Below are positions 1-64,000 of a stretch of DNA of 64,000 nucleotides, one piece after another. Each line of letters opens with the position of its first letter. The first letter of the stretch is position 1. The notes beneath the pieces are model-generated. The model saw nothing but the letters and a program-made list of their open reading frames with translations, did not search any database and was not told the DNA's origin. The DNA lies in contig CAIMDB010000007.1 of NCBI GenBank assembly GCA_903839675.1, forward strand, positions 62,001-126,000, in the 5' to 3' direction. The translations under genes and the position numbers were made by a program. Source of the stretch: an uncultured Sphingomonadales bacterium (GTDB lineage: Bacteria; Pseudomonadota; Alphaproteobacteria; Sphingomonadales; Sphingomonadaceae).

Positions 1-389
1 AAAACGCCGAGCCCAGTGACGTCGAAATTGTCCGTTCCACCGTGCGCTGCCGTGCCGCCTGCGAGCTGCGCGGCTGTCAGGCCGATGTCGATCGTGGCGT
101 TGGTGTCGTTGGTGATTGTGAAGGTTGTCACAGCAGTCGCCTGGCCTGGGACCACCGACGTGGTTGCCGTGCCGGTTTCCTGAACGCGGATGGCAACCCT
201 GCGATCAACCGTGATCGCGTTCGACCCCGTGCTTGCCGTCTGGGAAACGCCGCCAACCTGGAAGTTGACGGTGACCGTGTTTGTGATTGTGGAACCAGAC
301 GTCGTGCCCACAGCCAGCGCAGGGGAGGCCCCAAATACCGCCAGTGCAAGACAACTACCTGTTGCCAGCAGTTTGATATTCTTAGTCAT
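1..389 (-). CDS. Exported DUF11-like surface protein, C-terminus beyond window
   Basis: The start codon is at 389 on the minus strand and the frame stays open to base 1, so only about the first 129 residues are visible. The N-terminus is a clear signal peptide: MTKNIKLLAT, then a hydrophobic stretch, then ASPALA as a likely signal peptidase I site. The mature part begins VGTTSGSTITNTVTVNF. This repeats the motif at the mature N-terminus of the 342-residue protein at 936-1964 (GTVAGSTIANTATANY), so the two are paralogues. The sequence is rich in Thr, Asn, Val and Gly and looks like beta-sandwich repeats of the DUF11/adhesin kind. It is the third gene of a minus-strand set of three exported proteins. 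The function is unknown; a surface or cell-envelope structural role is inference. The full length, and any large repeat region, lie outside the window. Confidence 0.72.
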   Translation of the reverse strand, partial: MTKNIKLLATGSCLALAVFGASPALAVGTTSGSTITNTVTVNFQVGGVSQTASTGSNAITVDRRVAIRVQETGTATTSVVPGQATAVTTFTITNDTNATIDIGLTAAQLAGGTAAHGGTDNFDVTGLGV

Positions 390-453
390 TTTTGGTCTCT
401 CTTCGCTCTAAGCGACACCGAAGCCCACCCCCCGCCGGTGCCATTGCGGGTAT

Positions 454-915
454 TCAGCGGACGATGCCGCGGAAACTCAGTTTGCCTTGGGCGCCTGCTG
501 CGATCGGCTCGCGCAGGACCCAGCGGACATGCGTTACGTCTTCAGGACGGGCGGCGCGTTCAGCGCCATCCGCCTCGCGGACTTTGAGTGAGGCCAGCGG
601 GGCAAACGTTTTTCCGCCGTCGACAGAAACCTGCGCGACAGTGTCGGACGTGCCCTGATACGCAACGGGTGCTGGCATCGGATTGGTAACGACAAAATCC
701 TTGGCGGATTGCGTGCCGGTGTTCCGGTATTGGAGGATGAAGACCAACCGATCGCCGGGGATGACCACCTTGGGTTCCTCCAGCACCGTTTCTGTCTTGC
801 CTCCAGCGGCCGGCACCTCGCGTTCGACAAAGACGGAACTGTCGAGCGCAATAGCGTCCGCCGCATGCCCGGAAACGGGGCTAAGCAACAGAAATAGAAG
901 GATTAAAATACGCAT
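454..915 (-). CDS. Small exported DUF11-like protein
   Basis: A protein of 153 residues beginning MRILILLFLLLSPVSGHAAD, which is a standard signal peptide cleaved after GHA. I chose the ATG at 915 because a GGAGG (complement of 924-928) lies 8 bases upstream; an ATG five codons earlier has no such site. The mature domain has a DUF11-like beta-sandwich pattern (IPGDRLVFILQYRNTG, then DFVVTNPMPAPVAY and SVDGGKTF), typical of proteins that stack such domains on the cell surface. It lies 20 bases downstream of the 342-residue paralogue and 64 bases upstream of the partial third gene, so the three are probably one transcript. No catalytic residues are apparent. The exact role is unknown. Confidence 0.75.
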   Translation of the reverse strand: MRILILLFLLLSPVSGHAADAIALDSSVFVEREVPAAGGKTETVLEEPKVVIPGDRLVFILQYRNTGTQSAKDFVVTNPMPAPVAYQGTSDTVAQVSVDGGKTFAPLASLKVREADGAERAARPEDVTHVRWVLREPIAAGAQGKLSFRGIVR

Positions 916-935
916 CTTATGTCCCTCCAAAGCCC

Positions 936-1964
936 CTAATTAATTCTGACATTGAAGGTCACGGTGCGGGTTTGGCCGGCTGCGACGGCGCCGAGGGTAA
1001 CCTCGATGCGTCCGGGCACGACCCCGGCAGGCGGCACAAACACACCCGCGTCCGCGTCTGTCGCATCGGTCACTGGAGCGCCCTGAAGGGTCAGTGTTCC
1101 GGCTTCATATGTGGTGTTGGCCGGGACATTGTCCGCAATGGCGACGTTCGACAGAGACCCCGAGCCGCCGACGGTTGCGGTCAATGTGTAAGTGACGATT
1201 GAGCCGGGTACGATTTTGCTCCCGCCGAACGGATCGACGACGCTGGAGGTCTTCGTAAAGCTGATATTGGCTGCCTGAACGACATAAGCGCCATTCGCGC
1301 TGCCATCGCCGCCAGAGGTGCCAACGACAGCGTCGCCGCCGCCTTGGCCCTGGCCATTCGCCGATGCGCCGGGTGCGCCGGTGATCGTTCGAGAGGCTGC
1401 GGCAAGCGATAATTGCCCACGATCACCGTTAACGGCAGTCCCAGGGATTGTCGAAAGCACAAATACGCGGATCGATGCGTCAGGTGCGAGCACCGGATCG
1501 TTCGTGCCTGCGGCATAAACGGTATCGACACCGGCATCGTAGACGCCGTTCCCATTGGTATCGAGCACGATGGACGTGGTGGTTGGATCGAATTGGTCCC
1601 CGCCCAGCGCCGTCGTGACGGCCAGACCGTAGGCTTCGGAACCATTGCCCGTGTTTGTGACGGTGAAACTGGCAACTTGATTAACGCCTGACGGAAGCGT
1701 CGGAATGTCGCCGGGATCAGCTGATGTCACTGCAACGTCGAGCAACTCGTCGACGCGGAGATTGGCCGTATTTGATGTGGCGGTCTGCGCATTCCCCCCG
1801 GAATCCGTATAGTTCGCCGTGGCCGTATTCGCGATTGTGGAGCCTGCTACAGTCCCCGCAGCTTCGGCGCGTGGCGCAAAGCTGACAGACGCTGTGGCGA
1901 CGATGAGCGGCGCAATGAGCGTGAGACGCACATTCTTGATCGCCCAGAAATTGCCTTCCAACAT
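936..1964 (-). CDS. Exported DUF11-domain surface protein with a Ca-binding-like motif
   Basis: A protein of 342 residues. The signal peptide is unusually long (about 35 residues, ending APRAEA). The ATG at 1964 has no good ribosome site, so a GTG about ten codons further in is a possible alternative start. The mature N-terminus has the GTVAGSTIANTATANY motif shared with the partial gene at 1-389. At roughly residues 130-145 lies LDTNGNGVYDAGVDTVY, which has the D-x-N-x-N-G spacing of dockerin or thrombospondin-type calcium loops. A Gly-rich linker follows, then a C-terminal DUF11 domain (SIVTYTLTATV to TVTFNVRIN). It is the first gene of the exported set. A role in an envelope or surface structure is inference. 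Confidence 0.75.
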   Translation of the reverse strand: MLEGNFWAIKNVRLTLIAPLIVATASVSFAPRAEAAGTVAGSTIANTATANYTDSGGNAQTATSNTANLRVDELLDVAVTSADPGDIPTLPSGVNQVASFTVTNTGNGSEAYGLAVTTALGGDQFDPTTTSIVLDTNGNGVYDAGVDTVYAAGTNDPVLAPDASIRVFVLSTIPGTAVNGDRGQLSLAAASRTITGAPGASANGQGQGGGDAVVGTSGGDGSANGAYVVQAANISFTKTSSVVDPFGGSKIVPGSIVTYTLTATVGGSGSLSNVAIADNVPANTTYEAGTLTLQGAPVTDATDADAGVFVPPAGVVPGRIEVTLGAVAAGQTRTVTFNVRIN

Positions 1965-2271
1965 TGGTAGATACCCAACACACAGTTTTTCCTGCGGAGG
2001 GAATTAGAACCGAAGTGGAAAATATTTGGTTAAATCCGAAACGGAGGATTTTCGGCAAAGCTCTGAAATGCGTCACTTGCTTAGCGCTTCATAAACCACC
2101 AAATCGGGAGGAAAGTCGCGCTGTTTTCAGAAAAACTCATAATTTCAGAAGGATACCAAAGTGGGCTGGTCGACGTCGGAACTGACGTCAAAGTGGCCAA
2201 CACCTAAGGGCGCTTTAAGGAAATAAATTTGGCATGTTGGCCTTAACGGCAAAATACCGCGTGTCATCGCC
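1965..2271. other. AT-richer intergenic region between the surface-protein operon and tRNA-Asp
   Basis: About 300 bases without a convincing gene. Base composition is visibly richer in A and T than in the flanking genes, particularly at 2000-2060 and 2215-2250. It must hold the promoter of the minus-strand surface-protein operon, but I could not pick -35 and -10 boxes with confidence. A plus-strand open frame crosses it but has no ribosome site and no recognisable sequence. Confidence 0.4.
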
Positions 2272-2299
2272 TTGACAGCCCCAAGGCCTTCTCTTAGAC
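2272..2299 (+). promoter_or_regulatory. Probable promoter of tRNA-Asp
   Basis: TTGACA at 2272-2277 is a perfect -35 box. TTAGAC at 2294-2299 follows after 16 bases as a poor -10 box. The tRNA begins about 22 bases further on, which fits a short 5' leader. Confidence 0.5.
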
Positions 2300-2320
2300 G
2301 CCGCCTCCTCACGCAAGTTC

Positions 2321-2397
<77 letters not shown>

Positions 2398-2422
2398 CTT
2401 CCCTTAGCGGGAAGTTGGCGTT

Positions 2423-2632
2423 TTACCGAAAATGGCCGGTTTCCATCCACTTAAGCACAGGCTTGAGCGGCAAGATCCATATTGTTCCAGCGATGACGTA
2501 GAAAACGGCCTGCGCGATCACAGGCCAAAGGCCGACCAGGCTGGACAAGCTGGCGACCGCAACCGCCCAAATCGTCACATAAGCGAGGATGCCAAACATC
2601 CCGAAGGGCTTGCGCCAGCTAGGTGCTTCCAT
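2423..2632 (-). CDS. DUF2842 family small membrane protein
   Basis: A protein of 69 residues with two hydrophobic segments (about residues 11-32 and 36-56) and a conserved-looking PSWRKPFG N-terminus. This matches the small alphaproteobacterial family DUF2842 as I know it. The function is not established. It starts 4 bases after the stop of the folate cyclo-ligase gene on the same strand and is probably translationally coupled to it. The short C-terminus (KWMETGHFR) is predicted to be cytoplasmic. Confidence 0.7.
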   Translation of the reverse strand: MEAPSWRKPFGMFGILAYVTIWAVAVASLSSLVGLWPVIAQAVFYVIAGTIWILPLKPVLKWMETGHFR

Positions 2633-2636
2633 GACC

Positions 2637-3224
2637 TTAGACCCTTTTCAGTCGACTTGCTGCAGGCACGATCCATTCGGCTTCCGTTAGGATGGCGTCA
2701 AGCGGAACATCCCAAGGGTCGGCCGGGATCGCGGAGACTTCCTGAACGGACAAGGCAATGCCGATGCGCAGCGCGGATGGTCGCAGCTCCAGCGCGCGGT
2801 CATAATGGCCCGCGCCTTGGCCGATGCGATTTCCTTCGCGGTCAAAACCGAGCATCGGCAATAGGATAAGATCAGGTTCTAATATCGTTTGTGAGCCAAG
2901 GGGTTGCTGGAACCCGCCGGGAGCGGTTTCTGTGGGGTCGCCCATGGTCCAGCAACGGAAGACCATAGGGGCCTCCAACGCTGACAGGCAGGGGAGAGCC
3001 AAGGGTTTTCCTCGACTTTGCGATGACGTCATGACGTCATGAGGGTCCGCTTCACTGCCTAAAGGAAGGTAGCCGGCCACGACCTTGGCGGCATCAAACG
3101 CCCTGTTGAGAGGGTGTCTGACGACTTCTGAGATGGATAGCAATTTTGATTCGCGTTGCTTTACAAACGCTTGGCGAATTTTTCTAAGTTCGCTTCTGAG
3201 CTCTGCCTTTGTCTGGACGCTCAT
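2637..3224 (-). CDS. 5-formyltetrahydrofolate cyclo-ligase
   Basis: A protein of 195 residues, the usual length for the 5-FCL (MTHFS/FAU1) family. The enzyme converts 5-formyl-THF to 5,10-methenyl-THF using ATP. Recognised signatures are the basic N-terminus (KAELRSELRKIR) for substrate and ATP contact, VVAGYLPLGSEADP, and the C-terminal ATP-binding stretch DLILLPMLGFDREGNRIGQGAGHYDR (residues about 117-142). The gene follows 6S RNA directly: its ATG is next to the last bases of the 6S closing stem and I see no separate Shine-Dalgarno site. The zapA - 6S RNA - 5-FCL order is widely conserved in Proteobacteria. Confidence 0.93.
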   Translation of the reverse strand: MSVQTKAELRSELRKIRQAFVKQRESKLLSISEVVRHPLNRAFDAAKVVAGYLPLGSEADPHDVMTSSQSRGKPLALPCLSALEAPMVFRCWTMGDPTETAPGGFQQPLGSQTILEPDLILLPMLGFDREGNRIGQGAGHYDRALELRPSALRIGIALSVQEVSAIPADPWDVPLDAILTEAEWIVPAASRLKRV

Positions 3225-3225
3225 A

Positions 3226-3390
3226 GGTTGGCGGACCCACCGTGGCCGTTGGCCGGAATATCCTCTGACGCCAAGTACGTCAGGTGGGGACCATGTGCAT
3301 CAGGCCAAGACCTGAACAGGGACAGCCCCCTTGGATGTGGAATCGCCTCAGGGATAATCTGTCTAGCTCGCACCGGGCAGAATCCGCCGC
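3226..3390 (-). ncRNA. ssrS: 6S RNA (ssrS)
   Basis: The interval between zapA and the folate cyclo-ligase gene is the classic 6S RNA site. Read on the minus strand, the RNA begins near GCGGCGGATTCTGCCCGG and ends in TCCGCCAACC. The ends pair (GGCGGA at 3388-3383 with TCCGCC at 3235-3230) to form the closing stem. The middle holds the CCCTGAGGCGATTCC and GGGGGCTGT elements typical of the 6S open bubble. 6S RNA binds housekeeping RNA polymerase and mutes sigma-70-type promoters in stationary phase. The ends are inferred from the stem and the promoter, and may be off by several bases. Confidence 0.85.
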
Positions 3391-3395
3391 AACCA

Positions 3396-3424
3396 GATAT
3401 AGGGTCGTCAGCCGCGCCGCTCAA
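3396..3424 (-). promoter_or_regulatory. Promoter of 6S RNA
   Basis: On the minus strand TTGAGC (complement of 3419-3424) and TATATC (complement of 3396-3401) are separated by exactly 17 bases. They place the start of transcription near 3390, where the 6S closing stem begins. The -35 box lies inside the last codons of zapA. Confidence 0.65.
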
Positions 3425-3752
3425 GGTGCATGGCCAAGTTTTCCAAACGTGCCGCAATGTCGTCGAGCAAGGAGATGTGCTCGTCATTTGCGGCGTCAGG
3501 CGTCACAGCAGGGACGGAAGGCGCTGGTGCTGCCGCCGCGCCGCTACCTTTGCGGGCTTCATCTAGTTCGTCGGCAAGGAGGAGCGAGGCAAAGAGCAAC
3601 TGGCGGACTTCGCTCACGCTGCCCAAGGCTTTCCGCGCATCGTGCGCCTTGCCGTCGACGATCTCAGCGATCTTGGTCAGATGCGCTTCTTCCCCGTCTC
3701 TGCAGGCGACGGTGTAGGCGTTTCCGCCGATTTTGAGTTCGATTTGGGCCAT
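3408..3752 (-). CDS. zapA: Cell division protein ZapA
   Basis: A protein of 114 residues. The N-terminal domain (MAQIELKIGGNAYTVAC) is the ZapA globular head, followed by the helix with LLFASLLLADELDEARK. An Ala/Pro-rich linker then leads to a C-terminal helix with LENLAMHLERR. ZapA bundles FtsZ filaments at mid-cell. Its start overlaps the stop of the upstream coiled-coil gene in a TAATG junction, so the pair is translationally coupled. The last codons contain the -35 box of the 6S RNA promoter. Confidence 0.9.
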   Translation of the reverse strand: MAQIELKIGGNAYTVACRDGEEAHLTKIAEIVDGKAHDARKALGSVSEVRQLLFASLLLADELDEARKGSGAAAAPAPSVPAVTPDAANDEHISLLDDIAARLENLAMHLERRG

Positions 3753-3982
3753 TAGCTGCGCCCTCCGACAGACGCCCGCGCGATGACGGCGTCGAGTGCT
3801 GACAGGGCGATGGTGGTTTCTTCCTTCAGCTTGGCGTGCCGTTCGGCGAGCGCGGCAAGGCGTGCCGCATCTTCGCTATCGGCTGGCGCAACAGCGGGGG
3901 CAGGGGAAAGGGCAACGGTTTCAATCCGTTCCATCGCAGTGGCGATGCGCCGCAGCGCGTTCGATAAGCGGGTGTCTGACAT
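3752..3982 (-). CDS. Small coiled-coil protein upstream of zapA (DUF4164-like by position)
   Basis: A protein of 76 residues (MSDTRLSNALRRIATAMERIE onwards). Two helical heptad-rich segments are separated by a Pro/Ala linker (SPAPAVAPADSE). The size, helical nature and position directly before zapA resemble the DUF4164 genes known in other alphaproteobacteria, but the family assignment rests on context. The start at 3982 is preferred because the reading frame upstream lies in the divergent tkt promoter region and loses protein-like composition. A role with ZapA in division is inference. Confidence 0.6.
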   Translation of the reverse strand: MSDTRLSNALRRIATAMERIETVALSPAPAVAPADSEDAARLAALAERHAKLKEETTIALSALDAVIARASVGGRS

Positions 3983-4077
3983 CTGGCTATGATTACCACG
4001 CAGGCGATCTGCCGCAAGCAAAATGGCGCGCTGCGGTTGACCCGCGCGGACCATGGCGACAAGAGGACCGCGACCTC

Positions 4078-4092
4078 GCGACTGCGAGTCGC
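4078..4092. promoter_or_regulatory. Small perfect palindrome upstream of tkt
   Basis: GCGACT at 4078-4083 and AGTCGC at 4087-4092 form perfect 6-base arms around GCG, 35 bases before the tkt start, in the divergent region between the zapA cluster and tkt. It could be an operator or an mRNA leader hairpin. No regulator is suggested by the sequence. Confidence 0.3.
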
Positions 4093-4126
4093 TAATGCCT
4101 TTTCGGGCCGAGATTAAAGGACCGCC

Positions 4127-6115
4127 ATGACTGTTGACCAGCAGCGCCTCGCCAACGCTATCCGCGCGTTGTCGATGGATGCCGTGCAAGCCGCCAATTC
4201 CGGGCACCCGGGCATGCCGATGGGCATGGCAGATGTGGCAACTGTCCTCTTCACACAGTTTCTGAAGTTTGATCCGCAAGCGCCTAAATGGCCTGACAGA
4301 GATCGCTTCGTTCTTTCGGCCGGCCATGGCTCGATGCTCATCTATTCGCTTCTTCACCTCACCGGTTATGACCAACCGACGATAGACGACATCCGCAACT
4401 TCCGGCAGCTGCACTCAGTGTGTGCAGGGCATCCGGAAAACACAGAACTGCCCGGCGTTGAATGCACGACAGGCCCATTGGGGCAGGGTGTGGCGATGGC
4501 CGTTGGCATGGCGATGGCAGAGCGTCACCTCAACGCCATCTACGGTGATGACCTTGTCGATCATAAGACCTGGGTCGTCGCGGGCGACGGTTGTTTGATG
4601 GAAGGCCTGAACCACGAAGCCATCGGCCTGGCAGGCGTGAACAAGCTTGGCCGCCTCAATGTGCTTTGGGACGACAACAACATCACGATTGACGGTGATA
4701 CCTCGCTGTCGACCTGTGAAGACATTCTCGCTCGCTATGCCGCCACCGGCTGGCACACGGTGCGCTGTGATGGTCATGACTTTGCCGACATTGCCCGCGC
4801 CTTGGCCGAAGCGGAAGCCGATCCGCGCCCGTCGCTGGTTGCCTGCAAGACAGTGATCGGGAAGGGCGCCCCTAACAAGCAGGGCGGCCATAACGTCCAT
4901 GGTGCGCCACTGGGTGGTGATGAGATTGCTGCAGCCCGCGACTATCTGGGCTGGGATGCCGCACCATTTGAAGTGCCGGCCGATATTAAGTCGGATTGGC
5001 GCACGCTTGGTGCGCGTGGTGCTGAAACGCGTGCGGCTTGGGAGGCTCGTCTCGCCTCGTCGTCCGCGCGCGGTGACTTTGAGCGCCGGTTGGCGGGCGT
5101 GGCCGATCTCGCATCCCCGGCGCTGGAAGGGTATATTGCCGACCTCGTGGTCACGCCGCAAAAGGTCGCGACGCGCAAGGCATCGGAAATGGCGCTTGGT
5201 CCGTTGACGGAGAAGCTGCCGCATCTTGTTGGCGGGTCTGCCGACTTGACCGGATCGAACCTCACCAAGACCAAATCGACCGAGCCGTTTGGCGCGGCCA
5301 ATTATGCGGGTCGCCATGTTTATTACGGCATCCGCGAATTCGGCATGGCCGCAGCCATGAACGGCATGGCGCTGCATGGCGGCGTTGTGCCCTATGGCGG
5401 CACGTTCCTCGTTTTCTCAGACTATTGCCGCAACGCGATCCGCATGAGCGCGGTGCAGCATGCGCAGGTCGTCTACGTCATGACGCACGATTCCATCGGG
5501 CTGGGTGAAGATGGGCCGACCCACCAGCCGGTGGAGCATGTCATGTCGCTGCGCATGATCCCCAATCTCAACGTCTATCGCCCTGCTGATGTCATCGAAA
5601 CGGCAGAATGCTGGGCATTGTCGCTCGAAACATCGGGAACGCCCTCTGTACTTGCCCTTTCTCGCCAGAACCTGCCGCAGTTGCGTGGTGCAGGCGATGA
5701 AGGCTGGACGCGGGCGTCCAACCGGTCGGCCAAGGGCGGCTACCGCCTGAAAGCGGCTGAAGCTGCGCGCAAGGTCGTGCTGGTTGCGACCGGTTCCGAA
5801 GTTGAAATCGCCGTCAATGTCGCCAAGTCATTGGAAGGACAGGGGATTGGTGCGGACGTCGTGTCGATGCCCTGCACGGAGTTGTTCGACGGGCAAACCG
5901 CCGCCTATAAGGCCGATATTCTGCCGCGCGACGCGTTGATTGTTTCAATCGAAGCGGGCGTGACGATGGGGTGGGAACGCTATACCGGTCTCGATGGTAT
6001 CAACATCGGGATTGACCGCTTTGGGGCCTCGGCACCGGCGGACGCACTTTACGACTATTTCGGGCTGACGGTCGACAAGATCGTTCCCCGCATCCTTGAG
6101 AAACTTGCCAACTAA
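4127..6115 (+). CDS. tkt: Transketolase
   Basis: A protein of 662 residues, the full family length. It moves two-carbon units between sugar phosphates in the non-oxidative pentose phosphate pathway using thiamine diphosphate. The N-terminal domain has [13 protein letters not shown] and the ThDP/metal motif GDGCLMEG followed by [12 protein letters not shown] (residues about 154-190). The Pyr domain has [20 protein letters not shown], and the C-terminal domain is complete. AAAGGA lies 5-6 bases before the ATG. It leads a run of glycolysis genes: gap begins 11 bases after its stop. The start region is divergent from the zapA cluster. Confidence 0.97.
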
Positions 6116-6126
6116 GGAGAATGGAC

Positions 6127-7131
6127 ATGGCGAAGGTTGCCATTAACGGGTTCGGACGCATTGGACGCAACGTGGCTCGCGCCATTCTGGAGCGCCCCGA
6201 TTGCGGCCTTGAGTTGGTTTCGATCAACGACCTCGCCGATGCCAAGTCGAACGCGTTGCTGTTCAAGCGGGATTCGGTCCATGGCCCGTTCAGCGGCACG
6301 GTTGAAGTTGACGGTAATGACCTGATCATCAACGGCAAGCGCATTCATGTGACAGCGGAGCGTGATCCTGCCAACCTTCCCCATGCCGCCAATGGCATCG
6401 ACATCGCGCTGGAGTGCACCGGCTTCTTCACGACCCGTGCTGGTGGCCAGAAGCATCTTGATGCGGGCGCCAAGCGCGTCCTGATCTCGGCACCCGGGAA
6501 GGAAGTTGATCTCACGGTTGTCTTCGGTGTGAACCATGACAAGCTGACGGGCGATCACAAGATCGTCTCCAACGCGTCATGCACCACCAACTGCCTCGCG
6601 CCCTTCGCCAAGGTGTTGAACGACGCCATCGGCATTGAACGCGGCCTGATGACGACGATCCACGCTTATACCAACGACCAGAAGATCCTCGACCAGATCC
6701 ATGAAGATCCCCGCCGTGCGCGTGCCGCCGGCATGTCGATGATCCCGACGACGACCGGCGCTGCCCGTGCTGTTGGTGAAGTGCTTCCCGAACTGAAGGG
6801 CAAGCTTGATGGTTCGGCCATCCGCGTGCCCACGCCGAACGTCTCGGTCGTTGACCTGACCTTCACGCCAAAGCGCGACACGACCAAGGAAGAAGTCAAC
6901 GCGCTGCTCAAGGCGGCTGCCGAAGGTCCACTTAAGGGTGTGCTCGGCTACACCGATGAGCCTTTGGTTTCGATCGATCTCAACCATGATGCGCACAGCT
7001 CGACCATCGACAGCCTCGAAACGGCCGTCATCGACGGCAAGCTCGTTCGCGTGCTGTCCTGGTATGACAATGAATGGGGCTTCTCCAACCGCATGGTCGA
7101 CACGGCCGGCGTGATGGCAAAGCTGATCTAA
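6127..7131 (+). CDS. gap: Glyceraldehyde-3-phosphate dehydrogenase
   Basis: A protein of 334 residues. It oxidises glyceraldehyde 3-phosphate to 1,3-bisphosphoglycerate with NAD(P). The nucleotide-binding N-terminus is [15 protein letters not shown], and the catalytic cysteine is Cys152 in [12 protein letters not shown]. The C-terminal [12 protein letters not shown] is also present. The ATG at 6127 is chosen over the in-frame ATG at 6121 because AGGAG (6115-6119) is 7 bases from 6127 but adjacent to 6121. It is co-transcribed with tkt and followed by a long palindrome and pgk. Confidence 0.97.
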
Positions 7132-7136
7132 ACTAT

Positions 7137-7233
7137 CCCCCCTCCCGCCTGCGGGAGGGGCTGGGGGTGGGAATAGGGCAAGCGACCAAGGGTGGTCTTG
7201 CCCACCCCTAACCCCTCCCGCAAGCGGGAGGGG
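7137..7233. repeat. Long nested inverted repeat between gap and pgk
   Basis: Two GC-rich hairpins (arms CCCCTCCCGC/GCGGGAGGGG at 7137-7160 and ACCCCTCCCGC/GCGGGAGGGG at 7211-7233) are themselves mirrored, because GGGGTGGG at 7164-7171 matches CCCACCCC at 7201-7208. The whole interval can fold as one large cruciform-like structure. It resembles dispersed palindromic repeats of sphingomonads. It may stabilise the gap message or attenuate expression of pgk. A related shorter hairpin is at 63129-63157. Confidence 0.7.
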
Positions 7234-7251
7234 AACTGCGTGGAGCCAAAA

Positions 7252-8442
7252 ATGACGTTCAAAACCCTCGACGATATGGGCGACCTGACGGGCAAGCGCG
7301 TGCTTGTCCGTGAAGACCTCAACGTGCCGATGGCCGATGGTCAGGTGACGGACGACACACGTCTCCGTGCGGCGGCGCCGACGATCCTTGAACTGGCGGA
7401 TCGCGGAGCCAAGGTTCTCGTTCTCGCCCATTTTGGTCGTCCCAAGGGTCAGCCCTCGGAAGAATTTTCGCTGAAAAAGGTCGTCGCGCCGTTTTCGCAC
7501 GTGCTTGGCCGTCCCGTCCGTTACATTGACTGGGAGGGGGACAAGGCCGCCGTTGCCACCTTGGCCGATGGCGAGATTGCGGTGCTTGAGAACACCCGTT
7601 TCTTCGGTGGCGAGGAAAAGAATGATCCGGCTGTGATCGAACGCTTCGCCAGCCTTGGCGACATGTACGTCAATGATGCCTTCTCTGCCGCGCACCGCGC
7701 CCATGCCTCGACAGAAGGGCTGGCCCACGTCCTGCCAGCATTTGCTGGGCGGTCGATGGAAGCCGAACTCAAGGCTCTGGAAAAGGCGCTGGGGTCCCCT
7801 GAAAAGCCGGTCGCCGCCGTTGTTGGCGGGGCGAAGGTCTCCTCCAAGCTCGACGTGCTCAAGCACCTTGTGGAGCGGGTTGATCATCTGATCATCGGCG
7901 GCGGCATGGCCAATACCTTCCTCGCCGCACGCGGGATCGATGTTGGCAAGTCGCTGTGCGAGCATGACCTGACAGGCACCGCCGAGGATATTCTCGATGC
8001 AGCGGACAAGGCCGGATGCACCGTGCATCTGCCCTATGACGTTGTCGTCTCCAAGGAATTTGCCGCAAACCCGCCTTCGCTGCGGACGTGCAACGTGCAT
8101 GAGGTCGCAGCGGATGAGATGATCCTAGATGTCGGCCCGGCGGCTGTTGAGGCGCTGGCAGATGTATTGAAGACCTGTCGCACGCTCGTCTGGAACGGCC
8201 CGATGGGTGCGTTTGAGACGGTGCCTTTCGACAAAGCGACGGTGGCGCTTGCCCGGACGGCGGCAGCGCTCACCAAGGAAGGCTCGCTCGTGTCCGTCGC
8301 GGGTGGTGGCGACACAGTTGCCGCGCTCAACCATGCGGGCGTTGCCGATGACTTTAGCTTCGTCTCGACGGCAGGCGGCGCGTTTCTGGAATGGATGGAG
8401 GGACGCGTGCTTCCCGGCGTCGCCGCGCTCCAGAAAAATTAA
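7252..8442 (+). CDS. pgk: Phosphoglycerate kinase
   Basis: A protein of 396 residues, the normal bacterial length. It transfers phosphate from 1,3-bisphosphoglycerate to ADP. Signatures are [20 protein letters not shown] at the N-terminal substrate site, LAHFGRPKG, the C-domain [11 protein letters not shown], and the nucleotide site WNGPMGAFE with a closing GGGDTVAAL. The start at 7252 is set by GGAG at 7242-7245; upstream in-frame codons translate the palindrome and are discarded. An intrinsic terminator follows 6 bases after the stop. Confidence 0.97.
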
Positions 8443-8448
8443 TTCGAT

Positions 8449-8483
8449 CATCCCGGAAGGCTCTGTTTTCCGGGATGTTTTTT
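8449..8483 (+). terminator. Rho-independent terminator after pgk
   Basis: A perfect 10-base stem, CATCCCGGAA (8449-8458) with TTCCGGGATG (8468-8477), a 9-base loop, and then six T at 8478-8483. It ends the tkt-gap-pgk unit and implies that fba has its own promoter or depends on read-through. Confidence 0.9.
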
Positions 8484-8521
8484 GCACAACACCGCATTCG
8501 AATGCAGCGAAGGACAAGAAG

Positions 8522-9418
8522 ATGACAGACCCGAAAATGATGGAAAAGATTGCCAGCGGCAAAGGCTTTATCGCAGCACTGGACCAGAGCGGCGGCTCTA
8601 CTCCCAAGGCACTGCTCGGCTACGGCATTGAAGAGAGCGCCTATAACGGCGACGATGAGATGTTCGCGCTGATCCACCAAATGCGCAGCCGCATCATTTC
8701 CTCGCCCGCCTTCACCGGTGAAAAGGTTGTCGGCGCCATCCTGTTTGAAAAGACGATGGACGGTCAGGTGGGCGGCAAGCCGACCTCGGCAGCGCTTTGG
8801 GACAAGGGCGTGGTGCCCTTCATCAAGATCGACAAGGGTCTGGAAGATGAAGCCAATGGCGTCCAGCTGATGAAGCCGATGCCGGAACTCGATGCGCTCC
8901 TCGCCAAGTCGAAGGCGCTCGGCGTGTTCGGCACGAAGGAACGCTCGGTCATCAACCTCGCCAACCGCGAAGGCATTGCTGCCATCGTGAAGCAGCAGGT
9001 CGAAGTTGGTCTTCAGGTGCTCGCAGGCGGCCTCGTCCCCATGCTGGAGCCCGAAATCAACATCAAGAGCCCGGAACGCGCCGACTGCGATGCGATCCTG
9101 CTCGACGAGATGATCAAGGCGCTCGATGCGATGCCGGGCACCGATAAGGTCATGCTCAAGCTCAGCCTGCCGGTCACACCGGGTCATTTCGATGCGCTCG
9201 TTGATCACCCGCGCGTCCTGCGCGTTGTGGCGCTGTCTGGGGGCTTCAAGCGCCCTGAAGCGTGCGTTGAACTCGCCAAAAACCGCGGCATCATCGCCAG
9301 TTTCAGCCGCGCGCTGCTGGAAGACCTGCGTCACCAGATGACGGATGCCGAGTTTGATGCGTCTCTTGGGTCTGCGATTGGGGACATCTACACGGCGTCG
9401 ACCAGCAAGACGGCTTAG
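8522..9418 (+). CDS. Fructose-bisphosphate aldolase, class I
   Basis: A protein of 298 residues. Class I (Schiff-base) aldolase cleaves fructose 1,6-bisphosphate without metal. The N-terminus has ALDQSGGSTPKALLGYG, the middle MLEPEINI, and the probable Schiff-base lysine is Lys213 in VMLKLSLP; LSGGFKRPEA forms part of the phosphate site. The ATG at 8522 follows AAGGA about 8 bases upstream. The frame is open further upstream, but that stretch runs through the pgk end and the terminator and is not coding. A REP element follows the gene. Confidence 0.95.
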   Translation: MTDPKMMEKIASGKGFIAALDQSGGSTPKALLGYGIEESAYNGDDEMFALIHQMRSRIISSPAFTGEKVVGAILFEKTMDGQVGGKPTSAALWDKGVVPFIKIDKGLEDEANGVQLMKPMPELDALLAKSKALGVFGTKERSVINLANREGIAAIVKQQVEVGLQVLAGGLVPMLEPEINIKSPERADCDAILLDEMIKALDAMPGTDKVMLKLSLPVTPGHFDALVDHPRVLRVVALSGGFKRPEACVELAKNRGIIASFSRALLEDLRHQMTDAEFDASLGSAIGDIYTASTSKTA

Positions 9419-9433
9419 ATTTAAAACACTAAC

Positions 9434-9522
9434 CCGCTCATCCTGAGCTTGTCGAAGGATTGTCCTTCTTTCATCATAGGTGAAAAGTAAGAACGGCCCT
9501 TCGACAGGCTCAGGGCGAGCGG
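9434..9522. repeat. REP-like inverted repeat, copy 1
   Basis: Imperfect palindrome with arms CCGCTCATCCTGAGCTTGTC and its near complement ending GGGCGAGCGG. It carries the core CTTCGACAGGCTCAG shared by five other copies in the window. It sits between fba and thiE and can form a long hairpin that may end or stabilise the fba transcript. Confidence 0.85.
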
Positions 9523-9571
9523 AATTAGGAAGGGCTTACACTCGCGGGTCCACCGCCCTATAGCCGCTGAC

Positions 9572-10255
9572 ATGGATGATCTTGAACTCCCCGAAGTGCC
9601 CGAGGGCTTTGCTGAACGTTTTGCGCGCGAAGACCGTGAGCCTGCCGAACTCTATCTCATTTCGCCGCCATCGATTGATGCGGCCTTCACGGATCGATTG
9701 AAAGCGGCGTTGGACGCGGGGCCAATTGCGGCCTTCCAGTTGCGGCTGAAGGACATGGACGAGCATGCGATCGCCCGGGCGGCAGAAACCGTCCAGAAGC
9801 TATGCGCAGAGCGTGACGTTGCCTTCATCATCAATGACAGCATCGCCCTCGCCAAGCGGCTGGGGGCGGACGGCGTGCATCTGGGGCAGGACGATGGCGA
9901 CCCGCGGGAGGCCCGCGAGGTGCTGGGCCGTGACGCGCAGATTGGTGTCACCTGTCACAATAGCCGCCACTTTGCGATGGAAGCAGGGGAGGCGAGCGCG
10001 GACTATGTTGCGTTCGGCGCCTTCTACCCAACGACAACCAAAGAGGTTCAGCATCAGGCAGATCCCGGCATCTTGAGCTGGTGGACCGTTGTGTCGCCTA
10101 TTCCGTGCGTTGCGATTGGCGGCATTACGGCGGCCAATGCAGCGCCGCTTGTGGCGGCAGGCGCGGACTTCATCGCGGTTTCTGGCGCGGTTTGGAACGA
10201 TCCTGACGGTGAGTCCGCCGCTGTTGCCGCCCTTTTGAAGGCGATAGGGCACTGA
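9572..10255 (+). CDS. thiE: Thiamine-phosphate synthase (ThiE-type)
   Basis: A protein of 227 residues with a TIM-barrel thiamine monophosphate synthase domain. The family joins the pyrimidine diphosphate and thiazole phosphate to make thiamine phosphate. Recognised blocks are AAFQLRLKD, FIINDSIALAKRLGADGVHLGQDD (diphosphate/Mg site), GVTCHN, YVAFGAFYPTTTKE, VAIGGITAAN and GADFIAVSGAVW. An acidic N-terminal extension of about 25 residues (MDDLELPEVPEGFAERF) precedes the barrel. I saw no TPP riboswitch in the short leader. It stands alone between two repeats and efp. A TenI-like paralogue role cannot be excluded. Confidence 0.88.
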   Translation: MDDLELPEVPEGFAERFAREDREPAELYLISPPSIDAAFTDRLKAALDAGPIAAFQLRLKDMDEHAIARAAETVQKLCAERDVAFIINDSIALAKRLGADGVHLGQDDGDPREAREVLGRDAQIGVTCHNSRHFAMEAGEASADYVAFGAFYPTTTKEVQHQADPGILSWWTVVSPIPCVAIGGITAANAAPLVAAGADFIAVSGAVWNDPDGESAAVAALLKAIGH

Positions 10256-10325
10256 GCGCCCCTTGCCGGAACGGACCGCTTGGGCTAGTGGCGCGTCCGC
10301 TCTTTCAAATTCGTACAGGTGACTC

Positions 10326-10889
10326 ATGAAGATCAGCGGCGTGGACATTCGTCCCGGCAACATCCTTGAATTCGAAGGCGGCCTTTGGCGCGCCGTGAAG
10401 ATCCAGCACACGCAGCCCGGCAAGGGCGGTGCGTACATGCAGGTCGAACTGAAGAACCTGATCGACGGCCGCAAGAGCCAGAACCGCTTCCGCTCGTCGG
10501 AAACGGTCGAACGGGTCCGCCTCGATACGAAGGACTTCCAGTATCTCTACGTTGACGGCGACATGCTCGTCTTCATGGACAAGGACAATTACGACCAGAT
10601 TACCTTGCCGCGCGACATGCTCGGCGATGCGGCGGCCTTCCTGCAGGACGGCATGGACGTTGTCCTTGAACTTTATGACGAGCGTCCGATCTCCGTGCAG
10701 CTGCCCGATCAGGTGGAAGCGACCATCGTCGAAGCCGACGCGGTGGTGAAGGGCCAGACGGCTTCGTCCTCGTTCAAGCCCGCGCTTCTCGACAATGGCG
10801 TGCGCGTGATGGTCCCACCGCATATCTCGGCTGGAATGCGCATCATCGTTGACGTCTATGCGCAGGAATATGTGAAGCGCGCGGACTGA
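10326..10889 (+). CDS. efp: Elongation factor P
   Basis: A protein of 187 residues with the three EF-P domains. It binds stalled ribosomes at the E site and helps peptide bond formation at polyproline. The domain I loop tip is [10 protein letters not shown] with Lys33 at the usual modification site. The middle OB domain has [20 protein letters not shown], and the C-terminal domain ends [20 protein letters not shown]. Because the tip residue is Lys, lysylation by EpmA is possible; no epm gene is in the window. GTGACTC with CAGGTG precedes the ATG. Confidence 0.96.
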
Positions 10890-10899
10890 CCCGCTTCTC

Positions 10900-10971
10900 C
10901 CGTTTTCCCTGAGCCCGTCGAAGGGCCGTCCTTCTGTAAGGACAGTGCTTCGACAAGCTCAGCACAAACGG
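10900..10971. repeat. REP-like inverted repeat, copy 2
   Basis: Arms CCGTTTTCCCTGAGCCCGTC and GACAAGCTCAGCACAAACGG surround a short inner stem (GTCCTT/AAGGAC). Same family as copy 1. It lies 10 bases after the efp stop. Confidence 0.88.
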
Positions 10972-11033
10972 TGTTTTAGTTTACACTTCAGGATGCCCGC
11001 GATCCGCTTCCTGAAACCAAAGGACATTCCATC

Positions 11034-11846
11034 GTGCCAGCCCATTCCGGTATCATGACCGTCATCGAACGCGCCGCGCGCAAAGCCGGTGGCAAGCTGC
11101 GCCGCGACTTTAACGAAGTGCAGCATCTGCAGGTCAGTCGCAAAGGCCCGGCGGATTTCGTGTCGAAGGCAGACATTGCGGCCGAACGCACCATCTATGA
11201 CGAACTGGTCAAAGCGCGGCCGGACTGGAATTTCTTGTTCGAAGAAGCGGGCGAAATCGTCAATAATCCGGATAAGCCGCGTTTCATCATCGATCCTCTC
11301 GACGGCACGACGAACTTTCTCCACGGTATTCCACATTTCGCGATTTCGATTGCGGTGGAAGAAGAACTGACCGGCGGTCGCCGCGAAGTCACGACCGCGC
11401 TCGTTTACAATCCGATGACGGATGAAAGCTTCTGGGCTGAAAAGGGGCGGGGGGCCTGGCTTCAGGACCAGCGCCTGCGCGTCTCTTCCCGTCGGGATAT
11501 GGCTGATGCGCTCATTGCCACCGGTATTCCGTTCATGGGCCATGGCGACATGGGCGAATGGGTCCGTATCTTCGGCGCAGTCGCCCCCAATGTTGCAGGT
11601 ATCCGCCGCTTTGGCGCGGCCTCGCTCGATCTCGCTTGGGTCGCTGCAGGTCGATATGACGGCTTTTGGGAAAGCAAGCTCCAGCCTTGGGATGTGGCGG
11701 CAGGGATACTCCTTGTCCGTGAAGCCGGCGGTTTTGTGACGGACTTCCGCGGCGGGGAACGCTGCATGGAGCGTCAGGAGTTTCTGGCGGCAAATGATGG
11801 CCTGCATTCCAAGCTGCACAAGCTCGTCGCCGGCGCGCTCCGCTAA
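11034..11846 (+). CDS. suhB: Inositol monophosphatase family protein SuhB
   Basis: A protein of 270 residues. The Mg-dependent phosphatase signature is complete: FLFEEAGEIVNN, IDPLDGTTNFLHGIPHFAIS (residues about 84-103) and WDVAAGILLVREAGG near the C-terminus. The family hydrolyses inositol 1-phosphate; in bacteria SuhB also acts with Nus factors in rRNA transcription. The GTG at 11034 is chosen because AGGA (11021-11024) is 9 bases upstream and homologues have residues before the ATG at 11055. It is followed by a GC-rich hairpin. Which of the two roles dominates here is not shown by the sequence. Confidence 0.92.
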   Translation: MPAHSGIMTVIERAARKAGGKLRRDFNEVQHLQVSRKGPADFVSKADIAAERTIYDELVKARPDWNFLFEEAGEIVNNPDKPRFIIDPLDGTTNFLHGIPHFAISIAVEEELTGGRREVTTALVYNPMTDESFWAEKGRGAWLQDQRLRVSSRRDMADALIATGIPFMGHGDMGEWVRIFGAVAPNVAGIRRFGAASLDLAWVAAGRYDGFWESKLQPWDVAAGILLVREAGGFVTDFRGGERCMERQEFLAANDGLHSKLHKLVAGALR

Positions 11847-11876
11847 GCTGAATATCGTAAGTAGAGCATACGGAAT

Positions 11877-11894
11877 GGGCCCGATTTCGGGCCC
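11877..11894 (+). terminator. GC-rich hairpin after suhB
   Basis: GGGCCCG (11877-11883) pairs with CGGGCCC (11888-11894) around ATTT. It is followed by TTCCTG, a weak T-tract, so this is a possible terminator or pause for suhB upstream of the nuo operon. Confidence 0.5.
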
Positions 11895-12026
11895 TTCCTG
11901 CCTGGCGGTGCAAGATTATCCCCGACGGGGCTCTAAAATGGCCCTTAGTGTGCTTGCGATAGGCCGTTTGCTGGCCTAAAGCCGCGGCGATTCCGGTTTC
12001 CTGCCGGACCATGGGAAAAGTCGATT

Positions 12027-12404
12027 ATGTCCTCGGTTGCTGCCGGATATCTGCCGATTTTGCTGTTTCTGGCAATCGCACTGATCTTGTCGAGCGCGTT
12101 TGTGTTTCTGCCGATGGCGATCTCGCGCCTCACTGGCACGCACAACCCGACGCCGGAAAAGCTCACCGAGTATGAATGCGGCTTTCCCGCCTTTGAAGGC
12201 AGCCGGGCTCAGTTTGACGTCCGATTTTACCTTGTCGCCATTCTGTTCATCGTTTTCGATCTGGAAGCGGCCTTTCTGTTCCCCTGGGCTGTCAGCCTCG
12301 AATGGACGGGCTGGGCCGGCTGGACGGGCATGATGGTGTTCCTCGGTGAACTGGTTCTCGGCCTTGTCTATGCGTGGAAGAAGGGAGCGCTCGAATGGGA
12401 GTAG
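12027..12404 (+). CDS. nuoA: NADH-quinone oxidoreductase subunit A
   Basis: A protein of 125 residues with three membrane helices. The family signature [20 protein letters not shown] (residues about 46-65) and the membrane acidic pattern [12 protein letters not shown] are present. NuoA links the peripheral and membrane arms of complex I beside the quinone channel. It opens the 14-gene operon. Its stop lies inside nuoB with a 10-base overlap. A 180-base leader separates it from suhB. Confidence 0.97.
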
Positions 12405-12934
12405 ATCTGACGGCAGCTCCGCCTCCCGGGACACTTCCCGATCTGAGCTTTTTCAACGGTCTGAATGATGAGCTGTCCAACAAGGGCTTCCTCGTCGTGT
12501 CGACCGAAGAGCTGTTTCAATGGGCGCGCACGGGTTCGCTGTGGTGGATGACCTTTGGTTTGGCGTGCTGCGCTGTGGAAATGATCCACGTGAACATGCC
12601 GCGTTATGACCTTGAGCGTTTTGGCGCTGCCCCGCGCGCCTCACCGCGTCAGTCGGACGTGATGATCGTCGCCGGCACGCTCTGCAACAAGATGGCCCCG
12701 GCGCTGCGTCGTGTGTACGACCAGATGTCCGATCCGAAATATGTTATCTCGATGGGCAGCTGCGCCAATGGCGGCGGCTATTACCACTATAGCTACAGCG
12801 TCGTGCGTGGATGTGATCGCATCGTGCCGGTGGACATCTACGTCCCCGGGTGCCCGCCGACAGCCGAAGCGTTGCTCTACGGCATCATGCAGTTGCAGCG
12901 GAAAATCCGCCGTGAAGGCACGGTGACCCGGTGA
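12395..12934 (+). CDS. nuoB: NADH-quinone oxidoreductase subunit B
   Basis: A protein of 179 residues that carries the terminal 4Fe-4S cluster N2. Cluster ligands are seen in GLACCAVEM (two adjacent Cys), [18 protein letters not shown] / [19 protein letters not shown] and [17 protein letters not shown]. The start at 12395 overlaps the end of nuoA; an earlier in-frame ATG is inside nuoA and unlikely. Its TGA overlaps the GTG of nuoC. Confidence 0.97.
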
Positions 12935-13548
12935 GCCATTCCGCCCCCCGTTATGCCAGCAACGATGGCGTGGCCGACGCGATTGCCAAGGCGCTTGGCA
13001 AGGACGTCGTCAGCATCGACGAAGTGCATGGCGAAATCGCTGTCACTGTCGTCACGTCGCGCCTAGTTGAGGCGATGATCGCGCTGCGTGATGAGTGTGC
13101 TTATCAGCAGTTGATGGAAATCGCGGGCGTCGACTGGCCCGATCAGGACCCGCGCTTTGAGGTGGTCTACTGCCTCCTGTCGCTGACCAAGAACCACCGC
13201 ATCCGCGTGCATGTGCGCACCAATGAGGACGTGCCGGTCCCGTCTGTGACAGGCATCTGGCCGGTTGCCGGCTGGTTGGAACGCGAAGTGTTCGACATGT
13301 ACGGTGTGCTGTTTGAAGGCAATTCGGACCTGCGCCGGATCCTGACCGACTATGGCTTCCAAGGCCATCCGCAGCGCAAGGACTTCCCGCTGACGGGCTT
13401 TGTCGAGCTGCGTTATTCCGAAGAGCATAAGCGGGTGATGTATGAGCCCGTCACGCTCGCCCAGGATTTCCGTTCGTTTGATTTCATGTCGCCCTGGGAA
13501 GGGGCCGACTATGTGCTGCCGGGCGATGAAAAGGGAGAAGCCAAGTGA
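12931..13548 (+). CDS. nuoC: NADH-quinone oxidoreductase subunit C
   Basis: A protein of 205 residues of the 30-kDa subunit family, with the signature ERE(V/A)[16 protein letters not shown] (residues about 110-130) and [15 protein letters not shown]. It is a structural subunit of the peripheral arm. It starts with GTG in a GTGA overlap with nuoB and ends in another GTGA overlap with nuoD. NuoC and NuoD are separate here, unlike the fused form in Escherichia coli. Confidence 0.96.
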
Positions 13549-14756
13549 GCCTGTCCCCAGATCTCGCGCCGACCACCACCGGCGAAGACATTCAGAACTA
13601 CACGATCAACTTCGGCCCGCAGCATCCGGCGGCGCACGGCGTTCTGCGTCTGGTCATGGAACTGGACGGTGAAATCGTTGAGCGGCTCGATCCGCATGTC
13701 GGCCTGCTGCATCGTGGCACCGAAAAGCTGATCGAGTACAAAACCTATCTGCAGGCGCTGCCGTACTTCGACCGGCTCGATTATTGCTCGCCGCTCGCGA
13801 TGGAACACAGCTACGTGCTCGCGATCGAGAAGATGCTCAACTGCGAAGTGCCGTTGCGCGCCCAATATCTGCGCGTGTTGTTCGCGGAGCTGACACGCAT
13901 CTGCAACCACATGCTCAACCTCGGGTCTCACGTCATGGACGTGGGCGCGATGACGCCAAACCTGTGGCTGTTTGAAATCCGTGAGGATTGCCTCAACTTC
14001 TTCGAACGCGCCTCAGGCGCCCGCATGCACGCAGCCTGGTTCCGCCCCGGTGGCGTCCATCAGGATGTGCCGCTGAAGCTGCTCACCGACATTGGTGACT
14101 GGCTCGACAAGCGGATGCCGACCCTGTTCGAAGACGCGATCAGCCTTGTGGCCGACAACCGCATCTTTAAGCAGCGCAACGTCGATATTGCCGTCGTGTC
14201 GAAGGACGACGCGATTAAGTGGGGCTTCTCCGGCCCGATGATCCGCGGTGCTGGCATCCCTTGGGATATCCGCAAGTCGCAGCCTTATGACGTGTATGAC
14301 CGCATGGAATTCGACATTCCCGTCGGCACAAAGGGCGATTGCTATGATCGCTTCATGGTCCGCGTGGAAGAAGTCCGCCAGTCGGTCCGCATCATGAAGC
14401 AGTGCCTGCGCGACATGCCCGAAGGTCCGGTTTTGACCGAAGACCGCAAGGTTGCCCCGCCCAAGCGCGGCGAAATGAAGCAGTCGATGGAAGCGCTGAT
14501 CCACCACTTCAAGCTCTACACAGAGGGCTTCAAGGTGCCGGAAGGCAGCGTTTACGTCGCGACCGAAAGCCCCAAGGGCGAGTTCGGCGTCTATCTGGTT
14601 TCAGACGGCACCAACAAGCCCTACCGCTGCAAGATCCGCCCGACGGCCTTCTCGCACCTGCAGGCGATGGACTTTATGAGCCGCGGCCACATGCTCGCCG
14701 ATACGACCGCCATCCTCGGCGCGCTCGACATCGTGTTTGGGGAGTGTGACCGGTGA
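13545..14756 (+). CDS. nuoD: NADH-quinone oxidoreductase subunit D
   Basis: A protein of 403 residues, the 49-kDa subunit that forms the quinone pocket with NuoB. Recognised are [15 protein letters not shown] (residues about 16-30), [20 protein letters not shown], the [10 protein letters not shown] region, and the C-terminal [21 protein letters not shown]. It begins with GTG overlapping the nuoC stop and ends overlapping a small membrane protein gene. Confidence 0.97.
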
Positions 14757-14935
14757 TCGTGCGGGAAGTCTTTATCCTGATCGCCGTGCTGGCTGGCTTC
14801 GCATCTGCCGTTGCCGCCTATCTCTTTGCCTTCCACGGCGAGGTTCCTGTGAAGGAAGTGGCATCGACGAGCTTTGCCGGAACCATCGGCGTCTATGTCG
14901 GTCGTTGGCTCGAAAGGGGTTTGGCCCGTGGTTGA
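14753..14935 (+). CDS. 60-residue single-span membrane protein in the nuo operon
   Basis: Starts with GTG in a GTGA overlap with the nuoD stop. It encodes one N-terminal membrane helix ([19 protein letters not shown], continuing into AAYLFAF) followed by a short soluble tail with [20 protein letters not shown]. The coupling to nuoD and the length argue that it is translated. I do not recognise a family. Its single-span form resembles supernumerary subunits of alphaproteobacterial and mitochondrial complex I; that role is inference. It overlaps the next gene by 8 bases. Confidence 0.65.
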
Positions 14936-15281
14936 TCGCAGCGCCATCGCGCAGGCCATGATTGCCGCCTATAACGCGCAGGACGTGGACACTTACGTCT
15001 CGTACATGACCGACGCGGCCTGTGAGGCCAATTATCGCGGTGATGTGGTGCGTGAGGGCAAGGAAGGCACGCGATCTGGTCTTGCCGCCGCTTTCGCGCG
15101 CTGGCCGGAAAATCATGCCGAGATCGTCCACACACAGGCGGTTGGCGATTTTGTGTTGATGCGCGAACATGTCACCCGTGGTCCTGCCACTGACGGTTCT
15201 CCGCTGGTCGATCCCTTTGAGGTGGTCGCCGTTTATTCCTTTGAAGGCGACAAAGTGTCGCGCGTGGAGTTCATCCGCTAA
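14928..15281 (+). CDS. NTF2/SnoaL-like protein in the nuo operon
   Basis: A protein of 117 residues from GTG 14928 (AAAGGGG about 9 bases upstream). The pattern AIAQAMIAAYNAQDVDTYVSYM, then EGKEGTRSGLAAAFARWP, then FVLMREHVTRGP and FEVVAVYSFEGDKVSRVEFI fits the NTF2-like cone fold (SnoaL or ketosteroid-isomerase superfamily). That fold serves as small-ligand enzyme or binding domain; no substrate can be named. The upstream ATGs in the same frame lie within the previous gene and are less likely. Its stop overlaps the nuoE start (TAATG), so it is expressed with complex I. Confidence 0.75.
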   Translation: MVDRSAIAQAMIAAYNAQDVDTYVSYMTDAACEANYRGDVVREGKEGTRSGLAAAFARWPENHAEIVHTQAVGDFVLMREHVTRGPATDGSPLVDPFEVVAVYSFEGDKVSRVEFIR

Positions 15282-15949
15282 TGGCTGACGCAGTTCAAAT
15301 TCCGGACGAAGCCGAAGTCCGCGCGCGCTGGGGCAGCTTTGCCTTCACGCCTGCGGTAATGGAAAAGGCGCAGACGATCATCGCGCGCTATCCCGCTGGC
15401 CGTCAGGCATCGGCCGTCATGGGCCTGCTCGATCTAGCCCAGCGTCAGGTGGGCGAAGAGACAACGACGCAAGGTTGGTTGCCGGTTCCGGTGATCGAAT
15501 ATGTCGCCGCCCAGCTCGATATGCCTTACATGCGCGTTTACGAAGTCGCGACTTTCTACACCATGTACAACATGGCGCCGGTCGGGAAATTCCACGTGCA
15601 GGTCTGCGGCACCACGCCGTGCATGCTGCGCGGATCAGACGATGTTCTGGCAGCCTGCAAGTCCAAGGGCCTCGTCAAAGGCGGATCGACCGCCGACGGG
15701 CTGTTCACGCTAAATGAAGTCGAATGTCTGGGCGCCTGCGCCAATGCGCCGATGGTCCAGATCAACGACGACAATTTCGAAGACCTGACCTTTGACAGCA
15801 CGGTCGCGCTGCTCGACGCGCTGGCGGCGGGCAAGCCGGTGAAGATCGGCCCGCAGATCGACCGTCAGACCAGCTGCCCCGATGGCGGCGCGACGTCGCT
15901 GAAAGAGATGGCCACAGCAAACCACGATTATCGGGGGGAATGGAAGTGA
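15281..15949 (+). CDS. nuoE: NADH-quinone oxidoreductase subunit E
   Basis: A protein of 222 residues, the 24-kDa thioredoxin-like subunit with a 2Fe-2S cluster. The four ligands are in VCGTTPCMLRG and VECLGACANAPMVQI. The N-terminal helical part carries ASAVMGLLDLAQRQ and VYEVATFYTMYNMAPVGKF. A C-terminal tail after residue 185 (QIDRQTSCPDGG) is a little longer than in minimal homologues. A REP element separates it from nuoF. Confidence 0.96.
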   Translation: MADAVQIPDEAEVRARWGSFAFTPAVMEKAQTIIARYPAGRQASAVMGLLDLAQRQVGEETTTQGWLPVPVIEYVAAQLDMPYMRVYEVATFYTMYNMAPVGKFHVQVCGTTPCMLRGSDDVLAACKSKGLVKGGSTADGLFTLNEVECLGACANAPMVQINDDNFEDLTFDSTVALLDALAAGKPVKIGPQIDRQTSCPDGGATSLKEMATANHDYRGEWK

Positions 15950-15962
15950 TTGTGCAATCCAC

Positions 15963-16055
15963 TCCGTTTGCCCTGAGCCTGTCGAAGGGCTGTCCTTCGA
16001 CTGTTCACCGTGCTGCCAATAAAGGACTGGGCTTCGACAAGCTCAGCCCCAACGG
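15963..16055. repeat. REP-like inverted repeat, copy 3, inside the nuo operon
   Basis: Arms CCGTTTGCCCTGAGCCTGTC and GACAAGCTCAGCCCCAACGG fill most of the 124 bases between nuoE and nuoF. Same family as the other copies. It ends about 18 bases before the nuoF ATG, so it may affect nuoF translation or message processing. Confidence 0.88.
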
Positions 16056-16073
16056 GTTTGGAGGGCAGGCATA

Positions 16074-17369
16074 ATGCTCGCTGACAAAGACCGCATCTTC
16101 ACCAACCTATACGGTTTCCAGCCGTGGACGCTGGACGCCGCCAAGAAGCGCGGATGCTGGGACAATACGAAGAAGCTGCTCGCCACCGGCCAGGATGAGA
16201 TCATTGAGATCATCAAGGCATCGGGCCTGCGCGGGCGCGGCGGCGCCGGCTTCCCGACGGGGATGAAGTGGAGCTTCATGCCCAAGGCGCCGACACCGGA
16301 GCGCCCCAACTTCCTCGTCATCAACGCGGACGAATCCGAACCCGGATCCTGCAAGGACCGTGAGATCATCCGGCATGATCCGCACCGCCTGATCGAAGGC
16401 GCGCTGATCGCCGGTTTCGCGATGCGCGCGCGCGCCGCTTACATCTACATCCGCGGTGAGTTCATTTACGAAGCCAAGGTGCTGCAGGCGGCGGTAGACG
16501 AAGCTTATGCAGCGGGCCTCGTGGGCAAGAATGCCTGCAAGTCCGGCTATGATTTTGACGTCTTCGTCCACCGTGGCGCAGGCGCGTACATCTGCGGTGA
16601 AGAAACCGCGATGATCGAAAGTCTGGAAGGCAAAAAGGGCCAGCCGCGCCTGAAGCCGCCATTCCCGGCAGGTGCAGGCCTTTATGGCTGCCCGACGACG
16701 GTCAACAATGTGGAATCCATCGCCGTCACGCCAACGATCCTGCGACGCGGGGCCGACTGGTTCAAGAGCTTTGGTCGTGAAGGCAATGCCGGCACCAAGC
16801 TGTTCCAGATTTCGGGCCACGTGAACACGCCGTGCACCGTCGAAGAATCGATGAGCATCCCCTTCAAGGAACTCATTGAAAAGCACGCGGGCGGCATCCG
16901 TGGCGGGTGGGACAATCTGCTCGCGGTCATCCCCGGTGGTTCGTCCGTACCGCTCGTGCCTGCCGCGCAGATCATGGACGCGCCGATGGACTTTGACGGG
17001 CTGAAGGCCTTGGGCTCCGGCCTTGGCACTGCCGCCGTCATCGTCATGGACAAGTCCACCGACATCGTCCGCGCGATTTCGCGGTTGAGCTACTTCTACA
17101 AGCATGAAAGCTGCGGCCAGTGCACGCCGTGCCGCGAAGGCACCGGCTGGATGTGGCGCGTTATGGAACGCCTACGCGAAGGCAAGGCCGACGTCTCGGA
17201 AATCGACACGCTGTTCGAAGTCACCAAGCAGGTCGAAGGCCACACCATCTGCGCGCTCGGCGATGCAGCCGCTTGGCCGATCCAGGGTCTGATCAAGCAC
17301 TTCCGCCCCGAAATGGAGCGCCGTATTGCAGAAGCCAATGGCGGCCAAATGCTGGAGGCGGCGGAATGA
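16074..17369 (+). CDS. nuoF: NADH-quinone oxidoreductase subunit F
   Basis: A protein of 431 residues, the 51-kDa subunit that binds NADH and FMN. It has the glycine-rich [19 protein letters not shown] (residues about 45-63), the [12 protein letters not shown] loop, [19 protein letters not shown], and 4Fe-4S ligands in [16 protein letters not shown] plus the distant TICALGD. It starts after GGAGGGCAGGCATA and ends in an ATGA overlap with a 52-residue gene. Confidence 0.97.
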
Positions 17370-17524
17370 GTTGGGAAGCGATTCTGGAAGTGGGCGGATT
17401 AATCGTGTTCCTTGGGGTCGCCGCTTATATCGTGATCGCGCCGGTGAAGGTAGGCAAGCCCTATATGGAAGGTACAGAATGGTTCGACTCCGAACGGAAA
17501 GATGGCGATGGAGGTCGTTCTTGA
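17366..17524 (+). CDS. 52-residue single-span membrane protein between nuoF and nuoG
   Basis: Starts with ATG overlapping the nuoF stop (ATGA) and ends overlapping the next ATG. It reads [20 protein letters not shown], a membrane helix to about residue 26, then a short tail with [19 protein letters not shown]. Tight coupling on both sides suggests that it is translated. I do not recognise a family. Like the 60-residue protein at 14753 it could be an accessory subunit of complex I; that is inference from size, topology and position. Confidence 0.6.
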
Positions 17525-17556
17525 TGGCTAAAGTCACCGTAGACGGAACCGCTATC
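17524..17556 (+). repeat. Diverged copy of the first 33 bases of nuoG
   Basis: Bases 17524-17556 match 17889-17921 at 29 of 33 positions. The match starts exactly at the two ATG codons, and the bases upstream of them are not alike. This marks a partial duplication of the nuoG 5' end. Confidence 0.8.
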
Positions 17557-17889
17557 CAACGCGGACTCAAGCTCGCTCTCCTTTGCGGATCGCTGCTTGT
17601 GTCTTCTGCCCAAGCGTCAACATTGCCCGGCGAAGTTTTTCCGGACTTCAACACGGCGGAACGCTGTGCCGCCATGGCGGCGTCGAGCCATGAACGCATC
17701 AAGCGGATGGCCGAAGTCTGCCCCGAACGTGAGGCAGGCTATAAGGATATGGCCAAGGCGTTTTGGGACAAGGTTGACGAAGCGCAGCGTGGCGAGTGCG
17801 AGATGTCCGCATCGCTTGCGCTGGGGAGCTATGAGATTTTGAGCGATTGCTTGCGCGACCAGCAAATACTGGCAGGAGCTGCCCAATAA
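17524..17889 (+). CDS. Secreted Cys-containing protein whose N-terminus copies that of NuoG
   Basis: A protein of 121 residues. Its first 11 residues, [11 protein letters not shown], nearly repeat the NuoG start [12 protein letters not shown] signal-peptide-like core follows (GLKLALLCGSLLVSSAQA), then a mature domain with three Cys and an alpha-helical pattern (NTAERCAAMAASSHERIKR, AEVCPEREAGYKDMAKAFW, GECEMSASLALGSYE). A GGAGG precedes the ATG, and the stop overlaps the nuoG ATG (TAATG). No internal ATG or good alternative start was seen before the hydrophobic core. The function is unknown. An inserted gene that took over the translation start of nuoG is the simplest reading. Confidence 0.68.
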   Translation: MAKVTVDGTAIQRGLKLALLCGSLLVSSAQASTLPGEVFPDFNTAERCAAMAASSHERIKRMAEVCPEREAGYKDMAKAFWDKVDEAQRGECEMSASLALGSYEILSDCLRDQQILAGAAQ

Positions 17890-19907
17890 TGCCTAAAGTC
17901 ACCGTAGACGGCACCGAAATCGAAGTCCCCGCAGGCGCCACTGTCCTTCAGGCGTGTGAGCTGGCGGGCAAGGAAATCCCGCGTTTCTGCTATCATGAGC
18001 GGCTGTCCATCGCGGGCAATTGCCGCATGTGCCTTGTGGAAGTCGCGCCGGGTCCGCCCAAGCCGCAGGCGTCGTGCGCGCTGCCCGCCGCCGAAGGCCA
18101 GGTCATCAAGACCGACAGCGCGATGGTCAAAAAAGCGCGCGAAGGGGTGATGGAGTTTCTCCTCATCAACCACCCGCTCGATTGCCCGATCTGCGATCAA
18201 GGTGGCGAGTGCGATTTGCAGGATCAGTCGGTGGCTTATGGTCGTGGTGGATCGCGTTATGACGAGAATAAGCGCGCCGTGACCGAGAAGTATATGGGCC
18301 CGCTCGTCAAGACGGTGATGACGCGCTGCATCCAGTGCACGCGCTGCGTCCGCTTTGCCGAAGAAGTGGCGGGGATTGAGGAAATCGGCGCGATTGGTCG
18401 CGGTGAGAATATGCAGATCACCAGCTATCTTGAGCGCGCTGTCACCAGTGAGCTGTCGGGCAATGTTGTTGACCTCTGCCCGGTCGGCGCGCTGACATCC
18501 AAGCCCTACGCCTTCATGGCGCGGCCTTGGGAATTGAAGAACACCGCCGCCATTGACGTGATGGATGCCGTGGGCACCAACATCCGCCTCGACAGCCGTG
18601 GCCGTCAGGTGCTGCGCGCTGTGCCGCGCATCAACGAAGACGTGAACGAGGAATGGGCGAGCGATAAGACGCGCCACGCGGTCGATGGCCTTGTGCAGCG
18701 CCGCCTCGACAAGCCCTTCGTTCGCAAGAATGGCAAGCTCGTCGCGGTCGAATGGGCCGATGCGCTGAAGGCTGTAGCCGCTGCTGCTGAAAAGGCCGGC
18801 AAGTCGGTCGCGGCCATCGCAGGCGATCAGGTCGATTGCGAAACGATGTTCGCCGCGCGCCAGCTGGTGAAGTCGCTGGGCGGCACGATGTTTGAAGGCC
18901 GCCAGACAGGTCTGGCCTATGACACGTCGAGCCTGTCCGCCGTCAACTTCAACACTGGCATTGCGAATATCGAGAACGCCGATGTCATCTTGCTCGTTGG
19001 CTCGGACCTCCGTCGTGAGGCGCCGCTCGTCAATACGCGCATCCAAAAGGCTGTCCGCAAGCGCGGCGCGAAGGTGTTCGCGATCGGGCCGGATACCGAC
19101 CTGACGTATAAGGCGGAATTCCTCGGCGCGAACCTTGGCTTGCTCTCCAAGCTGCCCAAGCATGTCGCCGATGCCTTTAAAGCGGCGGAACGCCCTGCGA
19201 TCATCGTCGGTGGAGGTTCGCTGCGCTATGAAGGCGCACATGGGGCTGCACTTGCTTTCGCCAAGAAGCACAAGCTGGTGCGTGACGGTTGGAACGGCTT
19301 TAACGTCCTGCACTTTGCCGCCGCGCGCATGGGCGGGCTGATGCTCGGCTATGCCTTTGAAGGCGGGATCAAGGCATTGGCGGCCAAGAAGCCCAAGCTG
19401 GCCTTCTTCCTCGGTGCCGACGAAGTTGATTATTCGATCTTCGCTGACACGTTCAAAGTCTATGTCGGCCATCACGGCGATGCGGGTGCCCATGCGGCAG
19501 ACGTCATCCTGCCTGGCGCTGCTTATACCGAAAAATCAGGAACTTACGTGAACCTCGAGGGTCGCGTGCAGCGCGGCGATCGCGCCGTCTTCCCGCCGGG
19601 GGATGCGCGTGAGGACTGGTCGATCTTCCGGGCACTCTCCGATCTGACGGGCAAGGTGCTGCCATTCGACAGCCTTGATGCGCTGCGCGCGGACATGGCG
19701 AAGGCCGTGCCGGCGCTGGGCCGTGAAGGTCTGGCGACCTATGGCTGGGATGTCCCGTCGCTGCCCGACAAGGCGAGTGCTGACATTGCTGATTATCCGA
19801 TCAAGGATTTCTACCTGACCAATGCCATATGCCGCGCTTCGGAAACGATGCAGCGCTGCTCATCGGAACTGGTCCACGGGGAAGAATGGCTGGAGGCCGC
19901 GGAATGA
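17889..19907 (+). CDS. nuoG: NADH-quinone oxidoreductase subunit G
   Basis: A protein of 672 residues, the 75-kDa subunit. The N-terminal 2Fe-2S domain has [15 protein letters not shown]. The His/Cys cluster region follows with [16 protein letters not shown], then the 4Fe-4S motif [17 protein letters not shown], and a long molybdopterin-oxidoreductase-like domain without a cofactor role. The start is fixed by the TAATG junction at 17887-17891. It hands over to nuoH with an ATGA overlap. Confidence 0.97.
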
Positions 19908-20950
19908 CCGAGTGGTTCCAATCAACCTGGATGGGGCCAGCCTTGGGCTGGTTCGTCTCCACGACGATCCTCATCCTCATGATCGCGCTGCCGCTGATGC
20001 TGGCCGTCGCCATGATCATCTACGCCGACCGCAAGATCTGGGCGGCGATGGCGCTGCGCCGTGGCCCGAACGTCGTCGGTCCGCTCGGCCTGCTCCAATC
20101 CTTTGCAGATGGCCTGAAGGTCATGCTGCAGGAAACGATCATTCCGTCGGCAGCGAACCGGGGCCTGTTCCTGTTGGCGCCGATCATCACCTTCACCGTC
20201 GCGCTGATCGTCTGGGCGGTCATCCCGTTCGGCGAGGGCATGGTGTTGGCCGACATCAACGTCGGGCTGCTCTATCTGCTCGCGGCGTCCTCACTCGGCG
20301 TTTACGGCGTGATCATTTCGGGTTGGGCGTCCAACTCCAAATATCCCTTCTATTCGGCGCTTCGTGCCGCTGCACAGATGGTGTCTTATGAAGTTTCGAT
20401 CGGCTTTGTGCTGATCTCGGTCGTCCTCTGGGCAGACAGCTTCAACCTCTCGACCATCGTGCTGGCGCAGCAGGCGCATGTCTTTGGTTTCCTCAACGGC
20501 TTCGGTTTCAACCCGCTGCTCTTCCCGATGGCGGTGGTGTTCCTCATCTCGGCGCTGGCCGAAACGGCCCGCGCGCCGTTCGATTTGACCGAAGCGGAAT
20601 CGGAACTCGTCGCGGGGTATCAGACCGAGTATTCCTCGATGTCCTTCGCGCTCTTCTGGCTCGGCGAATATGCCAATGTGCTGCTGATGTGCGCGCTCAA
20701 TGCGATCCTGTTCTGGGGCGGCTGGCTGCCTCCCGTTGATTGGGCGCCGCTTTATGCCGTTCCCGGCATCATCTGGTTCTTCGCCAAGATCCTCATCTTC
20801 TTCTTCGTCTTCTCGTGGATCAAGGCGACGGTGCCGCGCTATCGCTATGACCAGCTGATGCGGCTCGGCTGGAAGATCTTCCTGCCCATTTCGCTGATCT
20901 GGGTTTTCCTCGTTTCCGGCTATCTGATGCTGACAAGGTACGGCGCATGA
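19904..20950 (+). CDS. nuoH: NADH-quinone oxidoreductase subunit H
   Basis: A protein of 348 residues with about eight membrane helices. Family motifs are [20 protein letters not shown] (residues about 38-57), the cytoplasmic loop [20 protein letters not shown] with the quinone-channel acidic residues, and [18 protein letters not shown]. It forms most of the quinone channel with NuoB and NuoD. The ATG at 19904 overlaps the nuoG stop. Confidence 0.97.
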
Positions 20951-21435
20951 GTTTGATCGCTCACTACATCAAGACGTTCACCCTGTGGGAGTTCGTGAAG
21001 GCGCATTGGCTGACCTTGAAGTACTTCTTCAAGCCCAAGGCGACGATCAACTATCCCTATGAGCGCAACCCGCTGTCCCCGCGTTTCCGTGGAGAGCATG
21101 CACTCCGTCGTTATCCCAATGGGGAAGAGCGCTGCATCGCGTGTAAGCTGTGCGAAGCGGTCTGCCCGGCGCAGGCGATCACCATTGAGGCCGAACCGCG
21201 CGAAGACGGCAGCCGCCGCACGACGCGCTACGACATTGACATGACGAAGTGCATCTATTGCGGCTTCTGTCAGGAAGCCTGCCCGGTGGACGCCATCGTG
21301 GAAGGTCCGAACCTCGAATTCTCGACCGAAACGCGTGAAGAGCTGCTGTATGACAAGGACAAGCTCCTTTCGAACGGCGATCGCTGGGAACGTGCCATTG
21401 CTGCGAACCTCGCAGCTGACGCGCCGTACCGGTAA
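20947..21435 (+). CDS. nuoI: NADH-quinone oxidoreductase subunit I
   Basis: A protein of 162 residues with two 4Fe-4S clusters: [12 protein letters not shown] (residues about 60-71) and [20 protein letters not shown] (about 99-118). It passes electrons toward N2 in NuoB. It overlaps the nuoH stop (ATGA) and is followed by an 18-base gap with GGGGGGAG before nuoJ. Confidence 0.97.
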
Positions 21436-21453
21436 GGGAAGAGGGGGGAGACC

Positions 21454-22065
21454 ATGATCCAGGCTTTTGCCTTCTACCTGTTCGCCGCTGTCGTCATCCT
21501 TTCGGGTGCACTGACGGTGCTGTCGCGCAATCCAGTCCATAGCGTGCTGTGGCTGATCCTCGCCTTCTTCAACGCGGCGGGCCTGATGGTCCTCGTGGGC
21601 GCTGAATTCATCGCGATGCTGCTCGTCATCGTCTATGTCGGTGCGGTCGCGGTGCTGTTCCTGTTCGTCGTTATGATGCTCGACATCGACTTTGCCGAGT
21701 TGCGCAGCGGCTTTGTCCGCTACGGGTTCTTCGGTTTGCTGGTTGCGTTGGTTTTGGCCGCAGAGATGATCATCGCGGGCGGTGCCTGGAGCGCGGGGAG
21801 CCTTGAGCTGTCGCAGCGCGCAGCGCCAACGTCTGGCGATCTTCCGAACATCGAGGCGATGGGTGCGCTCATCTATTCCAAATATCTCTATATTTTTGAA
21901 GCCGCTGGCCTGGTGCTCCTTGTCGCGATGATCGGTGCGATTGTGCTGACCCACCGCGAACGCAAGGACGTCCGCCCGCAGAATATCTCGGATCAGGTTC
22001 GTCGCCGTCCGCAGGATGCGGTGCGCAATGTGGTCCAGCCGGTTGGGCAGGGGGTAGAACTATGA
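21454..22065 (+). CDS. nuoJ: NADH-quinone oxidoreductase subunit J
   Basis: A protein of 203 residues with five membrane helices. The conserved [19 protein letters not shown] and [19 protein letters not shown] (the pi-bulge helix) are visible, and a basic C-terminal tail follows [12 protein letters not shown]. It is part of the membrane arm next to NuoA, NuoH and NuoK. GGGGGAGACC precedes the ATG. It overlaps nuoK by 4 bases. Confidence 0.96.
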
Positions 22066-22367
22066 TCGGGATCCAGCATTATCTGGTCGTCTCGGCGATC
22101 CTGTTTACGATGGGGGTGCTCGGCATCTTCATCAACCGGAAGAACATCATCATCATCCTGATGGCGATTGAACTCATCCTGCTTTCGGTGAACATCAACC
22201 TCGTCGCGTTCAGCGCCTTCCTTGGCGATCTGGTCGGGCAGGTGTTCGCCATGTTTGTGCTGACCGTGGCGGCGGGCGAAGCGGCCATTGGCCTTGCCAT
22301 CCTCGTCATTTACTTCCGCGGACGCGGATCGATTGCGGTTGATGATGTCAACCGGATGAAGGGCTAA
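22062..22367 (+). CDS. nuoK: NADH-quinone oxidoreductase subunit K
   Basis: A protein of 101 residues with three helices. It carries the two buried glutamates expected for proton transfer ([13 protein letters not shown] and [16 protein letters not shown]). The C-terminal tail is [16 protein letters not shown]. It starts in the ATGA overlap with nuoJ. Confidence 0.96.
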
Positions 22368-22373
22368 CGCGCC

Positions 22374-24416
22374 GTGGAAACCATCAAGCTTATCGTTTTC
22401 CTGCCGCTCTTGGCCGCGCTGGTCGCAGGTCTTGGCAACCGGATGATCGGCAATGTCGCGGCCAAGGCCGTGACGACCGCTGCCTTGTTCATCTCCTGCG
22501 CGCTGAGCTGGCCGATTTTCCTGTCGTTCCTCGGCGGTCATGCCGAAGCGCAAGTCGTGCCGGTGCTGGACTTCATCCGCTCGGGTGACTTGAACGTCCA
22601 ATGGTCGCTGCGCGTTGATACGCTGACGGCGGTCATGCTCGTCGTGGTGACAAGCGTGTCGAGCCTCGTGCACCTCTACAGCTGGGGCTATATGTCCGAA
22701 GACCCCAGCCAGCCGCGCTTCTTTGCGTATCTGTCGCTCTTCACCTTCGCGATGCTCATGCTCGTGACGGCGGATAGTCTGGTGCAGATGTTCTTCGGCT
22801 GGGAAGGCGTGGGCCTTGCGTCCTACCTGCTCATCGGCTTCTGGTATCACAAGCCCAGCGCGAATGCGGCCGCCATCAAGGCGTTCGTCGTCAACCGCGT
22901 GGGCGATTTCGGCTTCTCGCTCGGCATCTTCGGTGTGTTCCTTGTGTTTGGCACGGTGTCGATCCCTGAAATTCTGGAAGCGGCTCCTGGCTATGCCGGG
23001 TCAACCATTGGCTTCCTCGGCTATCGCATCGACACGATCACCTTGCTCTGCATCCTGCTGTTCATCGGCGCGATGGGCAAATCTGCGCAGCTTGGCCTCC
23101 ACACCTGGTTGCCAGACGCGATGGAAGGCCCAACGCCGGTCTCCGCGCTGATCCACGCGGCAACGATGGTCACCGCAGGCGTGTTCATGGTCTGCCGGCT
23201 GTCGCCGCTGTTTGAACTGTCGGACGTCGCGACGAACCTCGTCACCTACGTAGGCGCGGCAACCGCATTGTTCGCCGCAACGGTTGGCACAACGCAAACC
23301 GACATTAAGCGCGTCATCGCCTATTCGACCTGTTCGCAGCTCGGCTATATGTTCTTCGCAGCAGGCACGGGCGCTTATGGCGCGGCGATGTTCCACCTCT
23401 TCACGCACGCCTTCTTTAAGGCGCTGCTGTTCTTGGGCGCGGGCTCGGTCATCCATGCCATGCACCATGAACAGGACATGCGGTACTATGGCGGCCTACG
23501 GAAGCACATCCCGTTCACCTTCTGGGCAATGATGGCAGGTACGCTCGCGATCACCGGCGTCGGTGTGATCGGCGTGTTCGGATTTGCAGGCTTCTACTCC
23601 AAGGACGCGATCATCGAAGCGGCGTTCGCCAGCGGCACCGAAGCGGGTGGCGTGGCCTTCGCGGTCGCCGTGTTCGCAGCCCTGCTGACGAGCTTCTATA
23701 GCTGGCGTCTCATTTTCCTCACCTTCTACGGCAAGCCCCGCTGGTCGCAGTCGGAGCATATCCAGCATGCGGCACATGATGCGCACGGCCATGACGATCA
23801 TGCCCATGGTCATGACGATCATCACGCCCATGCGCAGGATGATGACGGGACGCTTGGCTATCACCCGCATGAAAGCCCACTGCCGATGCTGGTGCCGCTC
23901 GCGGTGCTGACCATTGGCGCGATCTTTGCCGGTTACGGCTTCCACCATGCCTTTATCGGCGCGGAGGAAGGTGCCGCGTTCTGGCAGGGTAGCCTCGCCT
24001 TTGACGCGCATCTGATGCACGCAATGCATGAAGTGCCGCTGCTGGTGAAGCTGTCAGCGACCATTGTCATGATCCTTGGCCTCGCCATTGCCTGGCTGGC
24101 CTATATCAAGGACACGACGATCCCCGCGCGCTTCACGGCGACATTCCCCGCTGTATATCAGTTCCTCCTGAACAAGTGGTATTGGGATGAGCTGTACAAC
24201 ATTCTGTTCGTGAAGCCGTCGCTGTGGCTGGGCTGCATCCTTTGGAAGAAGGGTGACGAAGGCACGATTGACCGCTTTGGCCCGCATGGGGCAGCGGAAG
24301 TCGTGCTGCAGGGCAGCCGGTTGGCCGTCCGCTTCCAGTCCGGATATCTTTATTCTTACGCCTTCGTGATGCTCCTCGGGCTCGTCGGCTTTGCAACTTG
24401 GGCGATGACACGATGA
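22374..24416 (+). CDS. nuoL: NADH-quinone oxidoreductase subunit L
   Basis: A protein of 680 residues, the distal antiporter-like proton-pumping subunit, starting with GTG. Key sites are [18 protein letters not shown], the [30 protein letters not shown] block and [20 protein letters not shown], followed by the long amphipathic C-terminal helix region and a last membrane segment. Residues about 461-490 form a loop with more than ten His and many Asp, not typical of all NuoL proteins. nuoM starts inside its stop (ATGA). Confidence 0.96.
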
Positions 24417-25951
24417 GCTTCCCCATTCTCTCGACCATGATCCTGCTGCCCGTGGTGGCAGCGTTCCTGACGATCTTCCTCAGCGCCAATGCGGCCCGCT
24501 GGGCAGCGCTGGGGACGACGCTGGCGCTGTTCGTTCTCGGCATCGTGCTGTGGCAGGCCTATGATATTGGCGGCCCACAGTGGCAGTTTGTGGAACAGGC
24601 GCCGATCTTTGGTCAGCGCTTCTCCTGGGCGCTGGGCATTGATGGCATCGCCCTGATGCTCATCGTCCTGTCGGTGTTCCTGATGCCGATCTGCATTCTC
24701 GCCAGCTGGGAATCGATCCAGAAACGCGTGCCGGAATACATGGCGGCCTTCCTGATGATGGAAGCCTTCATGATCGGCGTGTTTGCGGCGCAGGACATGT
24801 TCCTGTTCTACATCTTCTTCGAAGCCGGCCTCATCCCGATGTACCTGATCATCGGCATCTGGGGCGGTGCTGACCGCATCAAGGCAAGCTACAAGTTCTT
24901 CCTCTACACGCTCATCGGTTCGCTGGTGATGCTCGTCGCCATGCTGTGGATGGCGCGTGAAGCAGGCACGAGCGACATTCCGACGCTGCTGCAATACAAC
25001 TTCCCGGTTGAGGCGCAGACTTGGCTCTGGTTCGCGTTCTTCGCCTCCTTTGCGGTCAAGATGCCGATGTGGCCGGTCCACACTTGGTTGCCTGATGCCC
25101 ACGTGCAGGCACCAACCGCAGGCTCAGTCATTCTGGCTGGCGTGCTGTTGAAGATGGGGGGCTATGGCTTCATCCGCTTCTCGCTGCCGATGTTCCCGGA
25201 AGCCTCCGCAGCGCTCGTCTGGGTCGTGTTCGGTATGTCGATGGTTGCGGTGGTCTACACCTCGCTTGTCGCACTTGTTCAGTCGGACATGAAGAAGCTG
25301 ATCGCCTATTCCTCGGTCGCGCATATGGCGTTCGTCACGATCGGCTTGTTCGCGTTCAACCGCCAGGGGATTGAAGGCGCGTTGATCGTCATGCTCGCCC
25401 ACGGTCTTGTCTCAGGCGCGCTCTTCCTGTGCGTCGGCGTGATCTATGATCGTCTGCATACCCGCGAGATTGCGCGCTATGGCGGCCTTGCGAACAACAT
25501 GCCCTATTACGCGCTGTTCTTCCTGTTCTTCACCATGGCGAGCGTCGGCCTGCCGGGTCTTGCCAACTTTGTCGGGGAATTCCTCGCACTGGTGGGCGCC
25601 TATGAAGCGAACAGCTGGGTGGCCGCTGTTGCGACCTTGGGCATCATTCTGGGGGCGGCCTATATGCTGTGGCTCTATCGTCGCGTCGCCTTTGGCACAG
25701 CGGCTGGCGAAGACACGGCATCGATGAAGGACATCACGGCGCGGGAATGGCTGACGCTGGCTCCGATTGCTGCGGCGACCCTTTGGATGGGCGTTTATCC
25801 CGAAAGCTTCATGGCGCCGATGCGCAATGACGTGACGGCAATTCTCGCCCGTATCGAACCGGTCGCGCCGCATGGTGATGCCAAACTGAAAATGGGCGAT
25901 CCCAAGAAACTCGCCAAGGCCCATGAAGCCGCGCACGGGGAGGCGCACTGA
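24413..25951 (+). CDS. nuoM: NADH-quinone oxidoreductase subunit M
   Basis: A protein of 512 residues, an antiporter-like proton-pumping subunit. Seen are [18 protein letters not shown], the [20 protein letters not shown] motif with the pumping Lys, and [19 protein letters not shown]. The tail is rich in Lys, Ala and His ([12 protein letters not shown]). The ATG at 24413 overlaps the nuoL stop; its TGA overlaps the nuoN ATG. Confidence 0.96.
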
Positions 25952-27378
25952 TGTCCATTGCCGCTTCACTCCTGCTGACGCTGCCCGAGATTATTCTCTC
26001 GGTCTCGGCCATAGCCCTCATGCTCGTCGCCGCTTTTGCCGGTGACAGCGCCACCCGTTTCGTCAATGGGGCGGCGGTTGCTGCTCTCTTTGCGGCGTTC
26101 CTGTCGCTCGGCGCGGAGGGCGTTGCGTTTGATGGCCTTTACAGCGCCGATGCCTTCTCGGACTTTGCCAAGCCGTTGATCTATTTGGCGGCAGGCGTCT
26201 CCATCCTGCTGTCGACACGCTTCTTTGCGGCGGAAGACAAGCTCCGTGCGGAATATTCGGTCCTTATCCTGCTGGCGACGGTCGGCATGGGCATGATGGT
26301 TTCTGCGACCAACCTCCTGACACTCTATGTCGGTCTCGAACTGCAGAGCCTTGCCGCTTACGTGCTCGCAAGCTTCATGCGTAAGGACCAGCGCTCGGCG
26401 GAAGCGGGCCTGAAGTACTTCGTGCTTGGCGCGCTCGCCTCGGGCATCCTGCTTTACGGTATCTCGCTGCTCTACGGCTTCTCCGGCACGACCGACTATC
26501 ACGGCGTTGCGACAGCCCTCGCCGATGGGGTGGGCATGGGTGAGTTGTTCGGCATCGTGTTCGTGCTCTCCGGCCTCTCTTTCAAGATCGCCGCCGTGCC
26601 GTTCCACATGTGGACGCCGGACGTTTATGAAGGCGCGCCGACGCCTGTAACTGCCTATTTCGGCAGCGCGCCAAAGGTTGCGGCTGTTGCGTTGCTGGTG
26701 CGTGTGACGATTGAAGCGATGGGCAGTGCGGTCACCAGCTGGCAGCAGATCCTGATTTTCACCTCGCTCGCCTCGATCATCCTCGGCGCCGTCGGAGCCA
26801 TCGGTCAGACCAACATCAAGCGCCTGCTCGCTTATTCGTCGATCAACAATGTCGGCTTCGTGCTTGTCGGTCTTGCCGCGGGTACGGAAGCGGGCGTGTC
26901 GGCCACAATGACCTACATGGTCATCTACGTGCTGATGACGCTGGGCAGCTTTGCCTGCGTGTTGCAGATGCGTGCCGCCGATGGCCGTCATGTTGAGGAT
27001 ATTGCGAGCCTTGCAGGTCTCTCGCGCCGTCAGCCTGCATTGGCCGCCGCAATCGCGATCTTCATGTTCTCGCTGGCGGGCATCCCGCCGCTGCTCGGCT
27101 TCTGGGCCAAGTTCGTCGTGTTCGACGCGGCCGTCGCGGCGGGCCTCATGCCGCTCGCCGTCATTGGCATCGCCGCCTCGACCATCGGTGCGTTCTACTA
27201 TCTGAAGATCGTCAAAATCATGTATTTTGACGAGCCTGCAGAAGCCTATCACCCGGTCGGCAGCTATGTTGAAAGCGGCGTAATCGCTCTGACGGCACTG
27301 GCGGTTTCACCGCTGGGCTATCTTGCCATTCCGATGCTGAGTGCGGCCTCGGCTGTCGCTGCAAAGGCCCTGTTCTGA
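25951..27378 (+). CDS. nuoN: NADH-quinone oxidoreductase subunit N
   Basis: A protein of 475 residues, the third antiporter-like subunit. Motifs include LYVGLELQSLAAYVLASFMR, KIAAVPFHMWTPDVYEGAPT, IGQTNIKRLLAYSSINNVGF and SLAGIPPLLGFWAKF. It completes the nuoA-N set. Its stop codon overlaps the proposed start of birA. Confidence 0.97.
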   Translation: MSIAASLLLTLPEIILSVSAIALMLVAAFAGDSATRFVNGAAVAALFAAFLSLGAEGVAFDGLYSADAFSDFAKPLIYLAAGVSILLSTRFFAAEDKLRAEYSVLILLATVGMGMMVSATNLLTLYVGLELQSLAAYVLASFMRKDQRSAEAGLKYFVLGALASGILLYGISLLYGFSGTTDYHGVATALADGVGMGELFGIVFVLSGLSFKIAAVPFHMWTPDVYEGAPTPVTAYFGSAPKVAAVALLVRVTIEAMGSAVTSWQQILIFTSLASIILGAVGAIGQTNIKRLLAYSSINNVGFVLVGLAAGTEAGVSATMTYMVIYVLMTLGSFACVLQMRAADGRHVEDIASLAGLSRRQPALAAAIAIFMFSLAGIPPLLGFWAKFVVFDAAVAAGLMPLAVIGIAASTIGAFYYLKIVKIMYFDEPAEAYHPVGSYVESGVIALTALAVSPLGYLAIPMLSAASAVAAKALF

Positions 27379-28088
27379 GCGATCGGTTCCGCGCGGTCTT
27401 AGAGACCGGCTCGACCAATGCTGACCTGTTGGCACTGGCTGACGTCGGATCACCCGATGGCGTCTGGCTTCGCGCAGACCGGCAAACGGCGGGCAAGGGC
27501 CGGATGGGGCGGGACTGGCAGTCTCCCCTTGGCAACTTCTACGGCAGCACTTTGGTGGGCCTGCGCGCGGGAGATCCGCCAGCCGCCACGCTCGCTCTGG
27601 TCGCCGCTGTGGCCCTGCACGACGCGCTTCGTTTTCTCGCGCCGGATATCCTATTCCAGATCAAATGGCCCAACGACATCATGGCCGACGGCGCAAAGCT
27701 CTCCGGCATCTTGCTGGAACGGTCCGGGGACGCTGTGGTCATCGGCATCGGCGTTAACCTTGCCTTTCATCCCGAAGGCCTTGACCGCAAGGTCACAAGC
27801 TTAGCCGCACTCGGCGCACCGGTGCCCGAGCCAGCGGAATTCCAGATCGTTCTTGCCGGTCATTTGGACGACTTGCTTGCGCGTTGGCGCAGCGAGGGGT
27901 TGATTGCATTGCGCGCCGCTTGGGTCGAACGGGCGCATCCAAAGGGTACGGCGCTCACTGTCAACGCGCCTGACGGATCGGCGACACAAGGCTTGTTCGA
28001 TGGCCTTGCCGACGACGGGGCCTTGATGCTGCGCTTGGCGGATGGCACCATCCGTGCCATTCACGCAGGCGATATATTCCTGATTTGA
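27375..28088 (+). CDS. birA: Biotin-[acetyl-CoA-carboxylase] ligase
   Basis: A protein of about 237 residues, without the N-terminal DNA-binding domain, so an enzyme only. It activates biotin with ATP and attaches it to carboxyl carrier protein. Seen are [13 protein letters not shown] (biotin site), [18 protein letters not shown] (the GRGRRGR-like loop), [19 protein letters not shown] with the active Lys, and IGIGVNL. The essential ETGSTN block lies upstream of the first ATG/GTG/TTG in frame (TTG 27429). The only candidate start before it is CTG at 27375, which overlaps the nuoN stop as CTGA, with AAAGG 7 bases upstream. The product is secure; the start is tentative. Confidence 0.87.
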
Positions 28089-28107
28089 AGAGAAAAGGGT
28101 GGGGCGG

Positions 28108-28890
28108 ATGCTGCTCGCGATTGACGCCGGCAATACCAACATCAAGTTTGCGCTATTTGACGGTTTGGAGATTGCCGCCCGCTGGCGCATCGCGACGGAC
28201 GCGCGGCGCACAGGCGATGAATATGCCGTCTGGCTGCTGCAATTGCTGGAACTTGAAGGCTATAAGCGCAGTGACGTGACGGATGTCATCATCTCCACGG
28301 TGGTTCCGCGCGCGCTCCACAATCTGCAGGTGTTATCGTCCAAATATTTCGGACTGGACGCACTGGTGGCCGGTCGGGGTGCCGTGCCTTGGGGGCTCGA
28401 GCTCGACGTGGACGAGCCGCAAAATGTGGGTGCTGATCGCGCCTGTAATGCCACCGCCGCGCATGCGGGGCATGAAGGCGAGCTGATCGTCATCAGCTTT
28501 GGCACGGCAACGACGGTCGACCACATCGGTGCGACCGGGGCTTATCATGGCGGGATCATCGCCCCGGGCATCAACCTCTCGCTCGATGCCTTGGTGGCGG
28601 CAGCCGCAAAGCTCCCCCGTATCGCCATAGAAGCCCCTCCCACCGACAACGTGATCGGCCGTACGACCGAGAGCCAGATGCTCATCGGCATCTATTTTGG
28701 CTATGTCGCCATGATTGAGGGCCTCATCGCCCGCATGAAGGCACAAATCGGCAAACCGGTAAAAGTCGTCGCAACCGGCGGCCTTGCGCCGCTTTTTCAA
28801 CAACATGCCCATCTGTTTGATGCGATTGATGGTGATTTGACACTTAGGGGCCTTGCCATTCTCTACGCGCGCCGCGAAGGCAGGGCATGA
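28108..28890 (+). CDS. coaX: Type III pantothenate kinase
   Basis: A protein of 260 residues of the CoaX/Baf family. It phosphorylates pantothenate, the first step of CoA synthesis. The ATP-binding start is [17 protein letters not shown]. The middle holds [20 protein letters not shown] and [12 protein letters not shown], then [15 protein letters not shown], and the C-terminal [11 protein letters not shown]. The ATG at 28108 has AAGGG 8 bases upstream; a GTG three codons earlier is less likely. It ends in an ATGA overlap with the RNase J gene. Confidence 0.94.
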
Positions 28891-30530
28891 CTCACCCAAA
28901 AAATGAACTACTTTTCCTCGCCCTAGGCGGGTCGGACGAGATTGGCATGAACGTCAATCTCTATGGCTGCCAGGGCAAATGGCTGATGGTGGACCTTGGT
29001 ATCACCTTCGGCGGCAGCGAATATCCCGGCGTTGAGATTATCCTCCCCGATCTGGAATTTATCGAAGAGCGCAAGAAAGACCTGCTCGGCATCGTGCTGA
29101 CGCATGGCCATGAAGACCATATCGGCGCTGTGCCCTATCTCGCGGCAGAGCTTGGCGTGCCGCTTTATGCGACGCCGTTCACAGCGGGCCTCATCAAGGG
29201 GAAGCTGGAAGAAGAGGGCCTCGCCGGCGAGGTTGAAGTCCGTGTTCTGCCGCTTGAAGGCAATTGTGAAATTGGGCCGTTCAAGTGCCAGCTTATGTCG
29301 CTCGCTCACTCCATCCCGGAAATGAGCGCGGTTGTGATCGACACGCCTTATGGCCGCATCTTCCATACAGGCGACTGGAAGCTGGATGATGAGCCGGTGC
29401 TCGGCAAGGCATCGACCGCCGAACAACTGACCGCCGTCGGTGATGCGGGCGTGCTTGCGCTCGTGTGCGATTCCACCAATGTCTTCAATTCCAGCGAAAG
29501 CGGCAGCGAAGCCAGCGTCTATCCGGATCTGCTCCGCCATGTGAAGGCGTCGAGGGGGCGGGTGGTTGTCACCAGCTTTGCCTCCAATGCCGCGCGTTTG
29601 CAGACGCTCGCCAATGTTGCGCGGGAAACGAACCGCAAGCTGTGTGTTGCCGGACGGTCACTCAACCGCATCCTGCAGGTCGCGCAATCCGTTGGGTATC
29701 TCAAGAACCTGCCCGAAATCGTCGATATGGGGTCGCTCGATAACTATCGGCGCAACGAAGTGCTCGTTATTGCAACCGGCGGCCAAGGCGAAGCGCGGGC
29801 CGCGCTTGCCCGCATTGCCGAGGGCAACCACCCGATTAAGGTGGAAGAAGGTGACACGATCATCTTCTCGTCAAAGCAGATCCCGGGCAATGAGATCGCC
29901 ATTGGCAAGATCATGAACCAGCTCGCCCGGCGCAACATTCTGATGATCACGGAAAAGCAGGGCCATGTGCATGTGTCCGGCCATCCGGGTCGGCCTGAGC
30001 TTGCCAAGGTTTATGGCTGGCTGCGGCCTGAAATCCTTCTGCCGGTCCATGGTGAGCGTCGCCATATGGCAGAACAGGCCCGTTTCGGTCTGGAACAGGG
30101 CATTCCGCGCGCCATCATCCAGTCAAATGGCGATGTGTTGCGGCTGGCGCCCAACGGGCCGGAGATTATCGGACGCGAACGCACGGGTCGCCTCATTCTA
30201 GATGGGGATGTGATCCTTCCGGCAGACGGCCTGACCATGTCGGAACGCCGCCGCATGGCGATCCACGGCATTATTTCGGTCGCCGTCGCGCTCGATCCTG
30301 CCGGGCATCTCTTTGGTGAGCCATCCGTCCGTTTGCTGGGCGTTCCGGTTGAAGAAGACCGCGAGGATTTCATCGCTGAGGCTTGCGAAGCGGCTGCCAA
30401 GGCTGCGACGACGCGCGAGAAGGATGAAACCAAGCTGCGCGAAGCTATCCGCCTTGCCGTTCGCCGCGTCGCGACCGAATGGACCGGCAAAAAGCCGCTT
30501 GTTGAAGTGCTGTTGATCAGGGACAAGTAA
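28887..30530 (+). CDS. rnj: Ribonuclease J
   Basis: A protein of 547 residues. It is a metallo-beta-lactamase/beta-CASP nuclease with endo- and 5'-3' exoribonuclease activity. The zinc motif is [15 protein letters not shown] (residues about 70-84), followed by [12 protein letters not shown], the beta-CASP blocks [16 protein letters not shown] and [12 protein letters not shown], and [18 protein letters not shown] with [11 protein letters not shown]-terminal domain follows. It is coupled to coaX, and a DUF1467 gene follows after 4 bases. Confidence 0.95.
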
Positions 30531-30534
30531 CGCC

Positions 30535-30801
30535 ATGAAATGGACATCCATTCTCGCCATTTACCTGCTGTTCTGGGTGCTGAGCGCTTTCCTTGTCATG
30601 CCATTCCATGTGCGCACCGCGCAGGAAGCCGGGGGCGAGCTCGTGCCCGGACAGGCGGAAAGCGCGCCGCACGACTTTAAGCCGCTGCGCATCACATTAT
30701 GGACAACGTTGGTCGCAACCGTCCTGTTCGGTCTCTATTATGCCAATTACGTCAACGAATGGCTGACGCCCGCTATGCTGGACTTTAGCAGCCAATCCTA
30801 A
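30535..30801 (+). CDS. DUF1467 family membrane protein
   Basis: A protein of 88 residues with two membrane helices (about residues 4-24 and 52-74). The motif VMPFHVRTAQEAGGELVPGQ AESAP, broken here for length, is typical of DUF1467. This small family of unknown function is found in alphaproteobacteria, often next to RNase J or proS. Its TAA stop shares bases with the TAG stop of the convergent gene at 30798 (CTAA). Confidence 0.82.
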   Translation: MKWTSILAIYLLFWVLSAFLVMPFHVRTAQEAGGELVPGQAESAPHDFKPLRITLWTTLVATVLFGLYYANYVNEWLTPAMLDFSSQS

Positions 30802-33095
30802 CGGCGTAGCCGCTCAATTGCCTGGGCCAGCGCGACATAGAGTTTGCCCGCATCCGACGAAAGCAGCGTGACGCTGAGCGGCATGCCATCGCGGGTGGCG
30901 AGGACATTGCGCAACATCGCTTCAAAGTCATGGATGTAGCGGTTTACATGATCCCGGAAATCGCTGTCTTCTTCATAGTGGACAAGGATTTCGCGGGCTT
31001 CGCCTGTATCCAGCAAGCGCACGGCGCGACGGGTGAACACGCCACGGTCACCGCGCAGGTATGACGCCCACGCGGTGTCGGTCACATCGTTTGAGAGAAT
31101 CTTGGTGACATCAATCGCCGTTGAATTGAGCGATTCAAGGATCAGCGCCATGCGTCGGGCAAACATCGCGCTGTCACCCCGGACAATGTCATCCTTGGCA
31201 TCGTCAACGCGGGCCTCAAGGTTGGCGCTGGTTTCGCTGATGGTCAGCATCTGGCGCATCAAGCGATCGGTGGCTTTTTGCGCGGCGGCAACGGCGTCTT
31301 CCGCCTTGCGGGCGATGTCGGCCATCTGTTCTTCAACCTGCGCCGTCAGCGCGGCTGTCATGGCCTCACGCGCCTGAACACCAAGCGAGTTCGCCGCTTC
31401 GGGCACGACGTTCGCCAATGCATGGCGGGCATGTTCGGTCGCCTGATTGGCCGCATCCTTGATGCGCATCAGGGCGTCGATCAGCTGCGGTGCTGTCGCG
31501 CCGGTCAGGGTCAGCGCCTGTGCTTCGGCAGATTCAATTTCGCGGTTCAGCGCCTCTGCCGTCGCGCGGCTGTCATTCAGGGCGGCGCCTGCCGTTTCCA
31601 CAAAATGACGGACTTCCTCACGCTGTTGGGCAACAAGCGCTTCGGCTTCCTGCAACCTTGCAAGGGCCGCGGTAGAGGCGGTTTCAATCGCTTCTACTTC
31701 GGGCATGACAGCGCGGGCAGCCGCTTTGCTGGCCTCTGCCGTATCCTGAAGCCGCTGATAGGCGAGCGGCAGAGTTTCATCGATTTCACGTGCGGAGGCA
31801 TCAAGTGCAACAAGCAGGGCTTCTGCTTGACGGATGAGCCCGGCGGCAGAAGCGCCACCTGCGTCCAATGTCTGGCCCAGTTGATCGGCATGATCGCGCA
31901 GTCCGAGAATGGCAGCACTCGCCCGCTCGGCATTGGCCACCGTGTCATCGCCAAGATCACCGAAGCGCCCTTCGATCGCCGAAATGTCGGCGTTGATGCG
32001 GTCCACAAGCGCTTGGCTGGACGCTTCCTGACTTTCAAAGACGCGCGCAATTTCATCCACGCGCGATCCAATGGCGGCCACGCGCGTTGCGACAGCTTCG
32101 GTCGATTGCGCGCCCGCAGCGGCGATCGCTGCATGGCCTTGTTCGATCACAGCCATCATCGCCTCGCCTTGCGCTTGTAGACCCTTCTGGGCGGCAGCGA
32201 GGGCTTCTGCCGCACGTTCGAGAGAGACGTCCAGCGTTTGCGTCATGTTTGCCGAGGCTTTGTCCATATGATCGGCGGCGACCACACTGACATCGTGCAG
32301 ATGAGCGACGCGCTCTGCGAGCTTCTGGGCGGCACCAGTGGCGATGTCATCGGCTTCGCGCCCGCGGGCGGTGAGCAGGGTAAGCTGCGATTCCAACGCA
32401 TTGGTCTTCTCAAGCGCCGTCTGCCCTGCGGATTCGAGGGCCTCTGTCATGCGGCGGGCTTCCACCTGCGCACGGGGAAGGTCGGACAGCAGAATGGCCA
32501 TGTCGGCGCGCGCGCCGGAGGCGCTGTTCTTCAACGTGGCCGAATGGCGCGTAATCGTGTCGAGTTCACCGCGCATGGCGGCGGTGGCATCCGACAGACG
32601 CGTCGCTGTATCTTCGCCCAATGAAACGAGAATGCCGCCCTGTTCAGCAAGGGCAACGCGATTTGCATCAATGCGGCGGGCCATATCGGCAAGCGATGTC
32701 GCGAGGCGGGCCTCTTCATCCCGCAGACGCTCGATCGTTGCGGCAAAGCGCCGCGCTTCGGACCTGCTCGAGCGCAACGCGAGGATGACGGCGACACCCA
32801 ACAATGCCAGCGGGGCGCTGAGTGAAGCGATGAAGCTCGTGATCGCCAAAAGGGTGGGCGCAAGGCCTCCCAGATTATCGATGAAGGCGAAGCTGGCGGC
32901 GCCAATCCAGCCGATAGCGGCCAGAATGACGAGACCGAGCACGACGCGCGGCCAAATAGAGGTCTCGCTTTCCTCTTCTTCCACGTCCGCTTCGTAAATC
33001 GGGGCGTCAAGCGGAGCGGCTTCGGCGCCCTTTTTGGGCTTGCCGTCCACATTATGCTCCGGCCTGATACCGACGATTTTTGATTCCCCGGTCAT
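30798..33095 (-). CDS. Membrane-anchored coiled-coil protein, possibly TipN-like
   Basis: A protein of about 765 residues from ATG 33095 (two ATGs further upstream are possible). A charged N-terminus of about 47 residues with acidic DVEEEESE is followed by two membrane helices (WPRVVLGLVILAAIGWIGAA and the APTLLAITSFIASL region). About 550 residues of Ala/Glu/Arg-rich coiled coil come next, and a conserved-looking C-terminal domain (SYLRGDRGVFTRRAVRLLD, VNRYIHDFEAML, PLSVTLLSSDAGKLYVALAQ). The two N-terminal helices and long coiled coil match the plan of TipN, the pole-marking protein of Caulobacter. That assignment rests on architecture and memory of the C-terminal domain and is tentative. 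Confidence 0.55.
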   Translation of the reverse strand: MTGESKIVGIRPEHNVDGKPKKGAEAAPLDAPIYEADVEEEESETSIWPRVVLGLVILAAIGWIGAASFAFIDNLGGLAPTLLAITSFIASLSAPLALLGVAVILALRSSRSEARRFAATIERLRDEEARLATSLADMARRIDANRVALAEQGGILVSLGEDTATRLSDATAAMRGELDTITRHSATLKNSASGARADMAILLSDLPRAQVEARRMTEALESAGQTALEKTNALESQLTLLTARGREADDIATGAAQKLAERVAHLHDVSVVAADHMDKASANMTQTLDVSLERAAEALAAAQKGLQAQGEAMMAVIEQGHAAIAAAGAQSTEAVATRVAAIGSRVDEIARVFESQEASSQALVDRINADISAIEGRFGDLGDDTVANAERASAAILGLRDHADQLGQTLDAGGASAAGLIRQAEALLVALDASAREIDETLPLAYQRLQDTAEASKAAARAVMPEVEAIETASTAALARLQEAEALVAQQREEVRHFVETAGAALNDSRATAEALNREIESAEAQALTLTGATAPQLIDALMRIKDAANQATEHARHALANVVPEAANSLGVQAREAMTAALTAQVEEQMADIARKAEDAVAAAQKATDRLMRQMLTISETSANLEARVDDAKDDIVRGDSAMFARRMALILESLNSTAIDVTKILSNDVTDTAWASYLRGDRGVFTRRAVRLLDTGEAREILVHYEEDSDFRDHVNRYIHDFEAMLRNVLATRDGMPLSVTLLSSDAGKLYVALAQAIERLRR

Positions 33096-33232
33096 ATGGC
33101 AACCCCAATTCATTTTTCTGGGACCACCCAAGGAGTGGACCCGCGCCCTTCAGGCAACTGTAATCAAACATTTTGCGGTTGCATACACGCATCCGCAACA
33201 TCTCGTTAACTGGGATGGGGGTAAAAGTGCGC

Positions 33233-33532
33233 ATGGCATATGAACCCGGCGCAATCGAGGCAGCCTTGGCGGCTGTTGTAGGCGATGACCCTGAACTCGC
33301 AGAAGAATTGCGCCGCTCCCTGATCGAGAGTGCGGAACGCTATGCCGATCTGCTCACCCGCGCGCGCTGCGACGCCAATTGGTATGCCGCCGCCTGGCGC
33401 CTGAAGGGCGTGGCGGCCAGCTTTGGCGCGACGATTCTCCTCAAGGCAGCCGACGATGCCATTGATGCGGCGCCCGGCGATCCTGTCGCCCTACGCAAGG
33501 TGAGTCGGGCGATCAGCACCTTAAAGGGCTAA
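33233..33532 (+). CDS. HPt-like protein lacking the phospho-accepting histidine
   Basis: A protein of 99 residues, all-helical, with the HPt signature block YAAAWRLKGVAASFGA. In active HPt domains the block is A-H-x-L-K-G; here the histidine position is Trp55. The rest (EELRRSLIESAERYADLL before it, LLKAADDAIDA after it) fits the four-helix bundle. It therefore probably cannot take part in phosphorelay by the usual residue. The ATG at 33233 is chosen; GTG 33227, closer to the GGGGG site, is possible. It lies between the TipN-like gene and a histidine-kinase-like gene. Confidence 0.7.
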   Translation: MAYEPGAIEAALAAVVGDDPELAEELRRSLIESAERYADLLTRARCDANWYAAAWRLKGVAASFGATILLKAADDAIDAAPGDPVALRKVSRAISTLKG

Positions 33533-33600
33533 ACCTCCAACAGTTTGCAAATCGCTGCAAAAGCCCTATCCGCCGATGCATGCAATCGGGGAATTCCAGC

Positions 33601-34794
33601 GTGCCGCTTGCGGCGCTTATCCTTGCCCAAGGGGACACTGACGGCGCACCGGCCAACCAGCCGTTGCTGCTGACGCTCGGTGGCCAGACCCTGCTGGAGC
33701 GGCTTGCTTATCAAGCCACACGGATGGGTGCCGGACACATCATCCTCTGCGCGGGTGCCTTGCCCGGCGGAATGGTGGCAGCGCTGGACCGGTTGAAGGC
33801 CCGTGGTCTCGACATTGCCCTTGCCCGGTCCCCGCGGGAGGCGGCAGACAAGCTGCATCCGGACGAGAATGTGCTTGTTTATGCCAATGTCGTTTTTGTG
33901 CAGGATGATGCTTTGGCGCGCATGGTCGGCTCTGGCGTTCCGGAGATGTTGACCCTGCCTGAGCCTTGGGGTCGGGACCGGTTTGAACGCATTGATGCGA
34001 CCGACAATTGGGCGGGTGTCGCGACGCTGCCGGCCAGCCTGATCCGCGAGACCGTGGCCATGCTTGGCGAATGGGCCTTTGCCCCGACGTTGATCCGACG
34101 CGCTGTCCAGCAAGGCGTCACGCGGACACCGCTGGCACTGCGCAATGAGGCAGAGACCGACGAGATCGCGCCGATTGTGCAGGATGATCTTTCCGGCACC
34201 GCCCGCGCCATCGCCCGCCATGCAGATGTGGTGGCCGATGGAGCCTTGGAACGACTGGCGTTCATGCCCGTCCTGCGTCGCTTTGCAGCCTGGGTGTCGC
34301 TCAAGCCGGTGTCGTCCACCATGATGGCAGCACTGGCCCTGCTGCTTTTGGCCGCGACCGTTGGTTTGGCGGTGGTCAATCAACCTATCCCGGCCTTTGC
34401 CCTGTTGATTGGGGCTTCTGCGACCACATTGCTGACCAAGTTGCTGGGGCAGACGGGCGTTCCCGAACCTAAGGCCATGGCCCGCCTGCTGGACTGGCGC
34501 TGCCTCGTCCTCCCCGCCGTCCTCATGTCGGCGGCTGCTTATGGCTTTGCCGGCTGGAAAGGGCAGTGGGCGACGGCCATTTTCGCGCTTTGGCTGGCAG
34601 TGCAGATGCTCATAACCATCCACGCCGCGCGTCGCGGGGCCATCCTGCCAAATTGGCGCGCCGGGGCTACAGGGGAAGCGATGGTTTTGCTCGCGGCTTA
34701 TGCGGCTGGTTGGCCGATGATTGGCCTCGTTCTGGTCCTTCTCCACGCTGTGACCAATCAAGTGTGGGTCCAGCAGAAAAGCCTGAAGGCTTAG
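33601..34794 (+). CDS. Degenerate nucleotidyltransferase / membrane protein
   Basis: A protein of about 397 residues from GTG 33601 (GGGGA 8 bases upstream; an ATG seven codons earlier is possible). Residues 1-210 look like a GT-A nucleotidyltransferase fold (PLAALILAQG, then LLLTLGGQTLLERLAYQATR, and DENVLVYANVVFV). The usual GxGxR nucleotide loop is replaced by LAQGDTDGAPANQP. The C-terminal half has about five membrane helices and starts AAWVSLKPVSSTMMAALAL, like the start of CDP-alcohol phosphatidyltransferase domains, but I find no DGxxAR...GxxxDxxxD motif. It resembles a bifunctional inositol-phosphate cytidylyltransferase/transferase that has lost both active sites. The function is unknown. 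Confidence 0.6.
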   Translation: MPLAALILAQGDTDGAPANQPLLLTLGGQTLLERLAYQATRMGAGHIILCAGALPGGMVAALDRLKARGLDIALARSPREAADKLHPDENVLVYANVVFVQDDALARMVGSGVPEMLTLPEPWGRDRFERIDATDNWAGVATLPASLIRETVAMLGEWAFAPTLIRRAVQQGVTRTPLALRNEAETDEIAPIVQDDLSGTARAIARHADVVADGALERLAFMPVLRRFAAWVSLKPVSSTMMAALALLLLAATVGLAVVNQPIPAFALLIGASATTLLTKLLGQTGVPEPKAMARLLDWRCLVLPAVLMSAAAYGFAGWKGQWATAIFALWLAVQMLITIHAARRGAILPNWRAGATGEAMVLLAAYAAGWPMIGLVLVLLHAVTNQVWVQQKSLKA

Positions 34795-34897
34795 GCGGGC
34801 TTTAACCATGCGGCCCTAAACAGGGCAGCATGACCGCAGCGCGCCTTCATGACCATGATGCTGGCCCATGCCATTTGGCTGGGAAAGGCGCGCGCGC

Positions 34898-36268
34898 ATG
34901 AAGGCGCAGGGACGCATTGACCGGCTGGGTTGCCTCATTTCCGCTGATCCGCCGCTGGCGAAGCTTCAGGCAGGGGCCGGCGGTTTGCCGGGCGGGAAAG
35001 TCGCCATTCCGCAGATCGCCTCAATTGCGCGGCTCGCTCGCTCTTTATCGGCGCCTGTCTCGCGGCCCGTTATTGTCGCAGATGGACCACATTCTATTGA
35101 ATTGATGGTCGATGCTCATCCGGATGCAGATGGTGTCGGGCTTGCCATTTCGGGGTGGGACAGCATAGCTCCTGTCCCTGTGGGTGGATCTTTGGCTGAC
35201 CGTGAACATGATTTTGCGCGCCTTGAAGCCGATGGCGCCTGGGAAGCTGACTCCAATCTCCGCCTCATCCGGGTGAGCGATGCCGTCGACGGGGACCTCG
35301 GCATTACGCCAACGGCTGTGCATGGCGTGCCACTGACAAAAATATTCCGCCTGCTTCCTGATGATCAGGGGGATCTGCCGATTCTATCGGCCTTGGCCAA
35401 CCGCATCCCCTTTACCGATCAGGCCGCAGAACTGATTGAAAGTGACGCTTTGCCCGTCCGCCTTTCGGGCGAGCCGGTGTTTGACGATAGCGGCCGCTTT
35501 GCGGGCCTGCGGGGTCGCATCTCGCTGCCCTTGGACAAACGATCTGCGCCAGAACCTGATATTGGCGGCGCTTATCCTGCAGATGACAATTTTGCCCGGC
35601 GGCTGGACGCAGCCCTTCGCGGGCCCATCGGGCGGATCATTCACAATGCCGATGCAGCTGCCGCACAAGTCGATGGACCTGTGCGGCGCGGCTATGCCGG
35701 TTATGCGAATGATATCGCGTCTGCCGCGCGCCATTTGCTTGGGCTGGTGGATGACCTGTCTAACCTGCAGGCGGTGGAGCGGGCAGATTTCACCATTGAA
35801 ACGGATATCGTCGATCTGGCAGATATTGCGCGCAGAGCGGCAGGCCTGCTCGGAGTGCGCGCGGGCGACCGCAAGGTGCGGATTGATCGGCCCGCAGAAG
35901 GGGAGCAATTGCCGGCCATCGGTGATTTCGGGCGTGTTCTCCAGATCCTGGTGAACCTGATCGGCAATGCCGTGCGCTATTCCCCGGAAGAAAGCGCCGT
36001 CTGGGTCCGGTCAGAAATTGAAGGCGACACTGCGGTCATCATCGTGGCGGACCAAGGCAAGGGCATCGCCCTCGACGATCAACAGCGCATTTTTGAAAAG
36101 TTTGAGCGGGTTGACCCGAGTGAGCCGGGCGGCAGCGGGCTTGGTCTCTACATCTCGCGCCGGCTGGCCCGGGCAATGGGAGGGGACATCACGGTCGACA
36201 GTGCGCCGGGGCAGGGCGCACGCTTCATCCTGACCTTGCGCCGTGCGCCAGAGGGTGCCCGCACCTAG
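34898..36268 (+). CDS. Histidine-kinase-like protein without the phospho-acceptor His
   Basis: A protein of about 456 residues from ATG 34898 (GAAAGG 9 bases upstream; ATG 34868 is an alternative). The order is an N-terminal region, a PAS-like segment (about residues 100-215), a DHp-like helix and a HATPase_c domain. The ATPase part is intact: LVNLIGNAVRYSP (N box), VADQGKGIALDD (G1), FEKFERVDP (F box) and GGSGLGLYISRRLARAMGG (G2). In the DHp helix FARRLDAALRGPIGRII the acceptor position of SHELRTPL is Ala238. No membrane helix is seen, so it is cytoplasmic. It may act as a pseudokinase, partner or phosphatase; that is inference. Confidence 0.78.
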   Translation: MKAQGRIDRLGCLISADPPLAKLQAGAGGLPGGKVAIPQIASIARLARSLSAPVSRPVIVADGPHSIELMVDAHPDADGVGLAISGWDSIAPVPVGGSLADREHDFARLEADGAWEADSNLRLIRVSDAVDGDLGITPTAVHGVPLTKIFRLLPDDQGDLPILSALANRIPFTDQAAELIESDALPVRLSGEPVFDDSGRFAGLRGRISLPLDKRSAPEPDIGGAYPADDNFARRLDAALRGPIGRIIHNADAAAAQVDGPVRRGYAGYANDIASAARHLLGLVDDLSNLQAVERADFTIETDIVDLADIARRAAGLLGVRAGDRKVRIDRPAEGEQLPAIGDFGRVLQILVNLIGNAVRYSPEESAVWVRSEIEGDTAVIIVADQGKGIALDDQQRIFEKFERVDPSEPGGSGLGLYISRRLARAMGGDITVDSAPGQGARFILTLRRAPEGART

Positions 36269-36274
36269 CTTGCA

Positions 36275-36310
36275 AAGAAAAGGGCGGCCTCCCGACCGGG
36301 ACACCGCCCC
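36275..36310 (-). terminator. Rho-independent terminator of gltA
   Basis: On the minus strand, GGGGCGG (from 36310) pairs with CCGCCC (to 36282) around a GTC-rich loop, followed by TTTTCTTT. The stem begins 21 bases after the gltA stop. Read on the plus strand it can also fold at the end of the kinase-like gene, but no T-run follows directly. Confidence 0.8.
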
Positions 36311-36331
36311 TGAATTTCTTGGTTTAGCGGA

Positions 36332-37618
36332 TTAGCGCTTATCGACCGGCACGTAGTCGCGCTGGACCGGGCCTGTGTAGAGCTGGCGCGGACGGCCGAT
36401 CTTCTGTTCGGGGTCCGAGATCATTTCATTCCACTGCGCCACCCAGCCGACGGTGCGGGCAAGGGCGAAGAGAACAGTGAACATTTCGGTCGGGAAGCCA
36501 ATCGCCGAGAGGATGACGCCCGAATAGAAGTCCACGTTCGGGAACAGCTTCTTCTCAATGAAATAAGGATCGCTGAGCGCCATTTCTTCAAGCTGGATCG
36601 CGACGTCGAACACCGGATCGTTGATCTTCAGCGCTTCGAACACCTCACGCAGCGTCTGCTGCATCACGGTCGCGCGCGGATCGTAGTTTTTGTAGACGCG
36701 GTGGCCGAAGCCCATCAGGCGGAACGGATCATTCTTGTCCTTGGCGCGGGCGATAAACTCAGGGATCCGCTCCGGACGGCCAATTTCGCGCAGCATGTTG
36801 AGCGCGGCTTCATTGGCGCCGCCATGCGCCGGGCCCCAAAGGCAGGCAATGCCGGCCGCGATGCACGCAAACGGGTTGGCGCCGGACGAACCGGCCAGAC
36901 GCACGGTGGATGTCGACGCGTTCTGTTCATGGTCGGCATGGAGGATGAAGATACGGTCCATCGCGCGCTCAATGGCGGGATCGACATAATATTCTTCCGC
37001 CGGAACACCGAAGGTCATGCGCAGGAAGTTGGCCGTGTAGGACAGGTCGTTGCGCGGATAGAGGAAGGGCTGACCGATCGAATACTTATAGGCCATCGCC
37101 GCAATTGTCGGCATCTTCGCAATCAGGCGGTGCGAGGCCACCATGCGCTGGTGCGGATCGGCGATGTCGGTCGAGTCGTGATAGAAAGCGGACAGCGCGC
37201 CGACGACACCGCACATGATCGCCATGGGGTGCGCGTCACGACGGAAGCCGCGATAGAAGGTCGCGAGCTGTTCATGCAGCATGGTGTGGCGCGTAATGGT
37301 GCGCGAGAAGGTGGCCAGTTCCGCCTTGGACGGCAGTTCGCCGTTCAGAAGGAGATAGGATACTTCCATGAAGCTGGACTGTTCGGCCAACTGCCCGATG
37401 GGATAGCCGCGGTGCAGCAACACACCTTCGTCGCCATCAATATAAGTCAGGCCAGATTCGCAGGCTGCCGTCGACATAAAGCCGGGGTCAAAGGTGAAGG
37501 CGCCGGTGCTGGCATAAAGCTTGCGGATATCGATGACATCCGGACCGATCGATCCTGACCGGACAGCATAGCTGGTATCTGCGCCACCTAAGGTGAGCTT
37601 GGCTGTAGTATCAGACAT
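36332..37618 (-). CDS. gltA: Citrate synthase
   Basis: A protein of 428 residues of the type II (hexameric, Gram-negative) kind. It condenses acetyl-CoA and oxaloacetate. Seen are the N-terminal extension ([20 protein letters not shown]), the [19 protein letters not shown] block with the active-site His, [13 protein letters not shown], and the C-terminal [14 protein letters not shown] with the catalytic Asp nearby (NVDFYSGV). The ATG at 37618 is set by homologous N-termini; the open frame upstream overlaps gltX. It lies 25 bases behind gltX and ends in a terminator. Confidence 0.96.
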
Positions 37619-37643
37619 GGTCTTTTGCCCCTTCTTGTTCTTC

Positions 37644-39077
37644 TCAGGCGCCACGCGCCAGGCTGTCTTCAATCCGCGCCAGCGACTCCTCACGACCAAG
37701 GAGCACCAGCACATCAAATATCCCGGGGGATGTTCCCCGACCGGTCAGCGCCGCGCGGAGCGGCTGTGCAATCTTGCCGAGACCGAGCCCGGCCTCTTCA
37801 GCAACAGCCTTCACACCCTCTTCCAGCGGCGCCATGTCCCAAACGGGTTGGCTCTTCAATGCTTCGAGCGCCTTGCCCAGCAAAGACAGCGCGTCTCCAT
37901 CTAGCAAAGAAGCCGCTTTCTCGTCCATCGAAATTGGGCGCATTTCGAATAGGAATTGCGCCCCTTCGGCAACCTCGATCATCGTTTTGGCACGAACCTT
38001 GATGACGGGCATCGCCTTTGCAAGCAGCATCATGTCTGCTTCGGTGAGCGACCGGCCAAGGGCGGTTTCCAGCCGGTGCTGGCAGAGGTGTGCCAGGCGG
38101 GCGTCGTCGGCTTCGCGGATGTAATGGCCGTTCAGATTTTCGAGCTTTTTGAAATCGAACCGGGCCGCACCGCGACCCACATCGGAGACGTCAAACCATT
38201 CAAGGGCCTGATCGCGGCTGATGATTTCATCATCGCCGTGACCCCAGCCGAGCTTCATCAGGTAATTGTTGATGGCTTCGGGCAGATACCCCATCTCGTC
38301 GCGATAGGCATCAACGCCGAGCGCGCCGTGGCGCTTGGACAGCTTCGCCCCATCTGCGCCGTGGATCAGCGGGACGTGCGCATAGATAGGCTCCGGCCAG
38401 CCCATGCCGCGAATGAGGGCAATCTGGCGGAAGGCGTTGTTCAGATGGTCATCGCCGCGGATCACATGGGTGATGCCCATGTCATGATCGTCCACAACGA
38501 CGCTGAGCATATAGGTGGGCGTGCCGTCTGACCGCAGCAGGATCATATCGTCCAATTCGGCATTGGCGACGGTCACATCACCCTGCACGAGATCGCTGAT
38601 CGTAACGCTGCCTTCAGCCGGAGCCTTCAGGCGGACGACAAAGGGCTTGTCGGTGGGCAGATCAGCCGCGGCTGCGTCGCGCCAGGGGCTGCGAATGCGG
38701 AAAGGACGCTTTTCGGCCTCTGCTGCTGCGCGCATGGCGGCGAGCTCGTCCTGCGTCAGGAAGCAGCGATACGCATGGCCGCGCGCGACCAGCTCATGTG
38801 CAACCTCGGCATGCCGTGCCGCGCGGGAGAATTGATAGACTTCTTCGCCATCCCAATCGAGATCAAGCCAACGCAGCCCGTCCAGAATCGCGTCAATGGC
38901 GCTGTCGGTGGAGCGGGCACGGTCGGTATCTTCGATGCGCAGCAGGAACTTACCGCCCATGCGCCGGGCATAGAGCCAGTTGTAAAGCGCCGTGCGCGCG
39001 CCGCCAATGTGCAGATACCCCGTTGGAGACGGGGCAAAGCGCGTAACGACGGTCGCATTTTCTTGACTTGCGCCCAC
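37644..39077 (-). CDS. gltX: Glutamyl-tRNA synthetase
   Basis: A protein of about 477 residues. The class I HIGH motif is [22 protein letters not shown], seen at residues about 12-33 and quoted here in one piece only for its HIGH core (YLHIGGART). The KMSKS equivalent is KLSKRHG, followed by [13 protein letters not shown] at 39077 with GGAG 9 bases upstream fits better than the TTG at 39095. It is divergent from comEC, with only about 24 bases between their starts, so their promoters must overlap the coding ends. Confidence 0.94.
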
Positions 39078-39101
39078 GCGCGGTTTCTCCAACAAAAGGA
39101 C

Positions 39102-41270
39102 ATGGCCAGCACTGCCGGTGAGGCCCGCAGCACGGGGATTGGCGCGCTAAAAGCACGCGGGGACAGCTATGTCCACAGGCTTTTGTGCACTGCCGAAAAC
39201 TGGCTGGAAATGGAGCGCGAACAACTCCCCCTTTGGTTGCCTGTCTTGCTGGGTGCGGGGATCGCTCTCTGGTTCATTCTGCCGCTCCAATCCATGTGGG
39301 GAGCTGTCATCCTCGCGGGCGGCGCGCTGGTGACGGCAGGGCTCTGCCTTGGCTGGCAAAGGCGCATCGGGTTGGCTCTTATATTGGGTGGATTGGCGCT
39401 GGCGGGTGGGTGTGGCCTTGTCTGGACGCGGAGCCATATGGTGGCAGCACCAGTGATCTCGCGTCCGGTTGTTGTTGATGTATCAGGCACGATCGAGAAG
39501 GCGGAAAGGCTTGTTTCGCGGGGAAATTGGCGCCTGACCATCGCCACGCAGGCATCCGCCCAAGTGCCACCGCGCATCCGGATTTCGGTTCCGCTTGATG
39601 ATCTGGACGTGGCACCACCTGAAGGTGCTGCAATCCGTTTGCGTGCGCGGCTGATGCCTCCACCACCGCCTGCCGTGCCGGGCGGCTATGATTTTCGGCG
39701 GCAGGCATGGTTCCTCGGGCTTGGGGCAGTCGGCAAAGCGATTGGCCCAGTCACCATTGAAGGGGGCGACGATGCACCTTCGCTGCGCCAGCGCCTGAGC
39801 GCCCATATTGCAGCGCAACTTCCCGCCCGTGAAAGCGGTATCGCAGCGGCGCTGGCGACAGGAGATCAAGGCGGCATTGCCGAAGAAGATCAGGAGGCGA
39901 TGCGCGCCAGCGGGCTTGCACACCTTTTGTCGGTGTCGGGGCTGCATATTTCCGCTGTGGTGGCGGCCGCCTTCCTTCTTTCGATGCGATTGCTCGCATT
40001 GAGCCCCCGGCTGGCGCTTTCCTGGCCCTTGCTCACCATTTCGGCAGGGATCGCCGCGCTCACAGGCGTGGCCTATACGCTCCTGACCGGTTCCGAAGTA
40101 CCAACGATCCGGTCGTGCATCGCGGCTATTCTTGTCCTTATCGGGATGGTGCTGGGGCGGGAGGCGATGACATTGCGGCTGGTAGCTACCGGCGCATTAG
40201 TGGTCCTTTTGCTGTGGCCCGAGTCGCTCGTCGGGGCGAGTTTTCAGCTCAGTTTCGCCGCAATTACAGCGATTGTCGCATTGCATGAAAGTCGCTGGGT
40301 CCGGCAGTTCCTCGCGCGGCGGGAGGAAGGATGGGGACGGCGCTTCGCCCGTGGGCTTGCCGGGTTGTTGCTGACCGGCATCGTGGTGGAGGTAGCACTC
40401 ATCCCCATTGCGCTGTTTCACTTCCACAAATCAGGACTTTACGGTGCAATGGCCAATCTCGTCGCCATTCCGTTGACGACCTTTGTCATCATGCCCGCCG
40501 AAGCGCTGGCGCTGCTGGCCGATGCCATTGGGGCAGGCGCACCATTCTGGTGGGTGGTGGATAAGGCCATTGCCGCTTTGTTGTGGCTCGCGCATCTGGT
40601 CGCGGCGCAACCGGGCTCCGTCGCGATGCTCCCGTCGGTTCCGGTGGCTGCTTATGGGTTGATGATCACAGGCGGGCTATGGGTCATGCTTTGGCGCACA
40701 CGGCCCCGACTTCTGGGGCTGATCCCTCTTGCGGCCGGTGCGATCATGGCTCTCACAGCGCCCACGCCGGACCTGATTATCACCGATGACGGTCGCCATC
40801 TGGCGGTGCGAGACGATGCCGGGCGTCTCGCCATCTTGCGCCCCAAATCAGGGGATTTCGTGCGCCAAATTCTGGCGGAGCGGTCCGCTTATGCGGGCGA
40901 GTTGGATGATCTGGATGTCGCGCGCCACGCCGATTGTAGTGCGGACGCCTGCGTCATTCCGTTGCAACGCGGCGTCCGGACATGGACGGTGCTCGCCACG
41001 CGCAGCCGCCACATGATCGATTGGCGCGATCTCATGGCGCTGTGCCGCAAGGCCGATATCATTGTGAGTGAACGATTGTTGCCACGCGCCTGTATCGGCC
41101 GGTGGCTGACCATTGATCCGCGCATGTTGCGGCAGACCGGCGGGCTGGCGATTGCGCTTAACCCGCCAAAGATTGAGACAGTTCGGTCTGCATCGGACGA
41201 CCATCCATGGATGGCCGTCCGTGCGGATCTGCCTCAATACCGGCGGAGCAACCCTGCCAAACGGCCCTGA
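39102..41270 (+). CDS. comEC: ComEC/Rec2 family DNA-uptake channel
   Basis: A protein of about 722 residues. An N-terminal DUF4131-like region with early helices ([19 protein letters not shown]) is followed by the Competence domain: [20 protein letters not shown], then [20 protein letters not shown], and [13 protein letters not shown]. Further helices and a C-terminal part without an obvious metallo-beta-lactamase HxHxDH motif follow. The family forms the inner-membrane channel for transforming DNA. ATG 39102 is chosen although its ribosome site is very close; ATG 39210 is an alternative. Its 3' end overlaps the lexA 3' end by 37 bases. Confidence 0.9.
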
Positions 41271-41911
41271 ATGCGGACCTGCTTTGGCGCATAGCGCTGC
41301 GGCTCATAGGCGCGGTTGGCCGGGTCCAGCCGAACCATATTGCCTTCGTTGCGGAAATATTTGAGCGTCGCTTCCGCATCGTCGATCAGAGCGACGACAA
41401 TGTCACCGGGCCGTGCCATGTCTGCCTTGCGAATGAGCGCATAGTCACCATCCAAGATGCCGGCTTCGACCATCGAGTCACCGGAGACTTCCAGCGCATA
41501 ATGTTCGCCCGGACCAAGCAAGGCGGCAGGCACAGAGAGAGATGTCTGGCCTTCCATCGCTTCGATCGGAAGACCAGCGGCAATCCGGCCGTGCAGAGGA
41601 ATTTCCAGTACGTCATTGGCCGGTGACGGGGCAGGGGCCTCCCGCTTGGGCAATTCGACGACGTTGCTTGTGGTGACAGGCTTTGGCGCGTCGCCGCGTT
41701 CCGGCATCTTCACGACTTCCAGTGCGCGCGCACGGTTGGCAAGGCGACGGATGAAGCCACGTTCCTCCAGCGCAGATATCAGCCGGTGAACCCCGGACTT
41801 GGACTTGAGGTCCAACGCTTCCTTCATTTCCTCAAATGAGGGCGACACGCCAGTATCGGCAAGCCGATCATAGATGAAACACACCAGTTCATGCTGTTTA
41901 CGCGTGAGCAT
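41234..41911 (-). CDS. lexA: LexA SOS repressor
   Basis: A protein of 225 residues. The N-terminal winged helix ([37 protein letters not shown]) is joined by a linker to the self-cleaving peptidase. The cleavage site Ala112-Gly113 is in GRIAAGLP, the catalytic Ser146 in SGDSMVEAG and Lys184 in ATLKYF. LexA represses the DNA-damage regulon and cuts itself when RecA is active. GGAGG lies 6 bases before the ATG. An alphaproteobacterial LexA box precedes it, so it is autoregulated. It is the last gene behind moeA. Confidence 0.96.
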
Positions 41912-41928
41912 CTCACACCTCCGCTAAG

Positions 41929-41943
41929 GAACGAACGCGGAAC
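41929..41943 (-). promoter_or_regulatory. LexA box (GTTC-N7-GTTC) of lexA
   Basis: On the minus strand the sequence GTTCCGCGTTCGTTC is a perfect match to the alphaproteobacterial direct-repeat LexA site, 18 bases upstream of the lexA start codon. Confidence 0.88.
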
Positions 41944-41967
41944 GTGTAGGAAACATTTAGGGTCGCG

Positions 41968-43146
41968 TCAAGCGATCTTGATGATGTCGACTTCGTCACC
42001 GGCGTGCGCTGCCGGACTGTCTGCAGGACGGACGATCAATGCGTTGGCGCGGGCCAAGGCGCGCAGTGCGGCGGAGTCGTTCAGGCCGATGGGCGTGGCC
42101 CGCCCCTCTGCGAGGATGGCGCGGATATGGTCAGTGCGTTTGGCAACAGCGGGCAAGGCGCTGCCGAGGATCGCCTTGTGCCGCTGCGGTAATGGTTCGG
42201 GCGCGCCGGACAGGGCGGCAATCAGTGGTTTTGCGAACAGGATGGCCGTCACAAAGGCGGAGACGGGGTTGCCCGGCAGTCCGAGTACCAGAGCCTTGCC
42301 AAGTTGGCCCGCCATTAAAGGTTTTCCGGGCCGCATCGCGATCTTCCAGAAATCAATCTGCGCGCCTGCGCCCTCAAGCGCGGGCTTCACATGGTCGTGA
42401 TCACCCACCGAAGCGCCACCGGTCGACATGATGATGTCGGCATCAGCCAACGACGTAAAAACGGCGGTTAGCGTCGCGAGATCGTCGCGCACAATGCCAT
42501 GGTCGGTCGTGACACAGGCGGGGGCCGACAGCAGCGCGTGCAACATCACAGAATTGGAGGCCGGAATCTGGTCGTCGCGCACAGGGGCACCGAGTGGCAC
42601 CAGTTCATCGCCGGTGGAGAGGATCGCAACCCGAATGGGGCGGCGGACAGAGACACTGCCATGGCCACCCATCGCGGCCAGCGCGATGCGGGCGGGTGTC
42701 AGCTGTTCTCCGGCGGAGACAAGCAGGTCGCCTGTGGCAAAGTCTTCCCCGGCCTTGCGGACGTGGCGACCGGCAACGAGGTCCAGCGGGGCGGAAAGAT
42801 GGATGATGTCGCCCTCAGCCCGCATGTCTTCCTGCATGATGACAGTATCAGCCCCTTGGGGCAGTGCCGCGCCCGTAAAAATGCGCACGGTGTCGCCCGG
42901 CTCGAGTGCGCCGGAAAAGGCAGCACCTGCCGCCGACTGCCCGATCAGCCGCCAAGGCCCCGGCCCATCGGCAAAGCGGACGGCAAAGCCATCCATAGCG
43001 GAGAGATCGCGCACGGGCTGCGTCCGTTGGGCGACGATGTCTGCGGCGGCATAGCGGCCCGCGGCGGCGTGCAGGGGGATGGTTTCGGCGGGGACGGGCT
43101 TGGCCAGCGCAAGAAGGCGGCGTTGCGCCTCTTCCAGCGCGATCAC
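41968..43146 (-). CDS. moeA: Molybdopterin molybdenumtransferase MoeA
   Basis: A protein of 392 residues. It inserts molybdate into adenylylated molybdopterin. Seen are [27 protein letters not shown] (residues about 46-60), [49 protein letters not shown] and [11 protein letters not shown]. The GTG at 43146 overlaps the moaC stop in a GTGA junction, which supports this start over the TTG five codons upstream. A 56-base gap with the LexA box separates it from lexA. Confidence 0.94.
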
Positions 43147-43616
43147 GGCTGCGCGCGCCAATCGCCAGAGCGTCCGCCCGATTTGGCGAGGAGCCGGATG
43201 CCGGTCATGATCATGCCTTTATCGAGCGCCTTGGCCATGTCGTAGAGCGTCAGCAACGCGACCGATGCAGCGGTGAGCGCTTCCATCTCGACGCCGGTTT
43301 GTCCGCTGGTGCGGGCCGTGGCGGTGACGCGGATGCCATTGTCTTCAAAATCGAAATCAACCGTCGCAGAACTCAGCGCGATGGGATGGCAAAGCGGGAT
43401 GAGATCGCTGGTCTTCTTCGCAGCCATAATGCCGGCTACGCGGGCAACAGCGAGAACATCGCCCTTCTTCGCTGTTCCGTCCCGGATCGCGGACAAAGCA
43501 TCGGCGGTCATGGAAATGTGGCCCTCCGCGACGGCTTCTCGTGACGTTGTCGCCTTGGCGCCGACATCAACCATGTGCGCGGCGCCCGCGTCGTCGAGGT
43601 GGGTCAGCTTGCTCAT
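43143..43616 (-). CDS. moaC: Cyclic pyranopterin monophosphate synthase MoaC
   Basis: A protein of 157 residues. It closes the pyranopterin ring in molybdenum cofactor synthesis. Seen are [34 protein letters not shown] and [21 protein letters not shown], followed by the basic tail. The ATG at 43616 overlaps the trpC stop (ATGA). It is placed within a trp-moa-lexA run, a grouping also known from other sphingomonads. Confidence 0.95.
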
Positions 43617-44401
43617 GCGCCGGTCAGGAGGGTGCGTGTTGCCGCCTCGACATCGGCCTGCCGCATCAGGCTTTCCCCGACGAGGAAGCAACGCACGCCA
43701 TGTTCGGACATGGCGAGGAGGTCGGCATGGCTGCCGAGCCCGCTTTCGGCGATGAAGGTGCAGCCTTCGGGTGCGCGATCTACCAGTTCATAAGTGCGCG
43801 CGAAATCGACGGTGAAGTCTTTGAGATTGCGGTTGTTGACCCCGATCAGGCGGGAGCGCAGCTTCAACGCGCGCTCAAATTCTTCGGCGTCATGTGTTTC
43901 GACTAAGACATCCATGCCGAGCGAAAGTGCGGTCTCTTCAATCTCGGCGGCGAGCACGTCGTCGAGCGCGGACATGATAACGAGGATCGCATCGGCCCCA
44001 ATGGCCCGCGCTTCCAGCACCTGCCAGGGATCAACCATGAAGTCCTTGCGCAGCACGGGCAAAGCACAGGCGGCGCGCGCGGCGATCAGATAGTCCTCAT
44101 GCCCCTGAAAATAGGGCGCATCTGTGAGGACCGAGAGGCAAGCAGCCCCACCGGCCTGATAAGCTTTGGCATGGGCAGGCGGATCAAAATCAGCGCGGAT
44201 CAAGCCCTTGGAGGGGCTGGCCTTCTTGACCTCGGCAATCAGGCCAAAGCCCGTCGCGGCTTTGGCATCGAGTGCTGCGTGAAAGCCACGCGGCGGCGTC
44301 TGCGCACCGGCCATGGCTTCAAGGTCAGCGAGTGAAACAGCCTTCTTGCGTGCTGCCACTTCGTCGCGCTTGGTCGCGCAGATTTCGTCGAGTTTGTTCA
44401 T
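43613..44401 (-). CDS. trpC: Indole-3-glycerol phosphate synthase
   Basis: A protein of 262 residues, a TIM barrel. It converts carboxyphenylamino-deoxyribulose phosphate to indole-glycerol phosphate. Seen are [51 protein letters not shown] and [13 protein letters not shown]. It overlaps the trpD stop by 4 bases and is not fused to trpF. Confidence 0.96.
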
Positions 44402-45468
44402 TTGTAAGCGATCCAGCAGTCCAGCAGCGCCTTGGCAAGGCCTTTGTCGATGGCTTCTGCAGCCTCTTCCATGCCCGATTGCCAGTCGTCAGCATGGCCT
44501 GCGACCATCAGCGCGGCGGCGGCATTGATCAGCACGGCATCGCGATAGGCACCCGTTTCGCCTGCCAGAAGGCGGCGCAGGGCTTTGGCGTTATAGGCCG
44601 CATCGCCCCCGCGCAGGGCATCGGGCGTGTGGCGGGGAAGGCCAATGCCTTCGGGGGTAATTCTTATAAAATCCGTTTGTGCTGAGCTTGTCGAAGCACC
44701 GTTTTTCCTGTTCGCCCAAGCAAAGGACGATGCTTCGACAAGCTCAGCATGAGCGGGTTTGCTGTCGCTGACGGTCAGGCAGGTGCTCGGCCCGCAGACG
44801 GAAATCTCATCCAACGGTTCATCGCCGGAGACGAGCATAACCTTTTCATAGTCGAGTTGGCCGATCGCTTCCGCATAAACCGGCAGAAAGTCTGGCCGCG
44901 CAATGCCGATCAGCTGACGCGTCACGCTTGCCGGATTGGCGAGGGGGCCGGTCAGGTTAAACACAGTCCTCCGCCCCAGTGCCTTGCGGATGGGCGCGAG
45001 GCGCGCGAGCGCGGGGTGATGCTTTTGCGCAAACAAAAAGCACAGGCCGAGATCATTGAGCGTGGCCTCTGCCTGTTCTGAAGCGCGGTCGAGGTTGAGG
45101 CCCAGCGCCTCTAGCGTGTCGGCAGCCCCAGCCTTGGACGAAGCGGCGCGGTTGCCATGCTTGGCGACAGGCACTTCACAAGCGGCCACCACAATGGCGA
45201 CGGCTGTAGAGATGTTGAGCGAATGCGCGCCATCCCCACCCGTGCCGCACACGTCGATAGCGCCTTCGGGCGCTTTGACGGGGATCATTCGGGCGCGCAT
45301 CGCCTGAACGGCAGCGGCGATCTCAGCAGCGCTTTCATCGCGCACCGACATGTCGGTTAGAAAACGGGCGATGTCGTCGGCGGCGCATTGGCCATCAAGG
45401 ATGGCATCAAAAGCCGCGCGCGCTTCGTCTGCGGCCAGCGGCGCGTGCGTGTCGGGCAGGCGGATCAC
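44398..45468 (-). CDS. trpD: Anthranilate phosphoribosyltransferase with an in-frame REP insertion
   Basis: A protein of 356 residues, about 25-30 longer than usual. It joins anthranilate to PRPP. Seen are [41 protein letters not shown] and [12 protein letters not shown]. At about residues 238-267, between CLTVSDS and [10 protein letters not shown], a 30-residue segment ([12 protein letters not shown] ... [10 protein letters not shown]) is the translation of a REP element. The frame is kept, so the protein may still be active. The site corresponds to a surface loop in the C-terminal domain by family layout (inference). It overlaps trpG and trpC by 4 bases each. Confidence 0.94.
44673..44757. 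repeat. REP-like inverted repeat, copy 4, inside trpD
   Basis: Arms CCGTTTGTGCTGAGCTTGTC and GACAAGCTCAGCATGAGCGG, 85 bases in all, with the family core CTTCGACAAGCTCAG. It lies wholly within the trpD reading frame and keeps it open. Confidence 0.92.
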
Positions 45469-46049
45469 GCCCGCTCCTTCACCTTCATCCCCGCGGCGGA
45501 CATAAAATTGGCAAGCATGGCGTGACCATGTTCGGTCGCGATGCTTTCAGGGTGGAACTGGACCGAATGGATCGGCAAGTCGCGGTGGCGGAAACCCATG
45601 ACATGGCCGTCATCGCTGGTCGCGTTGACGATCAGGCAGTCGGGTACATCCTCCACAATCAGCGAGTGATAGCGCGTTGCGGTGAAGGGGGAGGGCAGAC
45701 CTGAAAACAGGCCCGTGCCATCATGCGACACAGGTGACGTTTTTCCGTGCATCAGGCCGCCGCGCACAACGCGTCCGCCGAAATGCTGCCCAATTGACTG
45801 GTGGCCGAGGCAAACGCCGAGTAGCGGCTTCTTGGCCTCTGCACAGGCCGCGACCAGATCAAGCGAGATGCCTGCTTCATTGGGCGTGCAGGGACCAGGC
45901 GAAATCAGGAACGCGCTCGCGCCGCTGGAGATGGCCTGTCCGGCGGACATGGCATCATTTCGCACAACCTCTACTTCGGCCCCCAATTCCATCAGATAAT
46001 GGACCAGATTCCATGTAAAGCTGTCATAATTGTCGATGACGAGGATCAT
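45465..46049 (-). CDS. trpG: Anthranilate synthase glutamine amidotransferase subunit
   Basis: A protein of 194 residues. It supplies ammonia from glutamine to TrpE. Seen are [31 protein letters not shown], the catalytic Cys80 in [17 protein letters not shown], and His166/Glu168 in [14 protein letters not shown]. The ATG at 46049 is set by family N-termini. It begins trpGDC; its partner trpE is 3 kb upstream, separated by accessory genes. It could also serve para-aminobenzoate synthesis. Confidence 0.95.
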
Positions 46050-46156
46050 GCCGCCCCCATAAGCAGTCCTGGGGCGTTTTGCCAATCCAGAGTCTTGGTG
46101 CGGTTCATCTGGCGGTCAGATGTGTTGGACGAAGGGGAGGATAAGGAGATTAACTT

Positions 46157-46552
46157 ATGCGTGTTGTGCCCATTTTCATCGCTGCCGCCATTTTGACGTC
46201 TCCTTTAGCGGCGGAAACCGTCCCGCCGCCCGCCCGCTATACGACAACCACAGTGTTCGGAAATGATGCCTGCCCGACGCCCAATGGCGATGAAATTGTC
46301 GTGTGCGCGCGCATGCCGGAATCGGACCGCTACCGCATCCCAAAGGCTTTGCGGAAGAAGAAGCGGGTGGACAGCGGCCCTAGCGCCTCTTGGGCATCCC
46401 GCGTCCGCACGCTGGAGGATGCCCAGCGCTTCACACGGCCGGGAAGCTGCACGGCTATCGGATCGTTCGGTCAGTCTGGATGCACACAGGCGATGATCAA
46501 CCAATGGTTTGAGGATCGGCAACAGGCGCGGGCGGCGAAGGGGCAGTATTGA
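46157..46552 (+). CDS. Small secreted protein of unknown function
   Basis: A protein of 131 residues with a signal peptide (MRVVPIFIAAAILTSPLAAE). The mature part has four Cys (GNDACPTPNGDEIVVCAR and GSCTAIGSFGQSGC), a basic segment RIPKALRKKKR, and a C-terminal MINQWFEDRQQARA. GGATAAGGAGATT precedes the ATG. I do not recognise a named family. It reads opposite to the trp genes around it and has normal base composition for the region. Confidence 0.72.
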   Translation: MRVVPIFIAAAILTSPLAAETVPPPARYTTTTVFGNDACPTPNGDEIVVCARMPESDRYRIPKALRKKKRVDSGPSASWASRVRTLEDAQRFTRPGSCTAIGSFGQSGCTQAMINQWFEDRQQARAAKGQY

Positions 46553-46566
46553 GGCCCCCACCACTA

Positions 46567-46658
46567 CCGTTTGCCCTGAGCCTGTCGAAGGGCTGTCCTT
46601 ACACTTGGCGCTGAGGTGTCCAGAAAGGACAGGGCTTCGACAAGCTCAGCCCAAACGG
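46567..46658. repeat. REP-like inverted repeat, copy 5
   Basis: Arms CCGTTTGCCCTGAGCCTGTC and GACAAGCTCAGCCCAAACGG with an inner GTCCTT/AAGGAC stem. It fills the gap between two converging genes and may act as a terminator in both directions. Confidence 0.9.
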
Positions 46659-46665
46659 AGTTGGA

Positions 46666-47736
46666 TTACTGCCCCACCGGTTCCGCCAGCAGCTTTTCGA
46701 GATCGGCTTTCCAGAACTTGGCCCAGGTGTGCGTGCCGTGGCCTTTGGTCTCAGGCGAGGCGGGGATCAGGATGAAGGTTGCGCGGGGCATCTTCTTCAC
46801 CGCATCCTGCGCCATGCCGAGTTCGGGCGGATTGATGAAGTCATCGCCCGAATTGATCCAGAGCGTCGGGACGGTGATCTTCTCCAGCGGCTTGGGATCG
46901 TAATTGCGCGAGGATTCGAGCTGGTAGATCTGGTCGTTCGCATCGCCATCGCCCGCACGCGCTGCAAAGGCTTTGTCGAACGCAGCTTCCGCCGCTTCGC
47001 GTGTCGGGAACTGCGCCTGAAGCGCAACAGGATTTCCGCCCGCGATCATCGACAGATAATTGGCCGTGCGCACGCCCTGCGTCGGCTGCGCCGTGTAGTT
47101 GCCGCCATTCCAAATCGGGTCGGCCTTTATCGCATCGACCGACATCTTGCGCCACCAGCGGTTGCGACCGGCAATGGGGGCTGCGTTGCAGGCAAAGGGC
47201 GCGAGCCGCTCGGCCACGCCCGGATAAGTCGTGCCCCACACGAATCCGTGCATGCAGCCCATCGACGTGCCGAGGATGAGCTTCAGCTTCTTGATCTTCA
47301 ACGTTTCGGTGACGAGCCGATGTTGCGCGCGGACCATGTCGTCATAGTCGTACTTCGGGAACGCCATCCGCATCCCGTCTGACGGCTTGGACGACGCGCC
47401 GTGGCCGATATTGTCCGGCAGGATGACGAACATCTTGGTGATATCGAGCGGCTGGCCGGGGCCATAAAGCTCATCAGCGAATTGCGGGCGGAAGAACTGC
47501 TTTCCCGAGCCGCCCGTGCCGTGGAGGACCATCACCGCGTTGTCGATTTCGCCCTTCGCATTGCGATGCGGGGTGCCCAGCGTGGTGTAGTGGATGCGCA
47601 GTTCGGGCAGCGTCTCGCCGCTAGTGAAGGTGAAGTTCTTGAAGACCGCGTCGGCTTCTTTCGCTGTGTCGGTCGGGCCTGCGAGGGCAGGCGTGGCGAG
47701 GAGGGCGAGAAGGGGCAGCAGCGCGCGGAATTTCAT
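46666..47736 (-). CDS. Exported alpha/beta hydrolase, MetX-like
   Basis: A protein of 356 residues with a signal peptide (MKFRALLPLLALLATPALAG). The alpha/beta-hydrolase fold resembles homoserine O-acetyltransferase: HYTTLGTPHRNAKGEIDNAV, VLHGTGGSGKQFF, LPDNIGHGASSKP, nucleophile Ser in LGTSMGCMHGFVW, Asp in LWINSGDDFINPPE and His in KGHGTHTWAKFW. Because it is exported, cytoplasmic methionine synthesis is unlikely; an esterase-type or amidase-type role is more plausible, substrate unknown. It lies in the accessory block between trpG and trpE. Confidence 0.82.
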   Translation of the reverse strand: MKFRALLPLLALLATPALAGPTDTAKEADAVFKNFTFTSGETLPELRIHYTTLGTPHRNAKGEIDNAVMVLHGTGGSGKQFFRPQFADELYGPGQPLDITKMFVILPDNIGHGASSKPSDGMRMAFPKYDYDDMVRAQHRLVTETLKIKKLKLILGTSMGCMHGFVWGTTYPGVAERLAPFACNAAPIAGRNRWWRKMSVDAIKADPIWNGGNYTAQPTQGVRTANYLSMIAGGNPVALQAQFPTREAAEAAFDKAFAARAGDGDANDQIYQLESSRNYDPKPLEKITVPTLWINSGDDFINPPELGMAQDAVKKMPRATFILIPASPETKGHGTHTWAKFWKADLEKLLAEPVGQ

Positions 47737-47836
47737 AAATACGTCATGCCAGCTTGAGCCAGCATCTCCCTGAATCGATTGTAGTTGTGGTTGACGTTAG
47801 CGGGAGCGGCAGAAGATGCCAGCCCAGCCCAAGCGA

Positions 47837-49024
47837 TCAGATCGCAAGCTCGAACTGGCTTAGCTCAAATCGCTTGCCAGTTTTTGGGGCTAACATGGCA
47901 AGGCTGTCGCCTGACTTAACCAGTTTCACATGCCAATAGTTGCCTCCGTCAGGCCTGATCGTTTGGTTGAGGCTTGGGATAAACCTTCTCATTTCCTCAA
48001 CCGGGACTGCGAAGGCCTGATCTCGGTCTACGCATGCAAAAATCATGAGGCCAGTTTTCGAGACAGCCAGAAAATCGTCCCATTTGGGATGGTATGCATA
48101 CCAGTAAGGCTGCAACTTCTCATCGTACCGCTTAGAAACAGTTACGCAGGCTCGTGTATTGGTTGTGGCGTCTTCAAACAGAGCCTGACGCTTCCTTACA
48201 AGGTTCAGCCCAAATCTGGAGTTCGTGGCCGCGACGGCCCGCAGGCGAACATCGTCTAACGTCGTCTGCGGCGTTCGATCCTGCTGCCAGCCATCTTTTT
48301 CCTCTGATCTGAGATCATCGCCTTCCGCCTCAGTTTCATTGATGGCGTCGGTTGCGGTGCTGAACACCACGTCCAAAATTCGGTCCACTCTCGTATACTC
48401 GAATGGCCTTAGAAGCTCCCTGATCTGTGCGATTGTCTGATCTTCGCTCGACTTCTCTTTCACTCGGACCAGTTTTAGAAGGCTCTCAACGCCCACCACA
48501 CGCATATCCCAAGCATATCGACTACCTCGAATTTGAGCCTCCAAGGCTCCGGTGTCTTTGCGGCCTACCACGAAGAGAAAAGAGGCGTCGTCTTGCAATT
48601 CGCCTGCTGCGATCAATTTAGCCCTGTATTCGGCGACGGTTTCTAGAGACACGTTGTAAGTGTCCGTCGTTTTAACTTCGACGACAATAGTGGGGCCACT
48701 TGGAACACGCCAAACTCCGTCGAATCCAACCCTGTTCGGGATGCCACGATAACGTCCGTGTTCAACTTCAAACTCGAGACGTCGGCCCAATTCGTTTACG
48801 ACATCCTGCAGCACTAAGCCACTGTCTGTAAAAGGTTGTTCAAGGCATTCCAGAGCGTATTTTTCAAGTTTAGTTGAGCTGGCAGTTGTCAGATATGACC
48901 GTAATTGCAGTGAGCATTCTGAACCATCGCGCAAATTTCCGTCGCCGGCGAAGGCAACTATTTGCTTGGCAAGATAGTTTTCAAAACTGTTCGGATTTGT
49001 TCTGGATAGCTCAAGTAACGACAT
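47837..49024 (-). CDS. PD-(D/E)XK nuclease-like protein
   Basis: A protein of 395 residues. The nuclease core is visible at residues 95-125: NRVGFDGVW with Asp102 and TIVVEVKTTDTY with Glu116 and Lys118, the D...ExK pattern of the PD-(D/E)XK superfamily. A helical N-terminus precedes it. A second C-terminal domain follows (KRYDEKLQPYWYAYHPKWDDFLA, then FIPSLNQTIRPDGGNYWHVKL), possibly for target binding. The stretch has visibly lower GC than its neighbours, which points to transfer. It starts 9 bases after the trpE stop. No methyltransferase or antitoxin is next to it. A role in defence against foreign DNA is inference. Confidence 0.72.
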   Translation of the reverse strand: MSLLELSRTNPNSFENYLAKQIVAFAGDGNLRDGSECSLQLRSYLTTASSTKLEKYALECLEQPFTDSGLVLQDVVNELGRRLEFEVEHGRYRGIPNRVGFDGVWRVPSGPTIVVEVKTTDTYNVSLETVAEYRAKLIAAGELQDDASFLFVVGRKDTGALEAQIRGSRYAWDMRVVGVESLLKLVRVKEKSSEDQTIAQIRELLRPFEYTRVDRILDVVFSTATDAINETEAEGDDLRSEEKDGWQQDRTPQTTLDDVRLRAVAATNSRFGLNLVRKRQALFEDATTNTRACVTVSKRYDEKLQPYWYAYHPKWDDFLAVSKTGLMIFACVDRDQAFAVPVEEMRRFIPSLNQTIRPDGGNYWHVKLVKSGDSLAMLAPKTGKRFELSQFELAI

Positions 49025-49033
49025 AGCATTCGT

Positions 49034-50551
49034 TTACTGCCCGAACTTAGCCTCTCCCGCAACCCGCACCGCTTCCCTTGCCGCCGCGACCAAAGCCCCC
49101 GATTTTGCCTCACACTCACGCTGCTCGTAAATCGGGTCGCTGTCCGCGACGATCCCCGCACCGGCCTGTACATGCATCACGCCATCTTTCACAACGGCGG
49201 TACGCAGAACGATGCAGCTGTCGAGATTGCCGTCGGGGGAGAAATAGCCGACGCCACCGGCATAAGCACCGCGGGTTTCCGGTTCCAGTTCGGCGATGAT
49301 CTCACAGGCGCGGACCTTCGGCGCGCCGGAGACGGTGCCCGCCGGGAAGCCCGCGAACAGAGCGTCGATGGCGTCCTTGTCATCCGCCAGACGGCCAACG
49401 ACGTTGGAGACGATATGCATCACATGGCTGTAGAGTTCGACCATATAGCTGTCGGTGACGGTGACGGTGCCTGCGGCGGCCACCCGGCCGACATCGTTGC
49501 GGCCAAGATCGAGCAGCATCAGGTGTTCGGCGCGCTCCTTGGGGTCGGCGAGCAGGCTGTCACGGTTTTCGGCGTCCTCAATGGCATTCTTGCCACGCGG
49601 GCGAGTGCCGGCGATCGGGCGGATCGTGACTTCCCCATCGCGGACGCGGACGAGGATCTCGGGGCTTGACCCGGTAAGCGCAAAGCCCGGAAAATCGAGA
49701 TGGTAGAGGAACGGCGAGGGGTTGATCCGCCGCAGCGCGCGATACAGGTCAATCGCAGGCAGTGGGAAAGGCACTGTGAAGCGCTGGGCGAGCACAACCT
49801 GAAAGATGTCGCCTGCCTCAATATAGTCCTTCGCGCGGAGGACCATTTCTTCATATTTGCCCGACTCCAGCACGGGCGTCGGGACCATGTCCTTCAAATC
49901 AGGCAGGGCGCCGGTCCGGTCGGCTTCGGGCAATTGCCGGGCGAGCCGTGCGGCGGTTGCGTCGATGCGCTCGACCGCGGCGGAGACCAGCCGGTCGGCA
50001 TCGCCCTGTCCCGGCCAGACGGGCGCCACGATGAACAGGCGGTCGGCAAGACGATCAAAAGCGAGGATGACGGTCGGGCGCACAAACAGCATGTCGGGCA
50101 GGCCGAGTTCGTTCGGGGCGGGGCGCGGCAGTTTTTCCACCAAGCCCACTGTTTCATAGCCAAAATAACCGACCAGACAGGCGAGTGTCTTAGGCAGTTC
50201 GGCGGGCACATCGATATGGCTTGCCGTGGCGAGGGCGCGGAGTGCGGTCAGGCTGTCATCGGCGACGGGATGAAAGTCATCGCGGTCGGTTGCCCAATTG
50301 CGATTGACCTCGGCCTTGTGACCATCGGCGCGAAAGACGAGATCGGGGGCAAGGCCAATCAGGCTATACCGCCCGCGCACCGCGCCGCCTTCGACCGATT
50401 CCAGCAGAAAGTCGCCGCGTTCGGGTTCATGCAGCTTCAGATAGGCGGAAACCGGTGTTTCGGTGTCCGCAATCAGGCTGCGCCAGACAAGCGCAGGCTT
50501 GCCAGAGCGGAGCCGGCTGATGGCAAGTGCATCATTCCCCTGAAGCGTCAC
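49034..50551 (-). CDS. trpE: Anthranilate synthase component I
   Basis: A protein of 505 residues. It makes anthranilate from chorismate with TrpG. The feedback region LLESVEGGAVRGRYSLIGLAP and the chorismate-binding blocks are present (GDIFQVVLAQRF, SPEILVRVRDGEVTIRPIAGTRPRG, DLGRNDVGRVAAAGTV, FPAGTVSGAPKVRACEIIAELE and YAGGVGYF). It starts with GTG in a GTGA overlap with the PpiD-like gene. The nuclease gene follows after 9 bases. Confidence 0.96.
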   Translation of the reverse strand: MTLQGNDALAISRLRSGKPALVWRSLIADTETPVSAYLKLHEPERGDFLLESVEGGAVRGRYSLIGLAPDLVFRADGHKAEVNRNWATDRDDFHPVADDSLTALRALATASHIDVPAELPKTLACLVGYFGYETVGLVEKLPRPAPNELGLPDMLFVRPTVILAFDRLADRLFIVAPVWPGQGDADRLVSAAVERIDATAARLARQLPEADRTGALPDLKDMVPTPVLESGKYEEMVLRAKDYIEAGDIFQVVLAQRFTVPFPLPAIDLYRALRRINPSPFLYHLDFPGFALTGSSPEILVRVRDGEVTIRPIAGTRPRGKNAIEDAENRDSLLADPKERAEHLMLLDLGRNDVGRVAAAGTVTVTDSYMVELYSHVMHIVSNVVGRLADDKDAIDALFAGFPAGTVSGAPKVRACEIIAELEPETRGAYAGGVGYFSPDGNLDSCIVLRTAVVKDGVMHVQAGAGIVADSDPIYEQRECEAKSGALVAAAREAVRVAGEAKFGQ

Positions 50552-52470
50552 CGTGCGGCAGCGCCTGTCAGGCTCTTGCGCAGGCCATCAATCGCCGACT
50601 CGTTGCGTTCAACCTTGAGCATTTTCTTCGCGGCGGTGGTGAACTGCGCGGTATATTCGCGGCCAATCGCATCGGAGAGTTGGCTCTGCGTCGCCGCGAG
50701 CAGGCTTGGTTCGGCGGCGAGGTTACCCGGTTCAATCCGATCAAGCTGCACGACAACCCAGCCTTGCTTGTTGGTCATTGGTGCGATGCGGGCGCGGCTG
50801 GTGTTGAGTTCAAACAGCTGCACCAGTTCCACTGACGGCTGGCTATTGCCCTTCACAATGTCCATGCGGCGGGAAGACAAGGGGCGGACACTGCCTTGAC
50901 CGGCAGCGGCAGCCGCAAGCGGCGTGCCTTTGTTCGCTTTGATCAGAATGGCTTCTGCCATGCGGCGCGCGGCCTTGCTGGCGCGGTCTGCAATGAAATC
51001 GGCAGTGACCTGTGCCTTGATCTTGGCCAGGGGGCGAGGCGCTTCGGCAAGGACGCGGTCGATATCGTAAAACACGTCCTTATCTTCGGCCAAGGGAACG
51101 AGCGCGGGATCATCATCCGGCTCTGCCTGGAAGGCATCCTTCAGGACAGGCAAGAAGTTTTCGGGCGCCACAAAACCGGCCTGATCCGGCGAAAGGCCGC
51201 TGGCCGTCAACGGCGGCGTGGTGACAACAGTCAAGCCGCGTCCCTTGGTCACATCGTCAAATGTCTGCCCGTCAGACACGGCGTCCTCGATGTCCGCCAG
51301 CAGATTGGCGAAACCGTCGGCTGTTTTCTGGATGGTGAGGGCGGCGACGATTTCCGGCTTGGCTTCCGCCAAGGTCTTGCCGCCGACGGTTTTGGCATTG
51401 TCGACCTTCACGACATACCAACCGAGCGCAGACTTGAGCGGCCCGACAATGCCGCCCTTGGGAGCCGCGAAAACAGCGTTGGCGATGGCTTCGGAACTTT
51501 GGCCGATATAGGCGCTTTTTTCGAGCTCGGTCAGCGGAACGGCGTCCCCTCCGGCGGCCTTGGCTGCGTCGTTGAGCGGCATGCCGCTGCGGGCCTTTGC
51601 GGCCAATGCCTTTGCGGCAGCTTCCGACTGGACGATGACCTGCGTGACATCGAGCAATTGGCGCGTCGCATATTTGGCGGCGTCCTGCTTGAAGCGCGCA
51701 GCCACTTCGGCATCGGTTGGGGCGGATTGCTTGGCGATCATGGAGCGGTCGACAAGGGCGTAACGGATCACGCGACGTTCCGGCTCAATGTATCGTGTGC
51801 GGTTGGCCGCATAAAAGGCGATGAGTTCAGCCTCTGTCGGCGCGGGGCCGTTGGTGAAGGCGGCGTTGGGCAGCTCAACAAAGCTGCCGGCGCGGCGCTC
51901 TACGAGCAAGGACGCATAAGGCGCCGCCAGATCGCGCGGGGCGCCTGAGCTTGCGGCGACAGGCACGAGCATGTGGCGAACGGCAATGCCTTGTTCAATG
52001 TCGCTGCGGAACTGCTCTTCGGCCAATCCCCGTTGGCTCAAAAGCTGGCGGTAACGCGCCTCATCGAACTTGCCGGTCGCGCCCTGGAAGGCGGGGATGC
52101 TGGCAATTTCACCATCGGCGAGACGATTGCTGACGACCATGCCGAACTTCTCACCAAAAGCGCGAATGGAAGTGAGGTCGGTCAGTTCGGACAAAAGCTT
52201 GTCGAGCGTGCCTTCCTGCAACATCTGCTGCATCGTGATGTCCGGCTGCTGCTGGCGCCGCTGGGACAGCTCAATCTTAAGACGGTCGTTGAGATCGCTG
52301 ATCGCGATGCCGCGGTTGCCCACCTGAACGGCATCGCTGCCGCTCACGCCCCCAAGCGCACTCATGCTCGACGGCGTGCCAACACCTGTGACGATGAAGG
52401 CGGCCATGACAAGACCAAGCAGACCCAGAACGGCCCAAGACCTCAGTGCGCTGCGAAAAAAAGTCAGCAT
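50548..52470 (-). CDS. PpiD-like membrane-anchored peptidyl-prolyl isomerase
   Basis: A protein of 640 residues. One N-terminal membrane anchor (SWAVLGLLGLVMAAFIVTG) is followed by a SurA-type N domain (LNDRLKIELSQRRQQQPD, then FDEARYRQLLSQRGLAEEQF) and a parvulin-like central region (TQVIVQSEAAAKALAAKARS). A second PPIase-like repeat is likely. The family helps folding of envelope proteins at the periplasmic face of the inner membrane. The ATG at 52470 follows GGAG; codons upstream are not conserved in type. It is divergent from tpiA and coupled to trpE. Confidence 0.88.
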   Translation of the reverse strand: MLTFFRSALRSWAVLGLLGLVMAAFIVTGVGTPSSMSALGGVSGSDAVQVGNRGIAISDLNDRLKIELSQRRQQQPDITMQQMLQEGTLDKLLSELTDLTSIRAFGEKFGMVVSNRLADGEIASIPAFQGATGKFDEARYRQLLSQRGLAEEQFRSDIEQGIAVRHMLVPVAASSGAPRDLAAPYASLLVERRAGSFVELPNAAFTNGPAPTEAELIAFYAANRTRYIEPERRVIRYALVDRSMIAKQSAPTDAEVAARFKQDAAKYATRQLLDVTQVIVQSEAAAKALAAKARSGMPLNDAAKAAGGDAVPLTELEKSAYIGQSSEAIANAVFAAPKGGIVGPLKSALGWYVVKVDNAKTVGGKTLAEAKPEIVAALTIQKTADGFANLLADIEDAVSDGQTFDDVTKGRGLTVVTTPPLTASGLSPDQAGFVAPENFLPVLKDAFQAEPDDDPALVPLAEDKDVFYDIDRVLAEAPRPLAKIKAQVTADFIADRASKAARRMAEAILIKANKGTPLAAAAAGQGSVRPLSSRRMDIVKGNSQPSVELVQLFELNTSRARIAPMTNKQGWVVVQLDRIEPGNLAAEPSLLAATQSQLSDAIGREYTAQFTTAAKKMLKVERNESAIDGLRKSLTGAAAR

Positions 52471-52600
52471 CGAGCAAACGTCTCCAATAAACCCGGCCAC
52501 GCCATAGGGGCCAGCGCGCGCGGCTTCAAGCGCGGCGAGGCTGGCATCGCCCAATTCGCTTTGCTAACGCCCCATCAGATTTGCGATCCGGGAGATAAAC

Positions 52601-53344
52601 ATGGCCTTGAAGAAGCTTGTAGCTGGCAATTGGAAGATGAATGGCAGTCTGGCCGCGCTGGACGAGATCAAAGCGATTGCCGCTGCTGCCAAGGCCAATC
52701 CCGGCGCTGATGTGGCCATTGGTGTTCCGGCGACGCTCATTACGCCAGCCGCCACTGCAGCCCCCGGCTTCGCGATTGGCGGGCAGGATTGTCACTGGAA
52801 GGATGGCGGCGCGCATACGGGCTGCCTCTCAGTCGCCATGCTGAAAGAGGCAGGTGCCAGCTTCGTTATTGTCGGGCATAGCGAGCGGCGCACGGACAAC
52901 CACGAAACCAGCGCCGAAGTTGCCAATAAAGCTGAAGCGGCGACGGCGGGCGGCCTCATGGCCATCATCTGTGTCGGTGAAACAGAGGCGGAGCGCGATG
53001 CAGGCCAAGCGGTGGCCATCGTGACAGGCCAAATTCGGGATTCGGTCCCCACCAATTCGCAAGGTTCCAACACCGCTGTCGCCTATGAACCTGTGTGGGC
53101 CATTGGCACGGGACGCACGCCGTCCACCGCTGATGTCGCTGAAATGCATGCTGCCATCCGCGCCCAGCTGATTGATTTGCTTGGAGAAGAAGGAACGGGC
53201 GTGCGCATTCTCTATGGTGGTTCGGTCAAGGCATCGAACGCGGACGAGCTGTTGCACGTGCCGGATGTCGATGGCGCGCTGGTGGGCGGGGCGAGCCTGA
53301 AGGCCGCAGATTTCGTGCCGATCATTGAGGCGGGCGCGCGATAG
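52601..53344 (+). CDS. tpiA: Triosephosphate isomerase
   Basis: A protein of 247 residues. It interconverts dihydroxyacetone phosphate and glyceraldehyde 3-phosphate. Seen are AGNWKMNG with Lys12, the general acid/base His93 in VIVGHSERR, the catalytic Glu163 in AYEPVWAIGTG, and ILYGGSVKASNADE. GGGAG lies 7 bases before the ATG. A 130-base divergent region separates it from the PpiD-like gene. Confidence 0.97.
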   Translation: MALKKLVAGNWKMNGSLAALDEIKAIAAAAKANPGADVAIGVPATLITPAATAAPGFAIGGQDCHWKDGGAHTGCLSVAMLKEAGASFVIVGHSERRTDNHETSAEVANKAEAATAGGLMAIICVGETEAERDAGQAVAIVTGQIRDSVPTNSQGSNTAVAYEPVWAIGTGRTPSTADVAEMHAAIRAQLIDLLGEEGTGVRILYGGSVKASNADELLHVPDVDGALVGGASLKAADFVPIIEAGAR

Positions 53345-53429
53345 ATCAGGCAGTAAGGTTGATCGCAGGCAAGGGCTGGGCTAAGGCGCGGCCCAATTCT
53401 CTGCTATTGCCGAAAAGAGCACATTTCCG

Positions 53430-53804
53430 ATGTTTACATTCTTGCTCGTTGTCCACGTCATCATCGCGGTCGCCCTTGTGGGTGTTATCCTCATGCAGCG
53501 TTCAGAAGGCGGCGGCCTGACCGGCGGCAGCCCGGCTGGCCTGATGTCGGCACGTGGCGCAGGCGATTTTCTGACGCGGGCAACGACGATTTTGGCGACA
53601 TTGTTCATTCTGCTCTCGATTGCACTGGCGGCGGTCGCCACCATCAACCGCAAGCCAGACACCATCGATACAACGCTCGCCCGTCCCGAAGCTGCAGCCC
53701 CGGCGGATGCCAATTCTGCGGCGCCTGCCGTCCCTGCAGATAACTCCCCGGTTCCGTTGGCCGTTCCTGCGACAGGGCAGCCCGCACCAGCCAAAACCAA
53801 CTAA
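53430..53804 (+). CDS. secG: Protein translocase subunit SecG
   Basis: A protein of 124 residues with two membrane helices: FLLVVHVIIAVALVGVILMQ, then RSEGGGLTGGSPAGLMS, then RATTILATLFILLSIALA. It assists SecYE in protein export. The tail is long, low in complexity and rich in Ala and Pro (PEAAAPADANSAAPAVPADN), which is common in alphaproteobacterial SecG. The tpiA-secG-pyrG order is a known conserved group. Confidence 0.94.
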   Translation: MFTFLLVVHVIIAVALVGVILMQRSEGGGLTGGSPAGLMSARGAGDFLTRATTILATLFILLSIALAAVATINRKPDTIDTTLARPEAAAPADANSAAPAVPADNSPVPLAVPATGQPAPAKTN

Positions 53805-53879
53805 TCCCCAAATTATTTCCGGGGCAGGGGGTTTGGCGTCTTGCCGAATCCCCTGCACCCGGCTTACGGCTCTTCTCCC

Positions 53880-55514
53880 ATGGCGCGGTTCATTTTCATC
53901 ACCGGCGGCGTGGTCTCCTCGCTCGGCAAAGGCTTGATGGCAGCTTCTCTTGCTGCTCTCCTCCAAGCGCGTGGCTACAAGGTTCGCATTCGTAAGTTCG
54001 ACCCGTATCTCAACGTAGATCCGGGCACGATGTCCCCCTATCAGCATGGCGAAGTCTATGTGACCGACGACGGGGCGGAAACCGACCTCGATCTGGGGCA
54101 CTATGAACGCTTTACCGGCGTTTCTGCGCGCCAGTCAGACAATGTGACCTCGGGCCGAATCTATCAGCAGATCATCCAGAAGGAACGCCGCGGAGACTAT
54201 CTGGGCGCGACCGTGCAGGTCATCCCGCACGTCACAGATGCCATCAAGGCGTTTGCGATGGCCGACACCGATGGTCTCGATTTTGTCCTGTGCGAAATCG
54301 GCGGGACGGTCGGCGATATCGAATCGCTGCCGTTCATCGAAGCCATTCGCCAGATGCGCAATGAACTGGGCCGCGACCAGACCGTGTTCACGCATGTGAC
54401 GCTGGTGCCCTATGTCGCTGCCGCAGGCGAACTGAAGACCAAGCCGACCCAGCATTCGGTGCGTGAGCTGACAAGCTATGGCATTCAGCCTGATGTTCTC
54501 ATCTGCCGCTGTGAGCATCCTCTGCCCGAAACGGAACGTGCGAAGATCGCGCTGTTCTGCAACGTCCGCAAAGAAGCGGTGATCCCCGCGCTCGATGCCA
54601 AGTCGATCTACGGTGTGCCGCTGCAATATCATGCCGAAGGGCTTGATTCAGAAGTGCTGCGCGCGTTCGGGATTGAACCGGGGCCAAACCCCGATCTCAG
54701 CCGCTGGGACGACATTATGGACCGGCTGACCAACCCGGAAGGCGAGGTCAACATTGGCGTTGTTGGCAAATATGTCGGCCTGCAGGATGCCTATAAGTCT
54801 TTGAACGAAGCGCTCGTCCATGGCGGCATCGCCAACCGTGTGAAGGTCAACATCCAGTGGATCGACGCGGAACTGTTTGAGGCGGAAGACAGCGATGTAG
54901 CAGCGCGTCTGGAGCCGCTGCACGCCATCCTCGTCCCCGGCGCCTTTGGCGAACGCGGGGCAGAGGGCAAGATTGCCAGCATCCGCTTCGCCCGTGAACG
55001 GCAGGTGCCCTATCTCGGCATTTGCTTCGGGATGCAGATGGCTTGTGTGGAAGCGGCGCGGAACCTTGCGGGCATCCCCAACGCCTCCTCCACCGAATTC
55101 GGCCCGACCGATGAACCGGTGGTTGGCATCATCTCTGAATGGATGAGCGAAGAAGGCATCCAGAAACGCGAAGAAGGCGGCGATCTGGGCGGCACGATGC
55201 GGCTGGGCGCCTATGAGGCGACATTGGCCGGAAACAGCCATGTCGCGGCCATTTACGGCGGCACAACCATCTCCGAACGTCATCGCCACCGCTATGAGGT
55301 GAACACAGGGTATCGTGAGGCCTTGGAAAGCAACGGCCTCGTCTTTTCCGGCATGTCGCCCGATGGGGAATTGCCTGAAATCGTGGAACGGCCGGACCAC
55401 CCCTGGTTTGTCGGCGTCCAGTTCCACCCGGAGTTGAAGTCCAAGCCGTTTGACCCGCACCCGCTGTTTGCGAGCTTTATCGAGGCTGCGCTCAAGCAAA
55501 GCCGGTTGGTTTAA
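53880..55514 (+). CDS. pyrG: CTP synthase
   Basis: A protein of 544 residues. It aminates UTP to CTP with glutamine. The synthetase domain starts [19 protein letters not shown] and has the [15 protein letters not shown] and [15 protein letters not shown] blocks. The class I amidotransferase domain has [11 protein letters not shown] with the catalytic Cys and [13 protein letters not shown]. The ATG at 53880 matches the family start; earlier in-frame codons are in the leader. A REP element follows. Confidence 0.97.
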
Positions 55515-55548
55515 GCGCACGGCGCGCGCAACTCTGAGCCACAACAGT

Positions 55549-55637
55549 CCGTTTGTGCTGAGCTTGTCGAAGCACTGTTCTTCTCTGCGCCACAGCTGAA
55601 GACAAGGACGGCCCTTCGACAAGCTCAGGGCAAACGG
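55549..55637. repeat. REP-like inverted repeat, copy 6
   Basis: Arms CCGTTTGTGCTGAGCTTGTC and GACAAGCTCAGGGCAAACGG. It lies between the converging pyrG and gshA genes and can serve as a two-way terminator. Confidence 0.9.
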
Positions 55638-55663
55638 CTATGTGGGATTGGTAGGCGCAAACC

Positions 55664-57037
55664 TCAGAAACTATACTCGTCATACACCTTGGACAGATCG
55701 CCCGCCCAAGGTCCGTTGAACTTCTCTAGCAATTCGTCAGCCGACGTTTTGCCACTGTCGACCATGCGGCGCAGCGGGTTGAGGAAGCCGCTTTCATTGT
55801 CGCCCATGGAGTTGACTTGCGCGCGGGCATTGAGGCCGGCCGTCGCAATGTCCAGCACTTGCTTGGCGAGATCGTTGAGCGTGCGGCCGTCGGGCAGCGG
55901 CGCCTTCAGCCCCAGTTTCGGCACGGCATCGCGGAGTTTTTGATGGTCCTCAATGGTCCAATGCTTGACCAGATCCCACGCCGCATCGAGCGCCGATCCA
56001 TCATAGAGCAAGCCAACCCAGAACGCAGGCAGGGCGCAGATGCGGTTCCAGGGGCCACCGTCTGACCCGCGCATTTCAAGAAAGCTCTTAAGGCGGACTT
56101 CGGGGAAGGCTGTCGACAGGTGATCATTCCAGTCGCCAATGGTCGGCTTCTGGCCGGGATACACGTCAAGATTGCCGTCGAGGAAATCGCGGAAATTCTT
56201 GCCGGCGGCGTCGATATATTTGCCGTTCCGGTAGACGAAGTACATCGGCACATCGAGCATATAGTCGGCATAGCGTTCATAGCCGAAGCCGTCTTCAAAG
56301 ACGAAAGGCAGCATGCCCGTGCGCGCGGGATCCGTATCGGTCCAGATATGCGACCGGTAGGAGAGATAGCCGTTGGGCTTGCCCTCCGTGAACGGCGAAT
56401 TGGCGAAGAGCGCGGTGCCGAGCGGCTGGAGGGCGAGGCTCACGCGGAACTTCTTCACCATGTCGGCCTCGCTCGAATAATCGAGGTTGGTCTGGATGGT
56501 GCAGGTGCGCAGCATCATATCGAGGCCCATCGTGCCCACTCGCGGCATGTGCCGCAGCATGATGCCATAGCGGCCCTTGGGCATGATCGGCAGCACGTCG
56601 CGCGTCTTGTCCGGCCACATGCCGAGCCCGAGGAATCCCAGACCGAGTTCCGCGCCAATTTCCTTCACCTGCTTCAGATGGCGGCCGGTTTCGGCGCAGG
56701 TCTGGTGCAGGTTTTCAAGCGGGGCGCCCGACAGCTCAAGCTGTCCGGCGGGTTCCAAGCTGACATTGCCATCCGCACCACCGAGCGCGATGACGTTGTC
56801 GCCCTCCATGATGGGTTCCCAGCCATAGCGGGTCATCGCCATCAAAAGATCGCGAATGCCACCGGGTTCGTCATAGGAAGGCGCGCGATGATCGGCGGTG
56901 CGGTACACGAATTTTTCGTGCTCCGTCCCGATCCGCCAGCGGGCCGCCGGCTTTTCTCCCTTGGCGAACACGCTGATCAGATCAGCGCGGTTCTCGATTG
57001 GCGGGTCAAATGCGCCGCTCTCCGTCTTCGTGCTCAT
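55664..57037 (-). CDS. gshA: Glutamate-cysteine ligase (plant/alphaproteobacterial type)
   Basis: A protein of 457 residues. It makes gamma-glutamylcysteine, the first step of glutathione synthesis. Seen are WRIGTEHEKFVYR (residues about 35-47), VSLEPAGQLELSGAPLENLH, MPKGRYGIMLRHMPRVG, TCTIQTNLDYSSEADMVKKF and SFLEMRGSDGGPW. This group (GCS2/EgtA-like) occurs in alphaproteobacteria and plants rather than the E. coli form. prmA lies 43 bases upstream on the same strand. Confidence 0.94.
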   Translation of the reverse strand: MSTKTESGAFDPPIENRADLISVFAKGEKPAARWRIGTEHEKFVYRTADHRAPSYDEPGGIRDLLMAMTRYGWEPIMEGDNVIALGGADGNVSLEPAGQLELSGAPLENLHQTCAETGRHLKQVKEIGAELGLGFLGLGMWPDKTRDVLPIMPKGRYGIMLRHMPRVGTMGLDMMLRTCTIQTNLDYSSEADMVKKFRVSLALQPLGTALFANSPFTEGKPNGYLSYRSHIWTDTDPARTGMLPFVFEDGFGYERYADYMLDVPMYFVYRNGKYIDAAGKNFRDFLDGNLDVYPGQKPTIGDWNDHLSTAFPEVRLKSFLEMRGSDGGPWNRICALPAFWVGLLYDGSALDAAWDLVKHWTIEDHQKLRDAVPKLGLKAPLPDGRTLNDLAKQVLDIATAGLNARAQVNSMGDNESGFLNPLRRMVDSGKTSADELLEKFNGPWAGDLSKVYDEYSF

Positions 57038-57080
57038 GCGCGCCCCCTTAGGACGGACCGTTTCGATGTGAAACGAAAAT

Positions 57081-58067
57081 CTACCACGTGCCGAAGTCGC
57101 CGGGTGGCTGGCTGGTTGTCAGCGCCGGTCGGCTGGGGCGGCGCCAGCCATAGCGCCGTCGTTTGACAAGGCGGAGGCAAGGCCATTCCCCCCCTGTCGA
57201 TGCCGCGAGACGCAGGCCCTGCTGTGCATAAGCGTGCTTCACGGCGTCGACCTGCTTGTCGAGCAATCCTGCGAGGATCAGCGTCCCGCCTTCTGCCAGA
57301 ATGTCGGCCAGCGCAGGGGCCAGCTCAATCAGCGGTCCGGCGAGGATGTTGGCAATCACAAGATCATAAGGCGCGCGCCGCTGGATCATCTCATGGTCAG
57401 TGCCCGAGGCCGCGCACAAAGCGACTTGGCCGGGAAACTGGCCAACCGGGATGGCATTGGCGTCTGCATTCTCGATCGAGATTTCGATGCTGACCGGGTC
57501 GATATCCGATGCCGTCACATAAGCGCGGGGCCACAAATGGCCTGCCGCAAAGGCGAGCAGACCGGTGCCGGTGCCAACATCCATGATGTTGTCAAAACGG
57601 GCGCCGGTGCGGCGCAGCGAGTCGAGCGTCTTGAGGCAATTGCTCGTTGTTTCATGTCCGCCAGTGCCAAAAGCACGGCTCGCCTCGATCAGAAAAACAA
57701 CCGATCCGGCAGGCGCTTTTTCTTGAAAGGCAGAGGTGTGAACGAAGAACCGACCCGCCGAAACGGGCGCAGAGGATTGCTGGCTGAGGGTCACCCAATC
57801 TTCTTCCTCCACGCGTTCAAGGATGACTTTGGACAAAGGCGTGCCGGGCACGAGTGCGCGGATAAGGTCGATCTGGTAATTATCTGGTTTGCCGACAAAA
57901 AATGCGGACACTTCCCAGTCATTCGGTCGCGCGGGGTCAGGCTCGCTCGCAACAAGGGTGGGGGGCATGTCGAAAGAGGCAAAGGCTTCCATTTCGAGGT
58001 CTATCTGCTCTGCCTGCAGCCGCGTGCAGGGCAGGGTGATCTTCCAGCTTTCAGATGTGTCGGTCAT
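57081..58067 (-). CDS. prmA: Ribosomal protein L11 methyltransferase (PrmA)
   Basis: A protein of about 328 residues. It methylates ribosomal protein L11 with S-adenosylmethionine. The SAM-binding motif is IMDVGTGTGLLAFAAGHLWP, preceded by ASRAFGTGGHETTSNCLKTL, with SDIDPVSIEISIENADANA and the catalytic-type IANILAGPLIELAPALADIL. The N-terminal domain is complete. ATG 58067 is chosen; a GAGG touches it directly, so translation may be leaderless or the start may lie elsewhere. The tail after ECPLRLV-type sequence (KRRRYGWRRPSRPA) is basic and may be variable. Confidence 0.92.
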   Translation of the reverse strand: MTDTSESWKITLPCTRLQAEQIDLEMEAFASFDMPPTLVASEPDPARPNDWEVSAFFVGKPDNYQIDLIRALVPGTPLSKVILERVEEEDWVTLSQQSSAPVSAGRFFVHTSAFQEKAPAGSVVFLIEASRAFGTGGHETTSNCLKTLDSLRRTGARFDNIMDVGTGTGLLAFAAGHLWPRAYVTASDIDPVSIEISIENADANAIPVGQFPGQVALCAASGTDHEMIQRRAPYDLVIANILAGPLIELAPALADILAEGGTLILAGLLDKQVDAVKHAYAQQGLRLAASTGGEWPCLRLVKRRRYGWRRPSRPALTTSQPPGDFGTW

Positions 58068-58250
58068 CCTCGCGTGATTACGCCCCAGAACGGGGCACGC
58101 AAGCGCGCTGATGCAACCGAATTGAATTTGATTGTGGCCAGCGTGATTGAACTTTATGCCATGCTCGGTCGTAGGGAATGGCAGAACAGATGGCGGGCTG
58201 GCCATCTGAGTTGCTGACGACCGACACCGAATGGGGGGTCGGAGGGAGAC

Positions 58251-58463
58251 ATGAAAATGAAACCGGAACTGCAGGAGCTGCTTGCAGCTTCGCAGGTACA
58301 GCCGCATTCCGATGCGCGCTTTGCTTTGCTGCATTCATTGAATGAACAATTGGCTGTGGCCGACGCGTTGGAGCTTGATCTTGTCGCGATCCGCATTTCC
58401 GAAGCGATTGATCAGCTGGTTGAGGACCTTGGCCTTGGCGCTGCGGACAGCACGGCGCATTAA
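58251..58463 (+). CDS. Small alpha-helical protein of unknown function
   Basis: A protein of 70 residues (MKMKPELQELLAASQ, then LLHSLNEQLAVADALELDLV and ISEAIDQLVEDLGL). A strong GGAGG (58240-58244) lies 6 bases before the ATG, which supports translation. It has no Cys, signal peptide or membrane segment, and its acidic amphipathic helices suggest a small helical bundle. It stands alone between divergent prmA and the convergent MarR-like gene. I do not recognise a family. Confidence 0.65.
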   Translation: MKMKPELQELLAASQVQPHSDARFALLHSLNEQLAVADALELDLVAIRISEAIDQLVEDLGLGAADSTAH

Positions 58464-58544
58464 CGGCGCAGCTGATCCGCAGATCGGGCGGAAAATGGCG
58501 GCGTCGACAAATGAGCCGACGCCGTCATGGAAGTGAGAGGCGTA

Positions 58545-59039
58545 CTAGCTGATGAAGCAGGACGCAGGTGCGGCTGCCGCAAAGCCAATGGTCGCATTTG
58601 CTGACCCGGCGATTGCCTTAGGTTCAATCCCAAAGGCTTGGCAGACCAGATGATATCCGTTTTGCGAGAGCGAAACGAATACGCGGCGGCGATCGGTTGG
58701 GTCGATCTTGCGATCAATAAACCCATCCTTTTCCAAGCGGGTTAGGTAGCGGAGCACGGTTGTCAGCGGAATTCGCGATTCAACGCCGATATCTGTGATG
58801 GCGAGATTGTGCCCCATGCGCTGTGCGCGTTCCAATTCCAGAAGAATGTCCCACGCGGCATCGCCGAAATAATTGACGCTAAAGGCGCGTTCTCGCCGGC
58901 GGCGCAGGCGGAGTTCGGCGTCGACGGGATGTAGCAACGATTCTGCGGTCGGGGAAGCAATCCGCTGTGACAGCGAATTGAGCGCCGACACGGTCTGGAT
59001 GATGATGTCCTGCATTTCGTCATGTGAGCCCTGGCTCAT
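58545..59039 (-). CDS. MarR-like winged-helix regulator
   Basis: A protein of 164 residues from ATG 59039 (AAGGA 9 bases upstream). The centre is a winged helix: DAAWDILLELERAQRMGHNL, ITDIGVESRIPLTTVLRYL (recognition helix), RLEKDGFIDRKIDPTDRRR and VFVSLSQNGY, the wing with the DxRR typical of MarR. N-terminal residues 1-60 are helical and differ from standard MarR. The C-terminus is short and Ala-rich (GSANATIGFAAAAPASCF) and lacks the usual long dimer helix. The ligand and targets are unknown; similar proteins are frequent in sphingomonads. Confidence 0.8.
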   Translation of the reverse strand: MSQGSHDEMQDIIIQTVSALNSLSQRIASPTAESLLHPVDAELRLRRRRERAFSVNYFGDAAWDILLELERAQRMGHNLAITDIGVESRIPLTTVLRYLTRLEKDGFIDRKIDPTDRRRVFVSLSQNGYHLVCQAFGIEPKAIAGSANATIGFAAAAPASCFIS

Positions 59040-59240
59040 GGTAAAGTTCCTTCGTCGCCGGAATTGGCCTTGCGGCCGCTTCCGAATTGCTTGTTCTACG
59101 CTGTCTACGCATTTTGGGGAGGATCCCCGATTACTCATGACGGCGGCGGTGCGGCTAATGGCGACCTGCCTGTGTCCTTCAAGGACATCTGCCCCGCTGT
59201 CGAAACATAGTTAGTCTATCGGATGCAATTCTCACCATAT

Positions 59241-59268
59241 CGTAGATATACCCATAGGTGTTTCTACG
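59241..59268. promoter_or_regulatory. Interrupted palindrome upstream of the MarR-like gene
   Basis: CGTAGA (59241-59246) and TCTACG (59263-59268) flank an inner ACCCATAGGT. The surrounding 60 bases are AT-rich. Two nested dyads in an AT-rich leader about 200 bases upstream of the regulator suit an operator or promoter region, but no binding data support it. Apart from this, 59040-59293 shows no gene. Confidence 0.35.
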
Positions 59269-59293
59269 TATGACCTTTTGTGCAGGTTTTCTG

Positions 59294-59986
59294 TCAGCGG
59301 ACGTAGCTGGCGCCGTTCACATCCAGGACTGCGCCGGTCATGGATGGCGGGGCCTTCAGCGCACAAAACGCGACCATCTCAGCGACTTCTTCAGGCATGG
59401 CCACGCGGCCGAGTGGAATGTCCGCCAGCAACTTGTCGCCGCCACGGCTTGCCAGATAATCATCAGCCATGCCGGTCATCGTGAAGCCGGGGCATATGGC
59501 ATAGGCAAGGATGCCTTGCGCTGCATAAGCGCGGGCAATCGACTTGGTCATCGCCACCATGCCGCCCTTGGACGCGGCATAATGCCAGTGATTGGGCGAG
59601 TCTCCGCGATAGGCGGCACGGCTGGCGATGTTGACGATGCGCCCTTCTGCCTTGCGGTCCTGCCAGTGCAGCACAGCGCGGCGGCAGAGCAGGGCTGAGG
59701 ACGTCAGATTGATCTGCATCGTGCGTTCCCAGCCGGAGAGCCAATCGGGTTCATCAGAGGTGAGGGGGTTTTCTTCAAAAACGCCCGCATTGTTGACGAG
59801 GATGTCGACGCGCCCCTCAAGCGCGGCCAGCCCGGCCTCCCAAAGATCACCCGCGCCATCGGCCGTTGAAAGATCAAAATCTTTGCTGGCGACCGCAAAA
59901 ATACGAGTGTCCTCATATCCAAAACGGGTGCGAATAGCCGCGCCAATCCCTCGGGACGCGCCGGTGATGATGATGTTCTTGGTCAT
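59294..59986 (-). CDS. Short-chain dehydrogenase/reductase
   Basis: A protein of 230 residues of the classical SDR type. The Rossmann motif TGASRGIGAAI is at residues 8-18, NNAG is seen in ILVNNAGVF, and the catalytic pair is in HYAASKGGMVAM (Tyr-x3-Lys). A C-terminal YAICPGFTMTGM is typical for SDRs. The substrate cannot be told from the sequence. The ATG at 59986 fits the family; the upstream open frame is not coding. It is divergent from sdhC, 103 bases apart. Confidence 0.9.
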   Translation of the reverse strand: MTKNIIITGASRGIGAAIRTRFGYEDTRIFAVASKDFDLSTADGAGDLWEAGLAALEGRVDILVNNAGVFEENPLTSDEPDWLSGWERTMQINLTSSALLCRRAVLHWQDRKAEGRIVNIASRAAYRGDSPNHWHYAASKGGMVAMTKSIARAYAAQGILAYAICPGFTMTGMADDYLASRGGDKLLADIPLGRVAMPEEVAEMVAFCALKAPPSMTGAVLDVNGASYVR

Positions 59987-60089
59987 ACTGGCCCCATAAC
60001 CGATGTGTCCCTTGGGGCAAAGGCAGTTGCGCCGACCGTTTGACGCGTTAAGGGGATGGCGACGAACTGACAAAAGACAGGGAATGATC

Positions 60090-60485
60090 ATGGCGCAAAA
60101 CCGCGCAAGGCCGCTCTCGCCGCACCTGACGATCTGGAAATGGGGCGCCAACATGGCGGCCTCCATCATACACCGTGTGACCGGAACCGGGATGGCGACC
60201 GTTGGTGTGCTTGTTTTGACATGGTGGCTTGTGGCCGCCGCAACGGGGCAGGAATCCTATGATTACTTCCTCGGCTGGGCAAAGCATCCGCTGGGCCAGC
60301 TGGTCCTGATCGGCCTCAGCTGGGCGTTCTTCCAGCATCTCGGGTCCGGCCTTCGGCACTTCGTGCTCGATGTCGGCGCCGGCTATGAACTTAACACCAA
60401 CCGCTTCTGGGCGCGCGCAACCTTCGTCTTTGGCGTTGTGATGACAGCCGCGCTCTGGGGCTATCTGCTGTTCGTGAAGGGATAA
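60090..60485 (+). CDS. sdhC: Succinate dehydrogenase cytochrome b556 subunit
   Basis: A protein of 131 residues with three membrane helices. Family features are RPLSPHLTIWKWGANMAASI and IHRVTGTGMATVGVLVL (ubiquinone site), and HLGSGLRHFVLDVG with the haem-ligand His. ATG 60090 is preferred because AGGGA is 6 bases upstream. It begins sdhCDA. Confidence 0.96.
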   Translation: MAQNRARPLSPHLTIWKWGANMAASIIHRVTGTGMATVGVLVLTWWLVAAATGQESYDYFLGWAKHPLGQLVLIGLSWAFFQHLGSGLRHFVLDVGAGYELNTNRFWARATFVFGVVMTAALWGYLLFVKG

Positions 60486-60489
60486 GGCG

Positions 60490-60879
60490 ATGGGAACCGG
60501 AACAGGTTTGGGCCGCGTCCGCGGTCTCGGTTCGGCAAAACATGGTGGCGCGCATTGGGTGCTGCACCGCATGACGGCGGTCGGCAATTTGCTGCTGCTG
60601 CCTTGGCTGCTCATCTCGCTCGTGCGTCTGCCGACTTACGATTACACCACGGTCACCACTTGGCTGGCCCAGCCGATGGCTGCCGTGCCGATGATGCTGC
60701 TTGTCATCTCGGTCTTCTGGCATTTCCGCATCGGCCTTCAGGTCGTGATTGAGGATTATGTCCATGAAGAAGGCACAAAGTTTGCCAGCCTGACGGCGCT
60801 CACCTTCTACACGCTCGGCACAGGCGCCTTCGCGCTGTTCGCCATCGCCAAGATTGCTCTGACGGGGACACCCAACTGA
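60490..60879 (+). CDS. sdhD: Succinate dehydrogenase membrane anchor subunit
   Basis: A protein of 129 residues with three membrane helices. It has [40 protein letters not shown], and [20 protein letters not shown] with a His for haem and Asp/Tyr of the quinone site. It binds haem b and quinone with SdhC. It starts 4 bases after the sdhC stop, and its own stop shares a base with the sdhA ATG (TGATG). Confidence 0.95.
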
Positions 60880-62693
60880 TGTCCGAAGCCTATAAGATTA
60901 TCGACCATACCTATGACGTCGTTGTTGTCGGCGCGGGCGGCTCCGGCCTGCGCGCGACGATGGGCGCAGCCGAAGCGGGCCTGAAGACGGCCTGCATCAC
61001 CAAAGTCTTCCCGACGCGCAGCCACACGGTTGCAGCACAGGGCGGCATCGCAGCCAGCCTTGGCAACAACTCGCCCGATCACTGGACCTGGCACATGTAC
61101 GACACCGTCAAGGGGTCGGACTGGCTGGGTGACCAGGACGCGATTGAATATATGGTGCGCGAAGCGCCTGCCGCTGTTTATGAGCTGGAACACGCCGGTG
61201 TGCCCTTTAGCCGCAACGACAATGGCACGATCTACCAGCGTCCGTTCGGCGGCCACATGCAGAATATGGGCGAAGGCCCGCCGGTGCAGCGCACTTGTGC
61301 GGCTGCCGACCGCACCGGCCACGCCATGCTGCACGCGCTCTACCAGCAGAGCCTGAAATACGATGCGGACTTCTACATCGAATATTTCGCGCTCGACCTC
61401 ATCATGGAAGACGGCCCCGATGGTCCCGAATGCCGCGGCGTTATCGCCATGTGCATGGAAGATGGGACGATCCACCGCTTCCGCGCCCAGTCGGTCGTTC
61501 TCGCAACCGGCGGCTATGGCCGTGCCTATTTCTCTGCAACCTCGGCGCACACCTGCACGGGTGATGGCGGCGGCATGGTGCTGCGCGCGGGCCTTCCGCT
61601 GCAGGATCTTGAATTCGTCCAGTTCCACCCGACCGGCATTTACGGCGCAGGCGTGCTCATCACTGAAGGCGCACGCGGCGAAGGCGGCTATCTGACCAAC
61701 TCCGAAGGTGAGCGTTTCATGGAACGCTATGCCCCATCGGCCAAGGACCTTGCTTCGCGCGACGTCGTGTCGCGCTCCATGGCGATGGAAATGCGCGAAG
61801 GCCGCGGCGTTGGCCCGAACAAGGACCACATCTTCCTGCACCTCGATCATATCGATCCCAAGGTGCTGGCAGAACGCCTTCCCGGCATCACCGAAAGCGG
61901 GAAGATCTTTGCCGGTGTGGACCTGACGCGCCAGCCGCTGCCGGTTTGCCCGACGGTCCATTACAATATGGGTGGCATCCCCTGTAATTATCACGGCCAG
62001 GTTGTTACCAAGAAGGGCAAGAATGACGATCACGTCGTGCCCGGTCTCTACGCCGTGGGTGAAGCCGCCTGCGTGTCGGTTCATGGCGCAAACCGCCTTG
62101 GCTCGAACTCGCTGATCGACCTTGTCGTGTTTGGCCGCGCAACCGGCCTGCATCTGAAGGAAACGCTGAAGGCGGGTGCGGCCCAAAAGCCGCTGCCGAC
62201 CAACGCGACGGACCTTCCGCTGGCCCGTGTCGATAAGTTCCGCAATGCCAAGGGCGGTTCGCCCACAGCGGACATCCGTCTCGATATGCAGCGCACCATG
62301 CAGAAGCACGCCGCCGTGTTCCGCGACAGCGCGCTGCTGTCCGAGGGCGTGGACTTGATGCGCAAGGTCAACAAGCGTCTGGAAGACGTGGCCGTGAGCG
62401 ATCGCAGCCTCATCTGGAACACCGATCTTATCGAAACGCTGGAACTCGACAATCTGATGGCGCAGGCCGTCTGCACCATGGAGAGCGCCGAAAACCGCAA
62501 GGAATCACGCGGCGCCCATGCCCATGAAGATTTTCCGGATCGTGATGACAACAAGTGGATGAACCACACCGTCAGCTGGTTTGAAGGCTGGGGCGGCAAT
62601 GGTGGCAAGGTCACCCTCGATAGCCGTGGCGTGCACAATTACACGCTCACTGACGAGGTTGAGTACATCAAGCCCAAGGCGCGCGTTTACTAA
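60879..62693 (+). CDS. sdhA: Succinate dehydrogenase flavoprotein subunit
   Basis: A protein of 604 residues. It oxidises succinate to fumarate with covalent FAD. Seen are [20 protein letters not shown], the flavin-linked His49 in [49 protein letters not shown] with the catalytic Arg region, and [18 protein letters not shown]. The length is full. The iron-sulphur subunit gene sdhB does not follow; a small membrane protein gene does. Confidence 0.97.
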
Positions 62694-62722
62694 GGTCCGG
62701 CCGAAACGAGGGGAGATATGCC

Positions 62723-62965
62723 ATGTGGTTCGTGCTGGCCGGTCTCCTCTTTCTGTTCATAGCGTGGGCCGCGCAGTTCGTGACGCCCGACCAAAAGGCG
62801 GAAAGCCGGAAGCGTACCCACCGGATCGCCTTCGGGCTCTGGCTTTTGTGCGGGCCGCTTGCGACACGGATGGCATGGGAAGCAGCCGGGCCCGTCTTGG
62901 GCATATTCATGCTTGGTCTGACCCTGTTTGCGCTGGTGGATAGTCGCCGAAAGGGATGGCCGTAA
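62723..62965 (+). CDS. Small membrane protein downstream of sdhA
   Basis: A protein of 80 residues with three hydrophobic segments (MWFVLAGLLFLFIAWAAQFV, RIAFGLWLLCGPLATRMAW and PVLGIFMLGLTLFALVD) and a basic loop between the first two (DQKAESRKRTHR). GGGGAG lies about 8 bases before the ATG, and the gene starts 29 bases after the sdhA stop, so it is probably co-transcribed with sdh. I do not recognise the family. Confidence 0.7.
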   Translation: MWFVLAGLLFLFIAWAAQFVTPDQKAESRKRTHRIAFGLWLLCGPLATRMAWEAAGPVLGIFMLGLTLFALVDSRRKGWP

Positions 62966-63303
62966 GCGCGCCTATTTGGTTTTAACTTTCCTACAGGCGG
63001 TGAAATGTGCAATCAGGATGGCTCTGAATTCACCGGAGTCCTGCCGTGCAATTCGACCTTCCAATCGCTCTGCGACTTTTTGCCCGCCCCGCTGCGACTA
63101 GGTTCAGCTTCGCTTCGCCAAGGCTCGCGTCCCTCCCGCAAGCGGTTGGGGAGGGACCGGTTGAGCCCCCACGTATTTCTGCGGCTTGAGGCCCTCAACT
63201 TCCTCCACTTCCGCAACTTTGCGAACTTCCACGCCCCACCATTGTCCGCGCCCTTTTGCCTCGCTAAGGCACCCCAGAAATCTGGGCCAACAGGACACGC
63301 TTC
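62966..63303. other. Non-coding gap between the sdh cluster and fumarase
   Basis: About 340 bases with no gene. It contains GC-rich repeat-like sequence (63080-63160, including the hairpin listed separately). Next come pyrimidine-rich runs (CTTCCTCCACTTCCGC), and a small palindrome CCCAGA-AA-TCTGGG at 63273-63286 just before the fumarase ribosome site (AGGA). sdhB is not here in any frame. Confidence 0.6.
63129..63157. repeat. GC-rich hairpin related to the gap-pgk palindrome
   Basis: GTCCCTCCC (63129-63137) pairs perfectly with GGGAGGGAC (63149-63157). The inner CTCCCGCAAGCGG resembles one arm of the palindrome at 7211-7233, so both belong to the same repeat type. No T-run follows. Confidence 0.65.
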
Positions 63304-64000
63304 ATGACCGTCACCATTCGCGAATCCGACATTATCGACAGCGTCGCCGACGCGTTGCAGTTCATCAGCTATTTCCACCCGATGGATTACATCCGCGCGC
63401 TGGGTGAAGCCTATAAGAAGGAACAGGGCCCGGCGGCCAAGGATGCGATTGCGCAGATCCTGACGAACAGCCGCATGTGCGCCGAGGGTCACCGCCCGAT
63501 CTGTCAAGACACCGGCATCGTCACAGTCATCGTCAAATGGGGCCAGCAGTGCGTGCTGGAATCGGGCCGCTCGCTTCAGGAAGTGATCGATGATGGCGTC
63601 CGCCGCGCGTACCTGCTGCCGGAAAACAAGCTGCGTGCATCGATCCTCGCCGATCCTGCGTTCACCCGCGTCAACACGCGCGACAACACGCCGTCGGTCG
63701 TCCACCTTGAAATGGTGCCCGGAAACAAGGTGACGTTCGACGTCGCGGCAAAGGGCGGCGGGTCAGAAAATAAGACCAAGTTCAAGATGATGAACCCAAG
63801 CGACTCCATCGTGGACTGGGTGCTTGAGATGGTCCCGCAAATGGGTGCCGGCTGGTGCCCGCCGGGGATGCTCGGCATCGGCATTGGTGGCACGGCGGAA
63901 AAGGCGATGGTGCTCGCCAAGGAAAGCCTGATGGGCAGCATCGACATGGCGGAATTGAAGGCGCGCGGCCCGCAGAACGATATCGAGCGCCTGCGCATCG
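63304..64000 (+). CDS. Class I fumarate hydratase, N-terminal part
   Basis: The ATG at 63304 opens a frame that runs off the window after about 232 residues. It hydrates fumarate to malate with an oxygen-sensitive 4Fe-4S cluster. Family features are MCAEGHRPICQDTGIVTVIV with the first cluster Cys, DNTPSVVHLEMVPGNKVTF, AAKGGGSENKTKFKMMNPSD and MGAGWCPPGMLGIGIGGTAE with a second cluster Cys. AGGA is 9 bases before the start. It is near sdhCDA, suiting adjacent TCA-cycle steps. The remaining half, with the third Cys, lies outside. Confidence 0.95.
   Translation, partial: MTVTIRESDIIDSVADALQFISYFHPMDYIRALGEAYKKEQGPAAKDAIAQILTNSRMCAEGHRPICQDTGIVTVIVKWGQQCVLESGRSLQEVIDDGVRRAYLLPENKLRASILADPAFTRVNTRDNTPSVVHLEMVPGNKVTFDVAAKGGGSENKTKFKMMNPSDSIVDWVLEMVPQMGAGWCPPGMLGIGIGGTAEKAMVLAKESLMGSIDMAELKARGPQNDIERLRI

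Follow-up and report, generated by a model that had tools for sequence, protein, structure and literature searches.

The gene at 34898-36268 (+) of the window, by which is meant the whole 64,000-nucleotide stretch of DNA analysed from an uncultured bacterium of the family Sphingomonadaceae, encodes a histidine-kinase-like protein of 456 amino acids in which the acceptor histidine is missing and the ATP-binding domain is complete. We lean, with some reserve, towards regarding this protein as a pseudo-histidine-kinase within a pseudo-phosphorelay module, that is, as a component that signals by binding without phosphorylating itself. The best reading of the sequences compared is that an active phosphorelay module would have become an ATP-binding module without phosphotransfer on the stem of the Sphingomonadaceae. 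The initial annotation had proposed a module working without histidine phosphorylation; this is sustained by the lack of the histidine in both the kinase-like protein and its HPt-like neighbour family-wide, by a His-bearing ancestry and by the kept ATP site, but the residue found in place of the histidine, Ala238, is not conserved. Single kinases without the histidine are already known, e.g. DivL; here a kinase and a nearby HPt protein both lack it throughout one family, while their orthologues in sister families, and those at the same locus of one genome, still bear it, so that a before-and-after comparison is available. This comparison bears on the role of a histidine kinase fold that binds ATP and is unable to phosphorylate itself, and it raises the question of whether the label ‘sensor histidine kinase’ given by annotation pipelines misleads models of sphingomonad signalling.

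Residues of the kinase-like protein are counted from 34898, an alternative ATG being present at 34868, 10 codons upstream. A PAS-like region occupies residues 112-203 (35231-35506, +; Pfam PAS_9, 6e-4, under the gathering score). The former H box, identified by sequence and alignments (35603-35626, +), reads LDAALRGP where His-bearing kinases carry MSHELRTP, with Ala238 (codon 35609-35611) at the site of the histidine, and the HATPase_c domain (residues 343-449; 35924-36244, +) matches Pfam at 2.7e-27, none of its N, G1, F and G2 boxes being damaged. The complete ATPase boxes and the alanine at the H position described in the initial annotation were thus both confirmed, the former by this match and by the invariance of nine of the ten ATP-box residues checked, the latter by alignment. 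HisKA was not listed by the Pfam search for the window protein itself and is matched at E<=0.1 by 38 of 41 aligned family members; ChpT-type HPTransfase is matched by 10 of the 41 (best 1.1e-4), which we take as the shared ATPase-like fold. An NCBIfam search of the protein returned generic kinase equivalogs only, far below their cut-offs.

The alignment comprised the window protein and 75 further unique homologues from 88 loci; one row (L126) is broken at the acceptor site, and six (L051-L056) are near-copies from one genus-level group. In the 75 rows, window included, that could be read at the acceptor column, Pro (29) and Arg (17) are followed by Gly (7), Ala (6), Lys (5), Glu (3), Thr, Ser and Gln (2 each), Asn (1) and His (1). 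Because this column is mixed and histidine occurs in one row of the 75, the conserved feature is the absence of histidine, and Ala238, whose conservation the initial annotation had proposed to check, was rejected as such. The following column, Glu in active kinases, holds Ala (50), Val (18), Ser (6) or Gly (1), so that no row with a residue at this position shows Glu; the H-box Thr column is variable, and L240, R241 and P243 are kept. Four positions of SHELRTPLN, namely H, E, T and N, are conserved among the 20 His-bearing relatives compared and vary freely among 27 derived rows; another 38 positions, which mostly belong to the ATP site or the DHp core, are conserved in the two sets alike. The sole derived row with an acceptor histidine (L146, genome G241) reads IDHSFKPP, Ser replacing the adjacent Glu.

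The ATP site could have been kept in order to act on a different residue or on another protein. The protein might still be a kinase with a different acceptor, either a conserved residue of its own or a Ser/Thr of a partner, as in SpoIIAB/RsbW and the mitochondrial BCKD kinases. The checked Mg/ATP-contact residues are invariant or nearly so, N353, N357, D385, G387, G389, F399, G412, G414 and G416 being identical in 75/75 rows and F402, the tenth position checked, in 74, a degree of conservation that seems excessive for a mere scaffold. A nearby conserved histidine, the phosphorylation of which would by the initial annotation count against its reading, does exist, since His279 is present in 74/75 rows; it is, however, equally conserved among the H-box-bearing relatives, is therefore older than the loss of the acceptor, and was ruled out as a recruited substitute. 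As no new Ser, Thr, Asp or Tyr has been fixed at the former H-box positions either, a kinase with another acceptor is considered unlikely, and signalling by binding remains the preferred reading.

At E<=1e-40, a match to the window protein is present in 196 of 296 genomes from the order, and within its genus in 10 of 13. In the searches of the 296 genomes, the best five kinase candidates and the best 16 HPt candidates per genome were scored, so that some genes may have been missed. With a profile of the family at 1e-50, 268 of the 296 genomes match, 72 of 83 outside the Sphingomonadaceae and 196 of 213 inside, of which G053 and G262 carry His-bearing forms. This breadth counts against the idea of a decaying gene, retained by chance once the relay had lost its receiver, for which the 17 family genomes without the gene could be cited, together with the interrupted ORF of L126 in genome G083 (one TGA, 66-aa ORF). 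The nine ATP-box positions identical in every row speak against decay, as do the dN/dS ratios, which are 0.10-0.13 among the window, L110 and L112 and 0.20-0.24 against L111, where dS is near saturation. For the same four loci, the ratio is 0.03-0.27 for the HPt-like gene and 0.13-0.58 for the gene of the membrane protein that follows it, all these values being rough because dS is >1 in every pair. Taken as sequence comparisons, they speak for function under purifying selection, least so for the membrane protein; decay is a very improbable explanation and was rejected on the ratios of about 0.1 in close pairs.

The ancestry of the gene is indicated by its relatives outside the family. The best match carries a full H box in all of the 18 sister-family genomes sampled from the 72 that match, and the same holds for all 27 non-family loci retrieved in a wider search of the class, in which 94 genomes matched, including three from the family. 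In 13/13 sister-family loci, the gene immediately upstream of the kinase is of the DUF2336 type, and such a gene was seen in 8 of the 27 class loci, which were retrieved with about 1.5 kb of flank; DUF2336 (PF10098) thus precedes PAS kinases in several families of the Alphaproteobacteria. A sequence search matched no solved structure to the DUF2336 family, and within the literature collection searched there was no mention of DUF2336 nor any description of a PAS kinase linked to it. In a tree of the kinase core with the H-box columns omitted, inferred by a quick method with no bootstrap and with some long branches, 28 derived Sphingomonadaceae rows form one clade (SH-aLRT 100), the His-bearing kinase of G262 is sister to it (98), and that of G053 falls among the sister families. 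Since the derived rows are a single clade, the loss of the acceptor histidine is more than chance. The genome G262, an early-branching member of the Sphingomonadaceae, has both histidines intact (SHELRTP in the kinase, AAHRLKG in the HPt), and the His-bearing form at the same locus is known from this one genome. In three sister-family or early-branching genomes, the DUF2336-kinase pair lies beside flgK (G053, L262:4849-7014; G004, L267:13990-16098; G058, L274:3882-6002; Pfam FlgK_D1), and a Flg_bbr_C protein is found near the locus in G021 (L269); the proximity of flgK is at most a hint that the ancestor was connected with motility.

The histidine-less HPt protein that the initial annotation placed in the kinase's block is real. 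The HPt-like gene (33233-33532, +; recognized by alignment and HMM) encodes 99 amino acids with Trp at the acceptor site (codon 33395-33397), and of 55 unique derived members 53 lack the histidine of the HxxKG motif, the two that have it being L111, where the kinase is His-less, and L186. The histidine is present in 19/19 ancestral-type HPts, which include those of three early Sphingomonadaceae (G262, G053 and G287) and a second hit in G052 (L301) that is probably paralogous; they score low against the profile (23-52 bits), and their orthology rests on neighbouring genes, namely a receiver (15/16 genomes) and a coiled-coil gene (three loci). Pfam Hpt is matched at E<=1 by 18 of 29 derived members (best 2.6e-5; the window protein is sub-threshold at 0.024) and is passed by His-bearing relatives (5.5e-10), and the profile of the HPt-like family in turn picks up HPts from sister families that are themselves Pfam-positive, e.g. 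L279 at 2.1e-11 among the retrieved sequences. The AF2 model of the protein (pLDDT 90.2) has a four-helix arrangement that may be that of HPt proteins, and the top Foldseek rows are HPt proteins with weak E-values (0.16 and up). Superposition on HptB of P. aeruginosa (7c1i) gives Z 11.8 over 97 residues, a match that is by itself not decisive because unrelated helical bundles reach Z 10-11. No solved structure matching the family by sequence at E<=0.001 was found.

In the sister families, the HPt and receiver genes lie within 1 kb of each other in 15 of the 16 genomes that have both, G011 being the exception. At E<=1e-60, the receiver gene has a match in 68 of the 83 genomes that are not Sphingomonadaceae, among which four further matches are weak, as against 1 of 213 inside the family (G053). 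Given that G262 keeps both histidines and has no match to the receiver, the loss of the receiver and the loss of the histidines were separate events. Receivers beside a His-bearing HPt are located at L279:6885-7433 (-) and L263:8194-8745 (-); they read VISNWDM at what we take to be the place where CheY-type receivers carry the acceptor Asp, and the receiver may thus itself be a pseudo-receiver in the sister families. In L279, the receiver is followed by another HPt-like gene, which encodes 165 aa and matches Pfam Hpt at 2e-4.

Between the HPt-like and kinase-like genes of the window lies the gene of a membrane protein of 404 amino acids (33580-34794, +), with a family member in 50/51 loci. Its N-terminus is nucleotidyltransferase-like and degenerate, and its C-terminal, membrane-embedded portion is related to the CDP-alcohol transferases. 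NTP_transf_3 matches 8 of 29 derived members, and CDP-OH_P_transf matches none of the 29 at E<=1, while the G262 orthologue passes the latter model (36 bits, cut-off 22); likewise, the DG(x)2AR...G motif of CDP-alcohol phosphotransferases is absent in the aligned derived members and present in G262. The top Foldseek row of its low-confidence model (pLDDT 62.7) is 4mnd (3.0e-7), in agreement with the profile search (4mnd, 2.8e-4).

The derived block was examined in 51 loci, of which 50 have the membrane protein, 42 the DUF2336 gene and 36 the HPt-like gene; in the seven loci from the window's genus, the block lacks DUF2336. The picture of two neighbouring genes given in the initial annotation was right as to the missing histidines of both and omitted the intervening membrane protein and the DUF2336 gene of most relatives. 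On the HPt side, the block is flanked by a gene for a coiled-coil, membrane-anchored protein (30798-33131, -; tblastn match in 44/51 loci), transcribed away from the HPt-like gene; in G262, G053 and G082, where the HPt is His-bearing, the two genes are likewise divergent. On the kinase side follows a conserved neighbour outside the module (36332-37717, -; tblastn match in 49/51 loci), which we presume, from the appearance of its protein, to be gltA. The order in G262 is coiled-coil gene, HPt, membrane protein, DUF2336, kinase and gltA-gltX-comEC, with additional genes separating the membrane protein from DUF2336. Co-occurrence of kinase and HPt genes in relatives, the absence of which would have told against the initial annotation, holds in general as a tendency at the level of genomes, an HPt-like match being present in 148 of the 196 family genomes with the kinase-like gene as against 2 of the 17 that lack it (Fisher p 2.5e-7, with no correction for relatedness). 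Linkage is not strict, since 15 of the 51 loci have no HPt-like match within 6-8 kb upstream and the two genes are distant in some genomes, e.g. G268 (HPt at C1:187441, kinase at C1:542493). The 48/196 genomes without an HPt-like match and the 17/213 without the kinase-like gene indicate either that the module can be dispensed with or that its parts can be uncoupled.

Comparison among these genomes shows that the ancestor had a PAS histidine kinase with a DUF2336 protein and, separately, an HPt beside a receiver, with their histidines present. On the stem of most Sphingomonadaceae, these gene sets were joined into one block and the receiver gene was lost. On the same stem, and in one order or another, the kinase and the HPt lost their acceptor histidines and the membrane protein its CDP-alcohol-transferase motif. 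What is left is a dimeric DHp plus an ATP-binding domain, whose conformation may be set by ATP binding or hydrolysis together with PAS input. The protein may then act, with no phosphorylation of itself, by using the retained DHp surface to bind a partner. By gene order, the HPt-like protein would be the first candidate partner, followed by the membrane protein and the DUF2336 protein. A more specific proposal, put forward tentatively and with less than even confidence, is that a complete phosphorelay module of kinase, HPt and membrane enzyme was converted on the family's stem, and that the kinase and the HPt lost their histidines in parallel and still interact, information being passed by ATP-dependent binding alone in an ATP-gated complex free of phosphotransfer.

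Among the closest known systems is DivL of Caulobacter and relatives, a pseudo-histidine kinase that, in the part of PMC4211667 drawn on here, reads DivK~P without kinase activity. A DivL-like role would make the window protein a reader of a phosphorylated response regulator, docking a receiver encoded elsewhere. The DHp docking helix is indeed kept as a helix with many positions conserved, and DivL (4q20) is among the PDB matches of the family profile (3.1e-28, aligned through the DHp). Against this, the best PDB match is 8u4x (1.4e-40), the docking helix is altered (‘NAIIGF’ of relatives being mostly ‘xRIIAN’) and the locus has no receiver gene, and we hold a receiver reader to be rather unlikely. 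That the protein might be the sphingomonad DivL was ruled out, because a separate Tyr-bearing DivL-type protein is encoded in the same genome (L164, G000 C21:11727-12062; SYELRTP; best PDB match 4q20, 1.4e-40), whereas the window protein is placed among the DUF2336-linked kinases by the tree, is not orthologous to DivL, and has no Tyr at the acceptor site in any of the 75 rows. DivL is not known to have a His-less HPt beside it.

Signalling by binding in a module that has lost its histidines, the reading we prefer, has no described counterpart among the matches listed in a literature search for this family or for His-less kinase/HPt pairs in sphingomonads. As to cell-cycle signalling in the order, Sphingomonadales are stated in the relevant part of PMC2877005 to keep CckA-ChpT-CtrA, with the DivJ-PleC-DivK system degenerate or missing. 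The DUF2336-linked PAS kinase of sister families is the orthologue of the kinase-like protein by tree, and by locus in G262, and has the same DHp-CA core, but differs in its full SHELRTP box. In the same way, HPt proteins such as HptB may resemble the HPt-like protein in fold and differ in the acceptor histidine, and the IPCT-DIPPS/CDP-alcohol phosphotransferase AF2299 (4mnd) is the best PDB match of the membrane protein by both profile and Foldseek and differs in the motif lost from the derived members. HmrB of Caulobacter, likewise a small helical protein without an HxxKG motif that adjoins a kinase and a membrane protein, is alike by description, and two of its histidines are reported as necessary for function in the portion of PMC11481889 consulted. 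DivL shares with the kinase-like family a PAS input, DHp and CA domains, a replaced acceptor histidine and, according to the excerpted account in PMC4211667, signalling without kinase activity; DivL, however, has Tyr at the acceptor site, and its nucleotide site is reported as constricted, with poor nucleotide access, whereas the family described here has no fixed residue at that site and keeps its ATP boxes intact.
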